Shown here piece by piece: positions 1-64,000 of a DNA stretch of 64,000 nt (the first letter of the stretch is position 1; each line of letters opens with the position of its first letter). The notes beneath the pieces were generated by a model. That model was not told where the DNA came from, did not search any database, and saw only the letters and a list, made by a program, of their open reading frames with translations. The translations under genes were made by a program, and so were the position numbers. The DNA lies in assembly GCA_019636285.1 (NCBI GenBank), contig JAHBXV010000017.1, forward strand, positions 1 through 64,000. The letters run 5' to 3'. This DNA is from Planctomycetaceae bacterium (GTDB taxonomy: Bacteria; Planctomycetota; Planctomycetia; Planctomycetales; Planctomycetaceae).

Positions 1-54
1 CGTCTCGCCGTCGCCTCGGCCTTCACACCGCCGAGGACGAGCGACGGCGAGACG
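1..54. repeat. perfect inverted repeat at left window edge
   Basis: Bases 1-14 (CGTCTCGCCGTCGC) are the exact reverse complement of 41-54, and inside them CCTCGG (14-19) pairs with CCGAGG (31-36), so the whole stretch can fold into one long hairpin. The arm may continue left of the window. It lies about 170 bases beyond the 3' end of the minus-strand gene that stops at 222. The rest of 55-221 shows no gene. It could be a terminator or an intergenic repeat; no T-run follows. Confidence 0.6.
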
Positions 55-221
55 AACGGGGAGAAAACACCCCCGTTTGTTGAGCCCGAACGGAGTCGAT
101 TTTCCAACCCACACCCCTTGACAAGAAACACAGCCGCTGCGGCATCGGAGGATTAAAAGCGACGCTCTCGTTCTTGTTCCCCGGCTGACCCAAGAAACGA
201 AAAAGCACTGCCGTACTGCGA

Positions 222-794
222 CTACGGCCGCAAATTCCAGCTCCCGAATGCAGCGCGACCCGGATTTGCCGATTGCTGGTTTTCCCAGGCTTTCCAAGTC
301 CCGCCATTCCAGCGATCGGTGGAATAGTGTGCCGCCGCCGGCGAAGGGCCGGGGTTGACCCCGTAGCGGCTCATCCCGAAAGACTGCTCCGTCCCCAGCC
401 GCATGTTCGACCAGGTTCGTTCGCGCGGGCCGTAGTACGTGTTCGGCGCGTTCGCATTCGCTCGATCGGCCCCTACGTCGTAGCGGTTCTCGGGAGCCAG
501 AGGGTTCTGGTAAGCCTGCCACGGAACCTGCGGCTTCTCGGGAAACAATCCCACGTCGTAGTCGGATGCTCCTTGCAGGTAGGCCTTTCGCGCAGCTTCG
601 CGACGGGCGTTTGCATCGAGCGTGGGCTGCGGCGCTCCCCCGAAGAAGCCAAGCTGCGGCGGAGCTGGGGGATTAACGGTTGTCGAACGATCGGTCGCGG
701 CCGGAGCCGGTGACTGAGCCAATCCGGATTGCTCCGTCACGACGAGCAGCGTCAGGACGACGACCGGCATCCAGCGACGAATTGTCAGCGGCAT
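222..794 (-). CDS. small secreted protein of unknown function
   Basis: A 190-residue protein that I do not recognise. The chosen ATG is preceded by AAAGGA about 11 bases upstream and is followed directly by a signal peptide (basic start MPLTIRRW, hydrophobic VVVLTLLVV, likely cleavage after GLAQ); a longer reading from 845 would bury this signal. The mature part is rich in Pro, Asn, Tyr and Trp, with no membrane segment or known motif (for example DVGLFPEKPQVPWQAYQNP), and suggests an extended exported or surface protein. It is a single gene on the minus strand, 171 bases downstream of the ABC permease/protease gene, so it could be the last gene of that unit. Function unknown. Confidence 0.6.
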   Translation of the reverse strand: MPLTIRRWMPVVVLTLLVVTEQSGLAQSPAPAATDRSTTVNPPAPPQLGFFGGAPQPTLDANARREAARKAYLQGASDYDVGLFPEKPQVPWQAYQNPLAPENRYDVGADRANANAPNTYYGPRERTWSNMRLGTEQSFGMSRYGVNPGPSPAAAHYSTDRWNGGTWKAWENQQSANPGRAAFGSWNLRP

Positions 795-965
795 TTTTTG
801 CCCGTCCTTTCCGACCAGATCATCGAAGCGCGCGGAGCGACACACAGACAGTCATTCTGAATTCGACTTCGACCGCGCACCACGCGGGAATGACCGAAAC
901 TCGAAAAATTAGGGGCGGGCCAGGAACCCGACGGTTTCCCGCCAAAATTGCCGGTCCGCGAGCGA

Positions 966-3296
966 TCACCGCGCGAGGTGTGGCAGGCCGTCACCCAGCG
1001 GTTCGGCGGCCTCATCGCGGCGTCTGTCGCCTGAGAGTAACCAGCCCAGCGCGAGTGCTGCCCCCACCGCGCACACCAGCAGCAGAAGCGGCTGATAGGA
1101 CATCTCGCCGCCATCAATGTGCCACAGCCAGTCCCATCCCCCGCCGCGAGGCAGAGTCGTGAAGTTGCGGAAGCGCAAGACTTCCAACCCGTTATAGAGA
1201 ATGTGAAAGACAATCCCCGGCAGCAGCGAGTTCGTCCGCACGGCGAGCAAGCCGAGGACGATCCCCAGCAGTGCCGCATTGAACACCTGCTGGGGAATCA
1301 GGTGCATCAGCCCGAATGTCGCCGCGCTCACGATGACGGCCAGGCCCCAGCGTCCAGCGTGGCCAAAACCGCTCAGTAGAAAGCCGCGAAACGCTACCTC
1401 TTCGCAAATGCCAGGGGCAATCGCGAAGGCCAGCAACGCCAACCACAACGACTGGCTGGGATCGGCCATCTGCCCCATCAGTTCCTGGACCGAAGGGGGC
1501 AACTGCGGAAAGAACCACCGCAAAGCCGACGCCAGTTCGATGGTGAGCGGATGCAGGAAAAATGGCAGTGCGGCCCCAATCGCAAGCCCTTTGAGCGGCG
1601 GCCAGTTGAGTCGCAACGTCGATCGCAGGCTGGTCGTCAGCATGACCGACATGATGAGCGGCGGCGTGGCGACGATGGCCAGTTGCTGAATGATGAGCAA
1701 CTGCATCATCAGCGTGCCGCGATCGGCCTCGGCCACTTCATGCAGCGGATTCTGGAAAGCCCGCATCGCCGCGAACTGCAGGAACATGATGACCACGAAG
1801 CAGAACATGGCTTCCGCGAACGACGGCGTCGGTTCCTTGTCGCGCAGAAGATGACGCAGCCACAGCCGGATGTCGAAGCGCTCGGCTTCGCGGAACAGGA
1901 CTTCCTCGCCACGAAACTGGTCGATCGCCCACCACAGCGCCAAGAGGCTGTAGCCAATCGACGTCACCAGGACGGGGGCCACATACCAATAGGGCGCCGC
2001 AGCCAGCGTGGTCTCTTTGAGAAACCCTTTGAGCAACAGCGCCGGCCCCATGACGGGCATCACGCTGTAGAACGGCTCCAGTTCCACGCCGGGAGACAGG
2101 CAGAAGACCGTCAGCCCCAGCGTCGCCATTAACAGAGGTGTCAGGTAATACTGACCTTCCTTGCTGCTCTTGGCGAAGGTGGCGAGTGCCAGACATAGCG
2201 CGCTGAACAACGCCGATAACGGGATCAGCAGCAGGACGACCCAGAACAGGCTCGTCACCGGCGGCAGGCTGAGGTCGCCCAATCGGCTCAGCGCGCCGGA
2301 CGAACCGAGTGACGCCATGTACCAGCTTGTGAACCCCAGGCTGACGAGGTTCAGAATCGCGGTGCTCAAGCTGAACAGCATCACTGTCAGGAACTTGCCG
2401 ATGACGATGTCTGTTCGCGAAGCGGGACAGATCAGCAGCGTCTCCATGGTGCCGCGCTCTTTTTCGCCGGCACACAGGTCGATCGCCGGATAGAACGCCC
2501 CGGTCAGCGCCATGATGACGAGCATCGCCGGGAACAGCTTGCTCCACAGGTTGGCCGAGAGTTGCTCGTCCTCCGCGAGATCAATCTCTAGCGGATTGAC
2601 CGGCCGCGGCAGATCGGCGGGCAATCCGGCTGTCTGCAACTGATTCTCCAGGAGCGCCCGCTCCCAGCGATCCACGGCCTTCATCACCCGGCTGAAGGCG
2701 ATGAGCGAGCGCTCGTCGGCCGAGTTGTGCAAGACAATCGGCCGACGGTTCCGGGCCGGCTCCGCGGTCGCTTCGGTGTCGCGGGACGACAGACCTGCTC
2801 CGCGTGCGGCGATCTTGTCCGCGAATCCCGCCGGTACGATGACCAGCACTTCAAAATCGGCGTCGTCGAACAGTTTGCCGATCGCCGAATGCCGCTGGCG
2901 GTTTCGCGGTTGCGCATCGTTCGCATCCGCCGTGTCGCCGCCACGAATCTGGTCGGCGATGTTCTCCGCCTGTGCGAGCAGCGCGGCTTGCTCGGGATGG
3001 TCACCAGCCGTCGCGGCCGTGACGATGTTCAGCTTCTCAGTCTCTTCCGGCCGGTCGAACCAGGTCTTGGCGAAATGTTTGCCATCAATGAGCGGCGGTG
3101 CCGGAAGATCGTCGGCATTCAGGACCACCACGGTCCGCGGCTGTTCCTGAAACAGAACCGTCAGTTGCAGCGTGCCAATGCCGAGTGCCGGGTACAGCAG
3201 CAACGGCAGAACGGCGATCATGAACAGCGTCCGTCGGTCGCGGAGCTGATCGGAAAGTTCCCGACGGCAGATGAGCAGGATATTGCGCGGACTCAT
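966..3296 (-). CDS. ABC-2 type permease fused to a CPBP intramembrane protease
   Basis: A 776-residue two-part membrane protein. The N-terminal half looks like a NatB-type ABC exporter permease: a first membrane segment near residues 25-45, a large extracytoplasmic domain to about 240, then a membrane bundle to about 480 with the ABC-2 hallmark AGEKERGTMETLL after the second helix. The C-terminal part is a CPBP (CAAX protease/bacteriocin-processing) domain: EEVAFR with Glu632-Glu633, FGLMH with His665 and FHILYN with His698/Asn702 give the expected glutamate/histidine set. The ATPase partner lies 72 bases upstream on the same strand. CPBP proteins cleave or bind peptides in the membrane; the substrate here is unknown. 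The fusion suggests export coupled to processing, or sodium/antimicrobial efflux as in NatAB. Domain calls are strong, substrate is not. Confidence 0.88.
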   Translation of the reverse strand: MSPRNILLICRRELSDQLRDRRTLFMIAVLPLLLYPALGIGTLQLTVLFQEQPRTVVVLNADDLPAPPLIDGKHFAKTWFDRPEETEKLNIVTAATAGDHPEQAALLAQAENIADQIRGGDTADANDAQPRNRQRHSAIGKLFDDADFEVLVIVPAGFADKIAARGAGLSSRDTEATAEPARNRRPIVLHNSADERSLIAFSRVMKAVDRWERALLENQLQTAGLPADLPRPVNPLEIDLAEDEQLSANLWSKLFPAMLVIMALTGAFYPAIDLCAGEKERGTMETLLICPASRTDIVIGKFLTVMLFSLSTAILNLVSLGFTSWYMASLGSSGALSRLGDLSLPPVTSLFWVVLLLIPLSALFSALCLALATFAKSSKEGQYYLTPLLMATLGLTVFCLSPGVELEPFYSVMPVMGPALLLKGFLKETTLAAAPYWYVAPVLVTSIGYSLLALWWAIDQFRGEEVLFREAERFDIRLWLRHLLRDKEPTPSFAEAMFCFVVIMFLQFAAMRAFQNPLHEVAEADRGTLMMQLLIIQQLAIVATPPLIMSVMLTTSLRSTLRLNWPPLKGLAIGAALPFFLHPLTIELASALRWFFPQLPPSVQELMGQMADPSQSLWLALLAFAIAPGICEEVAFRGFLLSGFGHAGRWGLAVIVSAATFGLMHLIPQQVFNAALLGIVLGLLAVRTNSLLPGIVFHILYNGLEVLRFRNFTTLPRGGGWDWLWHIDGGEMSYQPLLLLVCAVGAALALGWLLSGDRRRDEAAEPLGDGLPHLAR

Positions 3297-3368
3297 CGCG
3301 TGACGCCAATACTCCGAATCATCACAGGTTCTGCCAGTCTGCCGTCTTGATGTTTTCTGAAAATCGGG

Positions 3369-4127
3369 TCACGCGCTCGCGACTTCGCGGTCGTGCCGGT
3401 CGATCAGTTCGAAGAACAGTTCTTCCAGATCGTCGCGTTCGTACTGTTCCTGAAGTTCCTTCACGCTCCCCATCGCGAGAATTCGACCGCGATAGATGAT
3501 CGCGATCCGTTCGCACAGCTTTTCCACCTCGCTCATGATGTGCGTGGAATAAATGATGCACTTTCCCTGATCGCGCAGCGACCGCACTTCGTCGAGCACC
3601 TTGCGGCCGACCAGAATGTCGAGTCCCGACGTCGGTTCGTCGAAGATCAGGACCGGCGGATCGTGGACGATGGTCCGGGCGATGGAAACCTTCTGCTTCA
3701 TTCCGGTCGACATCTTGGACCCGAGCACGTCTCGGATCTCGCGCATCTGCAACCGCTCGAACAGATGTTCGATCCGATCCTTCAGCATGTCTTCCGGAAT
3801 GCCGTACAGCCGTCCAAAGTATTCCACCATTTCATACGCGGTCATCCGGTCGTAAATACCGGTGTTGTTCGACATGAAGCCGATGCGTGCCCGGACGTCA
3901 GCCGGATGCGTGGCGACGTCGTAACCGGCGACCAGCGCTGTTCCCGAAGTGGGCCGCAGAACCGTGCTGAGAATCCGCAGACAGGTGGTTTTGCCCGCGC
4001 CATTCGGACCCAGGAGTCCGAGAATCTCGCCCGGCTGGACCGTGAAGCTGACCTTGTCCAAAGCCAGAAAGCCCTGCTCGTGCTGCAGGTCTCGAAACCG
4101 CTTTGTCAATCGCTCCACGGCGATCAT
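3369..4127 (-). CDS. ABC transporter ATP-binding protein, NatA-like
   Basis: A 252-residue ATPase, the usual length for a single nucleotide-binding domain. Walker A is GPNGAGKT (residues 40-47), the signature region is [13 protein letters not shown], and Walker B with its catalytic glutamate is [12 protein letters not shown], followed by the switch histidine in [10 protein letters not shown]. It is most similar in layout to the NatA/CcmA group that works with ABC-2 permeases. It lies directly upstream of the permease/CPBP gene with a 72-base gap and should drive it in the inner membrane. The ATG at 4127 has no strong Shine-Dalgarno sequence but the protein begins at the normal position for the family ([11 protein letters not shown]). 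The 207 bases upstream, before the ligase stop, probably hold the promoter. Confidence 0.92.
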
Positions 4128-4334
4128 GCCACACCGCCCGGTCCGCTAATGATGTCCGAACGCACGGCTATCCCCTGGATCGGCCCGCGTCCTGTTTCCA
4201 ACTCTACCATGCCGCCGCGCGGCCGCAGGTTCTTATCGTCCGCGTTCGCTGAATTGCCATCAGTCCATCAGCGCCGCCGGTACGAGCGGCCAGCTTCGTT
4301 GACCGATTGCGGCGGCAGGACGCGCACTGGTCGC

Positions 4335-5996
4335 CTAATCCGATATGTCAGCCGCCGAAATTGATGCGTGGGCGGGCGGGTCCGCCGGCGGGTCCCGCAA
4401 CCATTGCCGCAGAACTTGAAGAGAATCGGCTTGTTCCGCGCGCATATCCTTCCGCCAGCGGACGATTCGCGGAAATCGCACCGTCAGGCCCGCTTTGTGT
4501 CGCGTCGAGGGCTCGATCGCATCGAAGGCCAGTTCGAAGACCAGTTCCGGAGTCACGCTGCGGACCGGTCCGAATTTCTCCCGAGTGTTTTCCCGCACAA
4601 ACCGATCGATCTCCGCAATTTCTTCATCCGTCACTCCCGCGCCGGTCTTCGCAATCGGGACAAGCAGGTCGTCCTCCCAGACGGCAAACGTGTATTCGTT
4701 AAACCGGTTCGCCCCCCGTCCGTCCCCCGCCTGCACATAGAGCAGCACACAGACAGCCGTCAGCGGGTCGACTTTCCAGGCCCACCAGTCGTCATGCTCC
4801 TGGTTCGTTCGATAGGGCGACGTCAGTCGCTTGAGCATCAAGCCTTCCGCTCCCCATTCACGACTAACCTCACGGAGTTCGGCCAGTTCCTCCCACGTGG
4901 CCGCGACAAGTCCCGGTGACCGCATCAGCGGTTCGCTCATAGATGTCGCCGGTCGCGACATCGGAGAGACGAGATGCTGTTCCAGGCGCGCCCGGCGTTC
5001 AGCCAGCGGCCGCTCGCGCCAGTCGATCCCCACGTCTTCCAACAGATCGAATCCCAGAAACGACGCGGGGACTTCCGCGAGCATCGCCTTACTCGGCTTC
5101 TTGCGATCGACCCGACGCTGCAACGTCGAGAGCGGCAACATGGCACCGTTCCGGATCGCGAGGATGACCCCATCGAGAATGGTTCCGTCGGGAAGGTTTT
5201 GGACGGCCGCCGAAATCTCGGGCAACGTCTCGGTCAGCAGCACATCCCCGCGCGACCAGATCGTGACAGCGCCATCATGCTTCAGAATCTGAGCGCGAAT
5301 GCCATCCCATTTCCATTCAGCCAGCCACTCGCTGAGGGATCCCAAGGACTCCGGTTCCTGCTCCAGTTGGGAAGCTGGCGAAAACAAATATGGCTGTCGA
5401 CAGGGGGTCGCTTCAGTTTCTGGCAAGACGAGTTGGCGGTAAGCCGCGGCAGTGGGCTTCCAGTTTTCCGCCAGTCGTCGCACGACGGTGGCTGTTGGCA
5501 ATTGCGTGACCTCGGCCAGTGCCCGTGCCACCAGTTGTTGCGAGACCCCCGCCCGAAACTGTCCCGTCAGCAACTTGTTCCAGACAAGTCGGCACTCTTC
5601 GGGGAGTTCGAACCAGGCCTGGATCACCGCGTCGCGCTGGCGATCTTCCTCAAGCGATCGCAGGGGAAGCAGGATCTCGTCGATCCAGCGGTGGAAGAGA
5701 CGCTCCTGCACGCCCGTCGGAGGCGGCAACAGCAGCGTCACGGTTTCCGCCAGATCGCCGACTGTGGAGTAGCATTCCTCGAACAGCCACTCGTCAATAT
5801 CCGCCAGTTCGGCTGCCCACCGCGCGAGCAGTCGAGGAGCGAGTGCTTGCCGGATGCGGCGACCGCTGAGGAAGTAGACCGCCCAGATCGCATCAGCCGG
5901 ATCCGCGCTCGCAAAGTATCTGGCGAGCGCGGCCTGTTTCTCCGACGTGCGTGTCGTCTCGTCGAGTTCGCGATACAACGCGGCGAAGTCGCGCAT
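4335..5996 (-). CDS. ATP-dependent DNA ligase, cisplatin-damage-response type
   Basis: A 553-residue ligase. The adenylation motif KWDGIR (Lys229 from the chosen ATG) sits in EWKWDGIRAQI; an N-terminal DNA-binding domain (residues 1-200) comes first, beginning MRDFAALYRELDETT as in the bacterial ligase family known as cisplatin damage response ATP-dependent DNA ligase; an OB-fold domain follows with VDPLTAVCVLLYVQAGDGRG and the motif VRFPRIVRWRKD near the C terminus. It seals nicks in repair using ATP, alongside the essential NAD-dependent LigA. Family members are usually encoded with a PdeM phosphoesterase, a nuclease and an Lhr-like helicase; here only PdeM is visible, 9.5 kb away. The in-frame TTG at 6005 is a less likely start than the ATG at 5996. 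Confidence 0.9.
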   Translation of the reverse strand: MRDFAALYRELDETTRTSEKQAALARYFASADPADAIWAVYFLSGRRIRQALAPRLLARWAAELADIDEWLFEECYSTVGDLAETVTLLLPPPTGVQERLFHRWIDEILLPLRSLEEDRQRDAVIQAWFELPEECRLVWNKLLTGQFRAGVSQQLVARALAEVTQLPTATVVRRLAENWKPTAAAYRQLVLPETEATPCRQPYLFSPASQLEQEPESLGSLSEWLAEWKWDGIRAQILKHDGAVTIWSRGDVLLTETLPEISAAVQNLPDGTILDGVILAIRNGAMLPLSTLQRRVDRKKPSKAMLAEVPASFLGFDLLEDVGIDWRERPLAERRARLEQHLVSPMSRPATSMSEPLMRSPGLVAATWEELAELREVSREWGAEGLMLKRLTSPYRTNQEHDDWWAWKVDPLTAVCVLLYVQAGDGRGANRFNEYTFAVWEDDLLVPIAKTGAGVTDEEIAEIDRFVRENTREKFGPVRSVTPELVFELAFDAIEPSTRHKAGLTVRFPRIVRWRKDMRAEQADSLQVLRQWLRDPPADPPAHASISAADISD

Positions 5997-6030
5997 CGAA
6001 CCCAAACCTACAGCTCAGCCACGGCTGATT

Positions 6031-6108
6031 CGTGTGCCACTGGCTCTGCCAGTGTCTCTTTCTGTGGAAAAACTCCGTAAAGCGCACTGGCGGAGCCAGT
6101 GGCACACG
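6031..6108 (-). repeat. interspersed double-hairpin repeat, copy A
   Basis: Arms 6031-6054 and 6085-6108 are inverted repeats of 24 bases with one mismatch, and each arm is itself a hairpin (CACTGGC-3 nt-GCCAGTG). The spacer is 30 bases. Read in the sense of the minus-strand gene that stops at 6136, it begins 27 bases after the stop codon. The bases between (TAGTGTGTTGTG from the stop codon) resemble the leader of copies C, D and F. It lies between that gene and the downstream DNA ligase, so it may end or attenuate transcription between them. Confidence 0.9.
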
Positions 6109-6135
6109 TCAGCATAGATCTAATGACACAACACA

Positions 6136-8283
6136 CTACGGCGCGCTCGACGGCGGGACCGTTTCGCCCCGACGTCGCGCCCGTTCCCGCTGTCGCTGCT
6201 GCCGTCGTTCCAAGCGCTCTTCCGGCGTCAGTACCGGGGCATTTTGCAGCCGCTCGAAGACCGAGTCGGGAATATAGCGCTCGGCTTCGTCGGGAAGCAG
6301 GGCGCGCGTGGCGAACGGCAGCCATTTGCGCCACGCTGCCGACGGTGATTCGGAAGCGTCGGATTCGCCCCCTGCCTGCTGTACGCCCTTTGACGAGTCT
6401 TCCGGCAGCTTGCCAAGGTCGACTTCCAGCTCTAATCCGTCATTGCCGTCGCGCACGACGGGGAGAATGTTCGACACCGGTTTCGACTTGGCCAGGAACT
6501 GGGTCAATGCCATGGCCGGACCGGCAAAGCTGACCAGGATTGGGTTCCGAACCTCAAGCAGAATTCCCTCGGCCGGGCGGGTCATGCTGACGCTCATCGG
6601 TTTGAGGTAAGGCAGAATCGCCGCGTTCGACGGGAAATCGACCGCCGAGATTCGCACGCCTTCGTCGCCCAGTTTTGCAGCCAATGTGGAGACCGCCCAC
6701 GGCCAGACCGCGAGAACCGTTTGCGCGACGCGCGGCGTATCGACCCACAGCCAGCCGATCGATTCGTTCGGAATCGATCGTGTCTTCGCAAACGAAGCCC
6801 CGCCGTCCGCGATAAACCGCAGATGGGCCTTCAGGCACTGGGGATGAAGCGCGGCGACAATCTGATGAGGCGTGATCGCGAACGACGGCGCGAAGGCGGC
6901 GTCGTCATCGTCAAAAATCATGGTATAGAGCGGAAAGTCCTGGAATGTCGTCTGCTCGAGGCGAAAATCGCCTTTGCCGCCGTCAGCACGACGTTTCAGC
7001 GCGATCATCAACTGGCTGAACACGACGTTGCCGCGCTGGGGATCGCGCAGGTTGACCGACAGGATCGGTCCGCTCAGCAGCAGCCCCCCGGTCGACGGGG
7101 CGTTGTACAAAGTCCAGGTGTCTCCAATCCCGGCCAGCACATCCAGCTGAAAACTGATCCCGAGATCGCGTTCCGTTTGTTTGACGGCTTCGCCGTACAG
7201 CGCCTCGAAAATCGGCGCGATCGTCCGCAACCCCTCGCGAACTCCCAGATCGATCTCCGCGAGACTCAGACTTTTCACGCCCACGAAATCGGCGTCGGCA
7301 GGAACCCGCGCGAGCGCTTCGGCCGTCAGCGGGGGACCGGAGAACAGCCTCAGCAAACCGGCGGCACCAGGCGCTGTCGCGAGCCAGCTTCGCTGGACGA
7401 CTTCACCATTTTCGACCGAGATCGCTCCCATCCAGGGCCCGAGCTGGCGAAGACCAAGACCGTTGGTCACCGTCTCGACCGTGCGGCGACGCGAGTCGCT
7501 GAGTCCGGGAAGAATCGCCGTCATCAGCGACGGGACATCGGCCCAGGCCACCAGGGACAGACGTTCCCGCGTCACGCGGTTCCACGCATCGGCGAACTCC
7601 GGCCGTGCCGCCAGTTCGCTCTCCGCGCCGTTGGCGAGCCGCTGGGCGATCCGTTCGGGCAATTCCGTCCCGTACGCGACTGCGACGCGACCTTCCAACT
7701 GCATGACCGTCAACGGAATCGCCAGTGGTGTTCCGGCTGCTTCCGGCACGAAGACAACCCGATTGCCGCTGGTTGTGTGCTCCCAACCAGTCCTATCGAC
7801 GATCAACTGAACGATCGCCGCGAAGGTCGCGCTGGCCCGGTCTTCCCCGACGGAAAGGACAACAGCCCCCTCCAGCCGCGCGGGCAGGCTCAAAAGGGGC
7901 GATTCGCTCCCTTCGATCGGCGGAGCCATCGCCACGAACAGGCAACCGGGGTCGGACAGGAGTTCGCGCGTCAGATCGGCCAATTCGCGTGGCGACTTCC
8001 CGTGGGAATCGCGATCGGCTGCCTTATCAAGCGTGGAGTTCAGGATGCCCTCGAGCTTATCCACGAACGCGACAATCTCGGGGTCGGCGATCCACCCGTC
8101 GATGCCGGGCGCGCCGGGCTTTCCGGCTGAGCGCTCCGCCCATTCGACATACACCTGGGCGTGGGCCGGCGGCAATTTGATGAGATCGGCATCGCGCTGA
8201 CCGGGGGGCTGACCCAAAAACCCGCCTCCACCGGTCAGGAGAATCAACAATTCCAGGACACCAACACTCGGAATCGACTGCAT
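6136..8283 (-). CDS. exported DUF3352-like protein of unknown function
   Basis: A 715-residue protein with an N-terminal hydrophobic stretch (VGVLELLILLTGGGGFLG) that looks like a signal peptide or anchor. The ATG at 8283 has AAGGAG seven bases upstream, which decides it against the ATG at 8301. The body shows the pattern of large planctomycete secreted proteins related to DUF3352: long alternating strands, PPAHAQVYVEW near the start and VPADADFVGVKSLSLAEID mid-protein, with no catalytic motif that I can name. The C terminus is a basic, charged tail (EERLERRQQRQRERARRRGE). Repeat copy A follows the stop codon. It is divergent from the synthase gene at 8694. Probably periplasmic or envelope-associated; function unknown. 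Confidence 0.65.
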   Translation of the reverse strand: MQSIPSVGVLELLILLTGGGGFLGQPPGQRDADLIKLPPAHAQVYVEWAERSAGKPGAPGIDGWIADPEIVAFVDKLEGILNSTLDKAADRDSHGKSPRELADLTRELLSDPGCLFVAMAPPIEGSESPLLSLPARLEGAVVLSVGEDRASATFAAIVQLIVDRTGWEHTTSGNRVVFVPEAAGTPLAIPLTVMQLEGRVAVAYGTELPERIAQRLANGAESELAARPEFADAWNRVTRERLSLVAWADVPSLMTAILPGLSDSRRRTVETVTNGLGLRQLGPWMGAISVENGEVVQRSWLATAPGAAGLLRLFSGPPLTAEALARVPADADFVGVKSLSLAEIDLGVREGLRTIAPIFEALYGEAVKQTERDLGISFQLDVLAGIGDTWTLYNAPSTGGLLLSGPILSVNLRDPQRGNVVFSQLMIALKRRADGGKGDFRLEQTTFQDFPLYTMIFDDDDAAFAPSFAITPHQIVAALHPQCLKAHLRFIADGGASFAKTRSIPNESIGWLWVDTPRVAQTVLAVWPWAVSTLAAKLGDEGVRISAVDFPSNAAILPYLKPMSVSMTRPAEGILLEVRNPILVSFAGPAMALTQFLAKSKPVSNILPVVRDGNDGLELEVDLGKLPEDSSKGVQQAGGESDASESPSAAWRKWLPFATRALLPDEAERYIPDSVFERLQNAPVLTPEERLERRQQRQRERARRRGETVPPSSAP

Positions 8284-8693
8284 CGTGCGCTCCTTCGTCA
8301 TTCGTCGCTGGTAGCCGGTGGGCGCGGTCGTCGCGCTACCAGACTACCTGTTCTTCGCCATCCCAGGCGGCTTTCACGGGCTGGATGGAATTTCTTCCCT
8401 GCCAGAAATCATGGTAGGCCGGGGCTCCGGCCAAAGAAAGCGGGAACGGGGATTCCCCACTCACATCGGCCGTCATGAATGTTTGGAGCGCGTGCAATTG
8501 CGTCGGGAATCGCCGTATACTTTCCAGTTCTCCACCGGCTTCGCTCGGTGGGGCGGCGGCGGTCAATGTGTGCGCCGCGCGTAGCCCTCTCGACATGATG
8601 TCGTTCCCTGACAGCATTCTTGGCCGGCTTTCCAGCCCGATCTTTCGGATCGGGTGTTCGCGGCGGGTTCAAGCGATCTCTTCGAGCCTTCGC
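8284..8693. other. divergent intergenic region between DUF3352-like gene and PfaA-like gene
   Basis: About 410 bases separate the two divergent start codons. It must carry promoters for both genes, but I see no convincing -35/-10 pair. Open frames through this stretch on both strands read as proline/serine-rich noise and lack ribosome binding sites. The PfaA-like frame stays open leftward to 8475 with other ATGs at 8595 and 8598, so its start is uncertain within this stretch. Confidence 0.4.
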
Positions 8694-11600
8694 ATGACTC
8701 AAAATGGTTCCATTCGGTCCGAAGCCCTCGCGATCGTGGGGCTGAGTTGCCTGTTTCCCAAAGCGACCAGCGTCGAACAGTTCTGGCAAAACCTGCGCGA
8801 CGGCGTGGATGCCATCACCGAGGTTCCCGCCACTCACTGGAACCCCGACGACTACTTTGACGCCGATCCCAAACAGCCCGACATGACCTACGCGCGGCGG
8901 GGCGGCTTTCTGGAGCCGGTCGCGTTCGATCCGCTGGAATTCGGCATCTCCCCCAACAATCTCGAAGCGATCGATACGTCGCAGCTTCTGGGACTGGTCG
9001 CCGCCAAGCGGGTTTTGGAAGACGCAGGTTACGGACCCGACCGCGAGTTCGATCGCAACCGGGTCGCCTGCATACTGGGCGTCACCGGCACGCTGGAAAT
9101 GGTGATTCCGCTGGGGGCCCGTCTGGGGCACCCCCGCTGGAAGAAGGCCCTTGCCGAGGCGGGTGTTGCCCCCGAAGTCGCCGACGATGTCATCGCCCGA
9201 ATCGGCGAGTCGTATGTCCCCTGGCAGGAAAACAGCTTTCCGGGATTGCTGGGGAACGTCGTCGCGGGACGGATCGCGAACAAGCTCGACCTGCATGGAA
9301 CCAACTGCGTCGTCGATGCGGCCTGCGCGAGTTCGTTGAGCGCGCTCCACCTCGCGTGTCTGGAACTGTGGACCGGCCGCGCTGATCTGGCGATCACCGG
9401 CGGGGTCGACACGTTCAACGACATCTTCATGTACATGTGCTTCAGCAAAACCCCCGCTCTTTCGCCGAGCGGGGATGCGAAGCCGTTTTCCGAGAACGCG
9501 GACGGGACCATCCTGGGCGAAGGGGTGGGTATGATGGCCATCAAACGCCTTGCAGACGCCGAACGCGATGGCGATCGCATTTACGCGGTGATCCGCGGCA
9601 TCGGTACCTCCAGCGACGGCGCCGGCAGCGCGGTCTACGCGCCGAAGGCCGACGGTCAAATCCGCTGCCTCGAAGACGCCTACCGCACGGCTGGCGTCGA
9701 GCCGGACACGATTGAACTGATCGAGGCCCACGGAACGGGCACGAAGGTGGGCGATGCCACCGAAGTCAGCGGACTGATGACAGTCTTCTCGCGATCGGAA
9801 CGGCAGCGGCCGTGGTGCGCGATCGGTTCGGTCAAATCGCAGATCGGTCATACCAAGGCGGCTGCCGGTGTCGCGGGCGTGATGAAAGCCGTGCTGGCGC
9901 TACGCAATCGCGTGCTGCCGCCGACCATCAAGATTCAGTCTCCGCCCGCTGCCATGCTGGCCGACGAGTCGCCGTTCTTCGTGAATACGCAGGCGCTGCC
10001 GTGGCTCGGCAATAGGCGGCATCCCCGCCGCGCGGGGGTCAGCGCGTTCGGTTTCGGGGGCAGCAACTTCCATTGCGTGTTGGAAGAATCGCCCCAGCCG
10101 ACGAGTGAGCCAGCCTGGACCGGCGATGTGCAGATCATCGCGCTGTCCGGACCGACGCCGACTGCCATCCGTCAAAAGATCGACGCATTCCCAACCGGGC
10201 AGTCGTGGTCCGCGATCCGTCGACAGGCCGCGCGATCACGCAGCGAATTCCGTGCAAGTGATCCACATCGTCTCCTCGTCGTTGTCGAAAAGGGACGTAG
10301 CGATCTCGCGAAGATTCTCGCCGATGCTCGCGGCCTACTGGAAAGTCGACCCGATCAATCGTCTTGGACCACGCCGGACGGCGCGTTCTATGGCAGTGGA
10401 GCCAAAACCGGACGGCTGGCCGTGTTGTTTCCCGGCCAAGGGTCGCAGTATCCCCACATGCTCCGCGACCTGGTATGTACCTTCCCCGCGATGCGGGAAG
10501 TCCTCGAAGACGCTGACGAAGCGGTAGAAACAACAGACGCCCGGTTGGGGACTGCCATCTATCCTCGCCCGGCCTGGAACGACGAGACACGTCGCCAGCA
10601 GGCCGAGACGTTGCGCGCGACCGATGTCGCACAGCCCGCGATTGGCGCCGTCAGCCTGGGAGCGTTGTCCGTTCTCGATCAGTTCGGTGTGAAGCCGGAA
10701 CTGACCGGCGGTCACAGCTATGGCGAACTGACGGCCCTCTGCGCTTCGAAACGATTCGGAGCGGAAGCCCTCTATCGGCTGTCACGGTTGCGTGGCCGAT
10801 TGATGGCCGAGGCCCAAGAGGTCGCCGGGGGCATGCTCGCGGTTGGCGCGCCGCTGGAGATGGTTGAAGAAGCCATTCGCGAAGCGGCTGTTGATGTCGT
10901 CATCGCCAATCGCAATGGTCCCAGCCAGGTGGTGCTCTCGGGACGCCTGCCCGAGATCGAACGGGCCGAAGACTTGTTCGCCCGCCGCAATGTGCGCGGC
11001 CGTCGGCTTCAGGTCGCCGCCGCTTTTCATAGTCCGCTCGTCGCGAGTGCCAGCACGCGGTTCCGCGAAGTTTTGGGCGATGTCGAATTTCAGCCCGCCG
11101 AAATCCCGGTCTTTGGGAATACCCTGGCCGACGAGTACCCCGCCGATCCCGAGGAAGCCCGCGACCTGCTTGCCGGCCAACTGGCTCGACCGGTCGAGTT
11201 CGTCCGGCAGATCGAGAACATGCTCGCCGCTGGAGCGGGGCTGTTCCTCGAAGTCGGTCCCGGCAACACGCTGACGGGACTCGTGCAGTCGATTCTCTCC
11301 GGCCGCAATGTCCGCGCGATCTCGCTCGACGCATCGAGTGGCAAGAAACGCGGGTTGGTCGACTTGGCCAACACGCTGGCAACGATCGCCTCCTGGGGCG
11401 GTCCGGTTGATCTGGCGCCGTGGGATGCAGGGACACTGCCCCGCGAAGCCGATGTCGATCCCAACGATGGACGGCTGCGGATCCCGCTCAGCGGGGCCAA
11501 CTACGTCAAACCACGGACTCCACGTCCCCCCAAGCCACCGACAAAGACGCCAGTCGCCGCCACCGCGTCGGTTGCTCCGGCTGCCAGTGCGCCTGTCGCG

Positions 11601-14600
11601 AAGCCCGCTCCCGCGCCGGTGCGTTCGCAAGCTCCCGTTGCGACTCCTGAAACTCGTCCAGCCGCTCCAGCGGTCGCGGTCGCACCGAAACAAACTTCCA
11701 TACTTCCCGCGCCGTCCGCTGGCGCGACAAAGGTCTTTGAGACTCCCGCCACGATGACTGCATCTCCCGCCGTGCTTCAATCCCTCGCCCTGCTGCAACA
11801 ACTGCAAACCGATACGGCCCGGCTGCATCAGCAGTTCCTGGTCGGTCAGGAAGAAACGCTCCGCACGATGGAGCGCGTGCTGGGGATCGGCAGTCCCGCG
11901 GCTCCGCGAACGGTGGCTGCCCCGGCGATGCCGCAACCTGTGATGGCTCCCACGCCTGTCGTCTTGGCGCCCCCCGCACCGGTCGCCGCGATTCCAGCCG
12001 TGGCTGTGGCTCCGCCGCCAGTCCAGGCCGTCGTCGCGGCTCCGCCACCGCAGCCGGTCGAAGTGCCGCGTCCGGTCACACCGGCGCCCGTGGCAACCAA
12101 GCCGGCTCCTGTCGCGGCGGCAAACGACCAACTCTCAACCGTGCTGCTGTCAGTCGTTGCCGAGAAGACCGGCTACCCACCGGAAATGCTCCGGCTGGGG
12201 ATGACGCTCGACCACGATCTGGGGATCGACTCGATCAAGCGAGTCGAGATTCTCTCTGGCCTCCAGGAAAAACTCCCGCATCTGCCAGCGGTGAAGCCCG
12301 AAGACCTCGGAACACTCCGCACGCTGGAAGACATCGTCGCCCTGTTGGCCGGAGCGGTGGGTGACCAGCCTGTCGCCACATCAGCACAGACTGCGGCTGC
12401 GTCTCCCTCGGCGGCGGAAGGCGCACTAGCCGAGACACTACTGGCAGTGGTCGCCGAGAAAACCGGCTACCCGCCAGAAATGCTGCGGTTGGGGATGACG
12501 CTCGACCACGACCTGGGCATCGATTCGATCAAGCGAGTCGAAATCCTCTCAGGCTTGCAGGAAAAGCTCCCGCAACTCCCGGCTGTAAAGCCCGAAGACC
12601 TGGGCACGTTGCGAACGCTCGAAGACATCGTCGCGTTGCTGGCGGGAACGGTCCCGGCGGTGGCAGCGCCCGCTTCAACGGGTCAGCCTGCTTCTTCCTC
12701 GTCGACGAATGGGGACCTTGCCGGCGTGCTGTTGTCCGTCGTCGCGGAGAAGACCGGTTACCCGCCGGAGATGCTGCGTCTCGGAATGACGCTCGATCAC
12801 GACCTGGGAATCGATTCGATTAAGCGAGTCGAGATCCTCTCGGGTCTTCAGGAGCAACTCCCGCAACTGCCAGCCGTCAAACCCGAAGACCTGGGAACGC
12901 TGCGAACGCTCGAAGACATTGTCGCGCTGCTGGCAGGCAGTCCGGCGGCGACACCGGCTCCGCCACCGACGCCAACGCCCGCTCCGGTTCAAGCGGTCGA
13001 ACCGTCCAGCGAATCGACGCCAGAGACAGTCGCCAATCCGCTGGAGCGTTGCCTCGTTCGTCCCGTCGATCTGAACACCGTCGGCCCGCGTCCCAGCCGA
13101 CCGAAGGCCGGTGGCGACTGGTGGGTTTCGGATGACGGCTCCGAACTGTCGCTGCAAGTTGTCCGGGGACTCGCCGATGCCGGTTGTCGCCCGCACCTGG
13201 TGGCCCTCGACTCGGAACCGATCGATCCGCCTGCGGAATTAAACGGCTTGATCGTAATTGCGGCTGAGGCCGGAACGACGGTCGAGCAACATTGGCAGGC
13301 CATTCGCTGGTTGCAGGCAGCCGGTCCTCGCCTGAAAGAGCGAACCGGGCTGGTGGCGACGGTCAGCCGCCTCGATGGGGCCTGCGGTTTTGGCTCAACT
13401 CCTATTCGCGATCCCCTCTCGGGCGGTCTGTCGGGGCTCTCCAAGACCGTTCGCCATGAATGGCCGATGGTTTCCGCGAAGGCCATCGACCTGGGAGACG
13501 GCTGGTCCTCTCCGGCGGACGCAGCCGATGCCGTGGTGCGAGAACTGCTGATCGACGGCCCAACGGAAGTCGGCATCACGCCCCAGCGCGTTGTGGGATT
13601 GGAAGTCGTTCTGGATCAATCCATCGCCGATTCCACCGAGGAAGACGCCGCATCGTCTCTGTCAGTGGGCGATCTCGTCATCGTCACGGGCGGAGCGCGC
13701 GGCGTGACGGCGGCATCGCTGATCGCTGTCGGTCGTCGGATGCCGCTTCGAATCGCGATCCTGGGTCGCAGTCCCGTGAAAGACGCGGAAGCCGACTGGT
13801 CGCGGGAGCTGCTCGATGCGCGGCAGTTGCGGACAGCCCTCATCGAGCGGGCGGAACAGGGGGCAACGCCCCGCGACATCGATCGACGTTTGCAGGAAAT
13901 TCTCGCCGGGCGCGAGGTGCGAACCACGCTGGCAACCCTGGAATCGCAAGGCTGCGAAGTCAGCTATCACGCCGTCGACGTCCGCGACGCTGAAGCCGTC
14001 GTGCCGGTGATTCAGCAGTTACGGCTGGAGTGCGGCCCGGTCCGCGGCATCATTCATGGCGCGGGCGTGCTCGCCGACCAGACCATTGAAGGCAAAACGC
14101 GCGACGCGTTCGATCGCGTGCTGGGAACCAAGATTGACGGTCTCGCGAATGTTCTGCGGGCCATCAATACCGATGAATTGAAGCTGCTGGCCGTCTTTTC
14201 CTCATTCACGGCTCGTTATGGTCGGACGGGGCAACTCGATTACGCCATCGCGAACGAGAGTCTCAACAAGTTGAGTCAGGATTTCGCCCGTCGTTTCCCG
14301 TCGTGCCGCGTGGCTTCGTTCAACTGGGGCCCTTGGCAGGGGGGCATGGTGACGCCGGGGCTGAAGTCGCTGTTCGAAGCGGAAGGCGTGGGTCTGATTG
14401 GCCTCAACGAAGGTGCGGACCTCTTCGCGCGAGATGTGCTGGCTACCCGTGGCCCCTGCGAGATCGTGGTGCTCGCGCGGCCCGAAAAACCGGCCGTCTC
14501 TGCTCCCTCGCTCCTGGGAGTCGCCGGACTGCAAACGGCTGCCGCCGTGGCCGCCGAGCCCGTTGAAGCCCACCCGGCTGCTGCCATTCCACGTTCGATG

Positions 14601-15443
14601 CCGCGTGTGGCGATGGAACGGGAACTCGATCTCGATCGCGCGCCGTGTCTGGCATCGCACGTCCTCGGGAAGCAAGCCGTCTTTCCGGTAGCGCTCTTGC
14701 TCGAATGGCTGAGCCAGGCCGCGCTGCACGGCAATCCCGGACTCGAGTTCGTGGGAGCTAGCCAGTTGCGCGTGTTCCGGGGGATCCGACTGTCGCCGTC
14801 CGAATCGCTGCGCGTTCGCCTGGCGGCCGAAAAGCCGCGCCGCGAGGGGGGCGAATTCCGCATTCCCGTCCAACTCGTGAGCGTGCATGGCGACCAGCTG
14901 ACCCCACATGCGGCGGCTGAAGTGATCCTGGCGGGGCGTGCTCCGTCGGCTCCCGAGCCGCGACTGCCGTTGCCCCAGGAAATCTGGACGCACGGCGAAG
15001 CGAACGTCTACGACCGCTGGCTGTTCCACGGACCGGCGTTCCAGGGACTGACGCGCGTCGAACGCCATTCGGACGAGGGAATCCTCGTCCGCAGCCGGGT
15101 CGCACCCGCTCCTGCCGAATGGTTCCGCGATCCGTTGCGGCCCAACTGGATCGCCGATCCGCTGGCAGTGGATGTCGCGCTGCAGGCCGTCATTCTGTGG
15201 TGCCAGGAGCATCGCGGATCGCCATGCCTGCCGTCGCTTCTGGGCGAGTATCGACAGTTCGTGACGACCTTCCCGCCCGATGTGCGCGTGAACGTCCAGA
15301 TCACCGAGAGCCGCGATCAACTCGTGCGAGCCGACGTCGAGTGGCTGTCTCCCGAAAACGCGGTGCTGGCCACGCTGACAGGAAGCGAGCATGTCGTCGA
15401 CAAGGCGCTTGCGGGGGCATTCCAGGCAAACGCACTGGCGTAG
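8694..15443 (+). CDS. PfaA-like polyketide/polyunsaturated fatty acid synthase, KS-AT-ACP x3-KR-DH
   Basis: A 2249-residue type I megasynthase. In order: ketosynthase (about 10-450; Cys211 in DAACASS, His346 in EAHGTG, His386 in IGHTKA), acyltransferase (about 575-880; FPGQGSQ, nucleophile Ser675 in GHSYGE), an Ala/Pro-rich linker (about 945-1140), three tandem ACPs with phosphopantetheine serines Ser1180, Ser1278 and Ser1375 in LGIDSIKRVEIL, ketoreductase (GGARGV near 1665, Tyr1850 in GQLDYAIAN), and a C-terminal dehydratase-like hot-dog domain (His1989 in HVLGKQAVFP). The tandem ACPs and domain order match PfaA of secondary-lipid synthases rather than modular polyketide synthases. PfaB, PfaC and PfaD partners and a phosphopantetheinyl transferase are not in the window. 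Product unknown. The start is uncertain: no clear Shine-Dalgarno, chosen because MTQNGSIRSEALAIVG fits KS N termini. Confidence 0.9.
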   Translation: MTQNGSIRSEALAIVGLSCLFPKATSVEQFWQNLRDGVDAITEVPATHWNPDDYFDADPKQPDMTYARRGGFLEPVAFDPLEFGISPNNLEAIDTSQLLGLVAAKRVLEDAGYGPDREFDRNRVACILGVTGTLEMVIPLGARLGHPRWKKALAEAGVAPEVADDVIARIGESYVPWQENSFPGLLGNVVAGRIANKLDLHGTNCVVDAACASSLSALHLACLELWTGRADLAITGGVDTFNDIFMYMCFSKTPALSPSGDAKPFSENADGTILGEGVGMMAIKRLADAERDGDRIYAVIRGIGTSSDGAGSAVYAPKADGQIRCLEDAYRTAGVEPDTIELIEAHGTGTKVGDATEVSGLMTVFSRSERQRPWCAIGSVKSQIGHTKAAAGVAGVMKAVLALRNRVLPPTIKIQSPPAAMLADESPFFVNTQALPWLGNRRHPRRAGVSAFGFGGSNFHCVLEESPQPTSEPAWTGDVQIIALSGPTPTAIRQKIDAFPTGQSWSAIRRQAARSRSEFRASDPHRLLVVVEKGRSDLAKILADARGLLESRPDQSSWTTPDGAFYGSGAKTGRLAVLFPGQGSQYPHMLRDLVCTFPAMREVLEDADEAVETTDARLGTAIYPRPAWNDETRRQQAETLRATDVAQPAIGAVSLGALSVLDQFGVKPELTGGHSYGELTALCASKRFGAEALYRLSRLRGRLMAEAQEVAGGMLAVGAPLEMVEEAIREAAVDVVIANRNGPSQVVLSGRLPEIERAEDLFARRNVRGRRLQVAAAFHSPLVASASTRFREVLGDVEFQPAEIPVFGNTLADEYPADPEEARDLLAGQLARPVEFVRQIENMLAAGAGLFLEVGPGNTLTGLVQSILSGRNVRAISLDASSGKKRGLVDLANTLATIASWGGPVDLAPWDAGTLPREADVDPNDGRLRIPLSGANYVKPRTPRPPKPPTKTPVAATASVAPAASAPVAKPAPAPVRSQAPVATPETRPAAPAVAVAPKQTSILPAPSAGATKVFETPATMTASPAVLQSLALLQQLQTDTARLHQQFLVGQEETLRTMERVLGIGSPAAPRTVAAPAMPQPVMAPTPVVLAPPAPVAAIPAVAVAPPPVQAVVAAPPPQPVEVPRPVTPAPVATKPAPVAAANDQLSTVLLSVVAEKTGYPPEMLRLGMTLDHDLGIDSIKRVEILSGLQEKLPHLPAVKPEDLGTLRTLEDIVALLAGAVGDQPVATSAQTAAASPSAAEGALAETLLAVVAEKTGYPPEMLRLGMTLDHDLGIDSIKRVEILSGLQEKLPQLPAVKPEDLGTLRTLEDIVALLAGTVPAVAAPASTGQPASSSSTNGDLAGVLLSVVAEKTGYPPEMLRLGMTLDHDLGIDSIKRVEILSGLQEQLPQLPAVKPEDLGTLRTLEDIVALLAGSPAATPAPPPTPTPAPVQAVEPSSESTPETVANPLERCLVRPVDLNTVGPRPSRPKAGGDWWVSDDGSELSLQVVRGLADAGCRPHLVALDSEPIDPPAELNGLIVIAAEAGTTVEQHWQAIRWLQAAGPRLKERTGLVATVSRLDGACGFGSTPIRDPLSGGLSGLSKTVRHEWPMVSAKAIDLGDGWSSPADAADAVVRELLIDGPTEVGITPQRVVGLEVVLDQSIADSTEEDAASSLSVGDLVIVTGGARGVTAASLIAVGRRMPLRIAILGRSPVKDAEADWSRELLDARQLRTALIERAEQGATPRDIDRRLQEILAGREVRTTLATLESQGCEVSYHAVDVRDAEAVVPVIQQLRLECGPVRGIIHGAGVLADQTIEGKTRDAFDRVLGTKIDGLANVLRAINTDELKLLAVFSSFTARYGRTGQLDYAIANESLNKLSQDFARRFPSCRVASFNWGPWQGGMVTPGLKSLFEAEGVGLIGLNEGADLFARDVLATRGPCEIVVLARPEKPAVSAPSLLGVAGLQTAAAVAAEPVEAHPAAAIPRSMPRVAMERELDLDRAPCLASHVLGKQAVFPVALLLEWLSQAALHGNPGLEFVGASQLRVFRGIRLSPSESLRVRLAAEKPRREGGEFRIPVQLVSVHGDQLTPHAAAEVILAGRAPSAPEPRLPLPQEIWTHGEANVYDRWLFHGPAFQGLTRVERHSDEGILVRSRVAPAPAEWFRDPLRPNWIADPLAVDVALQAVILWCQEHRGSPCLPSLLGEYRQFVTTFPPDVRVNVQITESRDQLVRADVEWLSPENAVLATLTGSEHVVDKALAGAFQANALA
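12127..12945 (+). repeat. tandem near-identical ACP-coding repeats
   Basis: Three direct repeats of about 220-230 bases, with periods near 291-294 bases, encode the three ACP domains of the PfaA-like synthase. Their protein sequences are almost identical (VVAEKTGYPPEMLRLGMTL, then LGIDSIKRVEIL in each), while the linkers between them differ (Ala/Pro/Ser-rich). Synonymous differences are scattered through the copies, so they are not fresh duplications, but the protein has been kept uniform. Confidence 0.85.
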
Positions 15444-15449
15444 GGTTGC

Positions 15450-16160
15450 TTATTGGGGCCGAGTTGTCGATCGCTCTCGCCGCGTCCACCGCGGCGGCCT
15501 CGGTTGGCGCGCGCGACACGGTATGACGGCGTCGCCCGCGATCGCATAGGCCGCGTCACCCGGCTGTAGCGCGACACGTCCGCCGCCTGTGAAACCACCG
15601 AATGCTGGAAGAACGGTGAGGTCCGGGCGGCAGTGAAAACAGGCCAGCCGTTCGGACTGATCGGCGAGGCCAGTCAGCCGGATGACGGGGTGGATGTGCC
15701 CTGCCAGCACATATCCATCTGGCGACGATTCCGGTTCGTGTCGGCCGATGAACGGCCCCTCGTGGAACTCCTGGCAGACTGCAATCGACCAGTCGGCCGG
15801 AGGATCGCCGGCGTGCCGGTCGTGGTTTCCCAGCACGAGGACGATTTCCAACTGCCGATGCCGGGCTCGCCAGTCCGACACGACCTGTAGCGTGGCTTCA
15901 TGGCGGCCCGTCCGCGCGTGAAGCAGGTCTCCCAGCACCACCAGTCGCTCGGCAGTCGTCGTTTGCAGCAGCGCGGTCAATCGATCGAGATCGCGGGACG
16001 TGGTTCCGCCGGGAATCGGGATGGCGGCCGCGCGAAACGCGGCGGCTTTGCCGATATGCAGATCGGCGATGAACAACGTCTTACATGCGGGCCAATACAG
16101 GCCGCGTTCGGGATGAAGCTCGACCGGCGTGTCGGCGAGCAATATTGGTAGCCCCGCCAT
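15450..16160 (-). CDS. pdeM: ligase-associated DNA damage response phosphoesterase PdeM
   Basis: A 236-residue calcineurin-like phosphoesterase. All metal-binding motifs are present: FIADLHIGK (Asp, His), VVLGDLLH (Gly-Asp), LVLGNHDRH (Asn-His-Asp) and LAGHIHPV (His-x-His). The stretch IPIPGGTTSRDLDRL is characteristic of PdeM, the endonuclease usually encoded beside a bacterial ATP-dependent DNA ligase, a nuclease and a helicase for repair of DNA damage. The matching ligase is at 4335-5996, so the usual cluster has been broken up. GGAG lies eight bases before the ATG. The gene converges on the PfaA-like gene with only six bases between stop codons. The C-terminal 40 residues are basic and probably disordered. 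Confidence 0.85.
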   Translation of the reverse strand: MAGLPILLADTPVELHPERGLYWPACKTLFIADLHIGKAAAFRAAAIPIPGGTTSRDLDRLTALLQTTTAERLVVLGDLLHARTGRHEATLQVVSDWRARHRQLEIVLVLGNHDRHAGDPPADWSIAVCQEFHEGPFIGRHEPESSPDGYVLAGHIHPVIRLTGLADQSERLACFHCRPDLTVLPAFGGFTGGGRVALQPGDAAYAIAGDAVIPCRARQPRPPRWTRRERSTTRPQ

Positions 16161-16176
16161 GGGCGTCTCCTGTCTT

Positions 16177-16194
16177 TCTCGCCAGCTCAGGCGA
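16177..16194. other. short hairpin upstream of pdeM
   Basis: CTCGCC at 16177-16182 pairs with GGCGAG at 16189-16194 around a six-base loop. It sits 17 bases upstream of the pdeM start and 234 bases past the terC stop. Too short to assign a role; it could be a weak terminator or a 5' leader structure. Confidence 0.3.
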
Positions 16195-16427
16195 GTCGTC
16201 TTGCTCCGTCAGTTGTGGACGATCGCGGCCTCAATTGAGTAAACATTGTCGGTCCGTTGCAGGATCTTTGGGAAGTTTACCCGGGGCTGACTTTGCTGCC
16301 AGATCGAGAGTCGGTCGCGAGTGCAGTGAAAGAGACGGAATAACTCCCTCGTCCTCCTCGACTCAAGACTCTCGACTCAATCCACTTCCCAGGCATGCCA
16401 TGCATTGACGACGGCAAAGACCCTGGA

Positions 16428-17525
16428 TCAATTGGCTTCCGCGCGGTCGGCAGGTTCCGGTGGAGCCGGAAACACGAACGATGCTCCGACGCCGACTCCC
16501 AGAGTCAAGGCGATCACCGCCAGCGAAACCAGCGTCGTTTCCGGGCCATGCGGCAACACCGCGTGCAGCAGCATTTTCAGACCGACGAACGCGAGCACGG
16601 CCACCAGCGAATACTTCAGGAAACGGAACTTGTCGAGCAGATCGGCCAACGCGAAGTACAGCGATCGCAGCCCCAGAATCGCGAACACGTTCGACGTGAA
16701 GACAATGAAGCCATCCTGCGTCACGCCGAAGACGGCGGGAATGCTGTCCACCGCGAACAACAGGTCCGTGCTCTCGACGATAATCAGTGACAGGAACAGC
16801 GGAGTCGCGGCGAGTTTGCCGTCGATCTTCGTGAAGAACTTGTCGCCGTCGAATCCGGGATGAACCGCGATGAATCGCCGGACCAGCCGGATGAGTTTCG
16901 ACTTCTCGAAGTCCAGCTCTTCATCACCCGCGAACAGCATTTTGAACGACGTATAGATAAGCATCGCCCCGAAGACGTAGATCACCCAGTCGAAGCGATG
17001 GATGATGGCGGCTCCCAGCGCGATCATGACGCCGCGCATGACCAGGGCCCCCAGGATGCCCCACAGCAGCACGCGATGCTGGTAGGCGGCGGGAACCTGG
17101 AAGTACGAGAGAATGAGCGCGATGACGAAGATATTGTCGATACTGAGCGACTGCTCGAGGATGTACCCCATGAAGAACTGGGCGGCGGCTTCGTAGCCGG
17201 TGGTGGGGTACAGGGGAGGGCCGTGGTCGTCGTCTTCCACCGGATGGCTTTCCGCCACTTTGCCATCGTCGGAGTGTCCGGCAGGATGGGCCGGGTCTTG
17301 GGTGGCTTCCACGGGTTCGGGAGGAATACCCAGGTCGAACCAGTGGTACTCATACGCGAAGCCGACGAAGACCGTGAAGAGCATCGCCAGCGTGAAGTAG
17401 ACGCCGGTCCGCAACAGCGCCTGACGCGCCGAAATGGCTTTGGACTCGCGGCTGAAGATCCCAAGATCGAAGGCGAGAATAATCAGCACGAGGACGACAA
17501 AAGCCGCCCACACGACAACCGTCAC
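16428..17525 (-). CDS. TerC family integral membrane protein
   Basis: A 365-residue protein with about nine membrane segments. The TerC motifs are clear: EQSLSIDNIFVIALI and ESTDLLFAVDSIPAVFG, with the acidic residues thought to bind metal, then SNVFAILGLRSLYF. Family members (TerC, Alx, YkoY/MeeF) act in metal efflux, notably manganese for exoenzyme loading or pH stress, or in tellurite resistance. An acidic/His-rich loop (HPVEDDDHGPP) sits between the second and third segments. I chose the GTG at 17525 because GGAGAGG lies eight bases before it; reading from the TTG at 17564 adds 13 unlikely residues. It is a single gene, divergent from the metalloprotease-like gene. Substrate not determinable here. 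Confidence 0.9.
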   Translation of the reverse strand: MTVVVWAAFVVLVLIILAFDLGIFSRESKAISARQALLRTGVYFTLAMLFTVFVGFAYEYHWFDLGIPPEPVEATQDPAHPAGHSDDGKVAESHPVEDDDHGPPLYPTTGYEAAAQFFMGYILEQSLSIDNIFVIALILSYFQVPAAYQHRVLLWGILGALVMRGVMIALGAAIIHRFDWVIYVFGAMLIYTSFKMLFAGDEELDFEKSKLIRLVRRFIAVHPGFDGDKFFTKIDGKLAATPLFLSLIIVESTDLLFAVDSIPAVFGVTQDGFIVFTSNVFAILGLRSLYFALADLLDKFRFLKYSLVAVLAFVGLKMLLHAVLPHGPETTLVSLAVIALTLGVGVGASFVFPAPPEPADRAEAN

Positions 17526-17867
17526 GTTAAGAGCCTCTCCGCCGCCCGCGCGGCCTCTTTTCAAGGATCACCCGACCGCGCCGGCGACTCACGTACACAC
17601 ACCGGGAATTTCTCCGGTCGCAGGGTGCCGCCGGACGCCACAGGATTAGACGCCCCCCCGCCGCGAATCGCAACTCCGGCAGGTCTTTGGGTGACGCCAA
17701 GACCGGGAAGCAACCGCCCGGTGGCGCCCATCCGGCAGCCCTCCAAGAGGCGACACCCGTTCACGCATTTTTTCGCATCTATCGCTGCGGAAACCTGTTA
17801 CCCTGCGATGGCTTGTCTGGCGGCCCATGATTTTTGTTTCGCGGCCGCGTTTCACCGGGAGAAACTG
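17526..17867. other. divergent intergenic region with structured leader of terC
   Basis: 342 bases between the divergent terC and HExxH-protein genes. Read on the minus strand, 17690-17730 holds overlapping stems: ACCGGG pairs with CCCGGT (17702-17722) and GGTCTT pairs with AAGACC (17681-17703), which cannot both form because they share bases. A GC-rich run follows up to 17650. TerC-family genes are often preceded by a manganese riboswitch (yybP-ykoY), but I cannot match its consensus here. This may be an untested regulatory leader. Confidence 0.35.
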
Positions 17868-19148
17868 ATGCGGGACTTTCCACTCCAACGAATCGCATGG
17901 TTTCTCTGCGTCTGGAGTTGCTGCACCTCGCTCCATGCGCAGGCCCGTCCTGGAAAACTCCGTCCGTTTCCCCGCTCCGTCCTGCCACTGGAGCGTGACT
18001 ATCTGATCTCGGCGGAAGCCGACGGGAGTCCGTTGGCGGCGGGATCGAAGATCAACGTCCGGCTTTCCTCGGGGAAGCAATACGACGGGCTGATCGTTGG
18101 AGACGTTCAGCCCGGTAAGGACGCGGGATCGTTCCGGTCCATCACCTTCGAGCGACAGGCGGGATTGCCCAGTAAATTGCAGGTTTCAACGATGTCTCTC
18201 ATTCAGGAAGGGGACCGGCAATTTGAAGTTCTCAGCGATCCGGCGAGCAAGGCCTGGGTGCTGTTGGACCAGCAAAAACGCGACAAGGTGGCGGCGGAGC
18301 GTTTGTCAAAGAAGGGGCGATTGCTCTGGACCAGGCCCTCGGCCGAAGACGCCGCCGCGGCGATTGAAGAGTCCAAGGCCCGGTTTGCCAAGGCCAACGA
18401 ACTCTTTCCCGGCAGTCAGTTTTTCCTGACCGAGACGGCCTACTTCCTGTTCTACACCGACATGCCGCGAAACCAGGTGGCCGGCTACATTGCTAATTTG
18501 GATGCGATGTACGACCAGTTGTGCCTGATGTATGGCGTGCCGACCGGGGAGAATATCTGGTACGGCAAATGTCCCGTGCTGGTCTTTCAGGACCAGTCGA
18601 TGTTTCTGCGGTTCGAAGACGCGGTCATGGGCTACGTGCCCGCCGGACCCGTGCAGGGGCTGCACCATGGGTTCAGCGATGGCAAAGTGTTCGTGACCGT
18701 TTATCGCGGAGACGACCCGGCTTTCTTCGCGGCGGTGCTGGTCCACGAGACCACGCACGGCTTCAACCACCGCTTTCGTTCCAACTCTGGCCTCCCCAAC
18801 TGGGTCGAAGAGGGAATCGCGGATTTTGTCGCGGGGGCCGTCGTCACCGCGAGCCCGGAGACCGGGGTCCGTCAACGCGAAGCAGCCGACCGCGTCCGTG
18901 TGAGCCGTTCTCTGGGAGGAGCCTTCTTTCAGCCCGATTCGCCCTTGCAACGCTGGCAGTACGGGGCCGCCTCGTCACTGGTGTCCGTCCTGATTCAGCG
19001 CGATCCGAACCTGTTCCGGGCCTTTCTGGTGGCCATGAAAGAAGGCTACACGTGGGAGGAAGCCCTCGACCTCACCTATGGCCTGAAGCCCGAAGAATTG
19101 CTCCAACTTTACGCGCGGGCCATCGGTGTTCCCGGCGTCCAGCCGTAG
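17868..19148 (+). CDS. secreted HExxH metallopeptidase-like protein (DUF1570-like)
   Basis: A 426-residue exported protein. The ATG has GGGAG eight bases upstream and begins a clean signal peptide (MRDFPLQRIAWFLCVWSCCT, likely cleavage after LHAQ). The N-terminal 120 residues form a small strand-rich domain; the C-terminal half is gluzincin-like, with HETTH at 293-297 and a downstream glutamate in NWVEEGIADF, the arrangement of MA-clan zinc peptidases and of planctomycete DUF1570 proteins. The whole frame is open upstream to 16860, but that part lies antisense to terC and is not coding. Probable periplasmic or secreted peptidase; substrate unknown. It is followed after 269 bases by a Uma2 gene on the same strand. 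Confidence 0.8.
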   Translation: MRDFPLQRIAWFLCVWSCCTSLHAQARPGKLRPFPRSVLPLERDYLISAEADGSPLAAGSKINVRLSSGKQYDGLIVGDVQPGKDAGSFRSITFERQAGLPSKLQVSTMSLIQEGDRQFEVLSDPASKAWVLLDQQKRDKVAAERLSKKGRLLWTRPSAEDAAAAIEESKARFAKANELFPGSQFFLTETAYFLFYTDMPRNQVAGYIANLDAMYDQLCLMYGVPTGENIWYGKCPVLVFQDQSMFLRFEDAVMGYVPAGPVQGLHHGFSDGKVFVTVYRGDDPAFFAAVLVHETTHGFNHRFRSNSGLPNWVEEGIADFVAGAVVTASPETGVRQREAADRVRVSRSLGGAFFQPDSPLQRWQYGAASSLVSVLIQRDPNLFRAFLVAMKEGYTWEEALDLTYGLKPEELLQLYARAIGVPGVQP

Positions 19149-19417
19149 GGAGCCTGTTGGCTGCAGTGAGCTCGCCTGTCTCACGCATTCCTCCGCGTCC
19201 TCGGCGAGCTCCGCGGTGAGAAATAGGGTCGCGCTTTCGGCGACCGGGAATGAAGTCGACCGCGGAGAACGCCGAGAAAGACGATGACGCGGATCGGCAA
19301 CCCATCAAGGCGTTAAAGAGGTGGCGTCTGTTGGCGTGACTCACCGCAAGGTAGACTGAAGAGTGTTCGGAGACGAATCGGTTGACGTACGCCTTCGACC
19401 CCATTTGGGAACCACGC

Positions 19418-20074
19418 ATGGCCAGCATACTTGCTCCTCCCGAGACGGGCGCGCTGACTCCTCGCGACCTCGAAGCGCGTTTCGGGCAGATTCCGCTGTG
19501 TCGCATTGTCACGCAAGTCCCGCCGGGCGAGGGAACCGAAGACGACGTTCTGCGACTGCATGCCGAGTCGAAGACACTCTGCGAACTCGTCGATGGAATC
19601 CTGGTGAGGAAGACCATGGGCAGCTTCGAGTCGTTCGTCGCAATGCAGCTCGCCTTGCACCTGGGGAACTTCGTCCATTCTCTAAAGCCGGTTCCCGGTT
19701 GGGTGCTGGGCGAAGGGGGCATGCTGAAGCTCTGGCCAGAACGAATTCGCATTCCCGATGTCTGCTACATCTCCCGCAGCCAGACTCGCGACGGCAAGTT
19801 TCCCAGGGACGAGGCGATCGCCCAGCTCTCACCCGATCTGGCCGTCGAAGTGCTCAGCAAGTCGAACCCGTGTCGCGAGATGCAGGGGAAGCTCGAGGAC
19901 TATTTCCAGAGCGGTACCCGGCTGGCCTGGCTTATCGACCCTGTCGGGCAAACGGCCGAGGTCTATACCTCGCCGGAACAGAAAACGATGATCCTCAAGG
20001 ACGGCATGCTAACCGGCGATCCCGTCCTGCCGGGATTGGCAATTCCGCTCGCGAGCCTCTTTGTCACTGACTAG
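19418..20074 (+). CDS. Uma2 family (DUF820) restriction-like endonuclease
   Basis: A 218-residue protein with the PD-(D/E)xK fold pattern of the Uma2 family: IRIPDVCYI supplies the Asp, DLAVEVLSKSN the Glu-x-x pair and KLEDYF a later Lys, and the tail ends in LPGLAIPLASLF as is usual. The family is abundant in cyanobacteria and planctomycetes as scattered single genes; its function is still not established. The ATG at 19418 gives the usual N-terminal length; a TTG at 19382 in the same frame is less likely. It stands alone between the HExxH-protein gene and dnaK. Confidence 0.85.
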   Translation: MASILAPPETGALTPRDLEARFGQIPLCRIVTQVPPGEGTEDDVLRLHAESKTLCELVDGILVRKTMGSFESFVAMQLALHLGNFVHSLKPVPGWVLGEGGMLKLWPERIRIPDVCYISRSQTRDGKFPRDEAIAQLSPDLAVEVLSKSNPCREMQGKLEDYFQSGTRLAWLIDPVGQTAEVYTSPEQKTMILKDGMLTGDPVLPGLAIPLASLFVTD

Positions 20075-20393
20075 GCTGCCATTTTGACGGGCCTTCACGG
20101 GCTCGATGATCGCCCAGTGTTCGCCATTTTGGCAGCCAGTCTCCCGCTCTCGTTCAGTCGCGGACTTTTCAAGAGCCCTAAATAATTTTGCGATAACATT
20201 TTGCGATTGGCTTTGCGTTGTTCGGGTGGTTTGGCGCGGCCTTTGCTTTCTTAGAGGCCGACGAACTCAGTCCGCCACTTCGGCGGACCCGTTTGCTGCT
20301 TTGAGCCGAATTCCGTCCCCGGACGTTGGGGACATCAATAACTGACACAACACGCTTCCCGGACTGAACCGGACTATTGGGGGTAAAGACGTC
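20075..20393. promoter_or_regulatory. dnaK upstream region with three TTTGCG repeats
   Basis: 319 bases before dnaK without a gene. TTTTGCGAT occurs at 20186-20194 and again at 20199-20207 (13-base period), followed by CTTTGCGTT at 20211-20219, inside an AT-rich patch unlike the surrounding DNA. This is a plausible operator or promoter region for heat-shock control. I found no CIRCE element. A GTGTTGTGTCA-like stretch (minus strand, 20342-20352) resembles the leader of repeat copy A. Role inferred only. Confidence 0.4.
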
Positions 20394-22286
20394 ATGGCGA
20401 TTCAAGACAAGATCATCGGTATCGACCTCGGAACGACGAACTCGGTCGTCTCTTTGATGGAAGGGGGCGAAGTCGTCGTCATCCCGAACCAGGAAGGGGC
20501 CCGGACCACCCCCAGCGTTGTCGCTTTCACCGAGAAGGGAGATCGCCTCGTCGGTGATCCGGCGAAGCGCCAGGCCGTCACGAACCCGCACAACACGATC
20601 TACTCGATCAAGCGGTTCATGGGTCGCCGCCACAAGGAAGTCGGCAACGAAGAAAAAATGGTCCCCTACAAGATCGTGGGCGGCCCCGATGAATACGTGA
20701 AGGTCGAAGTCCACGGCAAAACGCACACGCCGCCGGAAATCTCGGCGATGATTCTGCGCAAGCTGAAGGAAGCCGCCGAAGCCCACGTCGGCCATACCCT
20801 CACGCGAGCCGTCATCACGGTTCCTGCCTACTTCAATGACGCGCAGCGCCAAGCGACGAAGGACGCGGGCGAAGTCGCCGGCCTGAAGGTCGAGCGGATC
20901 ATTAACGAGCCGACGGCTGCCGCCCTCGCTTACGGACTCCAGAAGAAGAAGGACGAAAAGATCGCCGTCTTCGACCTTGGGGGCGGGACGTTCGACATTT
21001 CGATTCTGGAAGTCGGCGACGAACTCGTCGAAGTGCTGAGCACCAACGGGGACACGCACCTCGGTGGGGACGACTTCGACCAGGCGCTGATCGACCACAT
21101 TGCCTCGCAGTTCCAGAAGGAGCAGGGAATCGACCTGCGGAAGGACGCGATGGCTTTACAGCGTCTCCGCGAAGCGGCCGAGAAGGCGAAGAAGGAACTT
21201 TCGAGCCAGCAGAGCACCGACATCAACCTGCCGTTCATAACCTCGGAAGGGGGAGTGGCGAAGCACCTCCAAATGTCGATCACGCGGGCCGAGTTCGAAC
21301 GCCTGATCGATCCGCTCATCGAACGCTGCCGCATTCCGGTCGAGAACGCGCTGAAAGACGCAAAACTCAAGCCTTCGGACATTGACGAAGTCGTGCTGGT
21401 GGGCGGCTCGATCCGTGTGCCGAAGGTTCAGGAACTGGTCAAGAAGATCTTCGGCAAGGAACCCCACCGTGGGGTGAATCCGGACGAAGTCGTGTCGATT
21501 GGCGCCGCCATTCAGGGGGCCATTATCACGGGCGACGTGAAAGACGTCGTGCTGCTCGACGTGACGCCGCTGTCGCTGGGTCTGGAAACCGAAGGGGGCA
21601 TCATGACGGTCCTCGTCGAACGTAACACGACGATCCCCGTCACCAAGAAGGAAACCTTCTCGACAGCCGCCGACGGCCAGACCGCCGTGACGATCAGCGT
21701 CTACCAGGGCGAACGGCCGATGGCGAAAGACAACCGCCTGCTCAGCCAGTTCAACCTGGAAGGGCTTCCTCCCGCTCCGCGCGGCGTGCCGAAGATCGAA
21801 GTGACGTTCGATATCGACGTCAACGGCATCCTGAGCGTGAAGTCGAAGGATACGGCGACCGGTAAAGAACAATCGGTCCGGATCGAGAACGCCAGTGGTC
21901 TCGACGACAAAGATATCGAACGGATGAAGAAAGACGCTGAGTCGCACGCCTCCGAGGACAAGCGCCGCCGCGATCTCGCCGAAGCGAAGAACAAGGCGTC
22001 GACCATGGTCTACGAGATGGAGAAGCAGCTCAAGGAGCATGGCGAAAAGCTGGATGCAGGCTCCAAGTCGGCGATCGAGTCGGCCATGGAAAAAGTGCGC
22101 ACGGCCGAGAAGGGCGACGACCCGGCCGAGATCAATGCCGCGGTCGAGCAGCTTCAACAGGCCGGCTACGCCATGGCTCAGCACATCTACGGCGACGGCG
22201 GCGGCCAGCAGGTCCCCACCGACGGCGAAGCCGAAGCTCCGAAGGATGATGGCGTCATCGACGCCGAGTTCGAGAAGAAGAGCTAA
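20394..22286 (+). CDS. dnaK: molecular chaperone DnaK (Hsp70)
   Basis: A 630-residue Hsp70 of normal length. The ATPase domain starts [19 protein letters not shown], with the second phosphate motif [14 protein letters not shown] and the adenosine motif [13 protein letters not shown]. The substrate-binding domain follows ([14 protein letters not shown], then [16 protein letters not shown]), and the lid ends in [12 protein letters not shown]. It refolds proteins in the cytoplasm with DnaJ and GrpE, neither of which is nearby. GGGGGT lies ten bases before the ATG. One detail: the usual GG(M/S)TR(M/I)P reads GGSIRVP. It is followed after 244 bases by clpB on the same strand, making a disaggregation pair. 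Confidence 0.98.
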
Positions 22287-22298
22287 GTCGATCAAGGC

Positions 22299-22333
22299 CA
22301 TCCCCTGTCGCTGCACGTCGGCGGCAGGGGATG
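22299..22333 (+). terminator. hairpin after dnaK
   Basis: Thirteen bases after the dnaK stop, CATCCCCTGTCGC (22299-22311) pairs with GCGGCAGGGGATG (22321-22333) with one mismatch around a nine-base loop. It is a strong stem in the right place for a terminator, but there is no T-run after it, so it could instead protect the 3' end or be Rho-assisted. Confidence 0.5.
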
Positions 22334-22416
22334 TGCTGGATTACGAAAAAGTCCTGTTCGCTGGCAGCCACCTGTCAGCCTTCGTTTCTGCCCTCCGTTC
22401 CAGTCGGGTAACGATC

Positions 22417-22443
22417 GCTCCTGCGCGGGTTTATCGCAGGAGA
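22417..22443. promoter_or_regulatory. inverted repeat upstream of clpB, 9-base spacer
   Basis: CTCCTGCG (22418-22425) and CGCAGGAG (22435-22442) form a perfect 8-base inverted repeat with a nine-base spacer, flanked by ACGAT on both sides (22411-22415 and 22442-22446). The geometry is like the CIRCE operator bound by HrcA (9-9-9), but the bases differ. It sits about 90 bases before clpB; a possible -10 box TAGAAT follows at 22489-22494. It could be a heat-shock operator or a transcribed hairpin. Confidence 0.4.
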
Positions 22444-22530
22444 CGATTTCCCACACCTGACCTACCACTCGCCGTTCGGCATTTCGAGTAGAATCTAAAT
22501 CTCCTTTCACCGTCTCGGGAGGCTCTTTTC

Positions 22531-25143
<2,613 letters not shown>

Positions 25144-25164
25144 AACCGCCGAGTCGCATCTTTT

Positions 25165-25237
25165 CGTGTGCCACTGGCTATGCCAGTGCTGCCTTTTTCC
25201 TGGTCAGGAAGAGCACTGGCAAAGCCAGTGGCACACG
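25165..25237 (+). repeat. interspersed double-hairpin repeat, copy B
   Basis: Arms 25165-25188 and 25214-25237 are inverted repeats (GTGTGCCACTGGC on the left, GCCAGTGGCACAC on the right), each arm a hairpin by itself, with a 25-base spacer. Read in the clpB direction, the first hairpin is followed by CTGCCTTTTTCC, a T-rich tract as in an intrinsic terminator. It starts 21 bases after the clpB stop. The leader sequence seen beside copies C, D and F is not recognisable here. Confidence 0.9.
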
Positions 25238-25289
25238 GAGGATGAAGGGTCAGTCCCGGCGGACGCGCTCAACCGCCGCCGAGACGACC

Positions 25290-26123
25290 ATGCTCCGTCC
25301 CCGAGTTCGTTCCCTGATTGCCTGGATGCCGCTCGCGGCCCTCGTGGCCGGCGGCATCTGGCTGGGGGCCGATCGCGTGCCGCCCGATCCGCATGCGGTG
25401 ATCGAGATCCACGGCGAAGTGGGAACCATTCCCGCCGAACTGCCCGCTCGCTTCACATTCGCGACGTTCAACATCCATCGCGGCAAAGGACCGGATGGCC
25501 GTGTCGATCTGGAGCGAACGGCTGCGGTACTAGGCCGGGCTAAGCTCGCCGTGCTTCAGGAAGTCGCCGGAACGCTGAACGGCAATCAGGCCATTCCCTT
25601 GGCCGAAGCTCAGTCCGCCGTGTCGGTCTTCGTTCCGACCGAACGACAATGGGGCCTCGATCATCTGGGAAATGCCGTCCTTTCCCGGGCAAAGTTCGAA
25701 GGGATCCACCGCATTCCCCTCGCAGGAACACGCGGCAAAGCCTTCCGAACAGCCACTCTCACCCGCTTCCGCTGGTCCCGCGAGACACTAAGCCTGCTCT
25801 CGGTCCATGTCGATTCGCAGGACGATCGGCAACGCCAACTCACAGCCGTCATCGATCTCTTCCTGGCCCTCGAACCCCCGGCGATTCTCGCGGGCGATCT
25901 GAACACGCCAGTCGACGACCCAATGCTCGCCACGTTATTAGCCCGCGACGACGTCTCCGCCTCGCTCCCAACGGAACCGACATTGGCCCCCGTCATCGAC
26001 TGGGTCATCGCCCGCGGCGCGACATTAAGCGAACCCACCCACGACTGGAACGACGCCTCCGACCACCCCGTGGTGCATGTCCGCGTGGGCCCGCTGCCGG
26101 ACATAGAATCGAATTCGGACTGA
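25290..26123 (+). CDS. endonuclease/exonuclease/phosphatase (EEP) family protein, membrane-anchored or exported
   Basis: A 277-residue protein with an N-terminal anchor (LIAWMPLAALVAGGIWLGA) and an EEP domain. Motifs in order: FATFNIHRG (Asn), VLQEV (metal-binding Glu), GNAVLSR, LLSVHVD, ILAGDLNTP (Asp-Asn), DWVIARG and a C-terminal SDHPVVHVRV (Asp-His). The fold cleaves phosphodiesters of nucleic acids, lipids or sugars; with an exported location the substrate could be extracellular DNA, phospholipid or inositol phosphate. The start is uncertain: the ATG at 25242 has GGAGG directly abutting it, too close for normal initiation. It follows repeat copy B. Confidence 0.82.
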   Translation: MLRPRVRSLIAWMPLAALVAGGIWLGADRVPPDPHAVIEIHGEVGTIPAELPARFTFATFNIHRGKGPDGRVDLERTAAVLGRAKLAVLQEVAGTLNGNQAIPLAEAQSAVSVFVPTERQWGLDHLGNAVLSRAKFEGIHRIPLAGTRGKAFRTATLTRFRWSRETLSLLSVHVDSQDDRQRQLTAVIDLFLALEPPAILAGDLNTPVDDPMLATLLARDDVSASLPTEPTLAPVIDWVIARGATLSEPTHDWNDASDHPVVHVRVGPLPDIESNSD

Positions 26124-26156
26124 GTGAGGTCACGACGGATGCGGTATGCCATCAAT

Positions 26157-26190
26157 TAGCCGCGACCCGCAGGGGAGCGCTCCCCCGCGA
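26157..26190. repeat. GGGTCGCGGCTA repeat, copy 1
   Basis: The stretch TTAGCCGCGACCC, then GCAGGGGAGCGCTCCCC (minus-strand sense GGGGAGCGCTCCCC then GGGTCGCGGCTAA), recurs at 41332-41364 and 44762-44792 in the opposite orientation. It contains the palindrome GGGGAGCGCTCCCC. It lies in the 124-base gap between the EEP gene and the DUF6756-like gene, at the left border of a run of small accessory genes. Confidence 0.7.
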
Positions 26191-26247
26191 ATCCGATAGC
26201 GTCGTCACCGCATCGGGTCGCAAGGTTCTCGCTGAGGTGGGATTGTC

Positions 26248-26718
26248 ATGGAAACCGTCGTCAACGAGATACGCCGTGCGATCGGCTTGCTTTCTCTATC
26301 ACCCGAGCGCTTCCGCGAATTACCAGCAACTGAAAGCGAAGCTGTTTTCCGCGCAGTCGTTGATCACTTTGTCGCATCGGAAGATCGCCGCTGGTGGTGG
26401 GAAGATTTCCGCAGACCTGGAGTATCAGCAAGATTTCCAGATGGCGACGGATGGCGTCACGTGGCCGATATCGTGCCGGACCGTCATGAACGAGTGTGGT
26501 TCATCGTCGAAGAATGCCAATTGCCGCATTTTCCCGTCTATGAGGCGACGGTTCATGATGCCATGGCCATTGTTGGGGAATGCTACGGATTCGAGTTTTA
26601 CCTCGTTTCTAAAGAGCTGAATTGGCTTGTTTGCGAAACTCATCATGGTGTGGTCTGCGCGGTTGGAGAGGCCGTTGAAGGCCGATTGTTGAAGCAAACA
26701 TCTGGCTCTGACAGATGA
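26248..26718 (+). CDS. small cytoplasmic protein, DUF6756-like
   Basis: A 156-residue soluble protein without signal peptide or membrane segment. The motif RRWWWEDFR near residue 50 and VWFIVEECQLPHFPVYEAT mid-protein recall the DUF6756 family, whose function is unknown; I hold this name only tentatively. The N terminus is an amphipathic helix (METVVNEIRRAIGLL). It is the first of four small plus-strand genes (this one, HXXEE, a lipoprotein and SUKH). A typical SUKH-neighbourhood protein of this size could be an immunity or adaptor protein, but that is inference. Confidence 0.6.
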   Translation: METVVNEIRRAIGLLSLSPERFRELPATESEAVFRAVVDHFVASEDRRWWWEDFRRPGVSARFPDGDGWRHVADIVPDRHERVWFIVEECQLPHFPVYEATVHDAMAIVGECYGFEFYLVSKELNWLVCETHHGVVCAVGEAVEGRLLKQTSGSDR

Positions 26719-26834
26719 GGCATCGGATCAACCAGATTCGTCGGCTTGTTTGAGACCAGATTGACAGCCTGTGAACGTCCAGTAGCCTGTGGGAACTTCG
26801 TTCTCCCCGAGATCGCGAAACGGTTCTCCCCAAC

Positions 26835-27407
26835 ATGCTGCAACGCCTCATTCTCTACTGGGTCTACGGTGGCGCTCTTGCCGGGGTGTTGCTGCTGATT
26901 TTGACGCCGCTGCTGGTCTCCGGATGGCCGTTGCCCCTGGCGGCGACGTTTCTGCATCTGCCGGCGTACATGATTCACCAGCTTGAAGAACACGACCGCG
27001 ACCGGTTTCGGCTGTTCTTCAATGACTTGATCGGGGGCGGCAAAGATGTGCTGACGCCGCTGGCCGTGTTCGTCGTGAACGTGATCTGCGTGTGGGGCCT
27101 GATCGCGCTCTCCCTGTATGGCGCGTTCGTCAATCTGGGCTGGGGGCTCATCGCCGTCTATCTGGTGCTGGTCAACGCGGTGATCCACATCGTTCATGGC
27201 ATCATCTTCCGGCGCTACAATCCGGGGCTCCTCACTGCGGTGGGCATTTTTCTGCCACTGGGCCTCGCGACGCTCGTGCTGATCCAGCGAGCCGGCGGCG
27301 GGCAAGCCTGGAGCCACGCGGCCGGATTTCTGATCGCGATCGGCGCGCACGCCGCGATCATCGCGCATGTGCTTCGCAGGCGGAAGGTGTTGCAGAACGC
27401 CGCGTGA
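26835..27407 (+). CDS. HXXEE-domain integral membrane protein
   Basis: A 190-residue protein with about six hydrophobic segments. His48 and Glu51-Glu52 in MIHQLEEHDRDRF match the motif that names the HXXEE family; a second histidine-rich spot, VIHIVHGIIFRRYNPG, is also conserved in such proteins, so metal binding in the membrane is plausible. The function of the family is unknown. It is 116 bases downstream of the DUF6756-like gene and 55 bases upstream of a lipoprotein gene, possibly one transcript. Confidence 0.8.
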   Translation: MLQRLILYWVYGGALAGVLLLILTPLLVSGWPLPLAATFLHLPAYMIHQLEEHDRDRFRLFFNDLIGGGKDVLTPLAVFVVNVICVWGLIALSLYGAFVNLGWGLIAVYLVLVNAVIHIVHGIIFRRYNPGLLTAVGIFLPLGLATLVLIQRAGGGQAWSHAAGFLIAIGAHAAIIAHVLRRRKVLQNAA

Positions 27408-27462
27408 GATTCAGTTCATTGATGCGAAATGGCCGCCAGCAAAAGCGAATGGGAGCCATGAC

Positions 27463-27786
27463 ATGAAACGACTCTCGGTTTTGTTGGTGGTCGCCTTCTT
27501 TGTTGGCTGGGTGGCCGCCATGACGTTCGCGGGTTGCAGCAAGGCTGCCGATCGCACGGTTACCATTCATCAGCTTCAGAGCACAATGACGCGCGCCGGC
27601 CAGTTCCAAATTGACACCAGCCAGTTGCCTTCCGATGCCGTTGAGCAATCGGTTGACACAGGTAGCCCCGGGCATGAGGTGAAGCGAATCTTTTTGAAGA
27701 TGGACTACGACATCGAAATCGTGTTGCGTCCAGTCGTCGTGAAACCGGCCCAACAAGGATCGACATCCGCCTCAACGCCGAATTAG
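27463..27786 (+). CDS. small putative lipoprotein
   Basis: A 107-residue protein. The ATG at 27463 has GGGAG nine bases upstream and is followed by a signal sequence ending in a lipobox-like FAGC (MKRLSVLLVVAFFVGWVAAM then TFAGC). The mature part (about 75 residues) has no recognised domain; it ends in VVVKPAQQGSTSASTPN. Probably attached to a membrane. It lies between the HXXEE and SUKH genes. Confidence 0.6.
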   Translation: MKRLSVLLVVAFFVGWVAAMTFAGCSKAADRTVTIHQLQSTMTRAGQFQIDTSQLPSDAVEQSVDTGSPGHEVKRIFLKMDYDIEIVLRPVVVKPAQQGSTSASTPN

Positions 27787-27874
27787 ATGCCAGCCTCGAT
27801 ATGGGCATGGATAGTCGATGGGCACATCCCAGAAGATTTTGTCGATCTACTTCGCCGTCTTTGTAGAGTTTGCC

Positions 27875-28360
27875 ATGCGAGCCATCGACGAGCTTCGCGC
27901 CTTTCATGCACGACACGTGGCACCGATCATCGGCCCTCCAATGGGCGCGTCGGAATCTGACGTTCAATCACTGGAGCGCGCATTAGGTGCATCAATGCCC
28001 GCCGATTATCGCGAATTCCTGCTCTGGTTCGGCGCCGACTACAAAGGGGTACTTCAAGGTTCCGATTGCTTTGTGAACCAGATTGTGGCCAACACGGAAG
28101 CACTGCCGGAACTCCTGGAAGACAACGGCATGAAAGACTTGCTTCCCCCGAACTATGTTTGCCCATTCATGCATCAGGGCTACATCGCGGCATGGTTTGC
28201 GGTACCAGCCGATGAAGATGATCCTCCGGCGTTCTCCTTTAATGAAGGCCAAGTGAGCAACAGCATTGAATCGGGAAAGACAATTATGCAGCTCTTCCTG
28301 CAGGACATTGTGGGAATCTGGACGCATCGAATCGGGAAAACCCGCGAGAAGCTTGATTGA
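27875..28360 (+). CDS. SMI1/KNR4 (SUKH) family protein
   Basis: A 161-residue cytoplasmic protein. The SUKH signature is visible: SDVQSLERALGASMPADYREFLLWFGAD, that is an N-terminal helix, conserved P-x-D-Y, then a hydrophobic pair followed by Gly. Later segments (AFSFNEGQVSNSIESG, then LFLQDI) fit the rest of the fold. In bacteria many SUKH proteins are immunity proteins against secreted nuclease or other polymorphic toxins. No toxin gene is visible next to it. The start is uncertain: an ATG at 27818 is also in frame. It converges on phoH. Confidence 0.72.
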   Translation: MRAIDELRAFHARHVAPIIGPPMGASESDVQSLERALGASMPADYREFLLWFGADYKGVLQGSDCFVNQIVANTEALPELLEDNGMKDLLPPNYVCPFMHQGYIAAWFAVPADEDDPPAFSFNEGQVSNSIESGKTIMQLFLQDIVGIWTHRIGKTREKLD

Positions 28361-28454
28361 AAAGAGAGTGCGAGTTTCAGGCATATGCAACCACGCGATT
28401 GAGCGATTGGCCCGCTCTCGCTCAGCACTCAGCTTTGCTTGATCCACGAAATCT

Positions 28455-28482
28455 GCTGGGATACACCCACGGCTATCCCAGC
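28455..28482. terminator. hairpin between convergent SUKH and phoH genes
   Basis: GCTGGGATA (28455-28463) and TATCCCAGC (28474-28482) form a perfect nine-base stem with a ten-base loop, 23 bases beyond the phoH stop and 94 bases beyond the SUKH stop. It is in the right place to end both transcripts, though neither side has a T-run. Confidence 0.45.
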
Positions 28483-28505
28483 CGACGTTCGTGTCGCCGG
28501 CACCC

Positions 28506-29852
28506 TTACAGCAGCGAACTCGCCAGTTCGGCCAGTTGCGAGCGCTCGCCCTTTTCGAGCGTGATATGGGCGTAGAGCGGCTGGCCCTTCATGCGGCTGA
28601 TGAGGTAGCTGAGGCCGTTGGAGCGGGAGTCGAGGTAGGGGTGGTCGATCTGGTGGACGTCGCCCGTCAGGACGATCTTGGTTCCTTCGCCGGCGCGGGT
28701 GATGATCGTCTTCACTTCGTGCGGCGTCAGGTTCTGGGCTTCATCGACAATGAAATAGACCTGCTGCAAACTGCGGCCGCGAATGTAGGCCAGCGGCGTG
28801 ATCTCGAGGATGCGGTCGTCGAGCATCTCCTGCACGGCTTGGCCCGCCGCGCTCTTGTCGCCCACCTGATGGCGGATGACCGACAGGTTGTCGAACAGCG
28901 GCTGCATGTACGGGTCGATCTTCGCCGAGACATCGCCGGGGAGATAACCCAGGTCTTTGTTCGACAGGGGGACAATCGGTCGCGCCATCAGGATTTGCCG
29001 ATACCGCGAGCGGGTTTCCAGGGCAGCCGCAAGGGCGAGCAGCGTCTTTCCAGAACCAGCGGTGCCGGAGAGCGTGACGAGTGAAATCTCGTCGTCCATT
29101 AGGGCCCGCAGGGCGAACGACTGTTCCGCGTTGCGGGGCATGATGCCGTACGCGGGGGACTTCTCGATCCGCCGCAGTGTCTGGTCCCCGGCATGGTAGG
29201 TCGCCAGGACCGATTTCGACCCGTTGCGAAGAATGTAATTCTCGTTGGCAATCGGGCGATCGATTTCCGGGACCGCCAATAGCGGCACGCGGCCGCCATC
29301 GGCGATGTAGAACTGGTCGACGTTCTCGGAGGCCAGGTTGAAGATCTGGCGTTTGCCGGTGTAAAGCCGCTGAGGATTCTCGACTTTGTCGGAACTGTAG
29401 TCTTGCGCGGGGAGGCCGAGGGCCTTCGCCTTCATCCGCAGGTTGGTGTCCTTGGTCACCAGGATGACGGACCGTTCGGGGTCATCTCGCAAGAGGGACA
29501 GGGCCGCGTTCAGGATGCGGTGATCGGGGCTGTCGGTCAGGAACGATTCGCGAATCCGCTCGTGCGTGGGCCCCGGCAGCAGAACGCGAATCGATCCGAG
29601 ATCGGGGCCGAGCGGGGCACCTTCGGGAGCCAGCAGATCGCCGGTCAAATCATCCAGCCGCCGCAGAAACTCGCGGGCCTGGAAATGAATGTCGTCGTTC
29701 CCCTTTTTGAAGCGGTCCAGTTCTTCCAGGACCGTGATGGGGACGGCGATGTCGTTGTCTTCGAAATTGACCAGGCAGCCGGCGTCGTGAAGGATGACGT
29801 TGGTGTCGAGCACGAAGAGCTTGGAACGTCCCTGTTCCGCCGAATCCACCAT
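28506..29852 (-). CDS. PhoH family protein with N-terminal PIN domain
   Basis: A 448-residue protein of the YlaK/PhoH2 type. The PIN nuclease domain occupies about residues 10-150 ([43 protein letters not shown] supply the acidic residues), and the PhoH ATPase domain about 225-445 (Walker [11 protein letters not shown], Walker [12 protein letters not shown], then [10 protein letters not shown]). PIN-PhoH proteins act as RNA helicase/ribonucleases; PhoH2 acts with a small partner in some bacteria, which I do not see here. GGAGGAA seven bases before the ATG at 29852 decides the start over ATGs at 29867 and 29888. Single gene, divergent from the TPR gene. Confidence 0.93.
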
Positions 29853-30243
29853 GGGCGATTCCTCCATGAGTCTCGAACCGCGACACATCGCGAGAACTGA
29901 TCTAAACCGCTGCCTTCCGGTTCGTCAATCAGCGAATCGTGAAGGTTTCGCGTAATTTCTGGAAAGGCGGGTTTCGCGCGGAGGCGCGGAGATCGCAGAG
30001 GAAGACGGAGAGAGGGATGGAATACAGGCAGGTCACGGTCGGATTCTTGTTCACCCATCCAGAAATCGCCTCCTAGATAGCCCGCCTCTGGCTCCTGCCT
30101 TTCTCCCTCCGCGTTCTCTGCGCCTCTGCGCGCAACCCGGTCTTCCGCCCGCCGCCTTGACGCAACTTTCTGGCAGTTCTATCCTTCCCGTTTTGACAGT
30201 GCGACAATATCGCTTGTGACGGCTTTCTCGGGATTGGACCGCG
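29853..30243. other. divergent intergenic region with spaced inverted repeat
   Basis: 391 bases between phoH and the TPR gene. Bases 29968-29996 (starting CGGGTTTCGCGCGGAGGCGC) recur as an imperfect reverse complement at 30111-30139 (GCGCCTCTGCGCGCAACCCG at its right end), giving an inverted repeat of about 29 bases with a 114-base centre. Similar CTCCGCG/CGCGGAG strings occur at 19186-19215 and 57094-57119, so this is a dispersed repeat. No gene seen. Promoters for both flanking genes should lie here. Confidence 0.45.
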
Positions 30244-31098
30244 ATGGATAGCGAACACCGCCATCAGCTTCAGAAGAACGATCTGGCTCAGGCCTCGATG
30301 AAGATGGCCAGCTTTTTTGAAGTTCATGGCACCAAGATCGTTGGGACGATTGCCGTCCTCGTGGTTGCGGCCATCATTTGGGCGGTCTGGGCGAATTCGG
30401 CCAACGATTCGCAAGTCGAAGCGTGGACAGCACTTTCGACGGCGATCCAGTCGAACGAACCCTCCGCCGAGACCTTTGGCAGCGTGGCCGATCGGTTCGC
30501 CGACAGCCCGGCTGGTGCCTGGGCACGGCTGCAGGAAGCGGAACTGGCGTTCGAGACCGGTCTGCCATTGATGTTTCGCGATCGCGAAGCGGGCGCGACC
30601 GACCTGGAGCGGGCGGAAAAGGCGTTTCAGCAGGTGCTCGACAACAAGTCGGCTTCGGCCACGGCTCGCGAGCGGGCTTTGTTCGGGCTGGCCAAGACCA
30701 AGGAAAGCCTTTGCACTGGCGATACGGAACCCGTGATTGCCGTCTATCGCAAGCTGCTCCAGGAATTCCCGACGACCATTTACAAGACTTACGCCGACGA
30801 ACGGATCAAAGCCCTCGAAACCGGCGGGGCAAAGGCCTTTTACGCCTGGTGGGGCGAACAGAAGCCGCGTCCGTTGTCGCTGCCGCGTCCGGCGGATGGT
30901 GCGGCTGCTCCTGCGGCAACCGGCAATCCGTTTGGTGCCGATCTTGAATTGCCAGCACCCGCCCCGGCTGAGAAGCCGGCCGAAGCTCCCGCTCAGCCCG
31001 AGGGTGAAGCCGCGACGCCGGAAAAGAGCGACGAAGCAGCCGCCACTCCGGCGGAGAAACCGGCTGAAACTCCCGCGACGGAGCCGGCCAAGCCCTGA
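30244..31098 (+). CDS. TPR membrane-anchored protein, YfgM-like layout
   Basis: A 284-residue protein with a short cytoplasmic N terminus, one membrane anchor (about residues 32-50, IVGTIAVLVVAAIIWAVWA), a TPR-like helical domain (about 55-200; AWARLQEAELAFETG, ERAEKAFQQVLDN, AVYRKLLQEFP) and a low-complexity Ala/Pro/Glu/Lys tail of about 70 residues. The layout matches YfgM/ancillary SecYEG-associated TPR proteins, which assist periplasmic chaperone traffic, but the sequence similarity is only structural. The tail suggests a flexible periplasmic arm. It is followed by a strong hairpin. Confidence 0.65.
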   Translation: MDSEHRHQLQKNDLAQASMKMASFFEVHGTKIVGTIAVLVVAAIIWAVWANSANDSQVEAWTALSTAIQSNEPSAETFGSVADRFADSPAGAWARLQEAELAFETGLPLMFRDREAGATDLERAEKAFQQVLDNKSASATARERALFGLAKTKESLCTGDTEPVIAVYRKLLQEFPTTIYKTYADERIKALETGGAKAFYAWWGEQKPRPLSLPRPADGAAAPAATGNPFGADLELPAPAPAEKPAEAPAQPEGEAATPEKSDEAAATPAEKPAETPATEPAKP

Positions 31099-31100
31099 TC

Positions 31101-31125
31101 GGGGAGAACCGTTTCGGTTTTCCCC
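31101..31125 (+). terminator. hairpin after TPR gene
   Basis: GGGGAGAACCG (31101-31111) pairs with CGGTTTTCCCC (31115-31125), one G-T pair, three-base loop, two bases after the stop codon. The 3' arm itself carries the T-run. Likely terminator of the TPR gene. Confidence 0.6.
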
Positions 31126-31225
31126 GGCAGGTTGAAAAGACGTGACAGGCTCGTGGCGAGCGATCGAGTTTCGCCGCGACGCCCCCCTCGGACCAATGTC
31201 CGGATGACGTTGGTGTCTAAGAACC

Positions 31226-31303
31226 CCTAACACAACCGGTTGTGCTTGTCAGAAACCTGCGAAAATGCAAGCAAAAGCCTCACTGCACAGAGGTTGTGTT
31301 AGG
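31226..31303 (+). repeat. CACAACCGGTTGTG repeat, copy 1
   Basis: A 78-base element bounded by CCTAACACAACC on the left and GGTTGTGTTAGG on the right (perfect 12-base inverted ends). The left end is extended by the palindrome CACAACCGGTTGTG. A second copy, reverse-complemented, lies at 45709-45787 and shares ACACAACCGGTTGTGCTTG and a GCACAnAGGTTGTG right end. The element is between two plus-strand genes. Confidence 0.75.
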
Positions 31304-31410
31304 AATTCTAAATTCTGGTCTGACGAAGTCCTGGGGGGAGTTTGCCCCCCTCGCGCGTCGCGAAAACCTGTTCCGTGAGCGACGTTTCGCCTCCCGCCGA
31401 TGATTTGCCG

Positions 31411-32385
31411 ATGCAGCGCATGCGTTCGATTGCCGAGCCGCGCGCGCATGGCTGGCGAATCGATCATTACCTGACGCGCCTGCACCCGAACTTTAGCCGA
31501 GCCGCCTTTCAGCGGGAGATTGAACTCGGCGAAGTGACGTTGAACGGCTTGCCGGTCAAGACGTCGCGGAAGCTGCGGGTGAATGATGTGATCGACTATC
31601 GGCTGCCCGCCGAGCCCGATCAGACCGTTCCGCCGGAAGACATTCCGCTCGATGTGCTGTATGAGGACGAGCACCTGCTGGTCATCAACAAGCAGGCCAA
31701 TCTCATCGTGCATCCGGGTCGCGGCCACTGGTCGGGGACGCTGGCCGGGGCGCTCCAGTTTCACTTCGACAAGCTCAGCGATATTGCCGGGAAACACCGC
31801 CCGGGGATCGTTCACCGCCTCGACCGCGACACCAGCGGCGTGCTGGTGGCGGCGAAAGATAACACGATCCACCACCGGCTGACCCGGCAGTTCGAGCAGC
31901 GGACGGTGGAGAAAGAGTACCGCGCCTTGGTCTGGGGCGAAGTCTCGTTCGACCGCGATTACATCGAAACCTACGTGCGCGTCAGTTTCCGGAATCGCGA
32001 ACGGATGATGGTCTGCCCGGAAGGGGACAACGCCCGTTTCGCCGCGACGTTTTACGAGGTGCTGGAACGGTTCCGGGGCTTCTGCTGGATGCGGCTATGT
32101 CCACAAACCGGTCGAACGCACCAGTTGCGGGTTCACATGCATCACCTGGGTCAGCCGATTGTCGCCGACAAGCTTTACGAAGGGAAAAACTGCTTGCGGC
32201 TGTCGGACCTGCTTCCCCCCGCGCAGGTGACGGAAGACGAAACCTTCATCGAACGGCAGGCTCTGCATGCCTTCAGGCTGGCCTTCGATCACCCGGTGAC
32301 CGGCGAACGGCTGGCCTTCGAAGCCCCGCTTCCTGCTGACATCCGCCGAGCCTTGGAAGCCGTCCGCCAGTACCGGGCGCTCTAG
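31411..32385 (+). CDS. RluA-family pseudouridine synthase (RluD-like)
   Basis: A 324-residue RNA-modifying enzyme. An S4 RNA-binding domain comes first (GWRIDHYLTRL, then SRAAFQREIELGEVTLNG), followed by the catalytic domain with GIVHRLDRDTSGVLVAAKD, whose Asp is the nucleophile, and the later CPQTGRTHQLRVHMHHLG. It converts uridine to pseudouridine in ribosomal RNA; family members RluD or RluC act on 23S rRNA, and I cannot decide which from sequence alone. Start uncertain: ATG 31411 gives the usual distance to the S4 domain; GTG 31375 and TTG 31342 are in frame. The stop codon TAG coincides with the start of the leader of repeat copy C. Confidence 0.88.
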   Translation: MQRMRSIAEPRAHGWRIDHYLTRLHPNFSRAAFQREIELGEVTLNGLPVKTSRKLRVNDVIDYRLPAEPDQTVPPEDIPLDVLYEDEHLLVINKQANLIVHPGRGHWSGTLAGALQFHFDKLSDIAGKHRPGIVHRLDRDTSGVLVAAKDNTIHHRLTRQFEQRTVEKEYRALVWGEVSFDRDYIETYVRVSFRNRERMMVCPEGDNARFAATFYEVLERFRGFCWMRLCPQTGRTHQLRVHMHHLGQPIVADKLYEGKNCLRLSDLLPPAQVTEDETFIERQALHAFRLAFDHPVTGERLAFEAPLPADIRRALEAVRQYRAL

Positions 32386-32412
32386 TGCTCTGTGAATGTG
32401 CAAGATACGGGT

Positions 32413-32490
32413 GTGTGCCACTGGCTTTGCCAGTGCCTTTTTTTTGATGGCAGAACCACGAAAGGCACACTGGCGGAGCCAGTGGCACAC
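32413..32490 (+). repeat. interspersed double-hairpin repeat, copy C
   Basis: Arms 32413-32435 and 32468-32490 are inverted repeats of 23 bases with two mismatches, each a hairpin. In the gene sense the first hairpin (CACTGGCTTTGCCAGTG) is followed at once by CCTTTTTTTTGATGG, the layout of a classical intrinsic terminator. The leader (TAGTGCTCTGTGAATGTG...) begins on the stop codon of the upstream pseudouridine synthase gene. Copy D, on the other side of der, is its reverse complement. It keeps the same frame open upstream of der and could mislead gene callers. Confidence 0.95.
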
Positions 32491-32595
32491 AAATGTGTGC
32501 TTGTTCCCATGCTACGCCTGGGGACGAGAAAAAAATTCAATCGCGATACACTGCCCGGTTGGCTGAGTCGCGAATTTTGTCTGTCAGGTGTTCAC

Positions 32596-34059
32596 ATGTC
32601 TCTCGCTAAGGTCGCGATTGTCGGCCGCCCGAACGTCGGCAAAAGTTCGATCATGAACTGGCTGGCGAAGAAACGTATTTCCGTGGTCGATCCGATGGCG
32701 GGCGTGACCCGCGACCGGGTGACGTACCTGCTGCACGCGGGCGATCGCTATTTCGAGCTGATCGATACCGGCGGGATCGGCATTGTCGATGTCGACGACC
32801 TCAGCGAGGAAATCGATCATCAGATCGACATCGGCCTCAACGAAGCCGACATCCTGCTGTTTGTCGTCGAAGGGTCGGCCGGCATCACCGCGCTCGACCA
32901 GGAAGTGGCCCGGCGACTGCGGCGGATCGACAAGCCGAAGATTCTGGTCGTCAACAAGTGCGATTCCCCCAAGCTCGATCGGGAGATCGCCGAGTTTCAT
33001 TCGCTGATCGACGCCGATACACCGATCGTCACGACCAGCGTGAAGGGGAACCGGAACCAGGATGACCTGATCGATGCGATCCTCGAAGAACTCCCGCCCC
33101 CGGAACCGGACGAGCACGAGTTCGGCGAAGATCAGACGGCTGATCCGGAACTGAAGTTGGCGATTGTCGGTCGGCGAAACGTGGGGAAGAGCACGTTCAT
33201 CAATCAGCTCGCCGAGACCGAGCGGATGATCGTCAGCGAAATCGCCGGGACGACGCGGGATAGCGTCGACATCCGGTTCGAGCTGGACGACAAGGCATTT
33301 ATCGCGATCGACACGCCGGGCGTCCGCAAACGGAAAAGCCTGGCCAACAGCGTCGAATGGTACGGTCTTGCCCGAGCCAAACGCAGCATTCGCCGGGCCA
33401 GCGTCGTCTTCATGTTCTTTGATGCAACGCAGCCGATTTCCCGCGTCGACAAGCAACTGGTCCGCGAGATCACCGAAGAGCACAAGCCGTGCATCTTCGT
33501 CGTGAACAAATGGGATCTCGTTCAGGACAAGTCGACCGACGACTGGATCGAGTACATCCTCAAGACATTCAGCGACAAGCGCCACGTTCCGGTCGCGTTC
33601 ATCACGGCGAAGACCGGGCGGAACATCAAAAAGCTGATTAACCTCGCGCAGTCGGTCTTCAAGCAGGCACGGACCCGCATTCCAACGGGGGAACTGAACC
33701 GCGTGGTCCGCGCGGCGGTCGCGAAATGGGCGCCGCCGAACCGCCAGAACCGCAACCCGCGCGTGAAGTTCGCTGTTCAGGTTGGCGTCGAACCGCCGAC
33801 GATCGTCTTGAAAGTGAATGACGCGAAGTTGTTCGACCCGAGCTGGAAGCGTTACTTCGCGGGCTACTTGCGCGAGGCGCTGCCGTTTCCGGAAGTGCCG
33901 CTGAAGATCTACTACCGCTCGAAGGATGACGAGAAGCCGGGCGGGAAGCGCGACGACGATGAGCAGGAATGGCTGATGTCGGACGCGGAACTCGACGCTG
34001 CCGTCGCCGCCGAGGATGAGCTCGCCGACGAAGAGTTCGAGGACGACAGCGTCGATTAA
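32596..34059 (+). CDS. der: ribosome biogenesis GTPase Der (EngA)
   Basis: A 487-residue double GTPase. G domain 1: GRPNVGKSS near residue 9, DTGGIG and NKCD; G domain 2: GRRNVGKST near 190, DTPGVR and NKWD. The C-terminal KH-like domain follows (about 370-455), then a long acidic tail (DELADEEFEDDSVD) not found in most family members. Der is essential and acts in 50S subunit assembly. The ATG at 32596 has AGGTG nine bases upstream; the frame is open further upstream to 32392, but this only reads through repeat copy C. The gene is bracketed by repeat copies C and D. It converges on the Gly-rich protein gene. Confidence 0.97.
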   Translation: MSLAKVAIVGRPNVGKSSIMNWLAKKRISVVDPMAGVTRDRVTYLLHAGDRYFELIDTGGIGIVDVDDLSEEIDHQIDIGLNEADILLFVVEGSAGITALDQEVARRLRRIDKPKILVVNKCDSPKLDREIAEFHSLIDADTPIVTTSVKGNRNQDDLIDAILEELPPPEPDEHEFGEDQTADPELKLAIVGRRNVGKSTFINQLAETERMIVSEIAGTTRDSVDIRFELDDKAFIAIDTPGVRKRKSLANSVEWYGLARAKRSIRRASVVFMFFDATQPISRVDKQLVREITEEHKPCIFVVNKWDLVQDKSTDDWIEYILKTFSDKRHVPVAFITAKTGRNIKKLINLAQSVFKQARTRIPTGELNRVVRAAVAKWAPPNRQNRNPRVKFAVQVGVEPPTIVLKVNDAKLFDPSWKRYFAGYLREALPFPEVPLKIYYRSKDDEKPGGKRDDDEQEWLMSDAELDAAVAAEDELADEEFEDDSVD

Positions 34060-34106
34060 CCGTGAGGTGCGGTTCTCCACGCACTAATCAACCAACAGTC
34101 GGGTGT

Positions 34107-34183
34107 CGTGTGCCACTGGCTCCGCCAGTGCGCCTTTCGTGGTTCTGCCATAAGAAGATGCACTGGCAAAGCCAGCGGCACAC
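34107..34183 (-). repeat. interspersed double-hairpin repeat, copy D
   Basis: Arms 34107-34130 and 34161-34183, spacer 30 bases, is the reverse complement of copy C, including the spacer segment TGGCAGAACCACGAAAGGC, which it shares exactly on the minus strand. The right arm has one changed base (GCCAGCG instead of GCCAGTG). The leader continues to the stop codon of the minus-strand gene at 34211: 22 of the 27 bases between stop codon and arm match copy C. Confidence 0.95.
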
Positions 34184-34210
34184 ACCCGAATCTTGAACAT
34201 TGACAAAGCG

Positions 34211-34819
34211 CTAGTTGTTCAACAACCGGGCAGCTTCCGTCGCGGCGAGAGAACCGGGGTAGCTGGCGACAATCTCTGCGAGATAGCGTTCAGCCGTGTC
34301 GGATCGTCCCGCCGCCAGCAGTTGCCGGGCAAGTTCCAGCTTCCCCTGGGAAGCCGCAATAGGATTGACGGTTTCGGTTGTCGATTGCTCCTTCTGTCGG
34401 GCGGCGATGCTGGCAGCCCGTCGGGACAGCTCGGCCTGTCGACGTTCGGCGCTGGCGATGCGGCGTGCTTCGAGCTGCCGCTGGGCCAGGGCCTGCTGTT
34501 CGGCAAGACGACCCTCCAGAACCATTCGTTGCCGTCCAAACTCCTCGACCTGTCGCGCCATCCTTTCCTGCTGCATCTGCTGAATCTGAGCGACATTGAT
34601 GGCTGCCTGCACCATCGCCGCGGTCGACGTCGCGGTGCTGCCGCTCGTAAGTCCCTGGCCACCCGCGCTGCCAGTTCCGCCACCTCCGGCACCACCACCT
34701 CCTCCTCCCCCGCCCGCACACATGCCTGACTGGGCCAGCACGGGCGCTGTCAGCGCGAGCCAAAGACTCGCGGCGACGGCTCCTCGGCCGACAAGAGATG
34801 ATGGCAAACGTCTGAACAT
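34211..34819 (-). CDS. secreted Gly-rich, coiled-coil protein of unknown function
   Basis: A 202-residue exported protein. The ATG has GGAG seven bases upstream and a signal peptide follows (MFRRLPSSLVGRGAVAASLW, cleavage near VLAQ). The mature N terminus is a Gly-rich run of about 25 residues (CAGGGGGGGGAGGGGTGSAG), then a Gln/Arg/Ala coiled coil (about 65-140; IQQMQQERMARQVEEFGRQ), and the C-terminal 50 residues form a helical pair that looks TPR-like (KLELARQLLAAGRSDTAERY then LAEIVASYPGS). It may be a surface or adhesive protein. No enzymatic motif. Its stop codon begins the leader of repeat copy D. Confidence 0.6.
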   Translation of the reverse strand: MFRRLPSSLVGRGAVAASLWLALTAPVLAQSGMCAGGGGGGGGAGGGGTGSAGGQGLTSGSTATSTAAMVQAAINVAQIQQMQQERMARQVEEFGRQRMVLEGRLAEQQALAQRQLEARRIASAERRQAELSRRAASIAARQKEQSTTETVNPIAASQGKLELARQLLAAGRSDTAERYLAEIVASYPGSLAATEAARLLNN

Positions 34820-35137
34820 GACCAGACTCCAAAGTTCGAGACCACCCGTCATCGCGCGCGGCGATTGGGAAGAGCCAGCCACAAGTCGGCTAGTTCGCGG
34901 AGCGGATGAACGGAAAAGAAGGGAAGCGCGCAACGGCTTGCGGCAGAGCCGGGCACTTTGAGCGCTCGCAGACCCGGAAACCAGCAAGATCGGAGGCACG
35001 CACGAAGATGTGCAGCGCGCCGGATTCAATCGTGGCCCGAGAATCGCGGCGCTGCTGCCCCCTGAAAACGGTTTCGCCCGTAGCCGTCTACAGTCACACG
35101 GAATTTCGGCGCGACGATCTGGCTGAGCGGCCACTCA
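34820..35137. other. intergenic region between DUF1015 and Gly-rich protein genes
   Basis: 318 bases, both flanking genes on the minus strand. I see no gene, repeat or clear promoter box. GC content is like the surroundings, and open frames here lack ribosome binding sites. The promoter of the Gly-rich protein gene is presumably in the part near 34850. Confidence 0.35.
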
Positions 35138-36439
35138 TCAGGTGAACGAGTTGATCACCATTCCCGTCAGCAGCTTGGGATAGAAGTACGTGCTCTTGGG
35201 AGGCATCGTCTCGCGCTGGCCCGCGATTTCTTCGACATGCATCATTGTCGCGGGTGGGACCAGGCATGCTAATTGACACCCGCCGGCGGCCAGCGTGCCA
35301 GTGGCTTCGTCGAGCCGGTGGACATACTTGATCGACGGCTTCGCATTCCGCAGCGCGGGGGTCAGCAGATGCTCGATCACCAGTTTGTGCAGAATGCTGA
35401 CGCCGAGTTCTCGCCAGGTTTCGCTGTGGTCGGCTGCCAGGTCCTGCATCGGGGAAGAATCGGTCAGCCGCGCGTGCGTCCAATATCCGTCGGAAGTTCC
35501 GAAGCCAAGCACGCCCTGATCGCCATCGCCCGAGACGACTTCCCAGACCTGTCGGGCTTCGTCGGGGCCCTTGCCGAAGGTTTCCACTTCGAAGTGAGGA
35601 GCCAGAATCGCGCGAAGCTGCTCGGCTGTCAGGTCGGGCCAGCCGCCGAGGAGGCGATGCGTGGGCAGAATCAACAAGCCTGGGTCGCCCATCGGGACCA
35701 GATGCGTGAGGACATAGTTTTCCGCCGCCATGGGACCGCTGAGCTGTCCAGCCGCTTCAACTTCCCGGCGATAGTTGAGAGCCGTTTCGTAGCGATGATG
35801 GCCATCGGCAATAAACACCGGCATGTCGGCCAGTCCGTTGCGGACCTGGTTGATGACGGCGGGTGACTGAACGACCCACAGGCGATGCCGGACCCCCAGA
35901 TGATCGGTGGCTTCGTAGCTCGTCAGATTTCGCGAGGCCTCGTCCAGCGCGTCCTGGGTCACGCAATCCGAATCGGGATACAGGCCAAAGATGGGAGACA
36001 GATTCGCGCGGCAGGCACGGGTAAGCTTCAGCCGATCAAGTTTCGGGCCCGACAGAGTTTGCTCGTGCGGAAAGACCTGTCCAGTGCCGAACTCTTCCAG
36101 TTGCAGGCGTGCCAGAAAGCCACGGCGAATATAAGTCGACCCTTCCCACTCGTATTCCTGATGATAGACGTACAGCGACTCTTCATGCTCGCGCTGCAAA
36201 ACGCCGTCGAGCCGCCAATGCTTCCAGAAATCGGCGGCCCGCACGTAGCGGTCATCTTCGGAATCGTCCGGTTCCTCGCGATTGAAGTCGATCCGCACGA
36301 TGTTGCAGGGATGCCGTTCGTAGAGCGCGTCGAGAAACGGCGGATCGATGACGTCGTAGGGTGGCGCGACAACGTCGGACAGATCTCCCACCTGGGAAAG
36401 GTCGTATCGCCAACCGCGAAAGGGAGAAACCTGGACCAT
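35138..36439 (-). CDS. DUF1015 family protein
   Basis: A 433-residue cytoplasmic protein of the DUF1015 family (HTH-like uncharacterised). Typical motifs: PFRGWRYD, VVAPPYDVID, PCNIVRID near the start, then VFIADGHHRYETALNYR, with the conserved histidines, and a C-terminal WRELGVSILHKLVIEHLL. The family is widespread in bacteria and archaea, often near serine or D-3-phosphoglycerate metabolism genes; its function is not established. The ATG at 36439 is chosen because translation from 36529 would run through a dispersed repeat (MALVAKLCLKLG). It stands alone. Confidence 0.88.
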   Translation of the reverse strand: MVQVSPFRGWRYDLSQVGDLSDVVAPPYDVIDPPFLDALYERHPCNIVRIDFNREEPDDSEDDRYVRAADFWKHWRLDGVLQREHEESLYVYHQEYEWEGSTYIRRGFLARLQLEEFGTGQVFPHEQTLSGPKLDRLKLTRACRANLSPIFGLYPDSDCVTQDALDEASRNLTSYEATDHLGVRHRLWVVQSPAVINQVRNGLADMPVFIADGHHRYETALNYRREVEAAGQLSGPMAAENYVLTHLVPMGDPGLLILPTHRLLGGWPDLTAEQLRAILAPHFEVETFGKGPDEARQVWEVVSGDGDQGVLGFGTSDGYWTHARLTDSSPMQDLAADHSETWRELGVSILHKLVIEHLLTPALRNAKPSIKYVHRLDEATGTLAAGGCQLACLVPPATMMHVEEIAGQRETMPPKSTYFYPKLLTGMVINSFT

Positions 36440-36870
36440 CGTCGGACGACTTTCTTTTTGCTGAATATTCGTTCCCAGGCTCCGCCTCGTTCTTCCGAGC
36501 TTGAGGCAGAGCTTGGCAACAAGTGCCATTTCCTGACCGCGAAGCGGTCAAAGAGGGTAGCCGTGGGTCGCGCAGCGCACCCACGGTCGGGAATCGCCCT
36601 TAAGATCTCTCTTCCGACCCCCAGCGGGGGTCGCAGAAACACACGAATGTCTGCGACCCCCGCTGGGGGTCGAGAGCCCAAAAAGTCCATTTGACCGTGG
36701 GTGCGCTGCGCGACCCACGGCTACCCTCTTCGATGCCTCCGGCATCGGAGGAATCGAAATTCCTCGTTCCCCAGCGGAGGCATTAGGACCGGCTGTCGCC
36801 GTTGCGAATGACAATTGGTCACCAGCTTTTGACGAGAACGAGAGTAAGACTCAGGGGCATGCCACCAAGA
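36440..36870. other. intergenic region packed with palindromic repeats
   Basis: 431 bases without a gene between the ABC permease and the DUF1015 gene, both on the minus strand. It holds a CCTGGGAACGA repeat unit (minus strand, 36472-36486), the 180-base nested palindrome, a GATGCC-TCC-GGCATC hairpin (36733-36747), and a second CTCGTTCC-type unit at 36767-36785. The remainder shows nothing recognisable. Confidence 0.5.
36551..36730. repeat. 180-base nested perfect palindrome
   Basis: The outer arms 36551-36588 and 36693-36730 are exact reverse complements over 38 bases. Inside, 36615-36637 and 36650-36672 are exact over 23 bases with a 12-base loop. Each arm is also a hairpin: CCGTGGGT/ACCCACGG in the outer arms, CGACCCC/GGGGTCG in the inner ones. 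It lies 140 bases past the ABC permease stop and 111 bases before the DUF1015 start. Perfect arms suggest either recent origin, gene conversion or selection on structure. Confidence 0.9.
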
Positions 36871-38217
36871 CTATGCGGCGCTCGACAGCGTTCGGGCGAC
36901 GTCGGTTCGGTAGGCCGTCATGCCCGGCAGAAAGCCGACCAGCGTCGCCAACGCGAACAGGGCTGGAAACAGCACCAGTTCCACCGGTTCAAAGGCGAAG
37001 GGATCGACGAGAATCCCCGCCCGCGTTTCCACGATGGGAGCGGCGATGAAGACGAGGCCATGTCCCAGAAGCAGACCCAACAGACCGCCGCCGAGGCACA
37101 GGATCATCGATTCCAGCAGCACGATCGTGAAGACGTGGCTTCGCCGGGCTCCCAGCGCCCGCATGATGGCGATTTCCCGCTGCCGCGACGACATCGAGTT
37201 ATAGATACTCACGAAAATCCCGATCCCCGAGACAATCACGATCAGGGCGGTCAGAACCACCAGCAGCATTTTGATGCTCCCCAGCACGTCGACCAGCAGT
37301 TGCCGCATCGGCACGATGGGGTTCACGGCCTGGGCCTGCAATCCCTTCTTCAGTTCCCCCGCGATGAGCGGTGCTGCAAGCGGAGCTTTCGTCTGGATGA
37401 GAATCGACGTCACTTCCTTCTGCAGATCGCTGACGTCGTGAAAGTGCTCCTCGCCGGGAGCATGGTCGTGGTTTTCATGGCTGTATCGCTTTTCGAGCTT
37501 TGCGACCATCGCGTTCAATTCGTCTTCGGGAAGGGCCGGTTCGCCGAAGAACTCGCGTTCGCGGATGATCGCTTCGCGGAATGGTTTGTCGTGCCCGCTG
37601 ATGAGATAGAAACCGTCGAGGTTGACATACACGGTCTTGTCGTGCGGAGTTCCCGTCGCGGCGAGAACGCCCACGACGGTGAACTCTTCATCGTGGATAT
37701 GGCCGTCGGATCCACCATGGACGAGTTTCAGTTTTGTGCCGAGCCCCCAGCCATTATCGCGCGCGACTCTCGCGCCAATGACGGCGTCGAACGGTTTGCG
37801 GAGAAAGTCTCCCTTCACCTTGAAGGGCCGCCTGGGCGCGTAGTCGATCGCGAAAAATTCCCGGATCGTTCCGCAGATCGGAAATCCTCCCTTCTCGGTG
37901 GTGTCACCAAACGCGACGGGAATGGCATGGGCAACGCGGGGGTCGTCCTTCCACTTCTCGTAGTATCGCCACGGCAGATTCTCGATCGGAGGGCTGATGT
38001 GATAGACCGTGCTGAGGACGAGTTGCAGCGGACTTCCCTTGGGGCCGATAATCAGATCGTAGTTGATCGAATCCTGGCTGAAGGTGTTGTCGACAATGCC
38101 GTAGATGACGAGCACCGACACCATCAGCATCACGCCGAGGGCGATGCTGAGGCCGGTGAGCGTCGACGACAGCGACCGCTGCCACATGCTCTTCCAGGCG
38201 ATGGTCGCCAGATTCAT
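36871..38217 (-). CDS. ABC transporter permease, LolC/MacB (FtsX) type
   Basis: A 448-residue permease with the FtsX-superfamily layout: one membrane segment near residues 18-40 (LSIALGVMLMVSVLVIYGIV), a periplasmic MacB_PCD-like domain of about 250 residues, and three C-terminal segments (LLVVLTALIVIVSGIGIFVS, then REIAIMRALGARRSHVFTIV, then two more). The periplasmic part has a His-rich insertion (HENHDHAPGEEHFHD) that could bind metal. GGAG lies eight bases before the ATG. It overlaps the upstream ATPase gene by four bases (ATGA), so the two are co-translated. Family members extract lipoproteins or export peptides and macrolides; the substrate here is unknown. Confidence 0.88.
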   Translation of the reverse strand: MNLATIAWKSMWQRSLSSTLTGLSIALGVMLMVSVLVIYGIVDNTFSQDSINYDLIIGPKGSPLQLVLSTVYHISPPIENLPWRYYEKWKDDPRVAHAIPVAFGDTTEKGGFPICGTIREFFAIDYAPRRPFKVKGDFLRKPFDAVIGARVARDNGWGLGTKLKLVHGGSDGHIHDEEFTVVGVLAATGTPHDKTVYVNLDGFYLISGHDKPFREAIIREREFFGEPALPEDELNAMVAKLEKRYSHENHDHAPGEEHFHDVSDLQKEVTSILIQTKAPLAAPLIAGELKKGLQAQAVNPIVPMRQLLVDVLGSIKMLLVVLTALIVIVSGIGIFVSIYNSMSSRQREIAIMRALGARRSHVFTIVLLESMILCLGGGLLGLLLGHGLVFIAAPIVETRAGILVDPFAFEPVELVLFPALFALATLVGFLPGMTAYRTDVARTLSSAA

Positions 38218-38888
38218 TTCGCCGCTCCCGCGCGATTGAAGTTCGTCAACTGTTCGACGCGATCGAGTTGCTCGGCGACTTCGCCGGCATGCGTGACCAG
38301 GAGCAGCGAGACCGACCCTTCGCGACACGTTTCGCGAATGAGATCGAGGATGGTCTGCTGATTGGCCCGGTCGACACTGGCCGTCGGCTCATCGGCCAAC
38401 AGCAGTTTCGGTTGATTCGCGAGCGCCCGGGCGACGGCGACCCGCTGCTGCTCGCCGACCGAGAGCTGGGTCGGCTTGTGATGGAGCCGCTGGCCCAGTC
38501 CCACCCGTTCCAGGAGGACGGTGGCGCGGCCACGATCACTCGCTTTGCCGCCAAAGCTCATGCCCAGGAGAACATTTTCGAGAGCGGTGAAGGCTGGCAG
38601 CAGATTGAAGGACTGGTAGACAAAGCCAATTCGCTCGGCCCGCAACCGGTCGCGCGCGACCTCGGAGAGGCGGCAGATGTCGGTCCCGCCGATGCGGATT
38701 TCGCCCGAATCGACCCGCGTGATTCCTGCAATCGCGTTCAGGAGGGTCGATTTGCCGCTGCCGCTGGGGCCGATGAGGGCCACCTGCTCGCCAGTCGCGA
38801 CGGTGAACTCGGGAATGTCCAGCACGGTCATCGCGGCGCCATCAGGCGTGCGATACGCCTTGAGCACCTGCCGTAATTCCAATGACAT
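38214..38888 (-). CDS. ABC transporter ATP-binding protein, LolD/MacB type
   Basis: A 224-residue ATPase, standard length for LolD-type proteins. Walker A is GPSGSGKS, the signature is QLSVGEQQRVAVARAL and Walker B is LLLADEPTASVD, followed by LLVTHAGEVA. The sequence VYQSFNLLPAFTALENV is typical of the MacB/LolD subgroup. It pairs with the permease encoded immediately downstream (four-base overlap). The ATG at 38888 fits the family start (MSLELRQVLKAY); earlier in-frame starts run into intergenic DNA. Unlike LolCDE, only one permease gene is present, so the transporter is probably a homodimer of permeases. Confidence 0.92.
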   Translation of the reverse strand: MSLELRQVLKAYRTPDGAAMTVLDIPEFTVATGEQVALIGPSGSGKSTLLNAIAGITRVDSGEIRIGGTDICRLSEVARDRLRAERIGFVYQSFNLLPAFTALENVLLGMSFGGKASDRGRATVLLERVGLGQRLHHKPTQLSVGEQQRVAVARALANQPKLLLADEPTASVDRANQQTILDLIRETCREGSVSLLLVTHAGEVAEQLDRVEQLTNFNRAGAAK

Positions 38889-38974
38889 AAGGCACTTTTG
38901 TCGAAGATTGGGGGGCGGGGTCGCGAACCGTGCTGTGTTCCTCACCAGTGCTTTGGCACTGTGACAGATTGGGG

Positions 38975-39052
38975 TGGGTGCCACTGGCCCTGTCAGTGCA
39001 TCTTGTTATTGACAATCAACTTAAGACGCACTGGCGGAGCTAGTGGCACACG
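38975..39052 (-). repeat. interspersed double-hairpin repeat, copy E (degenerate)
   Basis: The arms 38975-38998 and 39029-39052 keep the family pattern with several changes (CACTGGCCCTGTCAGTG on the left, CACTGGCGGAGCTAGTG on the right); spacer 30 bases. Read on the minus strand it lies 74 bases after the stop of pcm, and the stretch AGTGTTTTGTCAGGGCTTGA before the arm resembles the leader of copies C and D. It is the most decayed complete copy. Confidence 0.8.
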
Positions 39053-39126
39053 AAAATCAAGCCCTGACAAAACACTGACAGCTCCGCACTCTAGTTCGCT
39101 GGTCGTCGCTTCGACAACCCTCGGAG

Positions 39127-39819
39127 CTACGTTGCGTCCTCGGTATCCGTTGGCGCGGCGTTCGCGTCGTCATCGGTCGTCTGGCCGTGTTCGCCGATCA
39201 GAGGGACAAATCGACACTCACACAGATCGCGCGTCTCGTAGCCATGCGGGGTTCGTTCGTAGACGCGGAGGGTCTGTCCCTTCGCCGACCCGACGGGGGC
39301 CACGAGCCGCCCTCCCTCCCGCAACTGACGGAGGAACGCCCCAATGGTCTCATTGGTCTCGGGCATGGCGGCGGTCACCAGGATGCCGTCGTAAGGAGCT
39401 TCGCTGGGCAGTCCCAGGGAACCATCGCCGAGAAACAGCCGAACATTGTCGATTCCCAGATCGGCGAACCGGGCGGCCGCCTGCTCCGACAACTCGCGAT
39501 GCCGTTCGATGGAAAGGATCTCCCTGCATAACGGGCTGAGAATAGCCGCCTGGTAACCGCTGCCGGTGCCGATCTCCAGCACCCGTTCCGTCCCGGTGAG
39601 TTCGAGCGCCTCGGTCATCATGGCGACGATCAGAGGCTGGCTGATCGTCTGGTCGCAGTCGATGGGGAGAGCCGTGTTGTTGTAGGCCACTGACTCTTGG
39701 CCGGCGGCGACGAATTTCTCGCGCGGAGTCTTCGCGATGACATCCAAGACCTGTTCGGAGGTGATTCCCTGGTCGCGCAGGGCTCTGAGCAGTTCTTCTT
39801 GCGGTGGATTGCTGGCCAT
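39127..39819 (-). CDS. pcm: protein-L-isoaspartate O-methyltransferase
   Basis: A 230-residue SAM-dependent methyltransferase that starts repair of isoaspartyl damage in aged proteins. The family motif ALPIDCDQTISQPLIVAMM is present (usual form LPIGxGQTISQPYIV), then the SAM-binding ERVLEIGTGSGYQAAIL, VRLFLGDGSLGLP and APYDGILVTAAMPE. The C terminus adds a Thr/Asp-rich tail. GAGGG lies shortly before the ATG. It may be the last gene of a minus-strand group with the two unknown genes upstream (123-base gap), and ends near repeat copy E. Confidence 0.93.
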   Translation of the reverse strand: MASNPPQEELLRALRDQGITSEQVLDVIAKTPREKFVAAGQESVAYNNTALPIDCDQTISQPLIVAMMTEALELTGTERVLEIGTGSGYQAAILSPLCREILSIERHRELSEQAAARFADLGIDNVRLFLGDGSLGLPSEAPYDGILVTAAMPETNETIGAFLRQLREGGRLVAPVGSAKGQTLRVYERTPHGYETRDLCECRFVPLIGEHGQTTDDDANAAPTDTEDAT

Positions 39820-39942
39820 GATGCCCTCTTTGAGGTGGTCTCAAAACCCTCTAGACGACCGGGGTCTCTCCCATTTTCGCGACCTTTTCCTGCCGCCAAC
39901 CGGTTTTTGAGACGTACTCTGGCAAATTCCCGCTGCCGGCCG

Positions 39943-40341
39943 TCAGGGTGAGATGCGATAGGCCTCGCGTTCAAAAGGATTGTCGCGGTAGGGGTCGGCT
40001 CCGCGCAGGTAGAGCACCAGCGAGGCGAACAAATACGCTGGCAGCATCAGCGGCCCCCACTTTTCGTACTGAACGACGTGGACCGCCTCGTGATCGCGGG
40101 CGATGTCGAGGGCGGCCGCCGTCTGCCCGAGAATGACGTGTCCCAGCGTCATCGCCAGTATGCCCGGCGCGGCGGGCAGATGGTCGAGAACCCAGGAGAT
40201 GCCTCCACCGTAAAACTCGAGAGTGCGTCCCCGTCGCTGCACGCGGCCGCCCGAGAGCAGGCCAGCCGCTCCGACCAAGAGGCCCAGCAGGGAATTCGGG
40301 GAGGCCCAGACGACTTTCAGACTGGTAGGCAGCCGTAACAT
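39943..40341 (-). CDS. small membrane protein with HExxH motif, unknown function
   Basis: A 132-residue protein. AAGGAG six bases before the ATG at 40341 decides the start. There are hydrophobic stretches at about 12-27 and 100-115, and between them RDHEAVHVVQYEKWG, with an HExxH motif, followed by NPFEREAYR near the end. The HEAVHVxQ...PFEREA pattern is found in small uncharacterised bacterial proteins (DUF4157-like zinc peptidase folds show a similar HExxH-Q), but this is a tentative link. It lies 32 bases after the membrane protein gene upstream on the same strand, so probably the same transcript. Confidence 0.6.
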   Translation of the reverse strand: MLRLPTSLKVVWASPNSLLGLLVGAAGLLSGGRVQRRGRTLEFYGGGISWVLDHLPAAPGILAMTLGHVILGQTAAALDIARDHEAVHVVQYEKWGPLMLPAYLFASLVLYLRGADPYRDNPFEREAYRISP

Positions 40342-40373
40342 AGTGGCTCCTTGTCTCTCACCGAAAACGCGTC

Positions 40374-41162
40374 TCACCGCGAACCGGCGGGCTCGGCGTC
40401 GGGCAGGTCGTCGACCTGGCCATCCCTCAAGTCGTCCACCAGTTCGGACGAGAAAGCTCCCGCCTTTTCGGCGAGTGCCACGCGCGCTTCGGCCGACGCG
40501 GGAAGATCGCCCGTCGCTCGCATGTCTTCCGCGACTTCCTCCTCGATCTGGTGGCGCTGCTCGGCAACGGCCTTGTCATACTGCCGCAGGACGTCGACCG
40601 CCTTGTCCCGCGAGGAGACCAGCCCGATGATGAGATATTGCGTGATCGCCAGTCCGTAAAAGATCCAGCCGATTTGCCCCGGCGGCAGGACCACGCAGAG
40701 GATGGCGAACACGGGAGAACTGCGATTGAGGTGCTGGCAGACCAGGCCGCGAACGAGTTCGGGGATGTACTTCAGCAAACTTCGCAAGAGGTTCTGACGG
40801 TCGATTTTCGGGGGGCGCGGACCGGGGTGAATGACCGAGAAGAGGGCCTGATCGGGCATCCCTTCGATCACCCCCAGCACCAGCAGGAGGCGGGTCAGCC
40901 ACAGCCACCAGGAGTCGGGCCGGACCCAGCGGAACAGATACGCCTCCATATTGGCCGACGCGACCAGCAGCAGCAGCGAACCGCGAATCCAGAGCTCGAG
41001 GTCTCGTTCGAGTTCGCGGTTGAGGGCCTGGACCTTGGCGACCCGGCGGACAAACAGGCGGAAGATGGGCACCGCCACGAACCCCAGAATCAGCCGTACA
41101 ACCGGCTTGATGAGCGGCTGCAAGAGTTGGGCGGGGAGCAGGAGTTGCAGAAGCTGGTTCAT
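40374..41162 (-). CDS. hypothetical multi-spanning membrane protein
   Basis: A 262-residue protein with about four hydrophobic segments (LIKPVVRLILGFVAVPIFR, LWIRGSLLLLVASA, WLWLTRLLLVLGVIE, then VFAILCVVLPPGQIGWIFYG) and a C-terminal acidic/Ala-rich cytoplasmic coil (DKAVAEQRHQIEEEVAEDMR). No family recognised. The ATG at 41162 begins MNQLLQLLLPAQ; reading further upstream to 41501 covers low-complexity repeats and is unlikely. It is the first gene of a minus-strand group with the HExxH gene and pcm. Confidence 0.65.
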   Translation of the reverse strand: MNQLLQLLLPAQLLQPLIKPVVRLILGFVAVPIFRLFVRRVAKVQALNRELERDLELWIRGSLLLLVASANMEAYLFRWVRPDSWWLWLTRLLLVLGVIEGMPDQALFSVIHPGPRPPKIDRQNLLRSLLKYIPELVRGLVCQHLNRSSPVFAILCVVLPPGQIGWIFYGLAITQYLIIGLVSSRDKAVDVLRQYDKAVAEQRHQIEEEVAEDMRATGDLPASAEARVALAEKAGAFSSELVDDLRDGQVDDLPDAEPAGSR

Positions 41163-41596
41163 GAAATGCCCGGTCGACGGACCACGGACGCCACGAAGTC
41201 GCCGTGTTGGTCCCCTCAGTCTAACAGGACAATCAGCGGAATGCTGAGAGCCAAAGGAAGTTGAGAGACGAGTGTCGAGTGTCGAGAGAAAAGCTGAAAG
41301 CGTTTCCGGGCGGGAGCCTGGGAACGAGACGCAGGGCAGCGCTCCCCTACGGGTCGCGGCTAATCTCAAATTGGCGGGTCGTTGCGAAATGAAGCTGATC
41401 CCTGACGGCTGCTTCTCGCTGGCTGCTGGTTGCTGGAAGCTGGCGGCTACCTGCTGGTGGCTGGCCGCTCCCCATGCCGCTAAACTACCCGCCATGTTCA
41501 TGGCCGCCGGGCGAGTGTTGAGCGCCGCGACTCCTCGCCCCCTCGATGCGTCGTCGTGAGTGTCTCCCCTTCAAGACCCCAGCGCAGTGGATCAAG
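41163..41596. other. divergent intergenic region with dispersed repeats
   Basis: 434 bases between a minus-strand membrane gene and ppc. Contents: a short GAGTGTCGAGTGTCGAG direct repeat (41268-41286), a unit of the CCTGGGAACGAG family (41309-41331), the GGGTCGCGGCTA repeat copy 2 (41332-41364) and a degenerate CTGGCTGCTGGTTGCTGG tract (41417-41465). No gene is seen. The promoter of ppc should be in the last 100 bases. Confidence 0.45.
41332..41364. repeat. GGGTCGCGGCTA repeat, copy 2
   Basis: GGGCAGCGCTCCCC followed by TACGGGTCGCGGCTAA matches the minus strand of copy 1 (26157-26190) and copy 3 (44762-44792). It follows directly on a CCTGGGAACGAG unit here. Confidence 0.7.
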
Positions 41597-44332
41597 ATGT
41601 CCGACCAGCGGCAGTTTCGCGAAGATGTTCGGCTGCTTCAGGAACTTCTGGACCAGACTCTTTCCGAGCAGTGCGGGGAAGAGCTTGTTCGTGAAATGCG
41701 GCAATTGCAGCAACTTGCCCGGGAAAGACGGTCGGGACTGCCGGGGGCGGAAGACCGGTTGATCGAACGCATCGCCGGGCTGTCGGAAGATATGCTGCGA
41801 CTGGTGGTCCGCGCGCTGAGCCTGGAATTCGATCTCGCCAATCTGTGCGAAGATCTGCAGCGCGTGCGGGTGCTGCGCGAGCGCGACGTCGAGCGGGGCG
41901 ATCAACCCGGGCGCGAAACCATTGCGGCCGCCGTCGCGCAATTGGCGGGAGACGGTTTGACCGCGGAGCGCATGCGCGCCCTGTTGTCACGTCTGGACGT
42001 CGATCTTGTTTTCACCGCACATCCCACGGAAGCCAAGCGTCGCGCGACGCGGCGCATTCTGCGGCGGCTGCGAGACGCCGTTCGGGGGCGGACCGATGCG
42101 GTGCGGCCGCGCGAACTGGCAGCGAATCGCGAGCAGCTTCTTGGCCTCTTAACGCTGCTCTGGCAGATCGACCCGATTCGCCCGAATCGCCCGACCGTGA
42201 TGAACGAAGTCGAACGCGGGCTGTTCTTCGTCGACGGGCTTTGGGAAGTCCTGCCGCGCATTCAGCAGGAACTGCGGGGAGCGCTCGCGCGGGCCTTCCC
42301 GGGTGAAGCGTTCGCCCCCGCCCGGTTTCTGAGATTTGGTTCCTGGATTGGCGGCGATCGCGACGGCAATCCTTTTGTGACAGCCGACGTGACGGAAAGC
42401 ACGCTGGCCCGGTTGCAGGCTGCCGCCGTCGAACGGCACCTGCGCGTCTGCCGCGAACTGTCTCATCTGCTGGTCATGTCGATCGCCACGGCCCCCATCG
42501 ATGATCGCCTGCTGACGGCGATGAATCGCCTGCTCGATCGATCGCCGGGGCTCAAGAGTCGCCTGGGAGACATTGCCGATGTCGAACTTTATCGCCGTTG
42601 GCTGGGGATCATCGAATCGCGACTGAAGGCCACGCTCGACGCCGGTTCAAAAGAAGACTCCCTCGCCTATCGCTCGGCCGATGAACTGCTGGCCGATGTG
42701 GACCTGCTCCGCGAGAGCCTCGTGGGGCACGGCGGCAACCGCATTGCCCGCTTGCTGCTGGACGACTGGACCGACCAGATTCGGACGTTCGGCTTGCAGT
42801 TTGCCGCCCTGGATGTCCGACAGGATTCGCGAGTCCATGTCGATGTGCTGACCGAATTGTTCCGCAAGCTGGGCGTCTGTGACGACTATTCCATTGCGGA
42901 CGAAGCGACGCGCGTGGAACTGCTGACCTCGCCGCACGCGACAGAGGTCGATCTGTCGGCGATCGCGGAATCGGACGCGGCGAAAGAGTGTCTGGCGCTG
43001 TTTCAATTGCTGGCCCGGACCGTCGATGCGGGGGGGAGCGATCGCCTGGGCGGTTTTGTGATCAGCATGAGCCATTACCCCAGCGACGTGCTGGCCGTGT
43101 TGTGGTTCTGGCAGTGGGCCTGGCGGCAGCAGGCACCGGACAAAGACCTGGCTTATCTACCGATCGTGCCGCTGTTGGAGACGATCGACGACCTGCGGCG
43201 CGGCCCGGCCATTCTTGAGCAGCTTTTCGCGGTTCCCGCGTATGCGTCGTACCTGCGCTCGCGTCCCGATGTCGCGCCCGCCCAGATGGTGATGGTGGGC
43301 TACTCGGACAGCACGAAGGACGGCGGCTATCTCTCGGCGAGTTGGGGACTGTTTCGCGCGCAGGACCGGCTGGCGGATGTCACGGCGAAGGCCGGGGTTC
43401 GGCTGGTGGTCTTCCACGGTCGTGGTGGAGCGCTGGGACGCGGCGGCGGTCCTGCGGCACGCGCCATTCTGTCCTTGCCCCCACGGTCGGTGGATGGTTC
43501 GCTCCGTATGACCGAGCAGGGTGAAGTGCTCGCTGAGCGTTATGACGATCCGCAGATCGCGCACCGCCACCTCGAACAGGTGACCTGGGCGACGCTGCTG
43601 GTGAGTGCCCGCTCGGCCGACAACACGCCGGATGGCTGGCCGCAGCTCATCGATCAACTTTCCGAGCGCAGCTACCGCCACTATCGCGAACTGGTGGAAG
43701 ACCCCGGCTTCCTGAAATACTTCGACCAGGCCACGCCGATCGGCGATATCGAACGGCTGCCGATCGGTTCGCGGCCGTCGCGCCGCCGGGAACGCAAGAG
43801 CCTGTCCGACCTGCGGGCGATTCCCTGGACGTTCGCGTGGACCCAGTCCCGTCATTTTCTGCCCGCCTGGTACGGACTGGGGACGGCGATTGTCGAAGCC
43901 GTGCAGGCCCAGCGGGACGACTGGTCTGTCTTCGAAACCATGTACCATCAGTGGCCCCATTTCCGGGCCACCATCGACAACGCGGCCCTTGCCCTGTCAA
44001 AGGCCGACCTCGCGATCGCGCAGCGCTATGCCGATCTGGTGGACGACGCCGAAGCAGGTTCGCGCGTCTTCGGCAAGATTCAGGAAGAATTCAACCGCAG
44101 CAAAGCAGCCGTCATGATGATCGCGAACGAGACGACGCTCCTCGCGTCGACGCCCTGGCTGCAGCAGTCAATCCACGAGCGCAATCCGTCGGTCGACCCG
44201 CTCAACCTGATCCAGATCGAGCTGACGCGGCGCCTGCGCTCGACGAATGACGAGCAGCAGGAAGAGCGGCTGCGGGCGCTCATTCGGCTGACCATTCAGG
44301 GGGTGGCGTCGGGGTTGCGAACGACGGGTTGA
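41597..44332 (+). CDS. ppc: phosphoenolpyruvate carboxylase
   Basis: A 911-residue enzyme of full length that adds bicarbonate to PEP to give oxaloacetate, replenishing the TCA cycle. Catalytic His is in VFTAHPTEAKRR (near residue 140); the other signature VMVGYSDSTKDGGYLSA and the glycine loop VFHGRGGALGRGGGP are intact. Asp/Asn allosteric residues near the C terminus are plausible: QEEFNRSKAAVMMIANE, and the end is VASGLRTTG rather than the usual RNTG. No strong Shine-Dalgarno precedes the ATG at 41597, but the earlier in-frame ATG at 41546 gives an abnormal N terminus. Single gene. Confidence 0.96.
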   Translation: MSDQRQFREDVRLLQELLDQTLSEQCGEELVREMRQLQQLARERRSGLPGAEDRLIERIAGLSEDMLRLVVRALSLEFDLANLCEDLQRVRVLRERDVERGDQPGRETIAAAVAQLAGDGLTAERMRALLSRLDVDLVFTAHPTEAKRRATRRILRRLRDAVRGRTDAVRPRELAANREQLLGLLTLLWQIDPIRPNRPTVMNEVERGLFFVDGLWEVLPRIQQELRGALARAFPGEAFAPARFLRFGSWIGGDRDGNPFVTADVTESTLARLQAAAVERHLRVCRELSHLLVMSIATAPIDDRLLTAMNRLLDRSPGLKSRLGDIADVELYRRWLGIIESRLKATLDAGSKEDSLAYRSADELLADVDLLRESLVGHGGNRIARLLLDDWTDQIRTFGLQFAALDVRQDSRVHVDVLTELFRKLGVCDDYSIADEATRVELLTSPHATEVDLSAIAESDAAKECLALFQLLARTVDAGGSDRLGGFVISMSHYPSDVLAVLWFWQWAWRQQAPDKDLAYLPIVPLLETIDDLRRGPAILEQLFAVPAYASYLRSRPDVAPAQMVMVGYSDSTKDGGYLSASWGLFRAQDRLADVTAKAGVRLVVFHGRGGALGRGGGPAARAILSLPPRSVDGSLRMTEQGEVLAERYDDPQIAHRHLEQVTWATLLVSARSADNTPDGWPQLIDQLSERSYRHYRELVEDPGFLKYFDQATPIGDIERLPIGSRPSRRRERKSLSDLRAIPWTFAWTQSRHFLPAWYGLGTAIVEAVQAQRDDWSVFETMYHQWPHFRATIDNAALALSKADLAIAQRYADLVDDAEAGSRVFGKIQEEFNRSKAAVMMIANETTLLASTPWLQQSIHERNPSVDPLNLIQIELTRRLRSTNDEQQEERLRALIRLTIQGVASGLRTTG

Positions 44333-44898
44333 TGGGGGGGAGAGTGGTTGGTGGGTCGTGGTTGGTGGTTGGTGAAAAGAAAGCGCGCGGGGGTGGCGCT
44401 GTCGCTCCGATTGGGGCGATGCGTCGGGAAGACGGGAATTTGGTCGCCGGGGTTCCCCGGCGGCCGGTTTTGAGGCCGGTCCGCCGGAGTTCCTGCTGCC
44501 ATCGATCAGGGTTTGCACTCGCGTGCGTTGATTGCCTGACGTCAGACTGCGCGCACGGAGTGCGCCTTCCCTGGGGAGGTCGTGGACATCCCCAGGAGGT
44601 TTGGGCCCTGATCCGGCCCGGGAGAGGATGCTTCCGGCGCGGGCGGTGGAAGCCGCTCGCGGGCTAGCTCGTTGCGTCCCCTCACTTGAAGCGGAAGTGG
44701 TGCGCCGTTTTTTGGAGGGGGGGACGCGGGGAGGGGGAGAAGGGGGGATGAGAAGATGAAAGGCAGCGCTTCCCGTTGGGTCGCGGCTAGGGAGGGGAAT
44801 GAGGTCGCGATTGGGCGGTTGAGTGTTTACGATCGGTTGGAGTGGCGGCTGAATGCCGTGACCCGTGTTCGCTTTCTGTTCAACGCCGTGAGGACGCC
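44333..44898. other. long intergenic region with low-complexity and repeat DNA
   Basis: 566 bases between ppc and the methyltransferase gene. It starts with a G-rich tract (GGTTGGTGGGTCGTGGTTGG and similar, 44344-44376) that could form G-quadruplexes, has a second G-run at 44714-44750, and then the GGGTCGCGGCTA repeat copy 3 at 44762-44792. No open frame here has a ribosome binding site and plausible composition. Confidence 0.45.
44762..44792. repeat. GGGTCGCGGCTA repeat, copy 3
   Basis: GGCAGCGCTTCCC followed by GTTGGGTCGCGGCTAG. It matches copies 1 and 2 with a few changes and has the same orientation as copy 2. Confidence 0.65.
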
Positions 44899-45690
44899 AT
44901 GCCTGCTCGTCGCTCTCGTACTCTGTTCTGTGTGGCGTGTGCCTGGCTGACGGGCGTGCTCGCGCTGCTGCTCCTCTTGGGGGGTGGTCAGCGGCTGTCG
45001 GCTGAAGAACCTGCCGAGAAATCTACCGCGGCGGCCCAGCGTTATGAGATCCGCAAGGATCACGATCCGAACGGGATCGGCAAATTTTATTTCGGCCGCG
45101 AGATCGCCCAGGTGATGTCGTTCCATGGCGCTCCCTGGCTGGAACGTCCGCAACGAGAAGAAGAAGAACGCCTGTCGCTCTTGGTTGACTCGCTCGAACT
45201 CAAGGCTGGTCAGTCGGTCGCCGACATTGGAGCCGGTTCGGGCGTCATCACGATCATGATGTCGCGCAAGGTGGGTGAGACCGGCAAAGTCCATGCCGTC
45301 GATATCCAGGAAGAGATGCTGGAACTGCTGGGCGACAAGCTCAATCAGCTTGATATCACCAACGTCAAACTCGTGCTGGGCGATGTGAAGACGCCCAAGC
45401 TGCCGCGCGGAGAGATCGACCTGGCCCTGTTGGTCGACGTCTACCACGAGCTGGAGTTTCCGTACGAGATGACGCTGGCGATGGCGAACTCGCTCAAGCC
45501 GGGCGGGCGGCTGGTTCTGGTGGAGTACCGCCGGGAAGATCCGCAGGTGCCGATCAAACTCATCCACAAGATGACGCAGGAGCAGGTCAAGAAGGAGCTG
45601 AGTCAGCCTGAGTTTGGCCTCAAGTGGTCCAAGACCATCGACACGCTGCCCCGGCAGCACATTCTGGTCTTTGAGAAGACCACCAAGTAG
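44899..45690 (+). CDS. exported class I SAM-dependent methyltransferase
   Basis: A 263-residue protein. The ATG at 44899 has GAGGA seven bases upstream and starts a signal peptide (LFCVACAWLTGVLALLLLLG, cleavage near RLSA). The mature part is a Rossmann methyltransferase: SVADIGAGSGVITIMMSR for SAM binding, VHAVDIQ as the acidic end of strand two, DLALLVDVYHELEFP and LKPGGRLVLVEYRRED. A SAM-dependent enzyme outside the cytoplasm is odd, since SAM is made inside; such exported versions recur in planctomycetes. Substrate unknown. It converges on the MfnF-like gene, with the CACAACCGGTTGTG repeat between them. Confidence 0.8.
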   Translation: MPARRSRTLFCVACAWLTGVLALLLLLGGGQRLSAEEPAEKSTAAAQRYEIRKDHDPNGIGKFYFGREIAQVMSFHGAPWLERPQREEEERLSLLVDSLELKAGQSVADIGAGSGVITIMMSRKVGETGKVHAVDIQEEMLELLGDKLNQLDITNVKLVLGDVKTPKLPRGEIDLALLVDVYHELEFPYEMTLAMANSLKPGGRLVLVEYRREDPQVPIKLIHKMTQEQVKKELSQPEFGLKWSKTIDTLPRQHILVFEKTTK

Positions 45691-45708
45691 CCCCGGCGAG
45701 CCTTGAAT

Positions 45709-45787
45709 CCTCCCACAACCTTTGTGCGATCAACTGCCAGCGTGGCCTTTGCGGGTTCTTGGCAAGCACAACCGGTTGTGTCAGAGG
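45709..45787 (-). repeat. CACAACCGGTTGTG repeat, copy 2
   Basis: This 79-base stretch is the reverse-complement counterpart of the copy at 31226-31303. It fills almost the whole gap between two convergent genes, ending three bases before the stop of the MfnF-like gene, so it is well placed to be a bidirectional terminator or barrier. Confidence 0.75.
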
Positions 45788-45790
45788 TTT

Positions 45791-46858
45791 TTAGCCATCC
45801 AGATCGCGGGCGAGTTGAGCGATGGCGTACGCACAGGCGGCGGTCGCGGCTTCGGCGGACAGAAACCGATCGAGACGCTCGGTCGGCACGTCGCGCAGTG
45901 CTGGAGACGAGTTGACCAGCCGATCGGCCAGAAAGGTTCCGGATCCTGACAGCACAACGGCCTGCGTCGGTTCGGTCATGTCGCGTAAGACCTCGTCCAG
46001 CGCCTCGTGCAACGCCTGCAATTGCTGTTCGGCAACATCTTCCGCAAGCGTGACGGCGTCGTCCCAGGCGAATTCGGTCGTGTCGCAACCAATCATGCGG
46101 GCTAGGCGGGCGTGAGCCGCCGGCCGTGTCGCCGGGCGGCCATCGGCGGTGTCGTGGTCGTCGGGGGCTTCCGGCAGATCGCCCGTGACGAGAAAGACGT
46201 CGCGCAGGGTGGCGAAAAGCTCGGCACATACCCGGCAAGGCTTGTCACGGTAGCGAACCGAGTGAACAACCGCGCAGACCGGCGTCCGTGAAACGCCCGT
46301 ATAGACGAGTTCGCCCGACTGTAATCGGCCAGGATCGGTTAAACCGCGCGTCGCGGGGCGGCCATGCACAATCGGGATGATGTCGCTGGTGGTCGAGCCA
46401 ATGTCGATCAACAGCGCCGAGGGAACGTGCAGCCGCCGACCGATCCAGGTGGCGAGTCCATGCCAGTTCGCCGCCGCCACCAGTTCAGGAACCACAACAG
46501 CCTCATTCGGCGTTCGGAAACGGCCGTCGAGCGTCCAGACCCGATGTTCGAGGCGGGGAGCCGCCCGGCCGATGGCGGCGAGAATCTCGCGAACTCCGTC
46601 GGCCTTGGTCGGAAAACAGTCTGCCAGTTCCGCGGTCATGGTGATCGCGAGTCGCTTGACCGCTGGAAACACGGCCATCAGTTCCTCGAGCCGATCCGCG
46701 AGTCGTTCGGGTTCCCGCCAGATGGCGAACGGTTGACTGATCGCCCGGCCCGAAACAGAAGCCAATTTCAGATTGGCTCCGCCAATGTCGACGCCCACGA
46801 TGGAATCATCCGCATAAGCCGCACGAGTAGCCCCCGGAGGTTGAGTCGCCGACGACAA
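45791..46858 (-). CDS. H4MPT-linked C1-transfer protein, MfnF-like kinase fold
   Basis: A 355-residue protein of the hydantoinase/oxoprolinase-ASKHA fold. VGVDIGGANLKLA is the phosphate-binding start, and TMTAELADCFPTKADGV is the signature of the protein linked to the tetrahydromethanopterin C1 pathway; ALLIDIGSTTSDIIPIVHG is the second phosphate motif and VVLSGSGTFLA the adenosine motif. The archaeal relative MfnF joins the two halves of methanofuran. Planctomycetes carry H4MPT-dependent formaldehyde oxidation genes, but none of the others is in this window. A cytoplasmic enzyme. A cysteine pair (YRDKPCRVCAELF) could bind metal. Confidence 0.82.
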   Translation of the reverse strand: MSSATQPPGATRAAYADDSIVGVDIGGANLKLASVSGRAISQPFAIWREPERLADRLEELMAVFPAVKRLAITMTAELADCFPTKADGVREILAAIGRAAPRLEHRVWTLDGRFRTPNEAVVVPELVAAANWHGLATWIGRRLHVPSALLIDIGSTTSDIIPIVHGRPATRGLTDPGRLQSGELVYTGVSRTPVCAVVHSVRYRDKPCRVCAELFATLRDVFLVTGDLPEAPDDHDTADGRPATRPAAHARLARMIGCDTTEFAWDDAVTLAEDVAEQQLQALHEALDEVLRDMTEPTQAVVLSGSGTFLADRLVNSSPALRDVPTERLDRFLSAEAATAACAYAIAQLARDLDG

Positions 46859-47226
46859 GAGGATGTCTTTCGCTGGAGGTCGAATTCTGTGCGCTATTCG
46901 CGGGAAAACATCGGCCTCATTGTCTTGCCTCCGATCTGGATTACCAGCCGGAACGGACTATCGGCGGAGGATGCCGGGGGCTTACACTACCGGGGGCGGA
47001 TTCTCGCCCCCGGTGAATGTGCCTTGACGCTCCCGATCAAAGTCTCGATCTCGGTTCTCGGCGATTCCGGCGACCTGGATCGTGCGATCGCGAGAAGCGA
47101 AACCAGCAACATCCTTCGACGGTATTCATTTCACCGGGTTTGAACGGTTTTCGGGCCGTCAGGCAGGTTCCTTGAATTCCAACAACCAGTTCCAACCCTG
47201 AGAGTCTCTCACCAAGGCCATTCACC
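46859..47226. other. divergent intergenic region with strong hairpin
   Basis: 368 bases between the MfnF-like gene and the sigma factor gene. It contains the perfect hairpin at 46989-47014. The rest, including 47020-47226 before the sigma factor, has no gene; the stretch TGAATTCCAACAACCAGTTC (47172-47191) is AT-richer and could hold a promoter, but I cannot fix boxes. Confidence 0.4.
46989..47014. other. perfect GC-rich hairpin
   Basis: ACCGGGGGCG (46989-46998) and CGCCCCCGGT (47005-47014) pair perfectly around a six-base loop. It lies in a divergent region, so it is not an ordinary terminator; it may be another REP-like dispersed palindrome. Confidence 0.6.
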
Positions 47227-47937
47227 GTGACGGGCCGGATACCAGACGCGAACTCCCCAGCGGCCGCGAACGACGATCAGCCGCCCCTCGCCGGGGCGGT
47301 GGACGTTTTCGGTCGGGTTCGCGCGGGGGATGGGCGCCTCTTCGGCGAATTGTTTGAGCCTGCCCGACCGCGCCTGGTGCGCGTGGTGACGTTTCGTCTC
47401 GATCGCCGGCTCGCCGGACGTCTCGATCCGGAAGACGTCGTGCAGGATTCGTATCTGGAGTGCCTCAAGCGGTTGGAACACTGCGAGGCGATCGATCGCG
47501 ATACGTTCTTCGTCTGGCTGCGGATGGTGACGCTCCAGACGCTGACGGACCTCCATCGCAAGCATTTGCAGGCCAAGAGTCGCGATGCGAATCGCGACCG
47601 GTCGCTCCAGGCTCCGGCGGGGCCGGATACCTCGGCCTGTCTGTCGTCGGCGCTGGCTGATGGGTTAAGTTCGCCCAGCCATCACACCGCGCAGGCGGAA
47701 CTGGTCCTGCTCGTGCAGGCCGCGCTTCAGGAACTCAGCCCCAACGACCAGGAGATCATCGCCCTGCGTCATCATGAAGAGCTGACCAACCAGGAGGTTG
47801 CCCAGGTGCTGGGGCTCCAGGTGAAAGCCGCCAGCATTCGTTACATTCGGGCGCTCACCCGGCTGCGCCAGGTGCTTTCGACGGTTCCGGGTTTCGACAA
47901 TTCCACGCTGGGGTCGGCGTTGGCGAAGCCGACGTGA
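47227..47937 (+). CDS. ECF-like sigma-70 family RNA polymerase sigma factor
   Basis: A 236-residue sigma factor with a GTG start. Region 2 is RLAGRLDPEDVVQDSYLECL and FFVWLRMVTLQTLTDLHR, region 4 is LQELSPNDQEIIALRHHEEL followed by the helix-turn-helix TNQEVAQVLGLQVKAASIRY. A long linker (about residues 125-160) separates them. The sequence belongs to the large planctomycete ECF group without a recognisable anti-sigma gene next to it. Target genes cannot be told from sequence. It lies 91 bases upstream of glycerate kinase, possibly one transcript. Confidence 0.88.
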   Translation: MTGRIPDANSPAAANDDQPPLAGAVDVFGRVRAGDGRLFGELFEPARPRLVRVVTFRLDRRLAGRLDPEDVVQDSYLECLKRLEHCEAIDRDTFFVWLRMVTLQTLTDLHRKHLQAKSRDANRDRSLQAPAGPDTSACLSSALADGLSSPSHHTAQAELVLLVQAALQELSPNDQEIIALRHHEELTNQEVAQVLGLQVKAASIRYIRALTRLRQVLSTVPGFDNSTLGSALAKPT

Positions 47938-48028
47938 GGGCGGGCTGGTCGATGGTTTATGGTTGAGGGTTGATGGTCAGAAAAATCTTCTTCTGCCTGT
48001 CGGAGTTGTTCAAGCAGGGAACGACGTG

Positions 48029-49393
48029 ATGGGCTCACGGCCCAGAGTGGATGCGACCGCGATCTGGAAAGCTGGGGTCAAGGCGGTCGACTCGGCGCGG
48101 CTGGTTCGGGATGAGCTGCAGCGCGAGGGTTCCCGGCTTGTCCATTATCCCGCGATCGATCTGTCGAAGATCGAGCGCATCGTCGTGCTGGGGGCCGGTA
48201 AAGCCGGGGGTGGCATGGCGCGGGGCGTCGAGGAGATGTTCCGACCCGAGGTCGATGCGGGGCGAGTCACGGGTTGGGTGAATGTTCCGGCCGATTGCGT
48301 CGAACCGACGCGCGCCATTCATCTGCATGCCGCGCGTCCGGCGGGAGTCAACGAACCGACCGTCGAAGGCGTGCAGGGAGCCGAGCGCATTCTGGACCTG
48401 GCATCACGGGTGGGACCGAATGATTTGTGTCTCGTGCTGATTTCCGGCGGAGGGAGCGCGCTGTTGCCCGCACCCGTGCCGGGAATCTCGTTGGCGGACA
48501 AGCTGGCGGTCACGCGGTGGCTGATGAGCCATGGAGCGACCATTCAGGAACTGAACACGGTTCGTCGGAGACTCTCACGCATCAAGGGAGGCGGCTTGCT
48601 GCGGGCCATTGCGAACGGCCGAGTCGTGACGCTGGTCATTTCGGACGTCATCGGCAATCCCCTCGATCTCATTGCGTCGGGACCAACTGTTCCGTTCCAG
48701 GGCGATCCGTCCGCCGCGTTCCAGATTCTCTCGCGACTCGCTCCCAACCGCGGTGAGATCCCCGCAGCGGTCTGGTCGGTTCTCGAAGCCGATCCGCCAG
48801 CGAACTCAACGCGCGAGATCGAGCAGGAAATCCGCGTGATTGGCGACAATCGAACGGCCGTGGAGGCAGCGGCCCGCGAAGCCGAGCGACTTGGCTATCG
48901 GGCGATTGTACTTGGTTGGGATCTACCGGGCGTCGCGCGCGAGGTGGGAGCCGAGTTGGCTCAGATCGTCGCGCAAAGAGTTCGAACCGTGAACGGCGGA
49001 TCGCAACCGGTGGCGTTCATCAGCGGTGGCGAGCCGATTGTCCATCTGGCGAAGACAGCTCAGCCGCAGCGCGGCGGTCGAAATCAGGAACTCGTTCTGT
49101 CGGCGTTGGTCGAACTCTCACGCGTGCTCAGCGCGGAGGAATGGGGACGAGTCGCCATTCTGTCGGGGGGAACGGACGGCGAAGACGGACCGACGGACGC
49201 GGCCGGTGCCGTGGCTGACCGTGCGGTACTGGCCAGCGCGCGAGAGGCGGGGCTCGACCCCGCATCGTATCTGGCGATTAACAATTCCTATCCGTTCTTC
49301 GAAGCGGTGGGCGGACTGGTCAAGACCGGTCCCACGCATACGAACGTGATGGATGTTCGCGTCGCCGTCGTGCGGCGGGGTGGCACGCCCTGA
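48029..49393 (+). CDS. glycerate 2-kinase (MOFRL family, type II)
   Basis: A 454-residue kinase. N-terminal domain: IERIVVLGAGKAGGGMARGVEE, then CLVLISGGGSALLPAPVPGI, ELNTVRRRLSRIKGGGL (conserved Lys), VISDVIGNPLDLIASGPT; C-terminal MOFRL domain: GRNQELVLSALVELS and ILSGGTDGEDGPTDAAGA. The enzyme phosphorylates glycerate at C2 to feed glycolysis, often from the serine cycle or glyoxylate route. AGGGA precedes the ATG at 48029; a GTG at 48026 and an ATG at 47963 are in frame but less likely. It is followed by a perfect hairpin. Confidence 0.92.
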   Translation: MGSRPRVDATAIWKAGVKAVDSARLVRDELQREGSRLVHYPAIDLSKIERIVVLGAGKAGGGMARGVEEMFRPEVDAGRVTGWVNVPADCVEPTRAIHLHAARPAGVNEPTVEGVQGAERILDLASRVGPNDLCLVLISGGGSALLPAPVPGISLADKLAVTRWLMSHGATIQELNTVRRRLSRIKGGGLLRAIANGRVVTLVISDVIGNPLDLIASGPTVPFQGDPSAAFQILSRLAPNRGEIPAAVWSVLEADPPANSTREIEQEIRVIGDNRTAVEAAAREAERLGYRAIVLGWDLPGVAREVGAELAQIVAQRVRTVNGGSQPVAFISGGEPIVHLAKTAQPQRGGRNQELVLSALVELSRVLSAEEWGRVAILSGGTDGEDGPTDAAGAVADRAVLASAREAGLDPASYLAINNSYPFFEAVGGLVKTGPTHTNVMDVRVAVVRRGGTP

Positions 49394-49400
49394 GTCTTCG

Positions 49401-49434
49401 AAGGGCGTGGCGAATTGGCACATCCCACGCCCTT
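49401..49434 (+). terminator. hairpin after glycerate kinase
   Basis: AAGGGCGTGG (49401-49410) and CCACGCCCTT (49425-49434) pair perfectly around a 14-base loop, seven bases after the stop codon. No T-run follows beyond the TTT of the stem end. Likely 3' end of the glycerate kinase transcript. Confidence 0.55.
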
Positions 49435-49826
49435 TCAGAAAGCCTTCAGGGCTCACCACCCTACGCCGTTAACCCTTTTTGGTCGCTGTCCGACAGCCCC
49501 GGCGGGCTTGTCCCGCCGGACGCAAAGTTTGACGGCTAGAAGTCTTGCCCTGTGTCTCTCCGCTCCCCTGTCGGCTTGACCGGCAGGAAGCCAAGTCTGG
49601 CAGGCCAATCGTTGGATATCAGCCCTCAAACTTTCGCTCCGGCCAGACAAGCTGGCCGGGGGCGAAACAGGACGCGGTCGCGGTCTCGTGCTAGCTGTCA
49701 AACTCCCGTTCCCGCCGGGCAAGCCGGCGGGGGACAGCAGCAAAGAGAGTAACGGCGTAGTGAGCCACCCCCATGAAACCTCGCTTCGTCTGCGACGTTT
49801 GAGGCGGAGCCTCGGGAAGAAGCGTT

Positions 49827-49852
49827 CCCAGGCGGGAGCCTGGGAACGAGGC
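49827..49852. repeat. CCTGGGAACGAG dispersed palindrome
   Basis: GTTCCCAGGCGGGAGCCTGGGAAC at its core is a perfect palindrome with an odd loop. Related units are at 41309-41331, 52916-52935 and on the minus strand 36472-36486; a diverged one lies at 32505-32532. All are intergenic. Confidence 0.7.
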
Positions 49853-49891
49853 TGTCGGGAAGAGGCGTGAGAACGAGAGAAGAGAAAGGCA

Positions 49892-49915
49892 CACTGGCAA
49901 AGCCAGTGGCACACG
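49892..49915 (-). repeat. interspersed double-hairpin repeat, half copy F
   Basis: Only one arm (CACTGGCAAAGCCAGTG then GCACACG) is present, reading towards the histidine kinase stop at 49956 on the minus strand. The leader is there: TAGTGTTCTGTTGAGAT starts on that stop codon. The other arm is missing and replaced by a CCTGGGAACGAG unit to the left. On the minus strand the hairpin is followed by TGCCTTTCTCTTCTC, a T-rich tract. Confidence 0.85.
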
Positions 49916-49955
49916 CCAAGAGGCACCCCCCCCGATAGTCTATCTCAACAGAACA

Positions 49956-52286
49956 CTACCGGGTTGTGCCGGCCATCATGGTCGCCGCTTCGATGCTTCC
50001 CAGTATCGTCGCGATCAGGAGCGGTCGATTGATGGGCTTCGTGGCGTAATCGTTGCAGCCGGCTTTCAGGCAGCGATCGCGGTCCCCTTCCATCGCATGC
50101 GCGGTCAGGGCGATGATCGGTTGATCGTACCCGGCAGCCCGCAGGGTTTGGGTCGCGCTGTAGCCGTCCATGACGGGCATCTGCATGTCCATCAAGATTG
50201 CGTCGAACGGAATGCCGCGAACTCCCGCGTCAATCGCGTAGTCGACCGCGAGCTGGCCGTTCTCGACCACGGTCAGTTCGGCGCCCGACTTCTTCAGGAA
50301 ATAGCCGATCAGTTTCTGATTGTCGGGTCCATCTTCGGCGAGGAGAATGCGGCGATTGGCGAGCGGCCGATCTTCCAAGGGCCTGGACGATGGGGGAGCC
50401 TCCTGCGCGGGCGGGCTCGGCGGAGCGGTGACAACGGGCTCGTCCCAGTCTTGCGGGCTGACATTGGGAAGGATGAGTGAAAACGTGCTGCCCCGTCCGG
50501 GTTGACTCTCGACGAGAATGTCTCCGCCCATGATGCGGGCCAGACGCCGGCAGATTGTCAGCCCGAGGCCGGTGCCGCCATACTTGCGCGTCGTCGAGGT
50601 ATCGGCCTGCGTGAAAGGCGTGAACAGGCGGGCCATCTGCTCGGACGTCATGCCGATTCCGGTATCGATGACGTCGATTCTCAAAACGCCTCGGACGGGA
50701 TCGCGGGTCGCCTGGCGCGTCGCGGGGTCGAAGTAGCCCATGCACAGTCGGACGCTTCCCTGCCGGGTGAACTTGACGGCGTTGCTGACCAGGTTCAACA
50801 GGATCTGCCGCAGCCGCGTCGGGTCGGTCAGAATGGTCTTGGGCAGCGGACGGGTGATTCCCGTGGTCAGCGAGAGCTGTTTGCCGTGCGCCCGGACCTG
50901 CATCAGCGATTCGACGTCGGTGAGGAGCGCGGCGGGCGAAATACGAACGCTTTCCAATTCCAGCCGATTGGCCTCGATCTTCGACAGGTCGAGAATGTCG
51001 TTGATGATTTCCAGCAGAAAGTCGGCATTCCGCTTGATGGTTTGCAGCGATTCCATCGCCTGGGAATTGTCGTGAACCTGTTCGGCGAGAATGTCGGTGT
51101 AACCAAGAATCGCGGTCATTGGCGTGCGAATTTCGTGACTCATGTTGGCGAGGAACTCGCTCTTGCTGCGGGTTCCTTCTTCGGCGCGCTCTCGCGCCTG
51201 TTCAAGTTCGGCGACAAGCTGCTCCAGCCGTTCCGCGTTCTTGCGCTCCTCTTCCTGGGCATGTCGCAGGCACTCGGCCTGATCCTTCAAAACGCGCTCG
51301 GCCGCGAGTCGATCGGTAATGTCGGCCGCGCAGCCGATGTAGCTGACCCCGGCGTCGGAAAAGACCGAACTTCCGCGCACGTGGAACCAGCGTTCGATGC
51401 CGTTGCGGTCGAGGATGCGGCACTCGCGCGAGAACGAGTCGTCGCGGCTCATGGCGTGGCGCCAGCTCTCGGCGAAGTCGCTCTGCTCGGACTCGGGAAT
51501 CGAGTCGAACCAACGCCCGTTGTAGGAATCTTCCTGCGACCAGCCCATCATGCTGCGCCAGGCGGTGTTGGTATAGATGCAGCGGCCATTCAGGTCGGCT
51601 TCAAAAACGCCAATCGGGAGCGATTCGCTGAGGCGGCGGAAACGCTCCTGGTTCGTGCGAACGGCGGCCAGCGCGTGTTCGAGAACGACCTTCTGCATGC
51701 CCGAGTCGGTCTCCAGCGACTGCCACAACGCGATCTCCTGCTGCTGATGGCGATACAGCAGCGCGGCCACGGCGATTCCGCCCATGGCAATCCAGGCATA
51801 GTCGAAGATGCCATCGGTGGTTGCCGCCGACAACGCGACGACAGCCACGAGCTGACTGATCAGGATCTTGCCGAGCAGGGCGGAGAACCTCGACGTGCAG
51901 ATGCCGATACCGGCGACCAGAACGAGACAGCAGACCGTGGCCCAGATGCCATGCGGCTTCTCGGCGAACCGGGTGAGCAGATCGGCCCAGAGGAGCAGCC
52001 ATGTCAGGTTGGTGACGAGGGCCATTCGCGGGCTGAGAACGGGCATGCGCAGCAGCAAGGCCGCCGCGATCGATGAATACAGGAAACTGGCACATGTTCC
52101 CCAGCGCGGCGTCGTGGCGTCGCTGGAAAGGTCGTAGAACATGAGAATCGCGAATGCCGCGAACCAGCTCAGTCCCATCGTGACCAGAGCCCGGTGTTGC
52201 AATTGCTGGCTGGCAATGGCCGCCTGGGGATTCTCCGTCGGCGGAGATCCGAAGACGCCCTGCAGGCAATTCCGAGAATCGGACAT
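49956..52286 (-). CDS. membrane hybrid sensor histidine kinase with receiver domain
   Basis: A 776-residue protein. Six hydrophobic segments span about residues 35-180, then a PAS domain (about 215-330; [18 protein letters not shown]), a coiled linker (330-372), HisKA with the phosphorylated His384 in [11 protein letters not shown], HATPase (N box [13 protein letters not shown] boxes [10 protein letters not shown] and [11 protein letters not shown]), a Pro-rich linker and a C-terminal receiver domain (acidic [10 protein letters not shown], phospho-acceptor Asp700 in [12 protein letters not shown], Lys750). It has no DNA-binding output, so it must pass the phosphate to a histidine phosphotransferase or regulator elsewhere. 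Signal unknown. It is alone between repeats and the YceK-like gene. Its stop codon coincides with the leader of half copy F. Confidence 0.94.
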
Positions 52287-52485
52287 GGAGAAAGCTTTGT
52301 CGAGAGTTTTCCCGCGCGGTCCGGGTCCGGACCGTGTTGCCAGGAGGCAACGAGTGTGGAAAACCTACAACATCAATTCTCGCGGAACGCTTCGCGACTT
52401 CGGGTTTCCCCGTATCTTGCCGGGGTTGGCGGTAGCGTGCGCTGGCCATTAACGCCTGTGCCGAAGATGCCGATCGTGACGGTCA

Positions 52486-52869
52486 TCACAGGGTTGGCGG
52501 AGGAACCGGGACGGGACCGGCAGTGCGTAATGATTCAACCTTTGCGTCGTGGTCAGATTGGCGCTTGCGGGCTTTGTGAATGTCATAGGGCAACAGCAGG
52601 GTGTCCACCGCGACCGCGAAAGGGAGGTCGATGATCGACGCCGGAAGGAACAGGTAGACCAGTCCTTCCTGGGCATCGGGCGTGAACGTGGGATCCATTT
52701 GCGAGGCGAACGGCCTCGTCGCGACATACGCCACGACCCCGGCGTCAACGGCCGTGGCGGGATAGAGATCTGCTCGCTCGGAGTACATGCCGGTACGCAC
52801 GCCAAGGCTCGCGCAGCCGGTCTGGGCAAAAGACAGGAGAAGCGGAATGATGACGAGAAAGAGTCGCAT
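52486..52869 (-). CDS. YceK/YidQ-like lipoprotein
   Basis: A 127-residue lipoprotein. AGGGA precedes the ATG at 52869, and the signal ends in a lipobox (MRLFLVIIPLLLSFAQTGCA). The mature part has the YceK/YidQ pattern: YPATAVDAGVVAYVATR, then ASIIDLPFAVAVDTLLLPYDI. The family sits in the cell envelope and its role is unknown. The same frame is open far upstream, but that part overlaps the antiporter gene and is not coding. It lies 77 bases after the antiporter gene on the same strand, perhaps one transcript. Confidence 0.78.
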   Translation of the reverse strand: MRLFLVIIPLLLSFAQTGCASLGVRTGMYSERADLYPATAVDAGVVAYVATRPFASQMDPTFTPDAQEGLVYLFLPASIIDLPFAVAVDTLLLPYDIHKARKRQSDHDAKVESLRTAGPVPVPPPTL

Positions 52870-52946
52870 CCCGTGTCCCTGCCGACCGCTATGCGCTGTC
52901 CGGGTTGAGTGAGGCGGAGCCTGGGAACGAGAAGAGACAAAAACTT

Positions 52947-54497
52947 TCAGAGGAAGAAGACGAAGGTCACGACCACGAAAATTGGGACAAGGATCGCGGT
53001 GGAATAGAGCATGTAGGCGAAGAAGCCCGGCATGCGGATACCGTTCTCTTCGGCGATGGCCTTCACCATGAAGTTGGGGCCGTTGCCGATATAGCTGTTG
53101 GCACCCATGAAGACCGCGCCGCACGAGATGGCGGCGAGAATGGCCTGGTTTCCGGTCTCGGGGGGAAGCGCGAGGAATTCCCTCAGATACAGGCCGGTAT
53201 CCGGAATATTGTGGATGCCCGCCGCCGTGACCGCGAATGTCAGGTACGTCGGGGCATTGTCCAGAAAACTCGACAGGATGCCGGTTGCCCAGAAGAAGTG
53301 CCACGTTTCGGTGAGGCCCAGGTTTTTGCCTTCCACGTTCAGGATCGCCAGGGCCGGGATCATCGTCACGAAAATGCCCGCGAACAGCACGGCCACCTCG
53401 ATAATCGGGTGAAACGTGAAGCGATTCATCTCGCGCAGACTCGAGGAAGTCATGAGATAGCTGACCAGGCCGGTAATGGCCATCAGCGCCTCGCTGATTC
53501 CCCAGGGCCAGGGCACGCCATCGTTCCCGATTCCCTGTCCGGAGCAATAAATGATCGCGATGATCGCGAGCAGGAACAGGAAATTGTGCGTGCCAACCAA
53601 CCCGAACGGTTCGCGGGCCTCGGGATCCTCGGCAAAGCCGTTTGGCTCTTCCTGTTTGGCAACGAGCGAGTCCCAGATGAAGAAGATAACCAGAAGAATA
53701 GAGTTCACCAGGGCCCAATGAGGCGCCAGCCGAAACGTCCAGGTGAATGGAACGCCCTTCAGAAAGCCCAGAAACAGGGGCGGATCGCCCAGCGGAGTCA
53801 ACAGGCCGCCGCAATTCGAAACCACGAAAATGAAGAAGACGACGATGTGAGCGACGCGAGTCCGTTTCGCATTCGCGCGGAGCAAGGGACGAATCAACAG
53901 CATCGACGCGCCGGTGGTGCCGACGAAACTGGCGATCAGGCCGCCAATCAGCAGGAACACCGTGTTGAGAAACGGCGTCCCCACGAGCGACCCGCGGACA
54001 TAGACGCCGCCGCTGATGACGAACAGCGATCCCAAGAGGAGCAGGAAGGAAACGAATTCCATCCCCGCGTGCTGCATCGCGTGCAATCCGGCCTCGCCAA
54101 ATGACGCCAGATACGCGGCCGTGGGAACTCCCAGGACCGCAGCGATGATTCCCTTGTTCGAGTTGTGTTCCCACCAGTGCGGATTCGCGAGCGGGAAGAT
54201 GGCAATCGACAAGAGCAGCAGCGCGAAGGGAACGATCGCGACGCGCGGCATAACGGTTCCCAGTTTGGGATGATCGTCGTGCCCGTGATCTCCGTCGCCG
54301 TGCCCATGTCCATCATCGTGGCCGTGCGTGTGCGCGTCGTCGGCAGACGGAGCCGCATGATCGTCGTGCATCTCTTCGGCGGACTGCGTTTCAGCCGTCG
54401 TCGACGCACCAGTCGGGGCATCCTGTCCCCGAGCCGCGGCCACCATTCCCAACCAGGCCGCCGCCATCAGCACGAGCCAGTGTTTCACGTCTCGCAT
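52947..54497 (-). CDS. NhaD-type sodium:proton antiporter
   Basis: A 516-residue transporter of the ion transporter superfamily. A signal-like N terminus (HWLVLMAAAWLGMVAAARG) is followed by a striking His/Asp/Gly-rich stretch of about 40 residues (HTHGHDDGHGHGDGDHGHDD), then about 11-12 membrane segments. NhaD-type markers are NCGGLLTPLGDPPLFLGFL and SSFLDNAPTYLTFAV, and the pore-lining ANSYIGNGPNFMVKAIAE. It should export Na+ in exchange for H+. The His-rich part could bind divalent metal or sense pH and is unusual. Start alternatives: AAGGG abuts the ATG at 54497 but stands nine bases before a GTG at 54488. Confidence 0.88.
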   Translation of the reverse strand: MRDVKHWLVLMAAAWLGMVAAARGQDAPTGASTTAETQSAEEMHDDHAAPSADDAHTHGHDDGHGHGDGDHGHDDHPKLGTVMPRVAIVPFALLLLSIAIFPLANPHWWEHNSNKGIIAAVLGVPTAAYLASFGEAGLHAMQHAGMEFVSFLLLLGSLFVISGGVYVRGSLVGTPFLNTVFLLIGGLIASFVGTTGASMLLIRPLLRANAKRTRVAHIVVFFIFVVSNCGGLLTPLGDPPLFLGFLKGVPFTWTFRLAPHWALVNSILLVIFFIWDSLVAKQEEPNGFAEDPEAREPFGLVGTHNFLFLLAIIAIIYCSGQGIGNDGVPWPWGISEALMAITGLVSYLMTSSSLREMNRFTFHPIIEVAVLFAGIFVTMIPALAILNVEGKNLGLTETWHFFWATGILSSFLDNAPTYLTFAVTAAGIHNIPDTGLYLREFLALPPETGNQAILAAISCGAVFMGANSYIGNGPNFMVKAIAEENGIRMPGFFAYMLYSTAILVPIFVVVTFVFFL

Positions 54498-54777
54498 CCC
54501 TTCGTGAACCCAAGGGCGCGGAGCTTCTCCGGTGGCCCAAGAAATCAGCGTTTCAACCCCGGTTCAGTCACGCCCAACCAGAACCCTTGTTTTGAGGCCG
54601 AGTGAACGCGGAGTCAGTTCATCACATCCTGTGACAGAAGGCGGTAGCTCTACAGAAATTGTTCTCGCGACACAAGATAGAGTGTGTCGGTGGGGGCAAA
54701 TCGACCGATCGGCGTGTCAGAATGGATTGAACGCTGGCAGACGGCGCAGGTTGGGCAAAACGCTGGCTCGGTCGAAA
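54498..54777. other. intergenic region upstream of antiporter gene
   Basis: 280 bases between the antiporter and hydrolase genes, both on the minus strand. The AT-richer stretch 54650-54685 (GAAATTGTTCTCGCGACACA and around) holds GACACA/TGTGTC as a short inverted repeat (54673-54678 and 54686-54691). No gene seen. Probably the promoter of the antiporter gene. Confidence 0.35.
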
Positions 54778-55710
54778 TCAGTCGCCCAGCCATTTTCGGA
54801 GCGAGAACCCGACTTCGCGGATCGCCGAGGTCGCCGCGTCGAAGGTATCGACGCGGCGGATAAAGGCGTGGATCAGTCCCGAGAAGCGGTGCAGCGAGAC
54901 GGGGACTTCATTCTCGAACAGCGCGTCGGCGAACGCTTCGCCTTCATCGCGGAGCGGATCGTACTCAGCCGTGATCACAAACGCCGGGGGCAGCCCCTTG
55001 AGCGACTCTGCCCGCAGCGGTGAGGCATACGGTTCGAGCATCTGTTCCGGCGTCGCGACATACTGATTCCAAAACCACTTCATCTGGGCGGTGGTCAGAA
55101 AATACCCCTCGGCGTTTTCGACATAACTTGGCCGCGTGAAGTCGCAGTCGGTAATCGGGTAGATGAGGACCTGGGCACTCAACTCGGGTCCGCCGCGATC
55201 GCGGGTCATTAGTGCGAGCGCAGCCGCGAGATTGCCCCCGGCGCTATCGCCAGCGACGCCGATGCGTGTCGCGTCGATGTCCCAGTCGTCGGCATGCTCG
55301 GCCACGGCTTTCAGTGCGGTCCACGCATCATAGACCGCCGCCGGATATTTGTGTTCGGGCGCGAGACGGTAGTCGACCGAGACGAACACGCAACCCGACT
55401 CGGCGGTCAACCGCCGGACAAGGTCATCATGCGTGTCGATGCTGTTGATGACCCAGCCGCCGCCATGAAAGTAAAGGCAGACCGGCAGCGGGCCATCGCC
55501 AAAGGGGCGATAGACCCGCACCCGCAAGGTCGTGCCGTCGCCCCGCGGAATGCGATGATCGTCGATCGACGCCAGGGTGGGGCAGGCCGCAAGGAGACCC
55601 GTCGATTCGGTGCGTCGGCGAAGTTCCGGAACTGGAGTCGACTCGAACGGAGGCAAGTCGAGCCGGTTCCAGTCCGCTAGAAACTGTTCCACCTGTGGGT
55701 GCAAGGCCAT
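54778..55710 (-). CDS. alpha/beta hydrolase, hormone-sensitive lipase family
   Basis: A 310-residue esterase or lipase. The oxyanion motif is YFHGGGWV, the nucleophile serine is in IGVAGDSAGGNLAAAL, the acid is the Asp of EYDPLRDEG and the histidine is in FSGLIHAFI. This is the HSL/GDSAG subgroup, which hydrolyses short acyl esters. Start ATG 55710 fits family N termini (MALHPQVEQFLADW). It lies 79 bases downstream of the metallophosphoesterase gene on the same strand, so both may be co-transcribed. No signal peptide, so cytoplasmic. Confidence 0.92.
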   Translation of the reverse strand: MALHPQVEQFLADWNRLDLPPFESTPVPELRRRTESTGLLAACPTLASIDDHRIPRGDGTTLRVRVYRPFGDGPLPVCLYFHGGGWVINSIDTHDDLVRRLTAESGCVFVSVDYRLAPEHKYPAAVYDAWTALKAVAEHADDWDIDATRIGVAGDSAGGNLAAALALMTRDRGGPELSAQVLIYPITDCDFTRPSYVENAEGYFLTTAQMKWFWNQYVATPEQMLEPYASPLRAESLKGLPPAFVITAEYDPLRDEGEAFADALFENEVPVSLHRFSGLIHAFIRRVDTFDAATSAIREVGFSLRKWLGD

Positions 55711-55789
55711 GTTCACTTTTCCACGTTTCGCACGATCGTCCCGTCCTGCCGCGTGCAGTCTGTTCAACGAGGCAACGGCTGGCAAGTGG

Positions 55790-56944
55790 TCATGCGCTTG
55801 GCGGAACTGTCTGCCTCGGCCGCAGAACAATCTGCGTGATTTCCGGGCGACAGTTGATGCGCAGCGGTTCGCGCCCGGATAGTCCGAACGAAACGTGCAT
55901 TTTCACGCCCGACACATCGAAGATGCCGGCCGAATAGCGCACGCCGTAGCGGCTGGGCGAATAGACCGGACCAAGAATCGGTAGCCGGATCTGGCCGCCA
56001 TGCGTATGCCCTGCCAGAACCACGTCGAAGCCATGTTCGATCGACCATTCGACATTGTCGGGCGTGTGGCTGAGCAGGACGCGCAGCGACGCCTTTGTCG
56101 CCGACAATTGACTCGGATGTTCTCCCATCCACGGAACCTCGGTTCCCGCCAGGAAAATCTGTCGCGGTCCGTCGTGAAGGATGACGCCTCGGCCGGCTGC
56201 GTCTTGCCAGCCCAGCCGCTCCAGCGACTGACGAATGACGGCGACATCGAACGGCCGGTCGTGATTGCCAAGCAGGAAATAACAGCCGAGCCGCGCGTGC
56301 AGGCGGCCGAACGTCGCGGGAACCCATTCCAGCAGATGCTCGTCGTCCAGCAGGTCGCCCGTGAAGACGACCAGATCGCTGCGAAAGTCGGCCGCTTCCT
56401 GGAGCACTTCTTCGTACCACGCGCGCGTCACTGCTCCGCGAAAGTGGGCATCGGAAAAGTGGGTGATCGTGAGTTCGCCAAAGTCTGGCGGCAGTTCGTC
56501 CAAGACCCACTCGCGCCGGACAATCGACAGCGAGTATTGCTCGTTGAACGGGAACCGCGCCAGTTTGCTCCCGTGTCCGCGGCCAACCTGTCGCGCGGGA
56601 TGGCCATCCGGCCAGGTACGAATTTCAACCTGCTTGTCGACCTCCCAGTCAGGCACGACCGGAAACTGATACCGCCAGGCATCGCGAATCAGGACAATCG
56701 AACCGATCGCCGACAGGGTCGCCACCAGCAGCCAGAGTGGGGAGGTGATCTCGCCCCCATTCCAGAGCCACGCGGCGTGCAGAATCGGCAACAGGAAGAC
56801 CAGGACGTCGTTCAGCTTACGCGTGCTCCACAGGATGATCGGCGGCCACGGGCAGCCATGAACCCAGTTGAGCCCCATCGCGAGAAGTTTCGCCCAGCCG
56901 GGAGCCAGCAGCGCGGATAGCAAGACGATCTGCCAGACGTCCAT
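55790..56944 (-). CDS. membrane-bound metallophosphoesterase (YkuE/YaeI-like)
   Basis: A 384-residue protein with three or four N-terminal membrane segments (to about residue 95) and a calcineurin-like phosphoesterase domain. Metal motifs: HFSDAHFRG (Asp, His), FTGDLLDDE, LLGNHDRPFD and VLAGHTHGGQ. The membrane part and motif spacing resemble YkuE/YaeI, which cleave UDP-diacylglucosamine or phosphoester bonds of lipids in the membrane, but here the substrate is not known. The ATG at 56944 gives a normal start; an ATG at 56977 is in frame. It is divergent from the inositol-phosphate synthase gene. Confidence 0.86.
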   Translation of the reverse strand: MDVWQIVLLSALLAPGWAKLLAMGLNWVHGCPWPPIILWSTRKLNDVLVFLLPILHAAWLWNGGEITSPLWLLVATLSAIGSIVLIRDAWRYQFPVVPDWEVDKQVEIRTWPDGHPARQVGRGHGSKLARFPFNEQYSLSIVRREWVLDELPPDFGELTITHFSDAHFRGAVTRAWYEEVLQEAADFRSDLVVFTGDLLDDEHLLEWVPATFGRLHARLGCYFLLGNHDRPFDVAVIRQSLERLGWQDAAGRGVILHDGPRQIFLAGTEVPWMGEHPSQLSATKASLRVLLSHTPDNVEWSIEHGFDVVLAGHTHGGQIRLPILGPVYSPSRYGVRYSAGIFDVSGVKMHVSFGLSGREPLRINCRPEITQIVLRPRQTVPPSA

Positions 56945-57307
56945 TTCGCTCACGTTGCCTGAGGAACCGTCCACCATTCCCGCTGAAACCGACCGGCGCT
57001 GTCGTCCAGGAGGCTATTCCGATATCGTCCCGGCCCGGTCCGCACAACCCAGGAGCCACATGCCACCCGCTTTGAGGACCAGTTCCCGTAATCTCTCCGC
57101 GCCTTCGCGGTTTCGCGTGAGAAGCTTCCGACTGTCGGAAGGCAGTCGAATTCCCTGAGTCCGCAGGAAATCCGTCCACTCGCGAGCCGTTCTCGGGGGT
57201 GCTACACTCAGGGTTTCCGCGTGCGCCCGGCCGGCTCTTTCGGGCGTCTCGGAACATTCGTCGATGACGCACCTCGGTATCGGATGGTTTGGATAGGTAG
57301 AGGTTTC
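56945..57307. other. divergent intergenic region upstream of inositol-phosphate synthase gene
   Basis: 363 bases. The run 57094-57119 (CTCTCCGCGCCTTCGCGGTT and on) is a unit of the CTCCGCG dispersed repeat also found near 19190 and 30120. Open frames on the minus strand across 57014-57270 read like low-quality noise with this repeat inside and have no ribosome binding site. The promoters of both flanking genes should lie here. Confidence 0.4.
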
Positions 57308-58522
57308 ATGAGTCAGCGGAAAGTTGGGGTCTGGCTGGTCGGGGCTTGGGGCGGAGTCGCGACGACCGTGGTCGTGGGACTGATGGCTCTGCGGCGAAAT
57401 CTGTCGGACACCACCGGGCTGGTGACCTCGCTGCCGCCGTTTCAGCCGCTGGACCTGGTCGAATGGGACCAACTGGTCATCGGCGGACATGAGATCCGCG
57501 ATACCGACTGCGCGACCGAGGCCCGTCAGCTTCTGAAGGCGTCGCACGTTTTCTCGCCGGAACTTTTGCAGTCGCTTCAGGCCGATCTCGATGCGGTCAA
57601 TGCCAACGTCCGACCGGGAACGCTTGTCAACGTCGGTCCTACCATCGCCAACCTCGCGGGATCGAAGGCGCTGGCATTTCAAGGCGAATCGGCTGGAGAG
57701 GCCGTCACGCGCCTGTCGGATGACCTGGCCGACTTCCAGAAACGGCATCAGCTCGATCAGGTGATCGTCGTCAACGTCTCGTCGACCGAACCGCCGGTTG
57801 ATCCCGCGATCGTGGAACTGACTTGGGAAGCCATCGAACAGCAGTTGGCCGGTAAGGGCGCTTCCGGACTGCCCGCCAGTACGATCTACGCGATCGCCGC
57901 GTTCCGCAATCGGTTCCCCTACGTTAACTTCACGCCCTCCATCGGTTCCGACTTGCCGGCGCTCAACGAGTACGCACTCGCGCGGAAAGTGGCCCACGTC
58001 GGTCGCGACGGCAAGACGGGCGAGACGCTGATGAAGGCGGTTCTCGCCCCGATGTTCGCCGCCCGCAATCTGAAGGTGATGAGCTGGGTCGGTCACAACA
58101 TCTTCGGCAACCTCGACGGCCGCGTGCTCGATGATCCGGTCAACAAGGCGAACAAGGTCCGCTCCAAGGACCACCTGCTCACCGAGATTCTTGGCTACAA
58201 GCCGCAGACCCTGGTCAGCATCGAGTACATCGAGTCGATGGGCGACTGGAAGACAGCCTGGGATCACATTCACTTCCAGGGGTTTCTCGGCACGCCGATG
58301 GTACTGCAATTTATCTGGCAGGGCTGCGACTCGCTGCTGGCAGCTCCGCTGGTGATCGACCTCATCCGCCTATCGGAACGTGAAGCTCGCCGCGGGGGCG
58401 TCGGCGTGATGTCGCATCTGGCCTCGTTCTTCAAGAGCCCCATGGGCAGCGACGAACCGGCCTTCGCGCTGCAGTTCGAAAACCTGAAGCAATGGGTGGC
58501 CAAGGTCGCGGCCGAGGGATAA
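57308..58522 (+). CDS. inositol-3-phosphate synthase
   Basis: A 404-residue enzyme that makes 1D-myo-inositol 3-phosphate from glucose 6-phosphate with NAD. The NAD-binding loop is VGVWLVGAWGGVATTVVVG, the conserved stretches are YVNFTPSIGSDLPALNEYA, SWVGHNIFGNLDGRVLDDP with its Asp/Asn, and SKDHLLTEILGYKP. It is shorter than eukaryotic forms and matches the bacterial/archaeal group. GAGG seven to eight bases before the ATG at 57308 supports the start. Inositol is used for phospholipids, thiols or signalling compounds; no downstream enzyme is linked here. It converges on the PPC protein gene with a 19-base gap. Confidence 0.94.
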   Translation: MSQRKVGVWLVGAWGGVATTVVVGLMALRRNLSDTTGLVTSLPPFQPLDLVEWDQLVIGGHEIRDTDCATEARQLLKASHVFSPELLQSLQADLDAVNANVRPGTLVNVGPTIANLAGSKALAFQGESAGEAVTRLSDDLADFQKRHQLDQVIVVNVSSTEPPVDPAIVELTWEAIEQQLAGKGASGLPASTIYAIAAFRNRFPYVNFTPSIGSDLPALNEYALARKVAHVGRDGKTGETLMKAVLAPMFAARNLKVMSWVGHNIFGNLDGRVLDDPVNKANKVRSKDHLLTEILGYKPQTLVSIEYIESMGDWKTAWDHIHFQGFLGTPMVLQFIWQGCDSLLAAPLVIDLIRLSEREARRGGVGVMSHLASFFKSPMGSDEPAFALQFENLKQWVAKVAAEG

Positions 58523-58541
58523 GCTCTCGGGCGTGTTTGCG

Positions 58542-60683
58542 TCACGGAGTCGACGCGGGCTTCTCGACGACGACACGAACCTTGACTGCCGTGGTACACG
58601 GACCGGGCATGCCGATGCGGATGTCGTTCCGCCAGCTCTGTGCGATGAGAATGCCATATTCGCCCGGTGCCATGTTGTCCGGCAGTGTGAGCGGAACTTC
58701 TATGAGTCCGTCGCGGATCGGAAGATTGCGCGGCGTCATGAGTCCGCACGCGACGCCGAGGGTGGCCAGGCTGATGGTGGTTGGCATTTCCAGAATGCCA
58801 TCGTTTCCGTGAACTTTGACCGGAATATTGGCCGAACCTCCCGGTGGGAGCGTCAGCTCGGTCACCAAGGCTTCCAGCCAGGGCCCTTGCGGTTTTGCGA
58901 CGGCGACGCGGGAAACCGGGCTGGCCCGGAAGAAGCCGGTATCGCTGGTGTAGAATAGAGTCAATGGCAGCGAATGCCGTTCGACCACCGAACCATCGGG
59001 ACGTTTCGCCCGCCCGACCACGCGGAATGGTGCATGGGTGCCCGGCACGGCATCTTGCGGGGCGGTCACCGTCAGAAAGACTTTTAACTGGTACAGACTG
59101 TTCGCCCGCTCGGGGGTGGCGCCCAGCGATGTCGCGATGCTGCTGGTCCAGCCCTCGGGCAGGCCTTCCACGCTCAATTCGATATCGTCCTGGCAATTGT
59201 TGAAGCGATCGATCCGGACCAGGAGCGCAGCCGTGCAGCCGGAGCCCCAGACCGGGACCGCATCGGGGAAGTGGCTCAGTCGAAACTCCGGTTCGGATTT
59301 GCGGACCGTCAATCGATAGACCGCCCGCGGATCTCCTTGACCAGCCTGATCGCTCACTCGGATAAACAGTTCGCCCGTGGCCATCGGCGTCACCGTCAGG
59401 CGGCTGTCGGTCGTGTTGTAGTCGTGATAGCACTCGTAGCCGGGGTCGAAGGTCTCGTCATCGTTCTCGACGAGCAACTTCCCCGCCGCATCATAGACCT
59501 GTAACAGCGAATCAATCGGCGACTGGAGAAACCGCTGCGCGTGGACCTCGATCCAGACCGGTTCCCCCTGGGTCACGGCGATGCGATACCAGTCGGCGTC
59601 TTCGTCTTCATCAAAGCGGCCGTTCACGGTGGCTGGCCATGCGAGGGCCGTCGCTTCTTCTCGCTGGTTGTTGGGTTCCGCCTCCAGGGATTCGGGGAGC
59701 TCTCCCACGATGAGCGGCAGATCGATCCCCGTCCGATCAACCGCTTCGGCCGTGACGAATTGCAGCGGGAAGGCGGGGTCCGCCTCGAACTGGGGAGTGT
59801 TCGACAGCGGGATATGAGTTCCCAGTGGAACATTCGGGCCGGTCAACTCGGCGTCGATTGGAGTCCCCCGTTGCCCTCCGGCAGGAAATACAGCGGTCGC
59901 GATTGGGAGTTCGCCGAGCGACAACCGATAGACGGCTTCAGGGTAGCCGCTGTAGTTCAGATGCTGGACCCGCACGGCATAGCTTCCCTCGGCGGGAAGA
60001 ACCGCTTCAATCACCGGGTCGAACCCCAGCGCGTCCTCGCTGGCTGCAAGGGTTCGGCCGTCCGCATCGAGAAGCTCGAGGCTGAAGTCGGCGACTCCGT
60101 AGTTGCGGTTCTGCCCGTGGACGTCGAGCCGATGAGCGGCGATGGCGGCCACAATCCGCTGCCCCGCACGACCTGCGAAACGAAAGACATCGAGATCGGC
60201 ATCGGCCTGAATACGACCGTTGACAATGATAGGCATCTCGACGGTCTCCGCAGCCGTCAGGACGTTGTTCGGCTCGGCCTCCAGAAACTCGTTCGTGTCG
60301 CTGACAACGAAATAGGAGAAGTTGGTCAGACCACTTCGCGCACTGGCAACGCGCAGCCAACGGCGGCCAAGGGGGGCATCGGCTGTGATCTCCAGCTTTG
60401 CCCGAAGTGTTCGGCCATCAACAGGAATGAGTTCGATCGCCGACACTCCGGGCGGACCGTCGACGACGATCGCGGTCGGATCCGACAGTCCGCTCTCGGC
60501 CCCCCGAAACTCCACCGTCACGGTCGTTCCGCGACGTCCCCCATTGGGGTAGATGCCATCGAGCCGGCATTCGGCATACGACGGCGGTTGAGGTTGTGCG
60601 ACGGCAGCCCAAGGTAGGAGGCCGAACGCCAACGTGACCAATACCAGGCAGCCCGCAGCGGTTCTGGGACGGCGTTGTGTCAT
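58542..60683 (-). CDS. secreted PPC-domain protein
   Basis: A 713-residue exported protein with a signal peptide (LVTLAFGLLPWAAVAQ). It has an IPT/TIG-like strand domain near the N terminus (IYPNGGRRGTTVTVEFRGAE), two pre-peptidase C-terminal (PPC) modules each starting with EAEPNN (FLEAEPNNVLTAAE near 130; SLEAEPNNQREEATA near 340), then further beta-sandwich domains to the end. No enzyme motif. Such proteins are common outside planctomycete cells and are generally encoded with DUF1501 and DUF1549/DUF1553 proteins, as here. Its ATG overlaps the DUF1501 stop by four bases, so they are co-translated. Confidence 0.88.
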   Translation of the reverse strand: MTQRRPRTAAGCLVLVTLAFGLLPWAAVAQPQPPSYAECRLDGIYPNGGRRGTTVTVEFRGAESGLSDPTAIVVDGPPGVSAIELIPVDGRTLRAKLEITADAPLGRRWLRVASARSGLTNFSYFVVSDTNEFLEAEPNNVLTAAETVEMPIIVNGRIQADADLDVFRFAGRAGQRIVAAIAAHRLDVHGQNRNYGVADFSLELLDADGRTLAASEDALGFDPVIEAVLPAEGSYAVRVQHLNYSGYPEAVYRLSLGELPIATAVFPAGGQRGTPIDAELTGPNVPLGTHIPLSNTPQFEADPAFPLQFVTAEAVDRTGIDLPLIVGELPESLEAEPNNQREEATALAWPATVNGRFDEDEDADWYRIAVTQGEPVWIEVHAQRFLQSPIDSLLQVYDAAGKLLVENDDETFDPGYECYHDYNTTDSRLTVTPMATGELFIRVSDQAGQGDPRAVYRLTVRKSEPEFRLSHFPDAVPVWGSGCTAALLVRIDRFNNCQDDIELSVEGLPEGWTSSIATSLGATPERANSLYQLKVFLTVTAPQDAVPGTHAPFRVVGRAKRPDGSVVERHSLPLTLFYTSDTGFFRASPVSRVAVAKPQGPWLEALVTELTLPPGGSANIPVKVHGNDGILEMPTTISLATLGVACGLMTPRNLPIRDGLIEVPLTLPDNMAPGEYGILIAQSWRNDIRIGMPGPCTTAVKVRVVVEKPASTP

Positions 60684-62017
60684 GCCAGGACGTCTTCAAT
60701 GGGACGGCCGCCGCCGTTGATCTGCACTGGTCGACCGTCGTTGGTGGTGTATTCTTTCGAGTCGTCGATCCTCATCAGGCGGAAGATGGTGGCGGCGTAG
60801 TCGAGCGTCGAATGTTCGCGGCCTACGACCCGCTCGCACTTCGAATCGGTCCGACCAACGATTTCGCCCATTCGGATGCCGGCACCGCTGAAACCGATCG
60901 CATTCGCGAACGGCCAATGATCGCGGCCAGCCGCTCCGTTGACCTTGGGGGTCCGACCAAACTCGCCCGCGCACAGAACCACCGTTTTTTCCATGAGTCC
61001 CCGTTCGGACAGGTCGTCCAACAGGGCCGACCACGCTCGATCGAGTGCCGGCAGCAGCGGGCTTTTTAGCCGCGTGAAGTTCTTGTCATGAGTGTCGTAT
61101 CCATCGAGAACCACGGTGACGAAGCGAACACCGGCTTCCACGAGCCGGCGGGCCAAGAGGGTCGACTGACCTTCGCGACATCGTCCGTAACGATCGCGTG
61201 TCGCCGCCGATTCCTCGTTGAGATCGAACGCTTCTTTGGCGGCAGTAGACGTGACCAGGTCGTATGCCTGCCGATAGAACTCGTTGCGATCAAAAACCGC
61301 GCCCGAGGACCGATCGACCTGCCGTTGCCAGGCATCGAATCGATCGAGAATCCGTCGTCGCCGTTCGGTCCGCGCGGATCCAATCGCTTCGGGAATCGAC
61401 ACATCGTCGACCGAAAAGCTGGCATCATTCGGGTCGCGGCGGATCGAGAGGGCGTTGTAAGAGGACCCCAGATAGCCCCCGCCGGAATACGCGATGTCGC
61501 TGCCCGAGCACATCACGTAAGGAGGCATGCCGTTCTTCCAGCCCAGTTCGCGCGCGACCACCGAGCCGAAACAGGGATAGACGAGCGACCCAACCGGGGC
61601 TGCGTTCACATCGGGAACCTGGGGATAACCGGTCAGCATCCAATGCGTGGCTTCGGCGTGCTGACTCCCCTGATGGACAATGGATCGCACCTGGCAGACT
61701 CGATCCATCCGCTGGCTCATCAGAGGCAGGTGCTCGCAGATCGACAAGCCGGGGACATTTGTCGCAATCGGCTGGAATTCACCCCGATACTCCACGGGCG
61801 CGTCGGGTTTCATATCGAGCGTGTCGATATTGCTGAGCCCGCCAGCAGTCCAGAGCAGAATAAAGTTGACGTCGCGTCGCGCGAGTGCTGGCAGTTCGGC
61901 TTCGGCTTGCAGCACGCGCGGCAGCGTCAAACCAAACAGGCCGAGACTCCCCACCTGCAAGAACGCCCGACGGGAAGCCCCTTCGCAGTTTCCTGACCAG
62001 TCATTAAGTTGAAACAT
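60680..62017 (-). CDS. DUF1501 family secreted protein
   Basis: A 445-residue protein of the DUF1501 family (alkaline-phosphatase/sulfatase superfamily, substrate unknown). The N terminus has a twin-Arg-like signal: ASRRAFLQVGSLGLFGLTLP, so it is probably exported folded via Tat. Family motifs VNFILLWTAGGLSNIDTLDM, HQGSQHAEATHWMLTGYP, VVLDGYDTHDKNF and VVLCAGEFGRTPKVNG follow. The ATG at 62017 is preferred to the GTG at 62026. It lies 56 bases downstream of the DUF1549/DUF1553 gene and overlaps the PPC protein gene by four bases. Confidence 0.92.
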   Translation of the reverse strand: MFQLNDWSGNCEGASRRAFLQVGSLGLFGLTLPRVLQAEAELPALARRDVNFILLWTAGGLSNIDTLDMKPDAPVEYRGEFQPIATNVPGLSICEHLPLMSQRMDRVCQVRSIVHQGSQHAEATHWMLTGYPQVPDVNAAPVGSLVYPCFGSVVARELGWKNGMPPYVMCSGSDIAYSGGGYLGSSYNALSIRRDPNDASFSVDDVSIPEAIGSARTERRRRILDRFDAWQRQVDRSSGAVFDRNEFYRQAYDLVTSTAAKEAFDLNEESAATRDRYGRCREGQSTLLARRLVEAGVRFVTVVLDGYDTHDKNFTRLKSPLLPALDRAWSALLDDLSERGLMEKTVVLCAGEFGRTPKVNGAAGRDHWPFANAIGFSGAGIRMGEIVGRTDSKCERVVGREHSTLDYAATIFRLMRIDDSKEYTTNDGRPVQINGGGRPIEDVLA

Positions 62018-62073
62018 CGGCGGCACCTGCCGTTTCTCATGTTCGCGGAGATCGAATCGCGAGCCAATCTGCG

Positions 62074-64000
62074 TCAGTGCTGGAATTCAAACTCGGCCGT
62101 GTTGAGCAGCGCCCATAAGACGTCCTGCCACGCCTCTGCTCGCGGGTTGACTTCTTGCAGAGTCTGGTCGATGTCCGCCCGCTCCTGGTCGGTGGGATAT
62201 CGTGCGAACGCGGCCAGGTACAGTTCGTCGGCAATGTCGCGGTCGTTGGCGCCGTTCGCCAACAGTATCGAGAGGCGTCCCTCTGTCGCCGTCACCTTGT
62301 TGTGCATGGCCGGGCTGTTCACGAGATGGAGGGCCTGCGCCAGATCTGGCGAGCTGCTCCGGGCGCAATCACACGGGTTGCTTCGCTGCGGCCGGCCGAA
62401 TGTCGTGAGAAACGCCGACGCAACTGTCGGGTCGGGCAGGGCGATGGCCCGTGTTCCGGGAGGTTGTCCGGGAAAGACTTCCGGCGTCTGGGTCACCTGG
62501 TTGACCGCATCGAGCAGGACTTCAGCCGGAAGTCGCCGGAGGCGGCGATGGGTACAGAGTTGCCCATCCTGATCACGGTCCGGCGACAGTTCATAGTCGA
62601 GTTGATAGACGCGCGAATGACAGATCGTCCGCAACAGATGCTGCGCGTCGCAGTCGTGATCCGTGAACTCTTTGGCAAGTGCATCGAGCATCGCGGGCAT
62701 CGAGGCCGGGTTGGTATCGCGCAGGTCGTCCACCGGTTCGACCAATCCGCGTCCCAGCAGCGCCGCCCAATAGCGATTGGCAAAGTTTTTCGCGAAGAAC
62801 GGATTGCCGCGATCCGTGATCCAGTCCGCCAGATGTTGCCGGGGATCGACTTCGGTGACCGTGGTCGCCCCGAACAGCCGTGGCTCAGCCGCAACTTGCG
62901 GCTTGCGCTGAGGATTCATGGCCGCGACGGGACGAATACTTTTCGGGCCGCCAAATCGCGCCCCGCGCAAGCCGCTGTCTTTGGTCTCCAGACGCGAGAA
63001 GAAAGCCGCCAGACCGTAATAGTCGTCCTGGCTCCAGACTTCGTTCGGGTGATGGTGGCAGCGCGTGCATTGCAGGCGAACGCCCAGAAAGACCTGCGCC
63101 GTCGTTTCCGCCAGGTCTTCGACTTTCTCGTCGACGAAGTAATAGCCCACGGGACCATTGGTGAAGAGATTCCCCTGAGCCGTCAGAAGTTCCCGGGTCA
63201 TCTCGTCGATCGGCTTGTTGTCGCGGACCGATTGCCGGATCCAGCCCGAGTAGCTGGCGAGGCCCTTGTCGCCCAGGTACCGGCGATGCGCCCGCAACAG
63301 GTCGCCCCAACGCAGCGACCAATAGTCGACATACTCGGGCCGCCTTAGCAACTGGTCGACGACCGTGCTTCGCTTGTCGGCGGCTGTGTCTGCCAGGAAC
63401 ACCCGTGCCTCATCCGCGCTGGGAAGGGTGCCGATCAGGTCGAGATAAACTCGTCGCAAGAACGTGGCGTCGTCCGCCAGCGGAGCAGGGCGGACACCCA
63501 TCGTCCGCCATTCGGCCGCGACAATTTCATCGATGAAGTTCGCCTCGGCAAAATCAAATTTCTGATCCCCGGAGTAAGGAACCAGCACATCGACCGTCGC
63601 CACTTGCCCCAGGTAGCGGATGGAGACCGCCGTTCGTCCCGCCATCCGCGCCGTCACGGTTCCAGTCCGTGTGACCTCGGCAATTCGCTCTTCGCGCGTG
63701 TCGAAGAGGGCCCAACCGGTGACATCGCGGGACTCGCCATTGCCGAATGTGGCCATCACGCGGAGGCTTTGCTGCGATTCCGATTGCAGCCGCAACAGTT
63801 TCGGTTCGACTGACAGTCGCAGGCCCACCAGATCTTCGGGTGTCGGGGCGGCCCGTCCGGATGTCAGCCAGCGCCGCAGAAGTTCGGCGACTTCGGAATC
63901 TTCCGAGATCCGCCGCCCTCCTCCATGGCCGATGGCCCCAGTTGCTTTCAGCAGCAACAGACTGTCGGCTGGCGACGATGTATTGATCCGCCGTCCACGA
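62074..64000 (-). CDS. DUF1549/DUF1553 domain protein (cut by window edge)
   Basis: The C-terminal 640 or so residues of a large planctomycete protein; the N terminus lies beyond 64000, since the frame stays open to the edge (SPADSLLLLKATG upstream of the visible domain). Domains: BIG_2-like (LRLSVEPKLLRLQSESQQSL), DUF1549 (FIDEIVAAEWRTMGVRPAPL, then WSLRWGDLLRAHRRYLG), a cytochrome-like QCTRCHHHPNEVWSQDDYYG, and DUF1553 (HLADWITDRGNPFFAKNFANRYWAALLGRG, split into two motifs) to the C terminus. A heme-binding N-terminal domain, usual in this family, would be outside. Secreted or periplasmic; probably acts with the DUF1501 protein. Substrate unknown, thought by some to be polysaccharide-related. 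Confidence 0.92.
   Translation of the reverse strand, partial: RGRRINTSSPADSLLLLKATGAIGHGGGRRISEDSEVAELLRRWLTSGRAAPTPEDLVGLRLSVEPKLLRLQSESQQSLRVMATFGNGESRDVTGWALFDTREERIAEVTRTGTVTARMAGRTAVSIRYLGQVATVDVLVPYSGDQKFDFAEANFIDEIVAAEWRTMGVRPAPLADDATFLRRVYLDLIGTLPSADEARVFLADTAADKRSTVVDQLLRRPEYVDYWSLRWGDLLRAHRRYLGDKGLASYSGWIRQSVRDNKPIDEMTRELLTAQGNLFTNGPVGYYFVDEKVEDLAETTAQVFLGVRLQCTRCHHHPNEVWSQDDYYGLAAFFSRLETKDSGLRGARFGGPKSIRPVAAMNPQRKPQVAAEPRLFGATTVTEVDPRQHLADWITDRGNPFFAKNFANRYWAALLGRGLVEPVDDLRDTNPASMPAMLDALAKEFTDHDCDAQHLLRTICHSRVYQLDYELSPDRDQDGQLCTHRRLRRLPAEVLLDAVNQVTQTPEVFPGQPPGTRAIALPDPTVASAFLTTFGRPQRSNPCDCARSSSPDLAQALHLVNSPAMHNKVTATEGRLSILLANGANDRDIADELYLAAFARYPTDQERADIDQTLQEVNPRAEAWQDVLWALLNTAEFEFQH

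Follow-up and report, generated by a model that had tools for sequence, protein, structure and literature searches.

The window analysed here, a stretch of 64,000 nucleotides from contig C23 of a Planctomycetaceae genome, contains a pfaA gene, and the question it raises is where the partners of this gene are to be found. The first-pass annotation described it as an orphan, and left two possibilities: either the partner subunits are encoded elsewhere, or the protein acts on its own and makes something else. The gene comprises the following features.

8694..15443, + strand: pfaA gene, 2249 aa, KS-AT-ACP3-KR-DH (open reading frame, TIGR02813, Pfam domains)
8721..9935, + strand: ketosynthase (KS) domain (Pfam PF00109/PF02801)
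9315-9335, 9723-9743 and 9846-9869, + strand: KS motifs DAACASS, EAHGTGT and GHTKAAAG
10425..11291, + strand: acyltransferase (AT) domain (Pfam PF00698)
10710-10727 and 11019-11036, + strand: AT motifs GHSYGE and AAFHSP
11793..11849, + strand: conserved linker LQQLQTDTARLHQQFLVGQ between AT and ACP (motif position)
12147..12356, + strand: ACP domain 1, LGIDSIK (Pfam PF00550, three stretches)
12441..12650, + strand: ACP domain 2, LGIDSIK (Pfam PF00550)
12732..12941, + strand: ACP domain 3, LGIDSIK (Pfam PF00550)
13680..14339, + strand: ketoreductase (KR) domain (Pfam PF08659)
13686-13706 and 14235-14255, + strand: KR motifs TGGARGV and LDYAIAN
14607..15383, + strand: PKS-type dehydratase (DH) domain (PF14765 above its cut-off, PF21089 below its own)
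14655-14687 and 15168-15185, + strand: DH motifs SHVLGKQAVFP and VDVALQ

The domain order had been read as that of PfaA, and both the Pfam domains and the family model agreed with this. The protein scored 1541.1 bits with TIGR02813, the NCBIfam model of PfaA (cut-off 1010.1), against 688 bits with a general type I PKS model, and it has the order of the TIGR02813 family, KS-MAT-tandem ACP-KR(-DH-PKS), so its description as a PfaA-like secondary-lipid synthase was borne out. The residues which we take to be catalytic (Cys and two His in KS, Ser and His in AT, three Ser in the ACPs, Tyr in KR, His and Asp in DH) were all present, as had been claimed, and the motifs were located for each of these domain types. 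The Pfam domain search detected neither an enoyl reductase nor a CLF or FabA-type domain in the protein. The length of 2249 aa refers to the ATG at 8694; a second in-frame ATG upstream, at 8475, is possible as the start, but homology begins just past 8694. Any two of the three ACPs share 67 of 70 amino acids, yet only 171-174 of 207 nucleotides. A pattern derived from the linker matched 21 of 22 PfaA frames and none of 20 PfaBC frames, and the idea of a docking linker common to PfaA and PfaBC, a helix in front of the ACPs, was therefore dropped.

The dehydratase motif had been regarded as shifted, and this did not hold. The window reads H-VLGKQAVF-P where relatives read, e.g., H-VLGGKAVL-P; both are His-x8-Pro, and the single change is Gly to Lys at position 5. 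The complete PfaA frames of the motif comparison, chosen by a strict filter, came from 35 of 89 loci, three of the 35 being repeats of one genome. In all 34 DH domains that were aligned, the catalytic His, Asp and Gln and the Pro were invariant. An AlphaFold2 model of the domain had a pLDDT of 94.5 and predicted a PKS dehydratase fold, with a best Z of 25.6 and an rmsd of 3.4 over 255 residues against PKS dehydratases in the PDB. A shifted motif was thus ruled out by the alignment of relatives together with the predicted fold. According to the account in PMC9702510, a PKS-type DH ends subunit A in eukaryotic PUFA synthases, and prokaryotic ones have both DH kinds.

It had been stated correctly that no pfaB, pfaC or pfaD adjoins the gene: its neighbours encode PdeM and a protein of 721 aa that matched nothing in Pfam or NCBIfam at E 0.001. 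When seven neighbours in the window (ligase, 721-aa protein, PdeM, CPBP, ABC ATPase, TerC and the ORF at 17-19 kb) were compared with three genomes of genus g5, none lay near pfaA there, apart from a 35% match to the ABC ATPase in G007. The partners were found on other contigs of the genome, which is 99.77% complete. The search proposed in the first-pass annotation, for PfaB, PfaC, PfaD and a phosphopantetheinyl transferase (PPTase), gave a fused PfaBC on C82, one PfaD on C37 and three PPTase matches, the one on C88 among them, and so the alternative of partners elsewhere was upheld. PfaD is the single protein of the genome above the TIGR02814 cut-off (634 bits), and it sits at least 84 kb from both ends of C37, and therefore cannot adjoin pfaA. 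PfaBC comprises 2211 aa in the order KS-CLF-AT-FabA; its AT scored 80.6 bits, under the PfaB cut-off of 144.3 (TIGR02816), and its closest PDB sequence match was 6riw "ORF10", the KS-CLF of PfaC from Moritella marina. Directly 3' of pfaBC on C82 follow homologues of oleA, oleB, oleC and oleD, consecutive and in the same gene order as in Geomonas and Singulisphaera. OleA scored 488.7 bits with PRK09258 (cut-off 285). The OleB-like hydrolase had a haloalkane dehalogenase model on top, at 176 bits and under the cut-off of 241; OleC reached 630.9 bits, under the NCBI olefin-specific cut-off of 900, its top model, that of a broad fatty acid CoA ligase family, giving 685.2 bits (over the cut-off of 478), and OleD 456.5 bits, under the olefin-specific cut-off of 580. 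The stand-alone PPTase on C88 is 35 and 38% identical to frames directly 3' of oleD in two Geomonas genomes, the only loci with a match among the 104 searched; the stretches 3' of oleD in Singulisphaera and Gemmataceae (L164, L166) gave no match to it. Judged by that 35-38% identity, it is the best candidate for ACP activation. The eight genes are thereby split over at least four places in this genome: pfaA, pfaD, pfaBC-oleABCD and the PPTase.

A complete set elsewhere with a PfaA of its own had been named as an outcome to be reckoned with, and none was found: besides the window protein the genome encodes five KS proteins with several domains, which scored 815.7, 802.1, 435.6, 338.5 and 307.2 bits with TIGR02813, all under its cut-off, and each of the remaining KS frames is shorter than 540 aa. 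Two more PfaA-like systems were observed in the genome, one on C24 (KS-AT, KR, KS-DH-PPTase and a sulfotransferase) and one on C26 (KS-KS-AT-ACP3-KR-DH-DH with PPTase, SDR and GH3).

An unbroken run pfaD-pfaA-pfaBC-oleABCD was found in Geomonas Red32, Singulisphaera acidiphila and one Gemmataceae MAG, and G. limicola and Singulisphaera GP187 agree with it as far as their flanks could be read. Among the loci with enough flank, out of 80 loci of named organisms, pfaA is directly followed by pfaBC in 44 of the 47 that fall outside the clade of the window and in none of the eight that fall inside it. In turn, pfaD lies directly 5' of pfaA in 64 of 64 outside and in eight of ten inside. An OleA homologue was present in all 31 genomes tested with such a pfaA, three of them inside the clade (31 of the 80 loci). 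In its KS-AT part the window protein shares 53-61% identity with those named loci that lie outside this clade. In a KS-AT tree of 108 rows (the window, the 80 named loci, 25 from other genomes and two C24 synthases of the same genome) the window fell into a clade of 31 rows, or 22 distinct sequences, with an SH-aLRT of 99. It lay inside the group that contains Geobacteraceae, Singulisphaera and Gemmataceae, and the C24 synthases fell outside that group. The tree came from a quick search, with nine of the 108 rows duplicating others and with long branches flagged. The phylogeny that had been suggested for the KS thus placed it among pfa-cluster sequences, in a tree built without modular PKS, and the grouping with Shulse and Allen's Type I was judged through the Geobacteraceae, Singulisphaera and Gemmataceae rows.

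Across 170 genomes of the order the partners occur together. PfaA at 59% identity or more was found in 24 genomes, and as fragments in G139, among the matches listed (best five candidates per genome scored); PfaD at 57% or more was found in 25, and a PfaBC orthologue in the same 25 (best two per genome scored). Among the matches listed, none of the 170 genomes had this PfaA without PfaD and PfaBC, and OleA at 73% or more occurred in 24 of those 25 genomes and in none of the other 145. OleC was present in all 25, OleD and OleB in 24 each and a C88-like PPTase in 23, in searches that covered 28 genomes (the 25 plus G001, G107 and G108). The assembly G147, in 1340 contigs, had no match for OleA and OleB. 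G001, G107 and G108 carry a diverged, linked pfa set, with no OleA above a background of 42-45% among the matches listed. Within the clade the pairwise distances of PfaA, PfaD, PfaBC and OleA correlate with r 0.89-0.96, as computed without a control gene.

Four finished genomes (G089, G091, G092 and G148) each have the eight genes spread over six or seven places, which is true dispersal. In these four and in G134, G143 and G145, oleBCD were absent beside oleA in the flanks read, and oleB, oleC and oleD were found elsewhere in each genome. Genome G092 is Planctopirus limnophila, its 37,010-base plasmid being identical to NC_014149.1 over the 8000 bases compared; we take Planctomyces limnophila and Planctopirus limnophila to be one species. 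The pfaD-pfaA pair of Planctomyces limnophila was classed as "Type J" and termed "apparently partial" in PMC3098273. Its PfaA and PfaD are orthologous to those of the window genome (62 and 60%, respectively), although the two genes are paired there and separated here. Away from that pair, the same chromosome carries pfaBC-oleA, oleB, oleC, oleD and a C88-like PPTase, and for this reason the Type J cluster looks, from its gene content, dispersed rather than partial.

With fair confidence we read the window gene as that of the A subunit in a dispersed Type I Pfa synthase which feeds OleA, the product probably being a hydrocarbon similar to C31:9. Its PfaBC is fused as in Type I, and because the pfa genes are on C23, C37 and C82 rather than in one cluster, the system is filed as a dispersed variant of that type. 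The ACPs would first be activated by the stand-alone PPTase, with that on C88 as best candidate. The AT of PfaA would load malonyl units onto the three ACPs, KS would elongate, KR reduce and DH dehydrate, and the remaining condensation, isomerisation and saturation would be carried out in trans by PfaBC, with its KS-CLF-AT and FabA-type dehydratase/isomerase, and by the enoyl reductase PfaD. A polyunsaturated acyl-ACP, 16:4-like by analogy, would pass to OleA, encoded directly 3' of pfaBC; OleA is reported to accept acyl chains supplied by the Pfa synthase in vivo (PMC6463001). OleA-B-C-D would then couple two acyl chains head to head. The long polyene hydrocarbon so formed would resemble C31:9, its chain length and number of double bonds being taken from the analogy with Geobacter and Shewanella rather than from the sequence. 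As for the direction of change, we infer that the ancestral state was a run pfaD-pfaA-pfaBC-oleABCD, which came apart in the family, and that pfaA looks orphaned because of this. One break, between pfaA and pfaBC, would extend across the whole clade seen, and a second, between pfaD and pfaA, would be found in the window genome and in g5. A single event for the latter was considered and is unsupported, as the trees, which were built from 13 of the 25 genomes with four outgroups and had long branches flagged, keep the window genome (G000) and g5 apart; one event or two both fit these trees.

The nearest known system is the Type I cluster with oleABCD of Geobacter bemidjiensis (PMC3098273, PMC4882568), where pfaD,A,B,C-oleABCD-pfaE are described in tandem and C31:9 is made (PMC4882568). 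It shares with the window genome a PfaA of the order KS-AT-ACPn-KR-DH, the fused PfaBC, PfaD and OleABCD, and the relative gene order where blocks survive, with the PPTase in Geomonas, and differs in that the run is here divided over at least four places. The Type A/B synthases that make EPA and DHA in Shewanella and Moritella have the same subunit logic (PMC3098273), and the window protein passes the NCBI PfaA model, but in the window genome PfaB and PfaC are fused, the partners are dispersed and the ole genes directly follow pfaBC.

The product might nevertheless be a PUFA of the membrane lipids, similar to EPA, DHA or ARA, with Ole taking only part of it or ordinary fatty acids. In Shewanella and its relatives PUFA are made by PfaABCDE (PMC3098273), and in PMC6463001 S. 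pealeana is listed with both EPA and hydrocarbon. Photobacterium profundum SS9, with oleABCD beside pfa, is reported there to make EPA and no detectable polyene hydrocarbon, so possession of pfa and ole is insufficient. We consider the PUFA product unlikely all the same, given that pfaBC and oleA adjoin both in the window genome and in the contiguous relatives, that OleA keeps to the genomes with PfaA, PfaBC and PfaD as counted above, and that G. bemidjiensis makes its hydrocarbon with the same gene set (PMC4882568).

The choice of partner could also be questioned, since the C24 and C26 iterative systems are both present in the genome and in G007 a C24-like gene begins about 6 kb past the end of pfaA. 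That PfaA works with one of these in place of PfaBC is very improbable: each system has its own KS, AT, KR and DH, PfaBC and PfaD are present in all 25 genomes with a PfaA of the window type, and C24-like genes (39-42%) occurred, among the matches listed, in the PfaA-bearing G000, G007, G008 and G134 and also in G067 and G162, which are without this PfaA. The stand-alone iterative PKS with a product of its own, as the first-pass annotation had allowed, is scarcely credible and was set aside. It has in its favour that KS, AT, ACP, KR and DH are combined in one protein with no adjacent partner, but the Pfam search of the protein showed no enoyl reductase, CLF or FabA-type domain, and in all 25 of the order's genomes where it occurs, among the matches listed, PfaD and PfaBC accompany it.

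Planctomycetes are said to have been among the tested olefin producers in a survey of 2010. That ole genes may lie apart from pfa genes is already published (PMC3098273), and Shulse and Allen argued there, for unlinked pfa and ole genes, that transfer was uncoordinated, which speaks against joint descent in their cases. What is new here is that the pfa set is itself split; no report of such a set split over a planctomycete chromosome was found in the literature searched, which beyond the cited papers was covered by title and abstract opening. The enzymes and the chemistry are otherwise ordinary for a known family. The missing subunits are present in the same genomes and homologous to the clustered ones, which corrects the "apparently partial" reading of P. 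limnophila from 2011, and genome mining based on clusters takes such scattered pfa genes for orphans or fragments. A polyene hydrocarbon is predicted in a cultured planctomycete, and the family offers a clear example of megasynthase genes that persist as a pathway although they are not clustered. As a tentative and rather doubtful suggestion, the eight-gene pathway was progressively unlinked until, in one finished chromosome, it occupied seven places, and was kept as a set, and the supply of subunits could vary the products between polyene acid, ketone and hydrocarbon. If this is true, PfaA, PfaBC and OleA could be expressed in differing proportions and the unlinked pathway would need trans-acting co-regulation.

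The open reading frame at positions 8694-15443 of the window (forward strand) was intact. The encoded protein, 2249 aa long, carries KS, AT, three ACPs, KR and, at its C-terminus, a PKS-type DH; it scored 1541 bits against the NCBI PfaA model (cut-off 1010). Known catalytic motifs were found in every domain by motif search. The frame and the order KS-AT-ACP3-KR-DH read by the first-pass annotation were confirmed by the ORF check, the domain search and the model score. The dehydratase motif had been described as shifted, which was not the case: the His-to-Pro spacing is the same in the window (H-VLGKQAVF-P) and in relatives (for instance H-VLGGKAVL-P), and one Gly has become Lys. The same Gly was also missing in two other rows of the 57 DH rows, which were picked by a pattern permitting G, K, E or D at this position. 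In the 34 domains that were aligned, out of the 57 found, His, Pro, Asp and Gln were invariant. For the window DH, the AlphaFold2 model (mean pLDDT 94.5) matched solved structures of PKS dehydratases (best Z 25.6, 3.4 A, 255 residues), and Foldseek agreed. A PKS-type DH is reported to close subunit A in eukaryotic PUFA synthases, while both DH kinds are described for prokaryotic ones (PMC9702510). Because the three ACPs are pairwise identical at 67 of 70 residues, yet at just 171-174 of 207 bases, they look like old repeats held by constraint rather than a fresh duplication. Their number is unremarkable, since it ranges from 1 to 6 by motif count in 35 complete PfaA frames, and more ACPs are reported to give higher productivity with an unchanged profile (PMC5067506). 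As a Type I PfaA the gene is ordinary; what is unusual is where it sits in the genome.

Other genes of the window, and two further synthase systems of the same genome, are as follows.

Window 4335-16160: pfaA and the gene of a 721-aa protein, flanked by an ATP-dependent ligase (TIGR04120) and PdeM (TIGR04123), both above cut-off
Window 6136-8301: the 721-aa protein, without a Pfam or NCBIfam match at E 0.001
Window 20394-25143: dnaK with clpB behind it, each above its model cut-off
L025:1999-13960 (stretch on contig C24): second PfaA-like system, with a 1403-aa KS-AT protein (ACP match sub-threshold), a 476-aa KR, a 1649-aa KS-AT-like-DH protein with C-terminal PPTase, and a sulfotransferase
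L027:3500-16666 (stretch on contig C26): third system, with a 3277-aa KS-KS-AT-ACP3-KR-DH-DH protein (802 bits against the PfaA model, under cut-off) and adjacent PPTase, SDR and GH3-family protein

The label "DUF3352-like" given earlier to the 721-aa protein found no backing in these searches. The ligase and PdeM genes both belong to a ligase-associated DNA-damage set and usually lie side by side; pfaA may have landed within this set.

The gene had been taken for an orphan, either with its partners elsewhere or as a stand-alone type with a different product. The window genome (113 contigs totalling 6.37 Mb; completeness 99.77%) was searched for PfaD, KS domains and PPTases. PfaD gave one match, on contig C37 (634 bits, above cut-off). 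There were 17 KS matches, among them six multidomain frames including the window PfaA, and the other five were all under the PfaA cut-off. One of these five, on contig C82, KS-CLF-AT-FabA of 2211 aa, is a fused PfaBC, followed directly by OleA, an OleB-like hydrolase, OleC and OleD. Three PPTase matches were obtained. The stand-alone one on contig C88 is the best candidate for pfaE by sequence, sharing 35 and 38% identity with the frames that immediately follow oleD in two Geomonas genomes; the Singulisphaera and Gemmataceae stretches showed no frame of this kind after oleD. PfaD lies at least 84 kb from both ends of its contig, and were C82 to adjoin the window contig C23, some 15 kb or more would still separate PfaBC from pfaA, so the separation is not a contig-end effect. 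The PfaA is no orphan and, on present evidence, probably not a stand-alone type; PfaD, PfaBC, oleABCD and a candidate PPTase are encoded elsewhere in the genome.

Scanning named genomes yielded 80 pfaA loci, and neighbours were counted at loci with enough flank. pfaD lay directly upstream of pfaA at all 64 loci outside the window's Planctomycetaceae clade and at 8 of 10 inside, and pfaBC directly downstream at 44 of 47 outside (exceptions L125, L129 and L138) and at none of 8 inside. The run pfaD-pfaA-pfaBC-oleA-oleB-oleC-oleD was found in Geomonas sp. Red32, Singulisphaera acidiphila and a Baikal Gemmataceae MAG; the stretches read from Geomonas limicola and Singulisphaera GP187 agree with it. 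OleA was tested for at 31 of these 80 loci, three of them in the clade, and every one of the 31 genomes had a homologue with an E value of 1e-83 or lower. L125 (Gemmataceae ACE_PLA22), outside the clade, has oleC and oleD in front of pfaD-pfaA and no pfaBC behind, a cluster either intermediate or rearranged. Two MAGs titled Klebsiella pneumoniae (L080, L093) carry the cluster, and the KS-AT tree groups them with a MAG of Gammaproteobacteria; these titles look wrong.

PfaA, PfaD, PfaBC and OleA of the window genome were used as queries against one set of 170 genomes from the order, PfaA being scored on the best 5 candidates a genome and PfaBC on the best 2. Among the matches listed, PfaA at 59% identity or more occurred in 24 genomes, and G139 had weaker fragments only. 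PfaD (at least 57%) was found in 25 genomes. PfaBC matched 31 genomes at E 1e-60; its orthologues, in pieces of 46-73%, were in the same 25, and the remaining matches were three diverged (G001, G107, G108) and three KS-only (G056, G067, G162). OleA at 73% or more was present in 24 of the 25, one a contig-edge fragment, and in none of the other 145 genomes, where the best was 49% over half length, again among the matches listed. The genome without OleA, G147, is a MAG in 1340 contigs, with a PfaA identical to that of a record titled Schlesneria. Its contigs C1214 and C917 seem to hold the dispersed PfaA plus a diverged linked pfaA-pfaBC pair (46% identity). Searches for OleB, OleC, OleD and the PPTase covered 28 of the 170 genomes, the 25 and the three with diverged PfaBC. 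OleC was found in 25 of 25, OleD in 24 (not G093), OleB in 24 (not G147), and a C88-like PPTase in 23, the exceptions being G093 and G139, whose completeness is below 90%. The three diverged sets (PfaA 47%, PfaD 49-53%) came without window-type OleA and without a C88-like PPTase, and with OleB-, OleC- and OleD-like genes at 44-56%.

In the KS-AT tree (108 rows, quick search, long branches flagged) the window PfaA fell within a family clade of 31 rows, 22 of them distinct in sequence (SH-aLRT 99). The sister group of this clade (support 92) consists of three Gemmataceae rows, including L117 with its contiguous cluster. The C24 synthases of the window genome fell outside the 31-row clade. Pairwise distances of PfaA, PfaD, PfaBC and OleA, compared over 13 clade genomes and 4 outgroups, correlated at 0.89-0.96 in the clade and at 0.78-0.95 over all 17 genomes, and each gene split the clade from the outgroup (support 100/99, 83/85, 98/99 and 100/99, respectively). 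This fits joint descent of the four genes from one cluster; ordinary vertical descent of each gene separately would look the same, since the comparison had no control gene. For the unlinked pfa/ole cases in their own data, Shulse and Allen argued for uncoordinated transfer (PMC3098273).

Positions of the pathway genes in finished chromosomes (Mb)
G148, 7.07 Mb: pfaD-pfaA 0.07, pfaBC 5.33, PPTase 5.53, oleB 5.55, oleD 5.66, oleA 5.78, oleC 6.58; seven places in all
G089, 7.28 Mb: pfaD-pfaA 1.13, pfaBC-oleA 4.93, oleB 4.97, PPTase 6.07, oleC 7.26, oleD 0.47
G092, 5.42 Mb: pfaD-pfaA 0.59, oleD 2.11, oleB 3.42, PPTase 3.86, pfaBC-oleA 4.30, oleC 4.63
G091, 5.21 Mb: gene grouping like G092

The scattering of the pathway genes is real, and the break points vary within the clade. 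pfaD adjoins pfaA in the genera g51 (Schlesneria-titled records), g42, g44 and g27; the two genes are apart in the window genome and in the three genomes of genus g5. pfaBC adjoins oleA in the window genome, g5, g42, g44 and one g51 genome (G135), and is far from it or on another contig in the g51 genomes G134, G136-G138, G140-G146 and G148, and also in G070. G092 is Planctopirus limnophila DSM 3776, as its 37,010-base plasmid is identical to NC_014149.1 at 8000 of 8000 compared bases. This species is the one genome of Type J (pfaD and pfaA), called "apparently partial" by Shulse and Allen, who assumed that a Type I-like cluster had been transferred in part (PMC3098273). In contrast to that description, P. 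limnophila does hold the missing subunit, pfaBC, elsewhere on the chromosome.

In Pfa enzymology the KR is described as reducing, with enoyl reduction coming after the PKS-type DH step and cis double bonds arising from FabA-type DHs (PMC9702510). In the view put forward by Shulse and Allen, Type I clusters supply olefin synthesis (PMC3098273). E. coli with OleA and a Pfa synthase is reported to make a 31:8 ketone and Shewanella with the full Ole set a 31:9 hydrocarbon, while Photobacterium profundum SS9 is reported to have both gene sets and no detectable polyene hydrocarbon (PMC6463001). C31:9 is also made by Geobacter bemidjiensis, whose pfaD,A,B,C, oleA-D and pfaE genes lie in tandem (PMC4882568). 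By analogy, we infer that the product in the window genome would be C31:9-like. As far as the searched literature shows, the new point is that even the pfa genes are separated from one another and that the entire pathway, though scattered, is retained in one planctomycete family, including a species, P. limnophila, whose cluster had been filed as partial.
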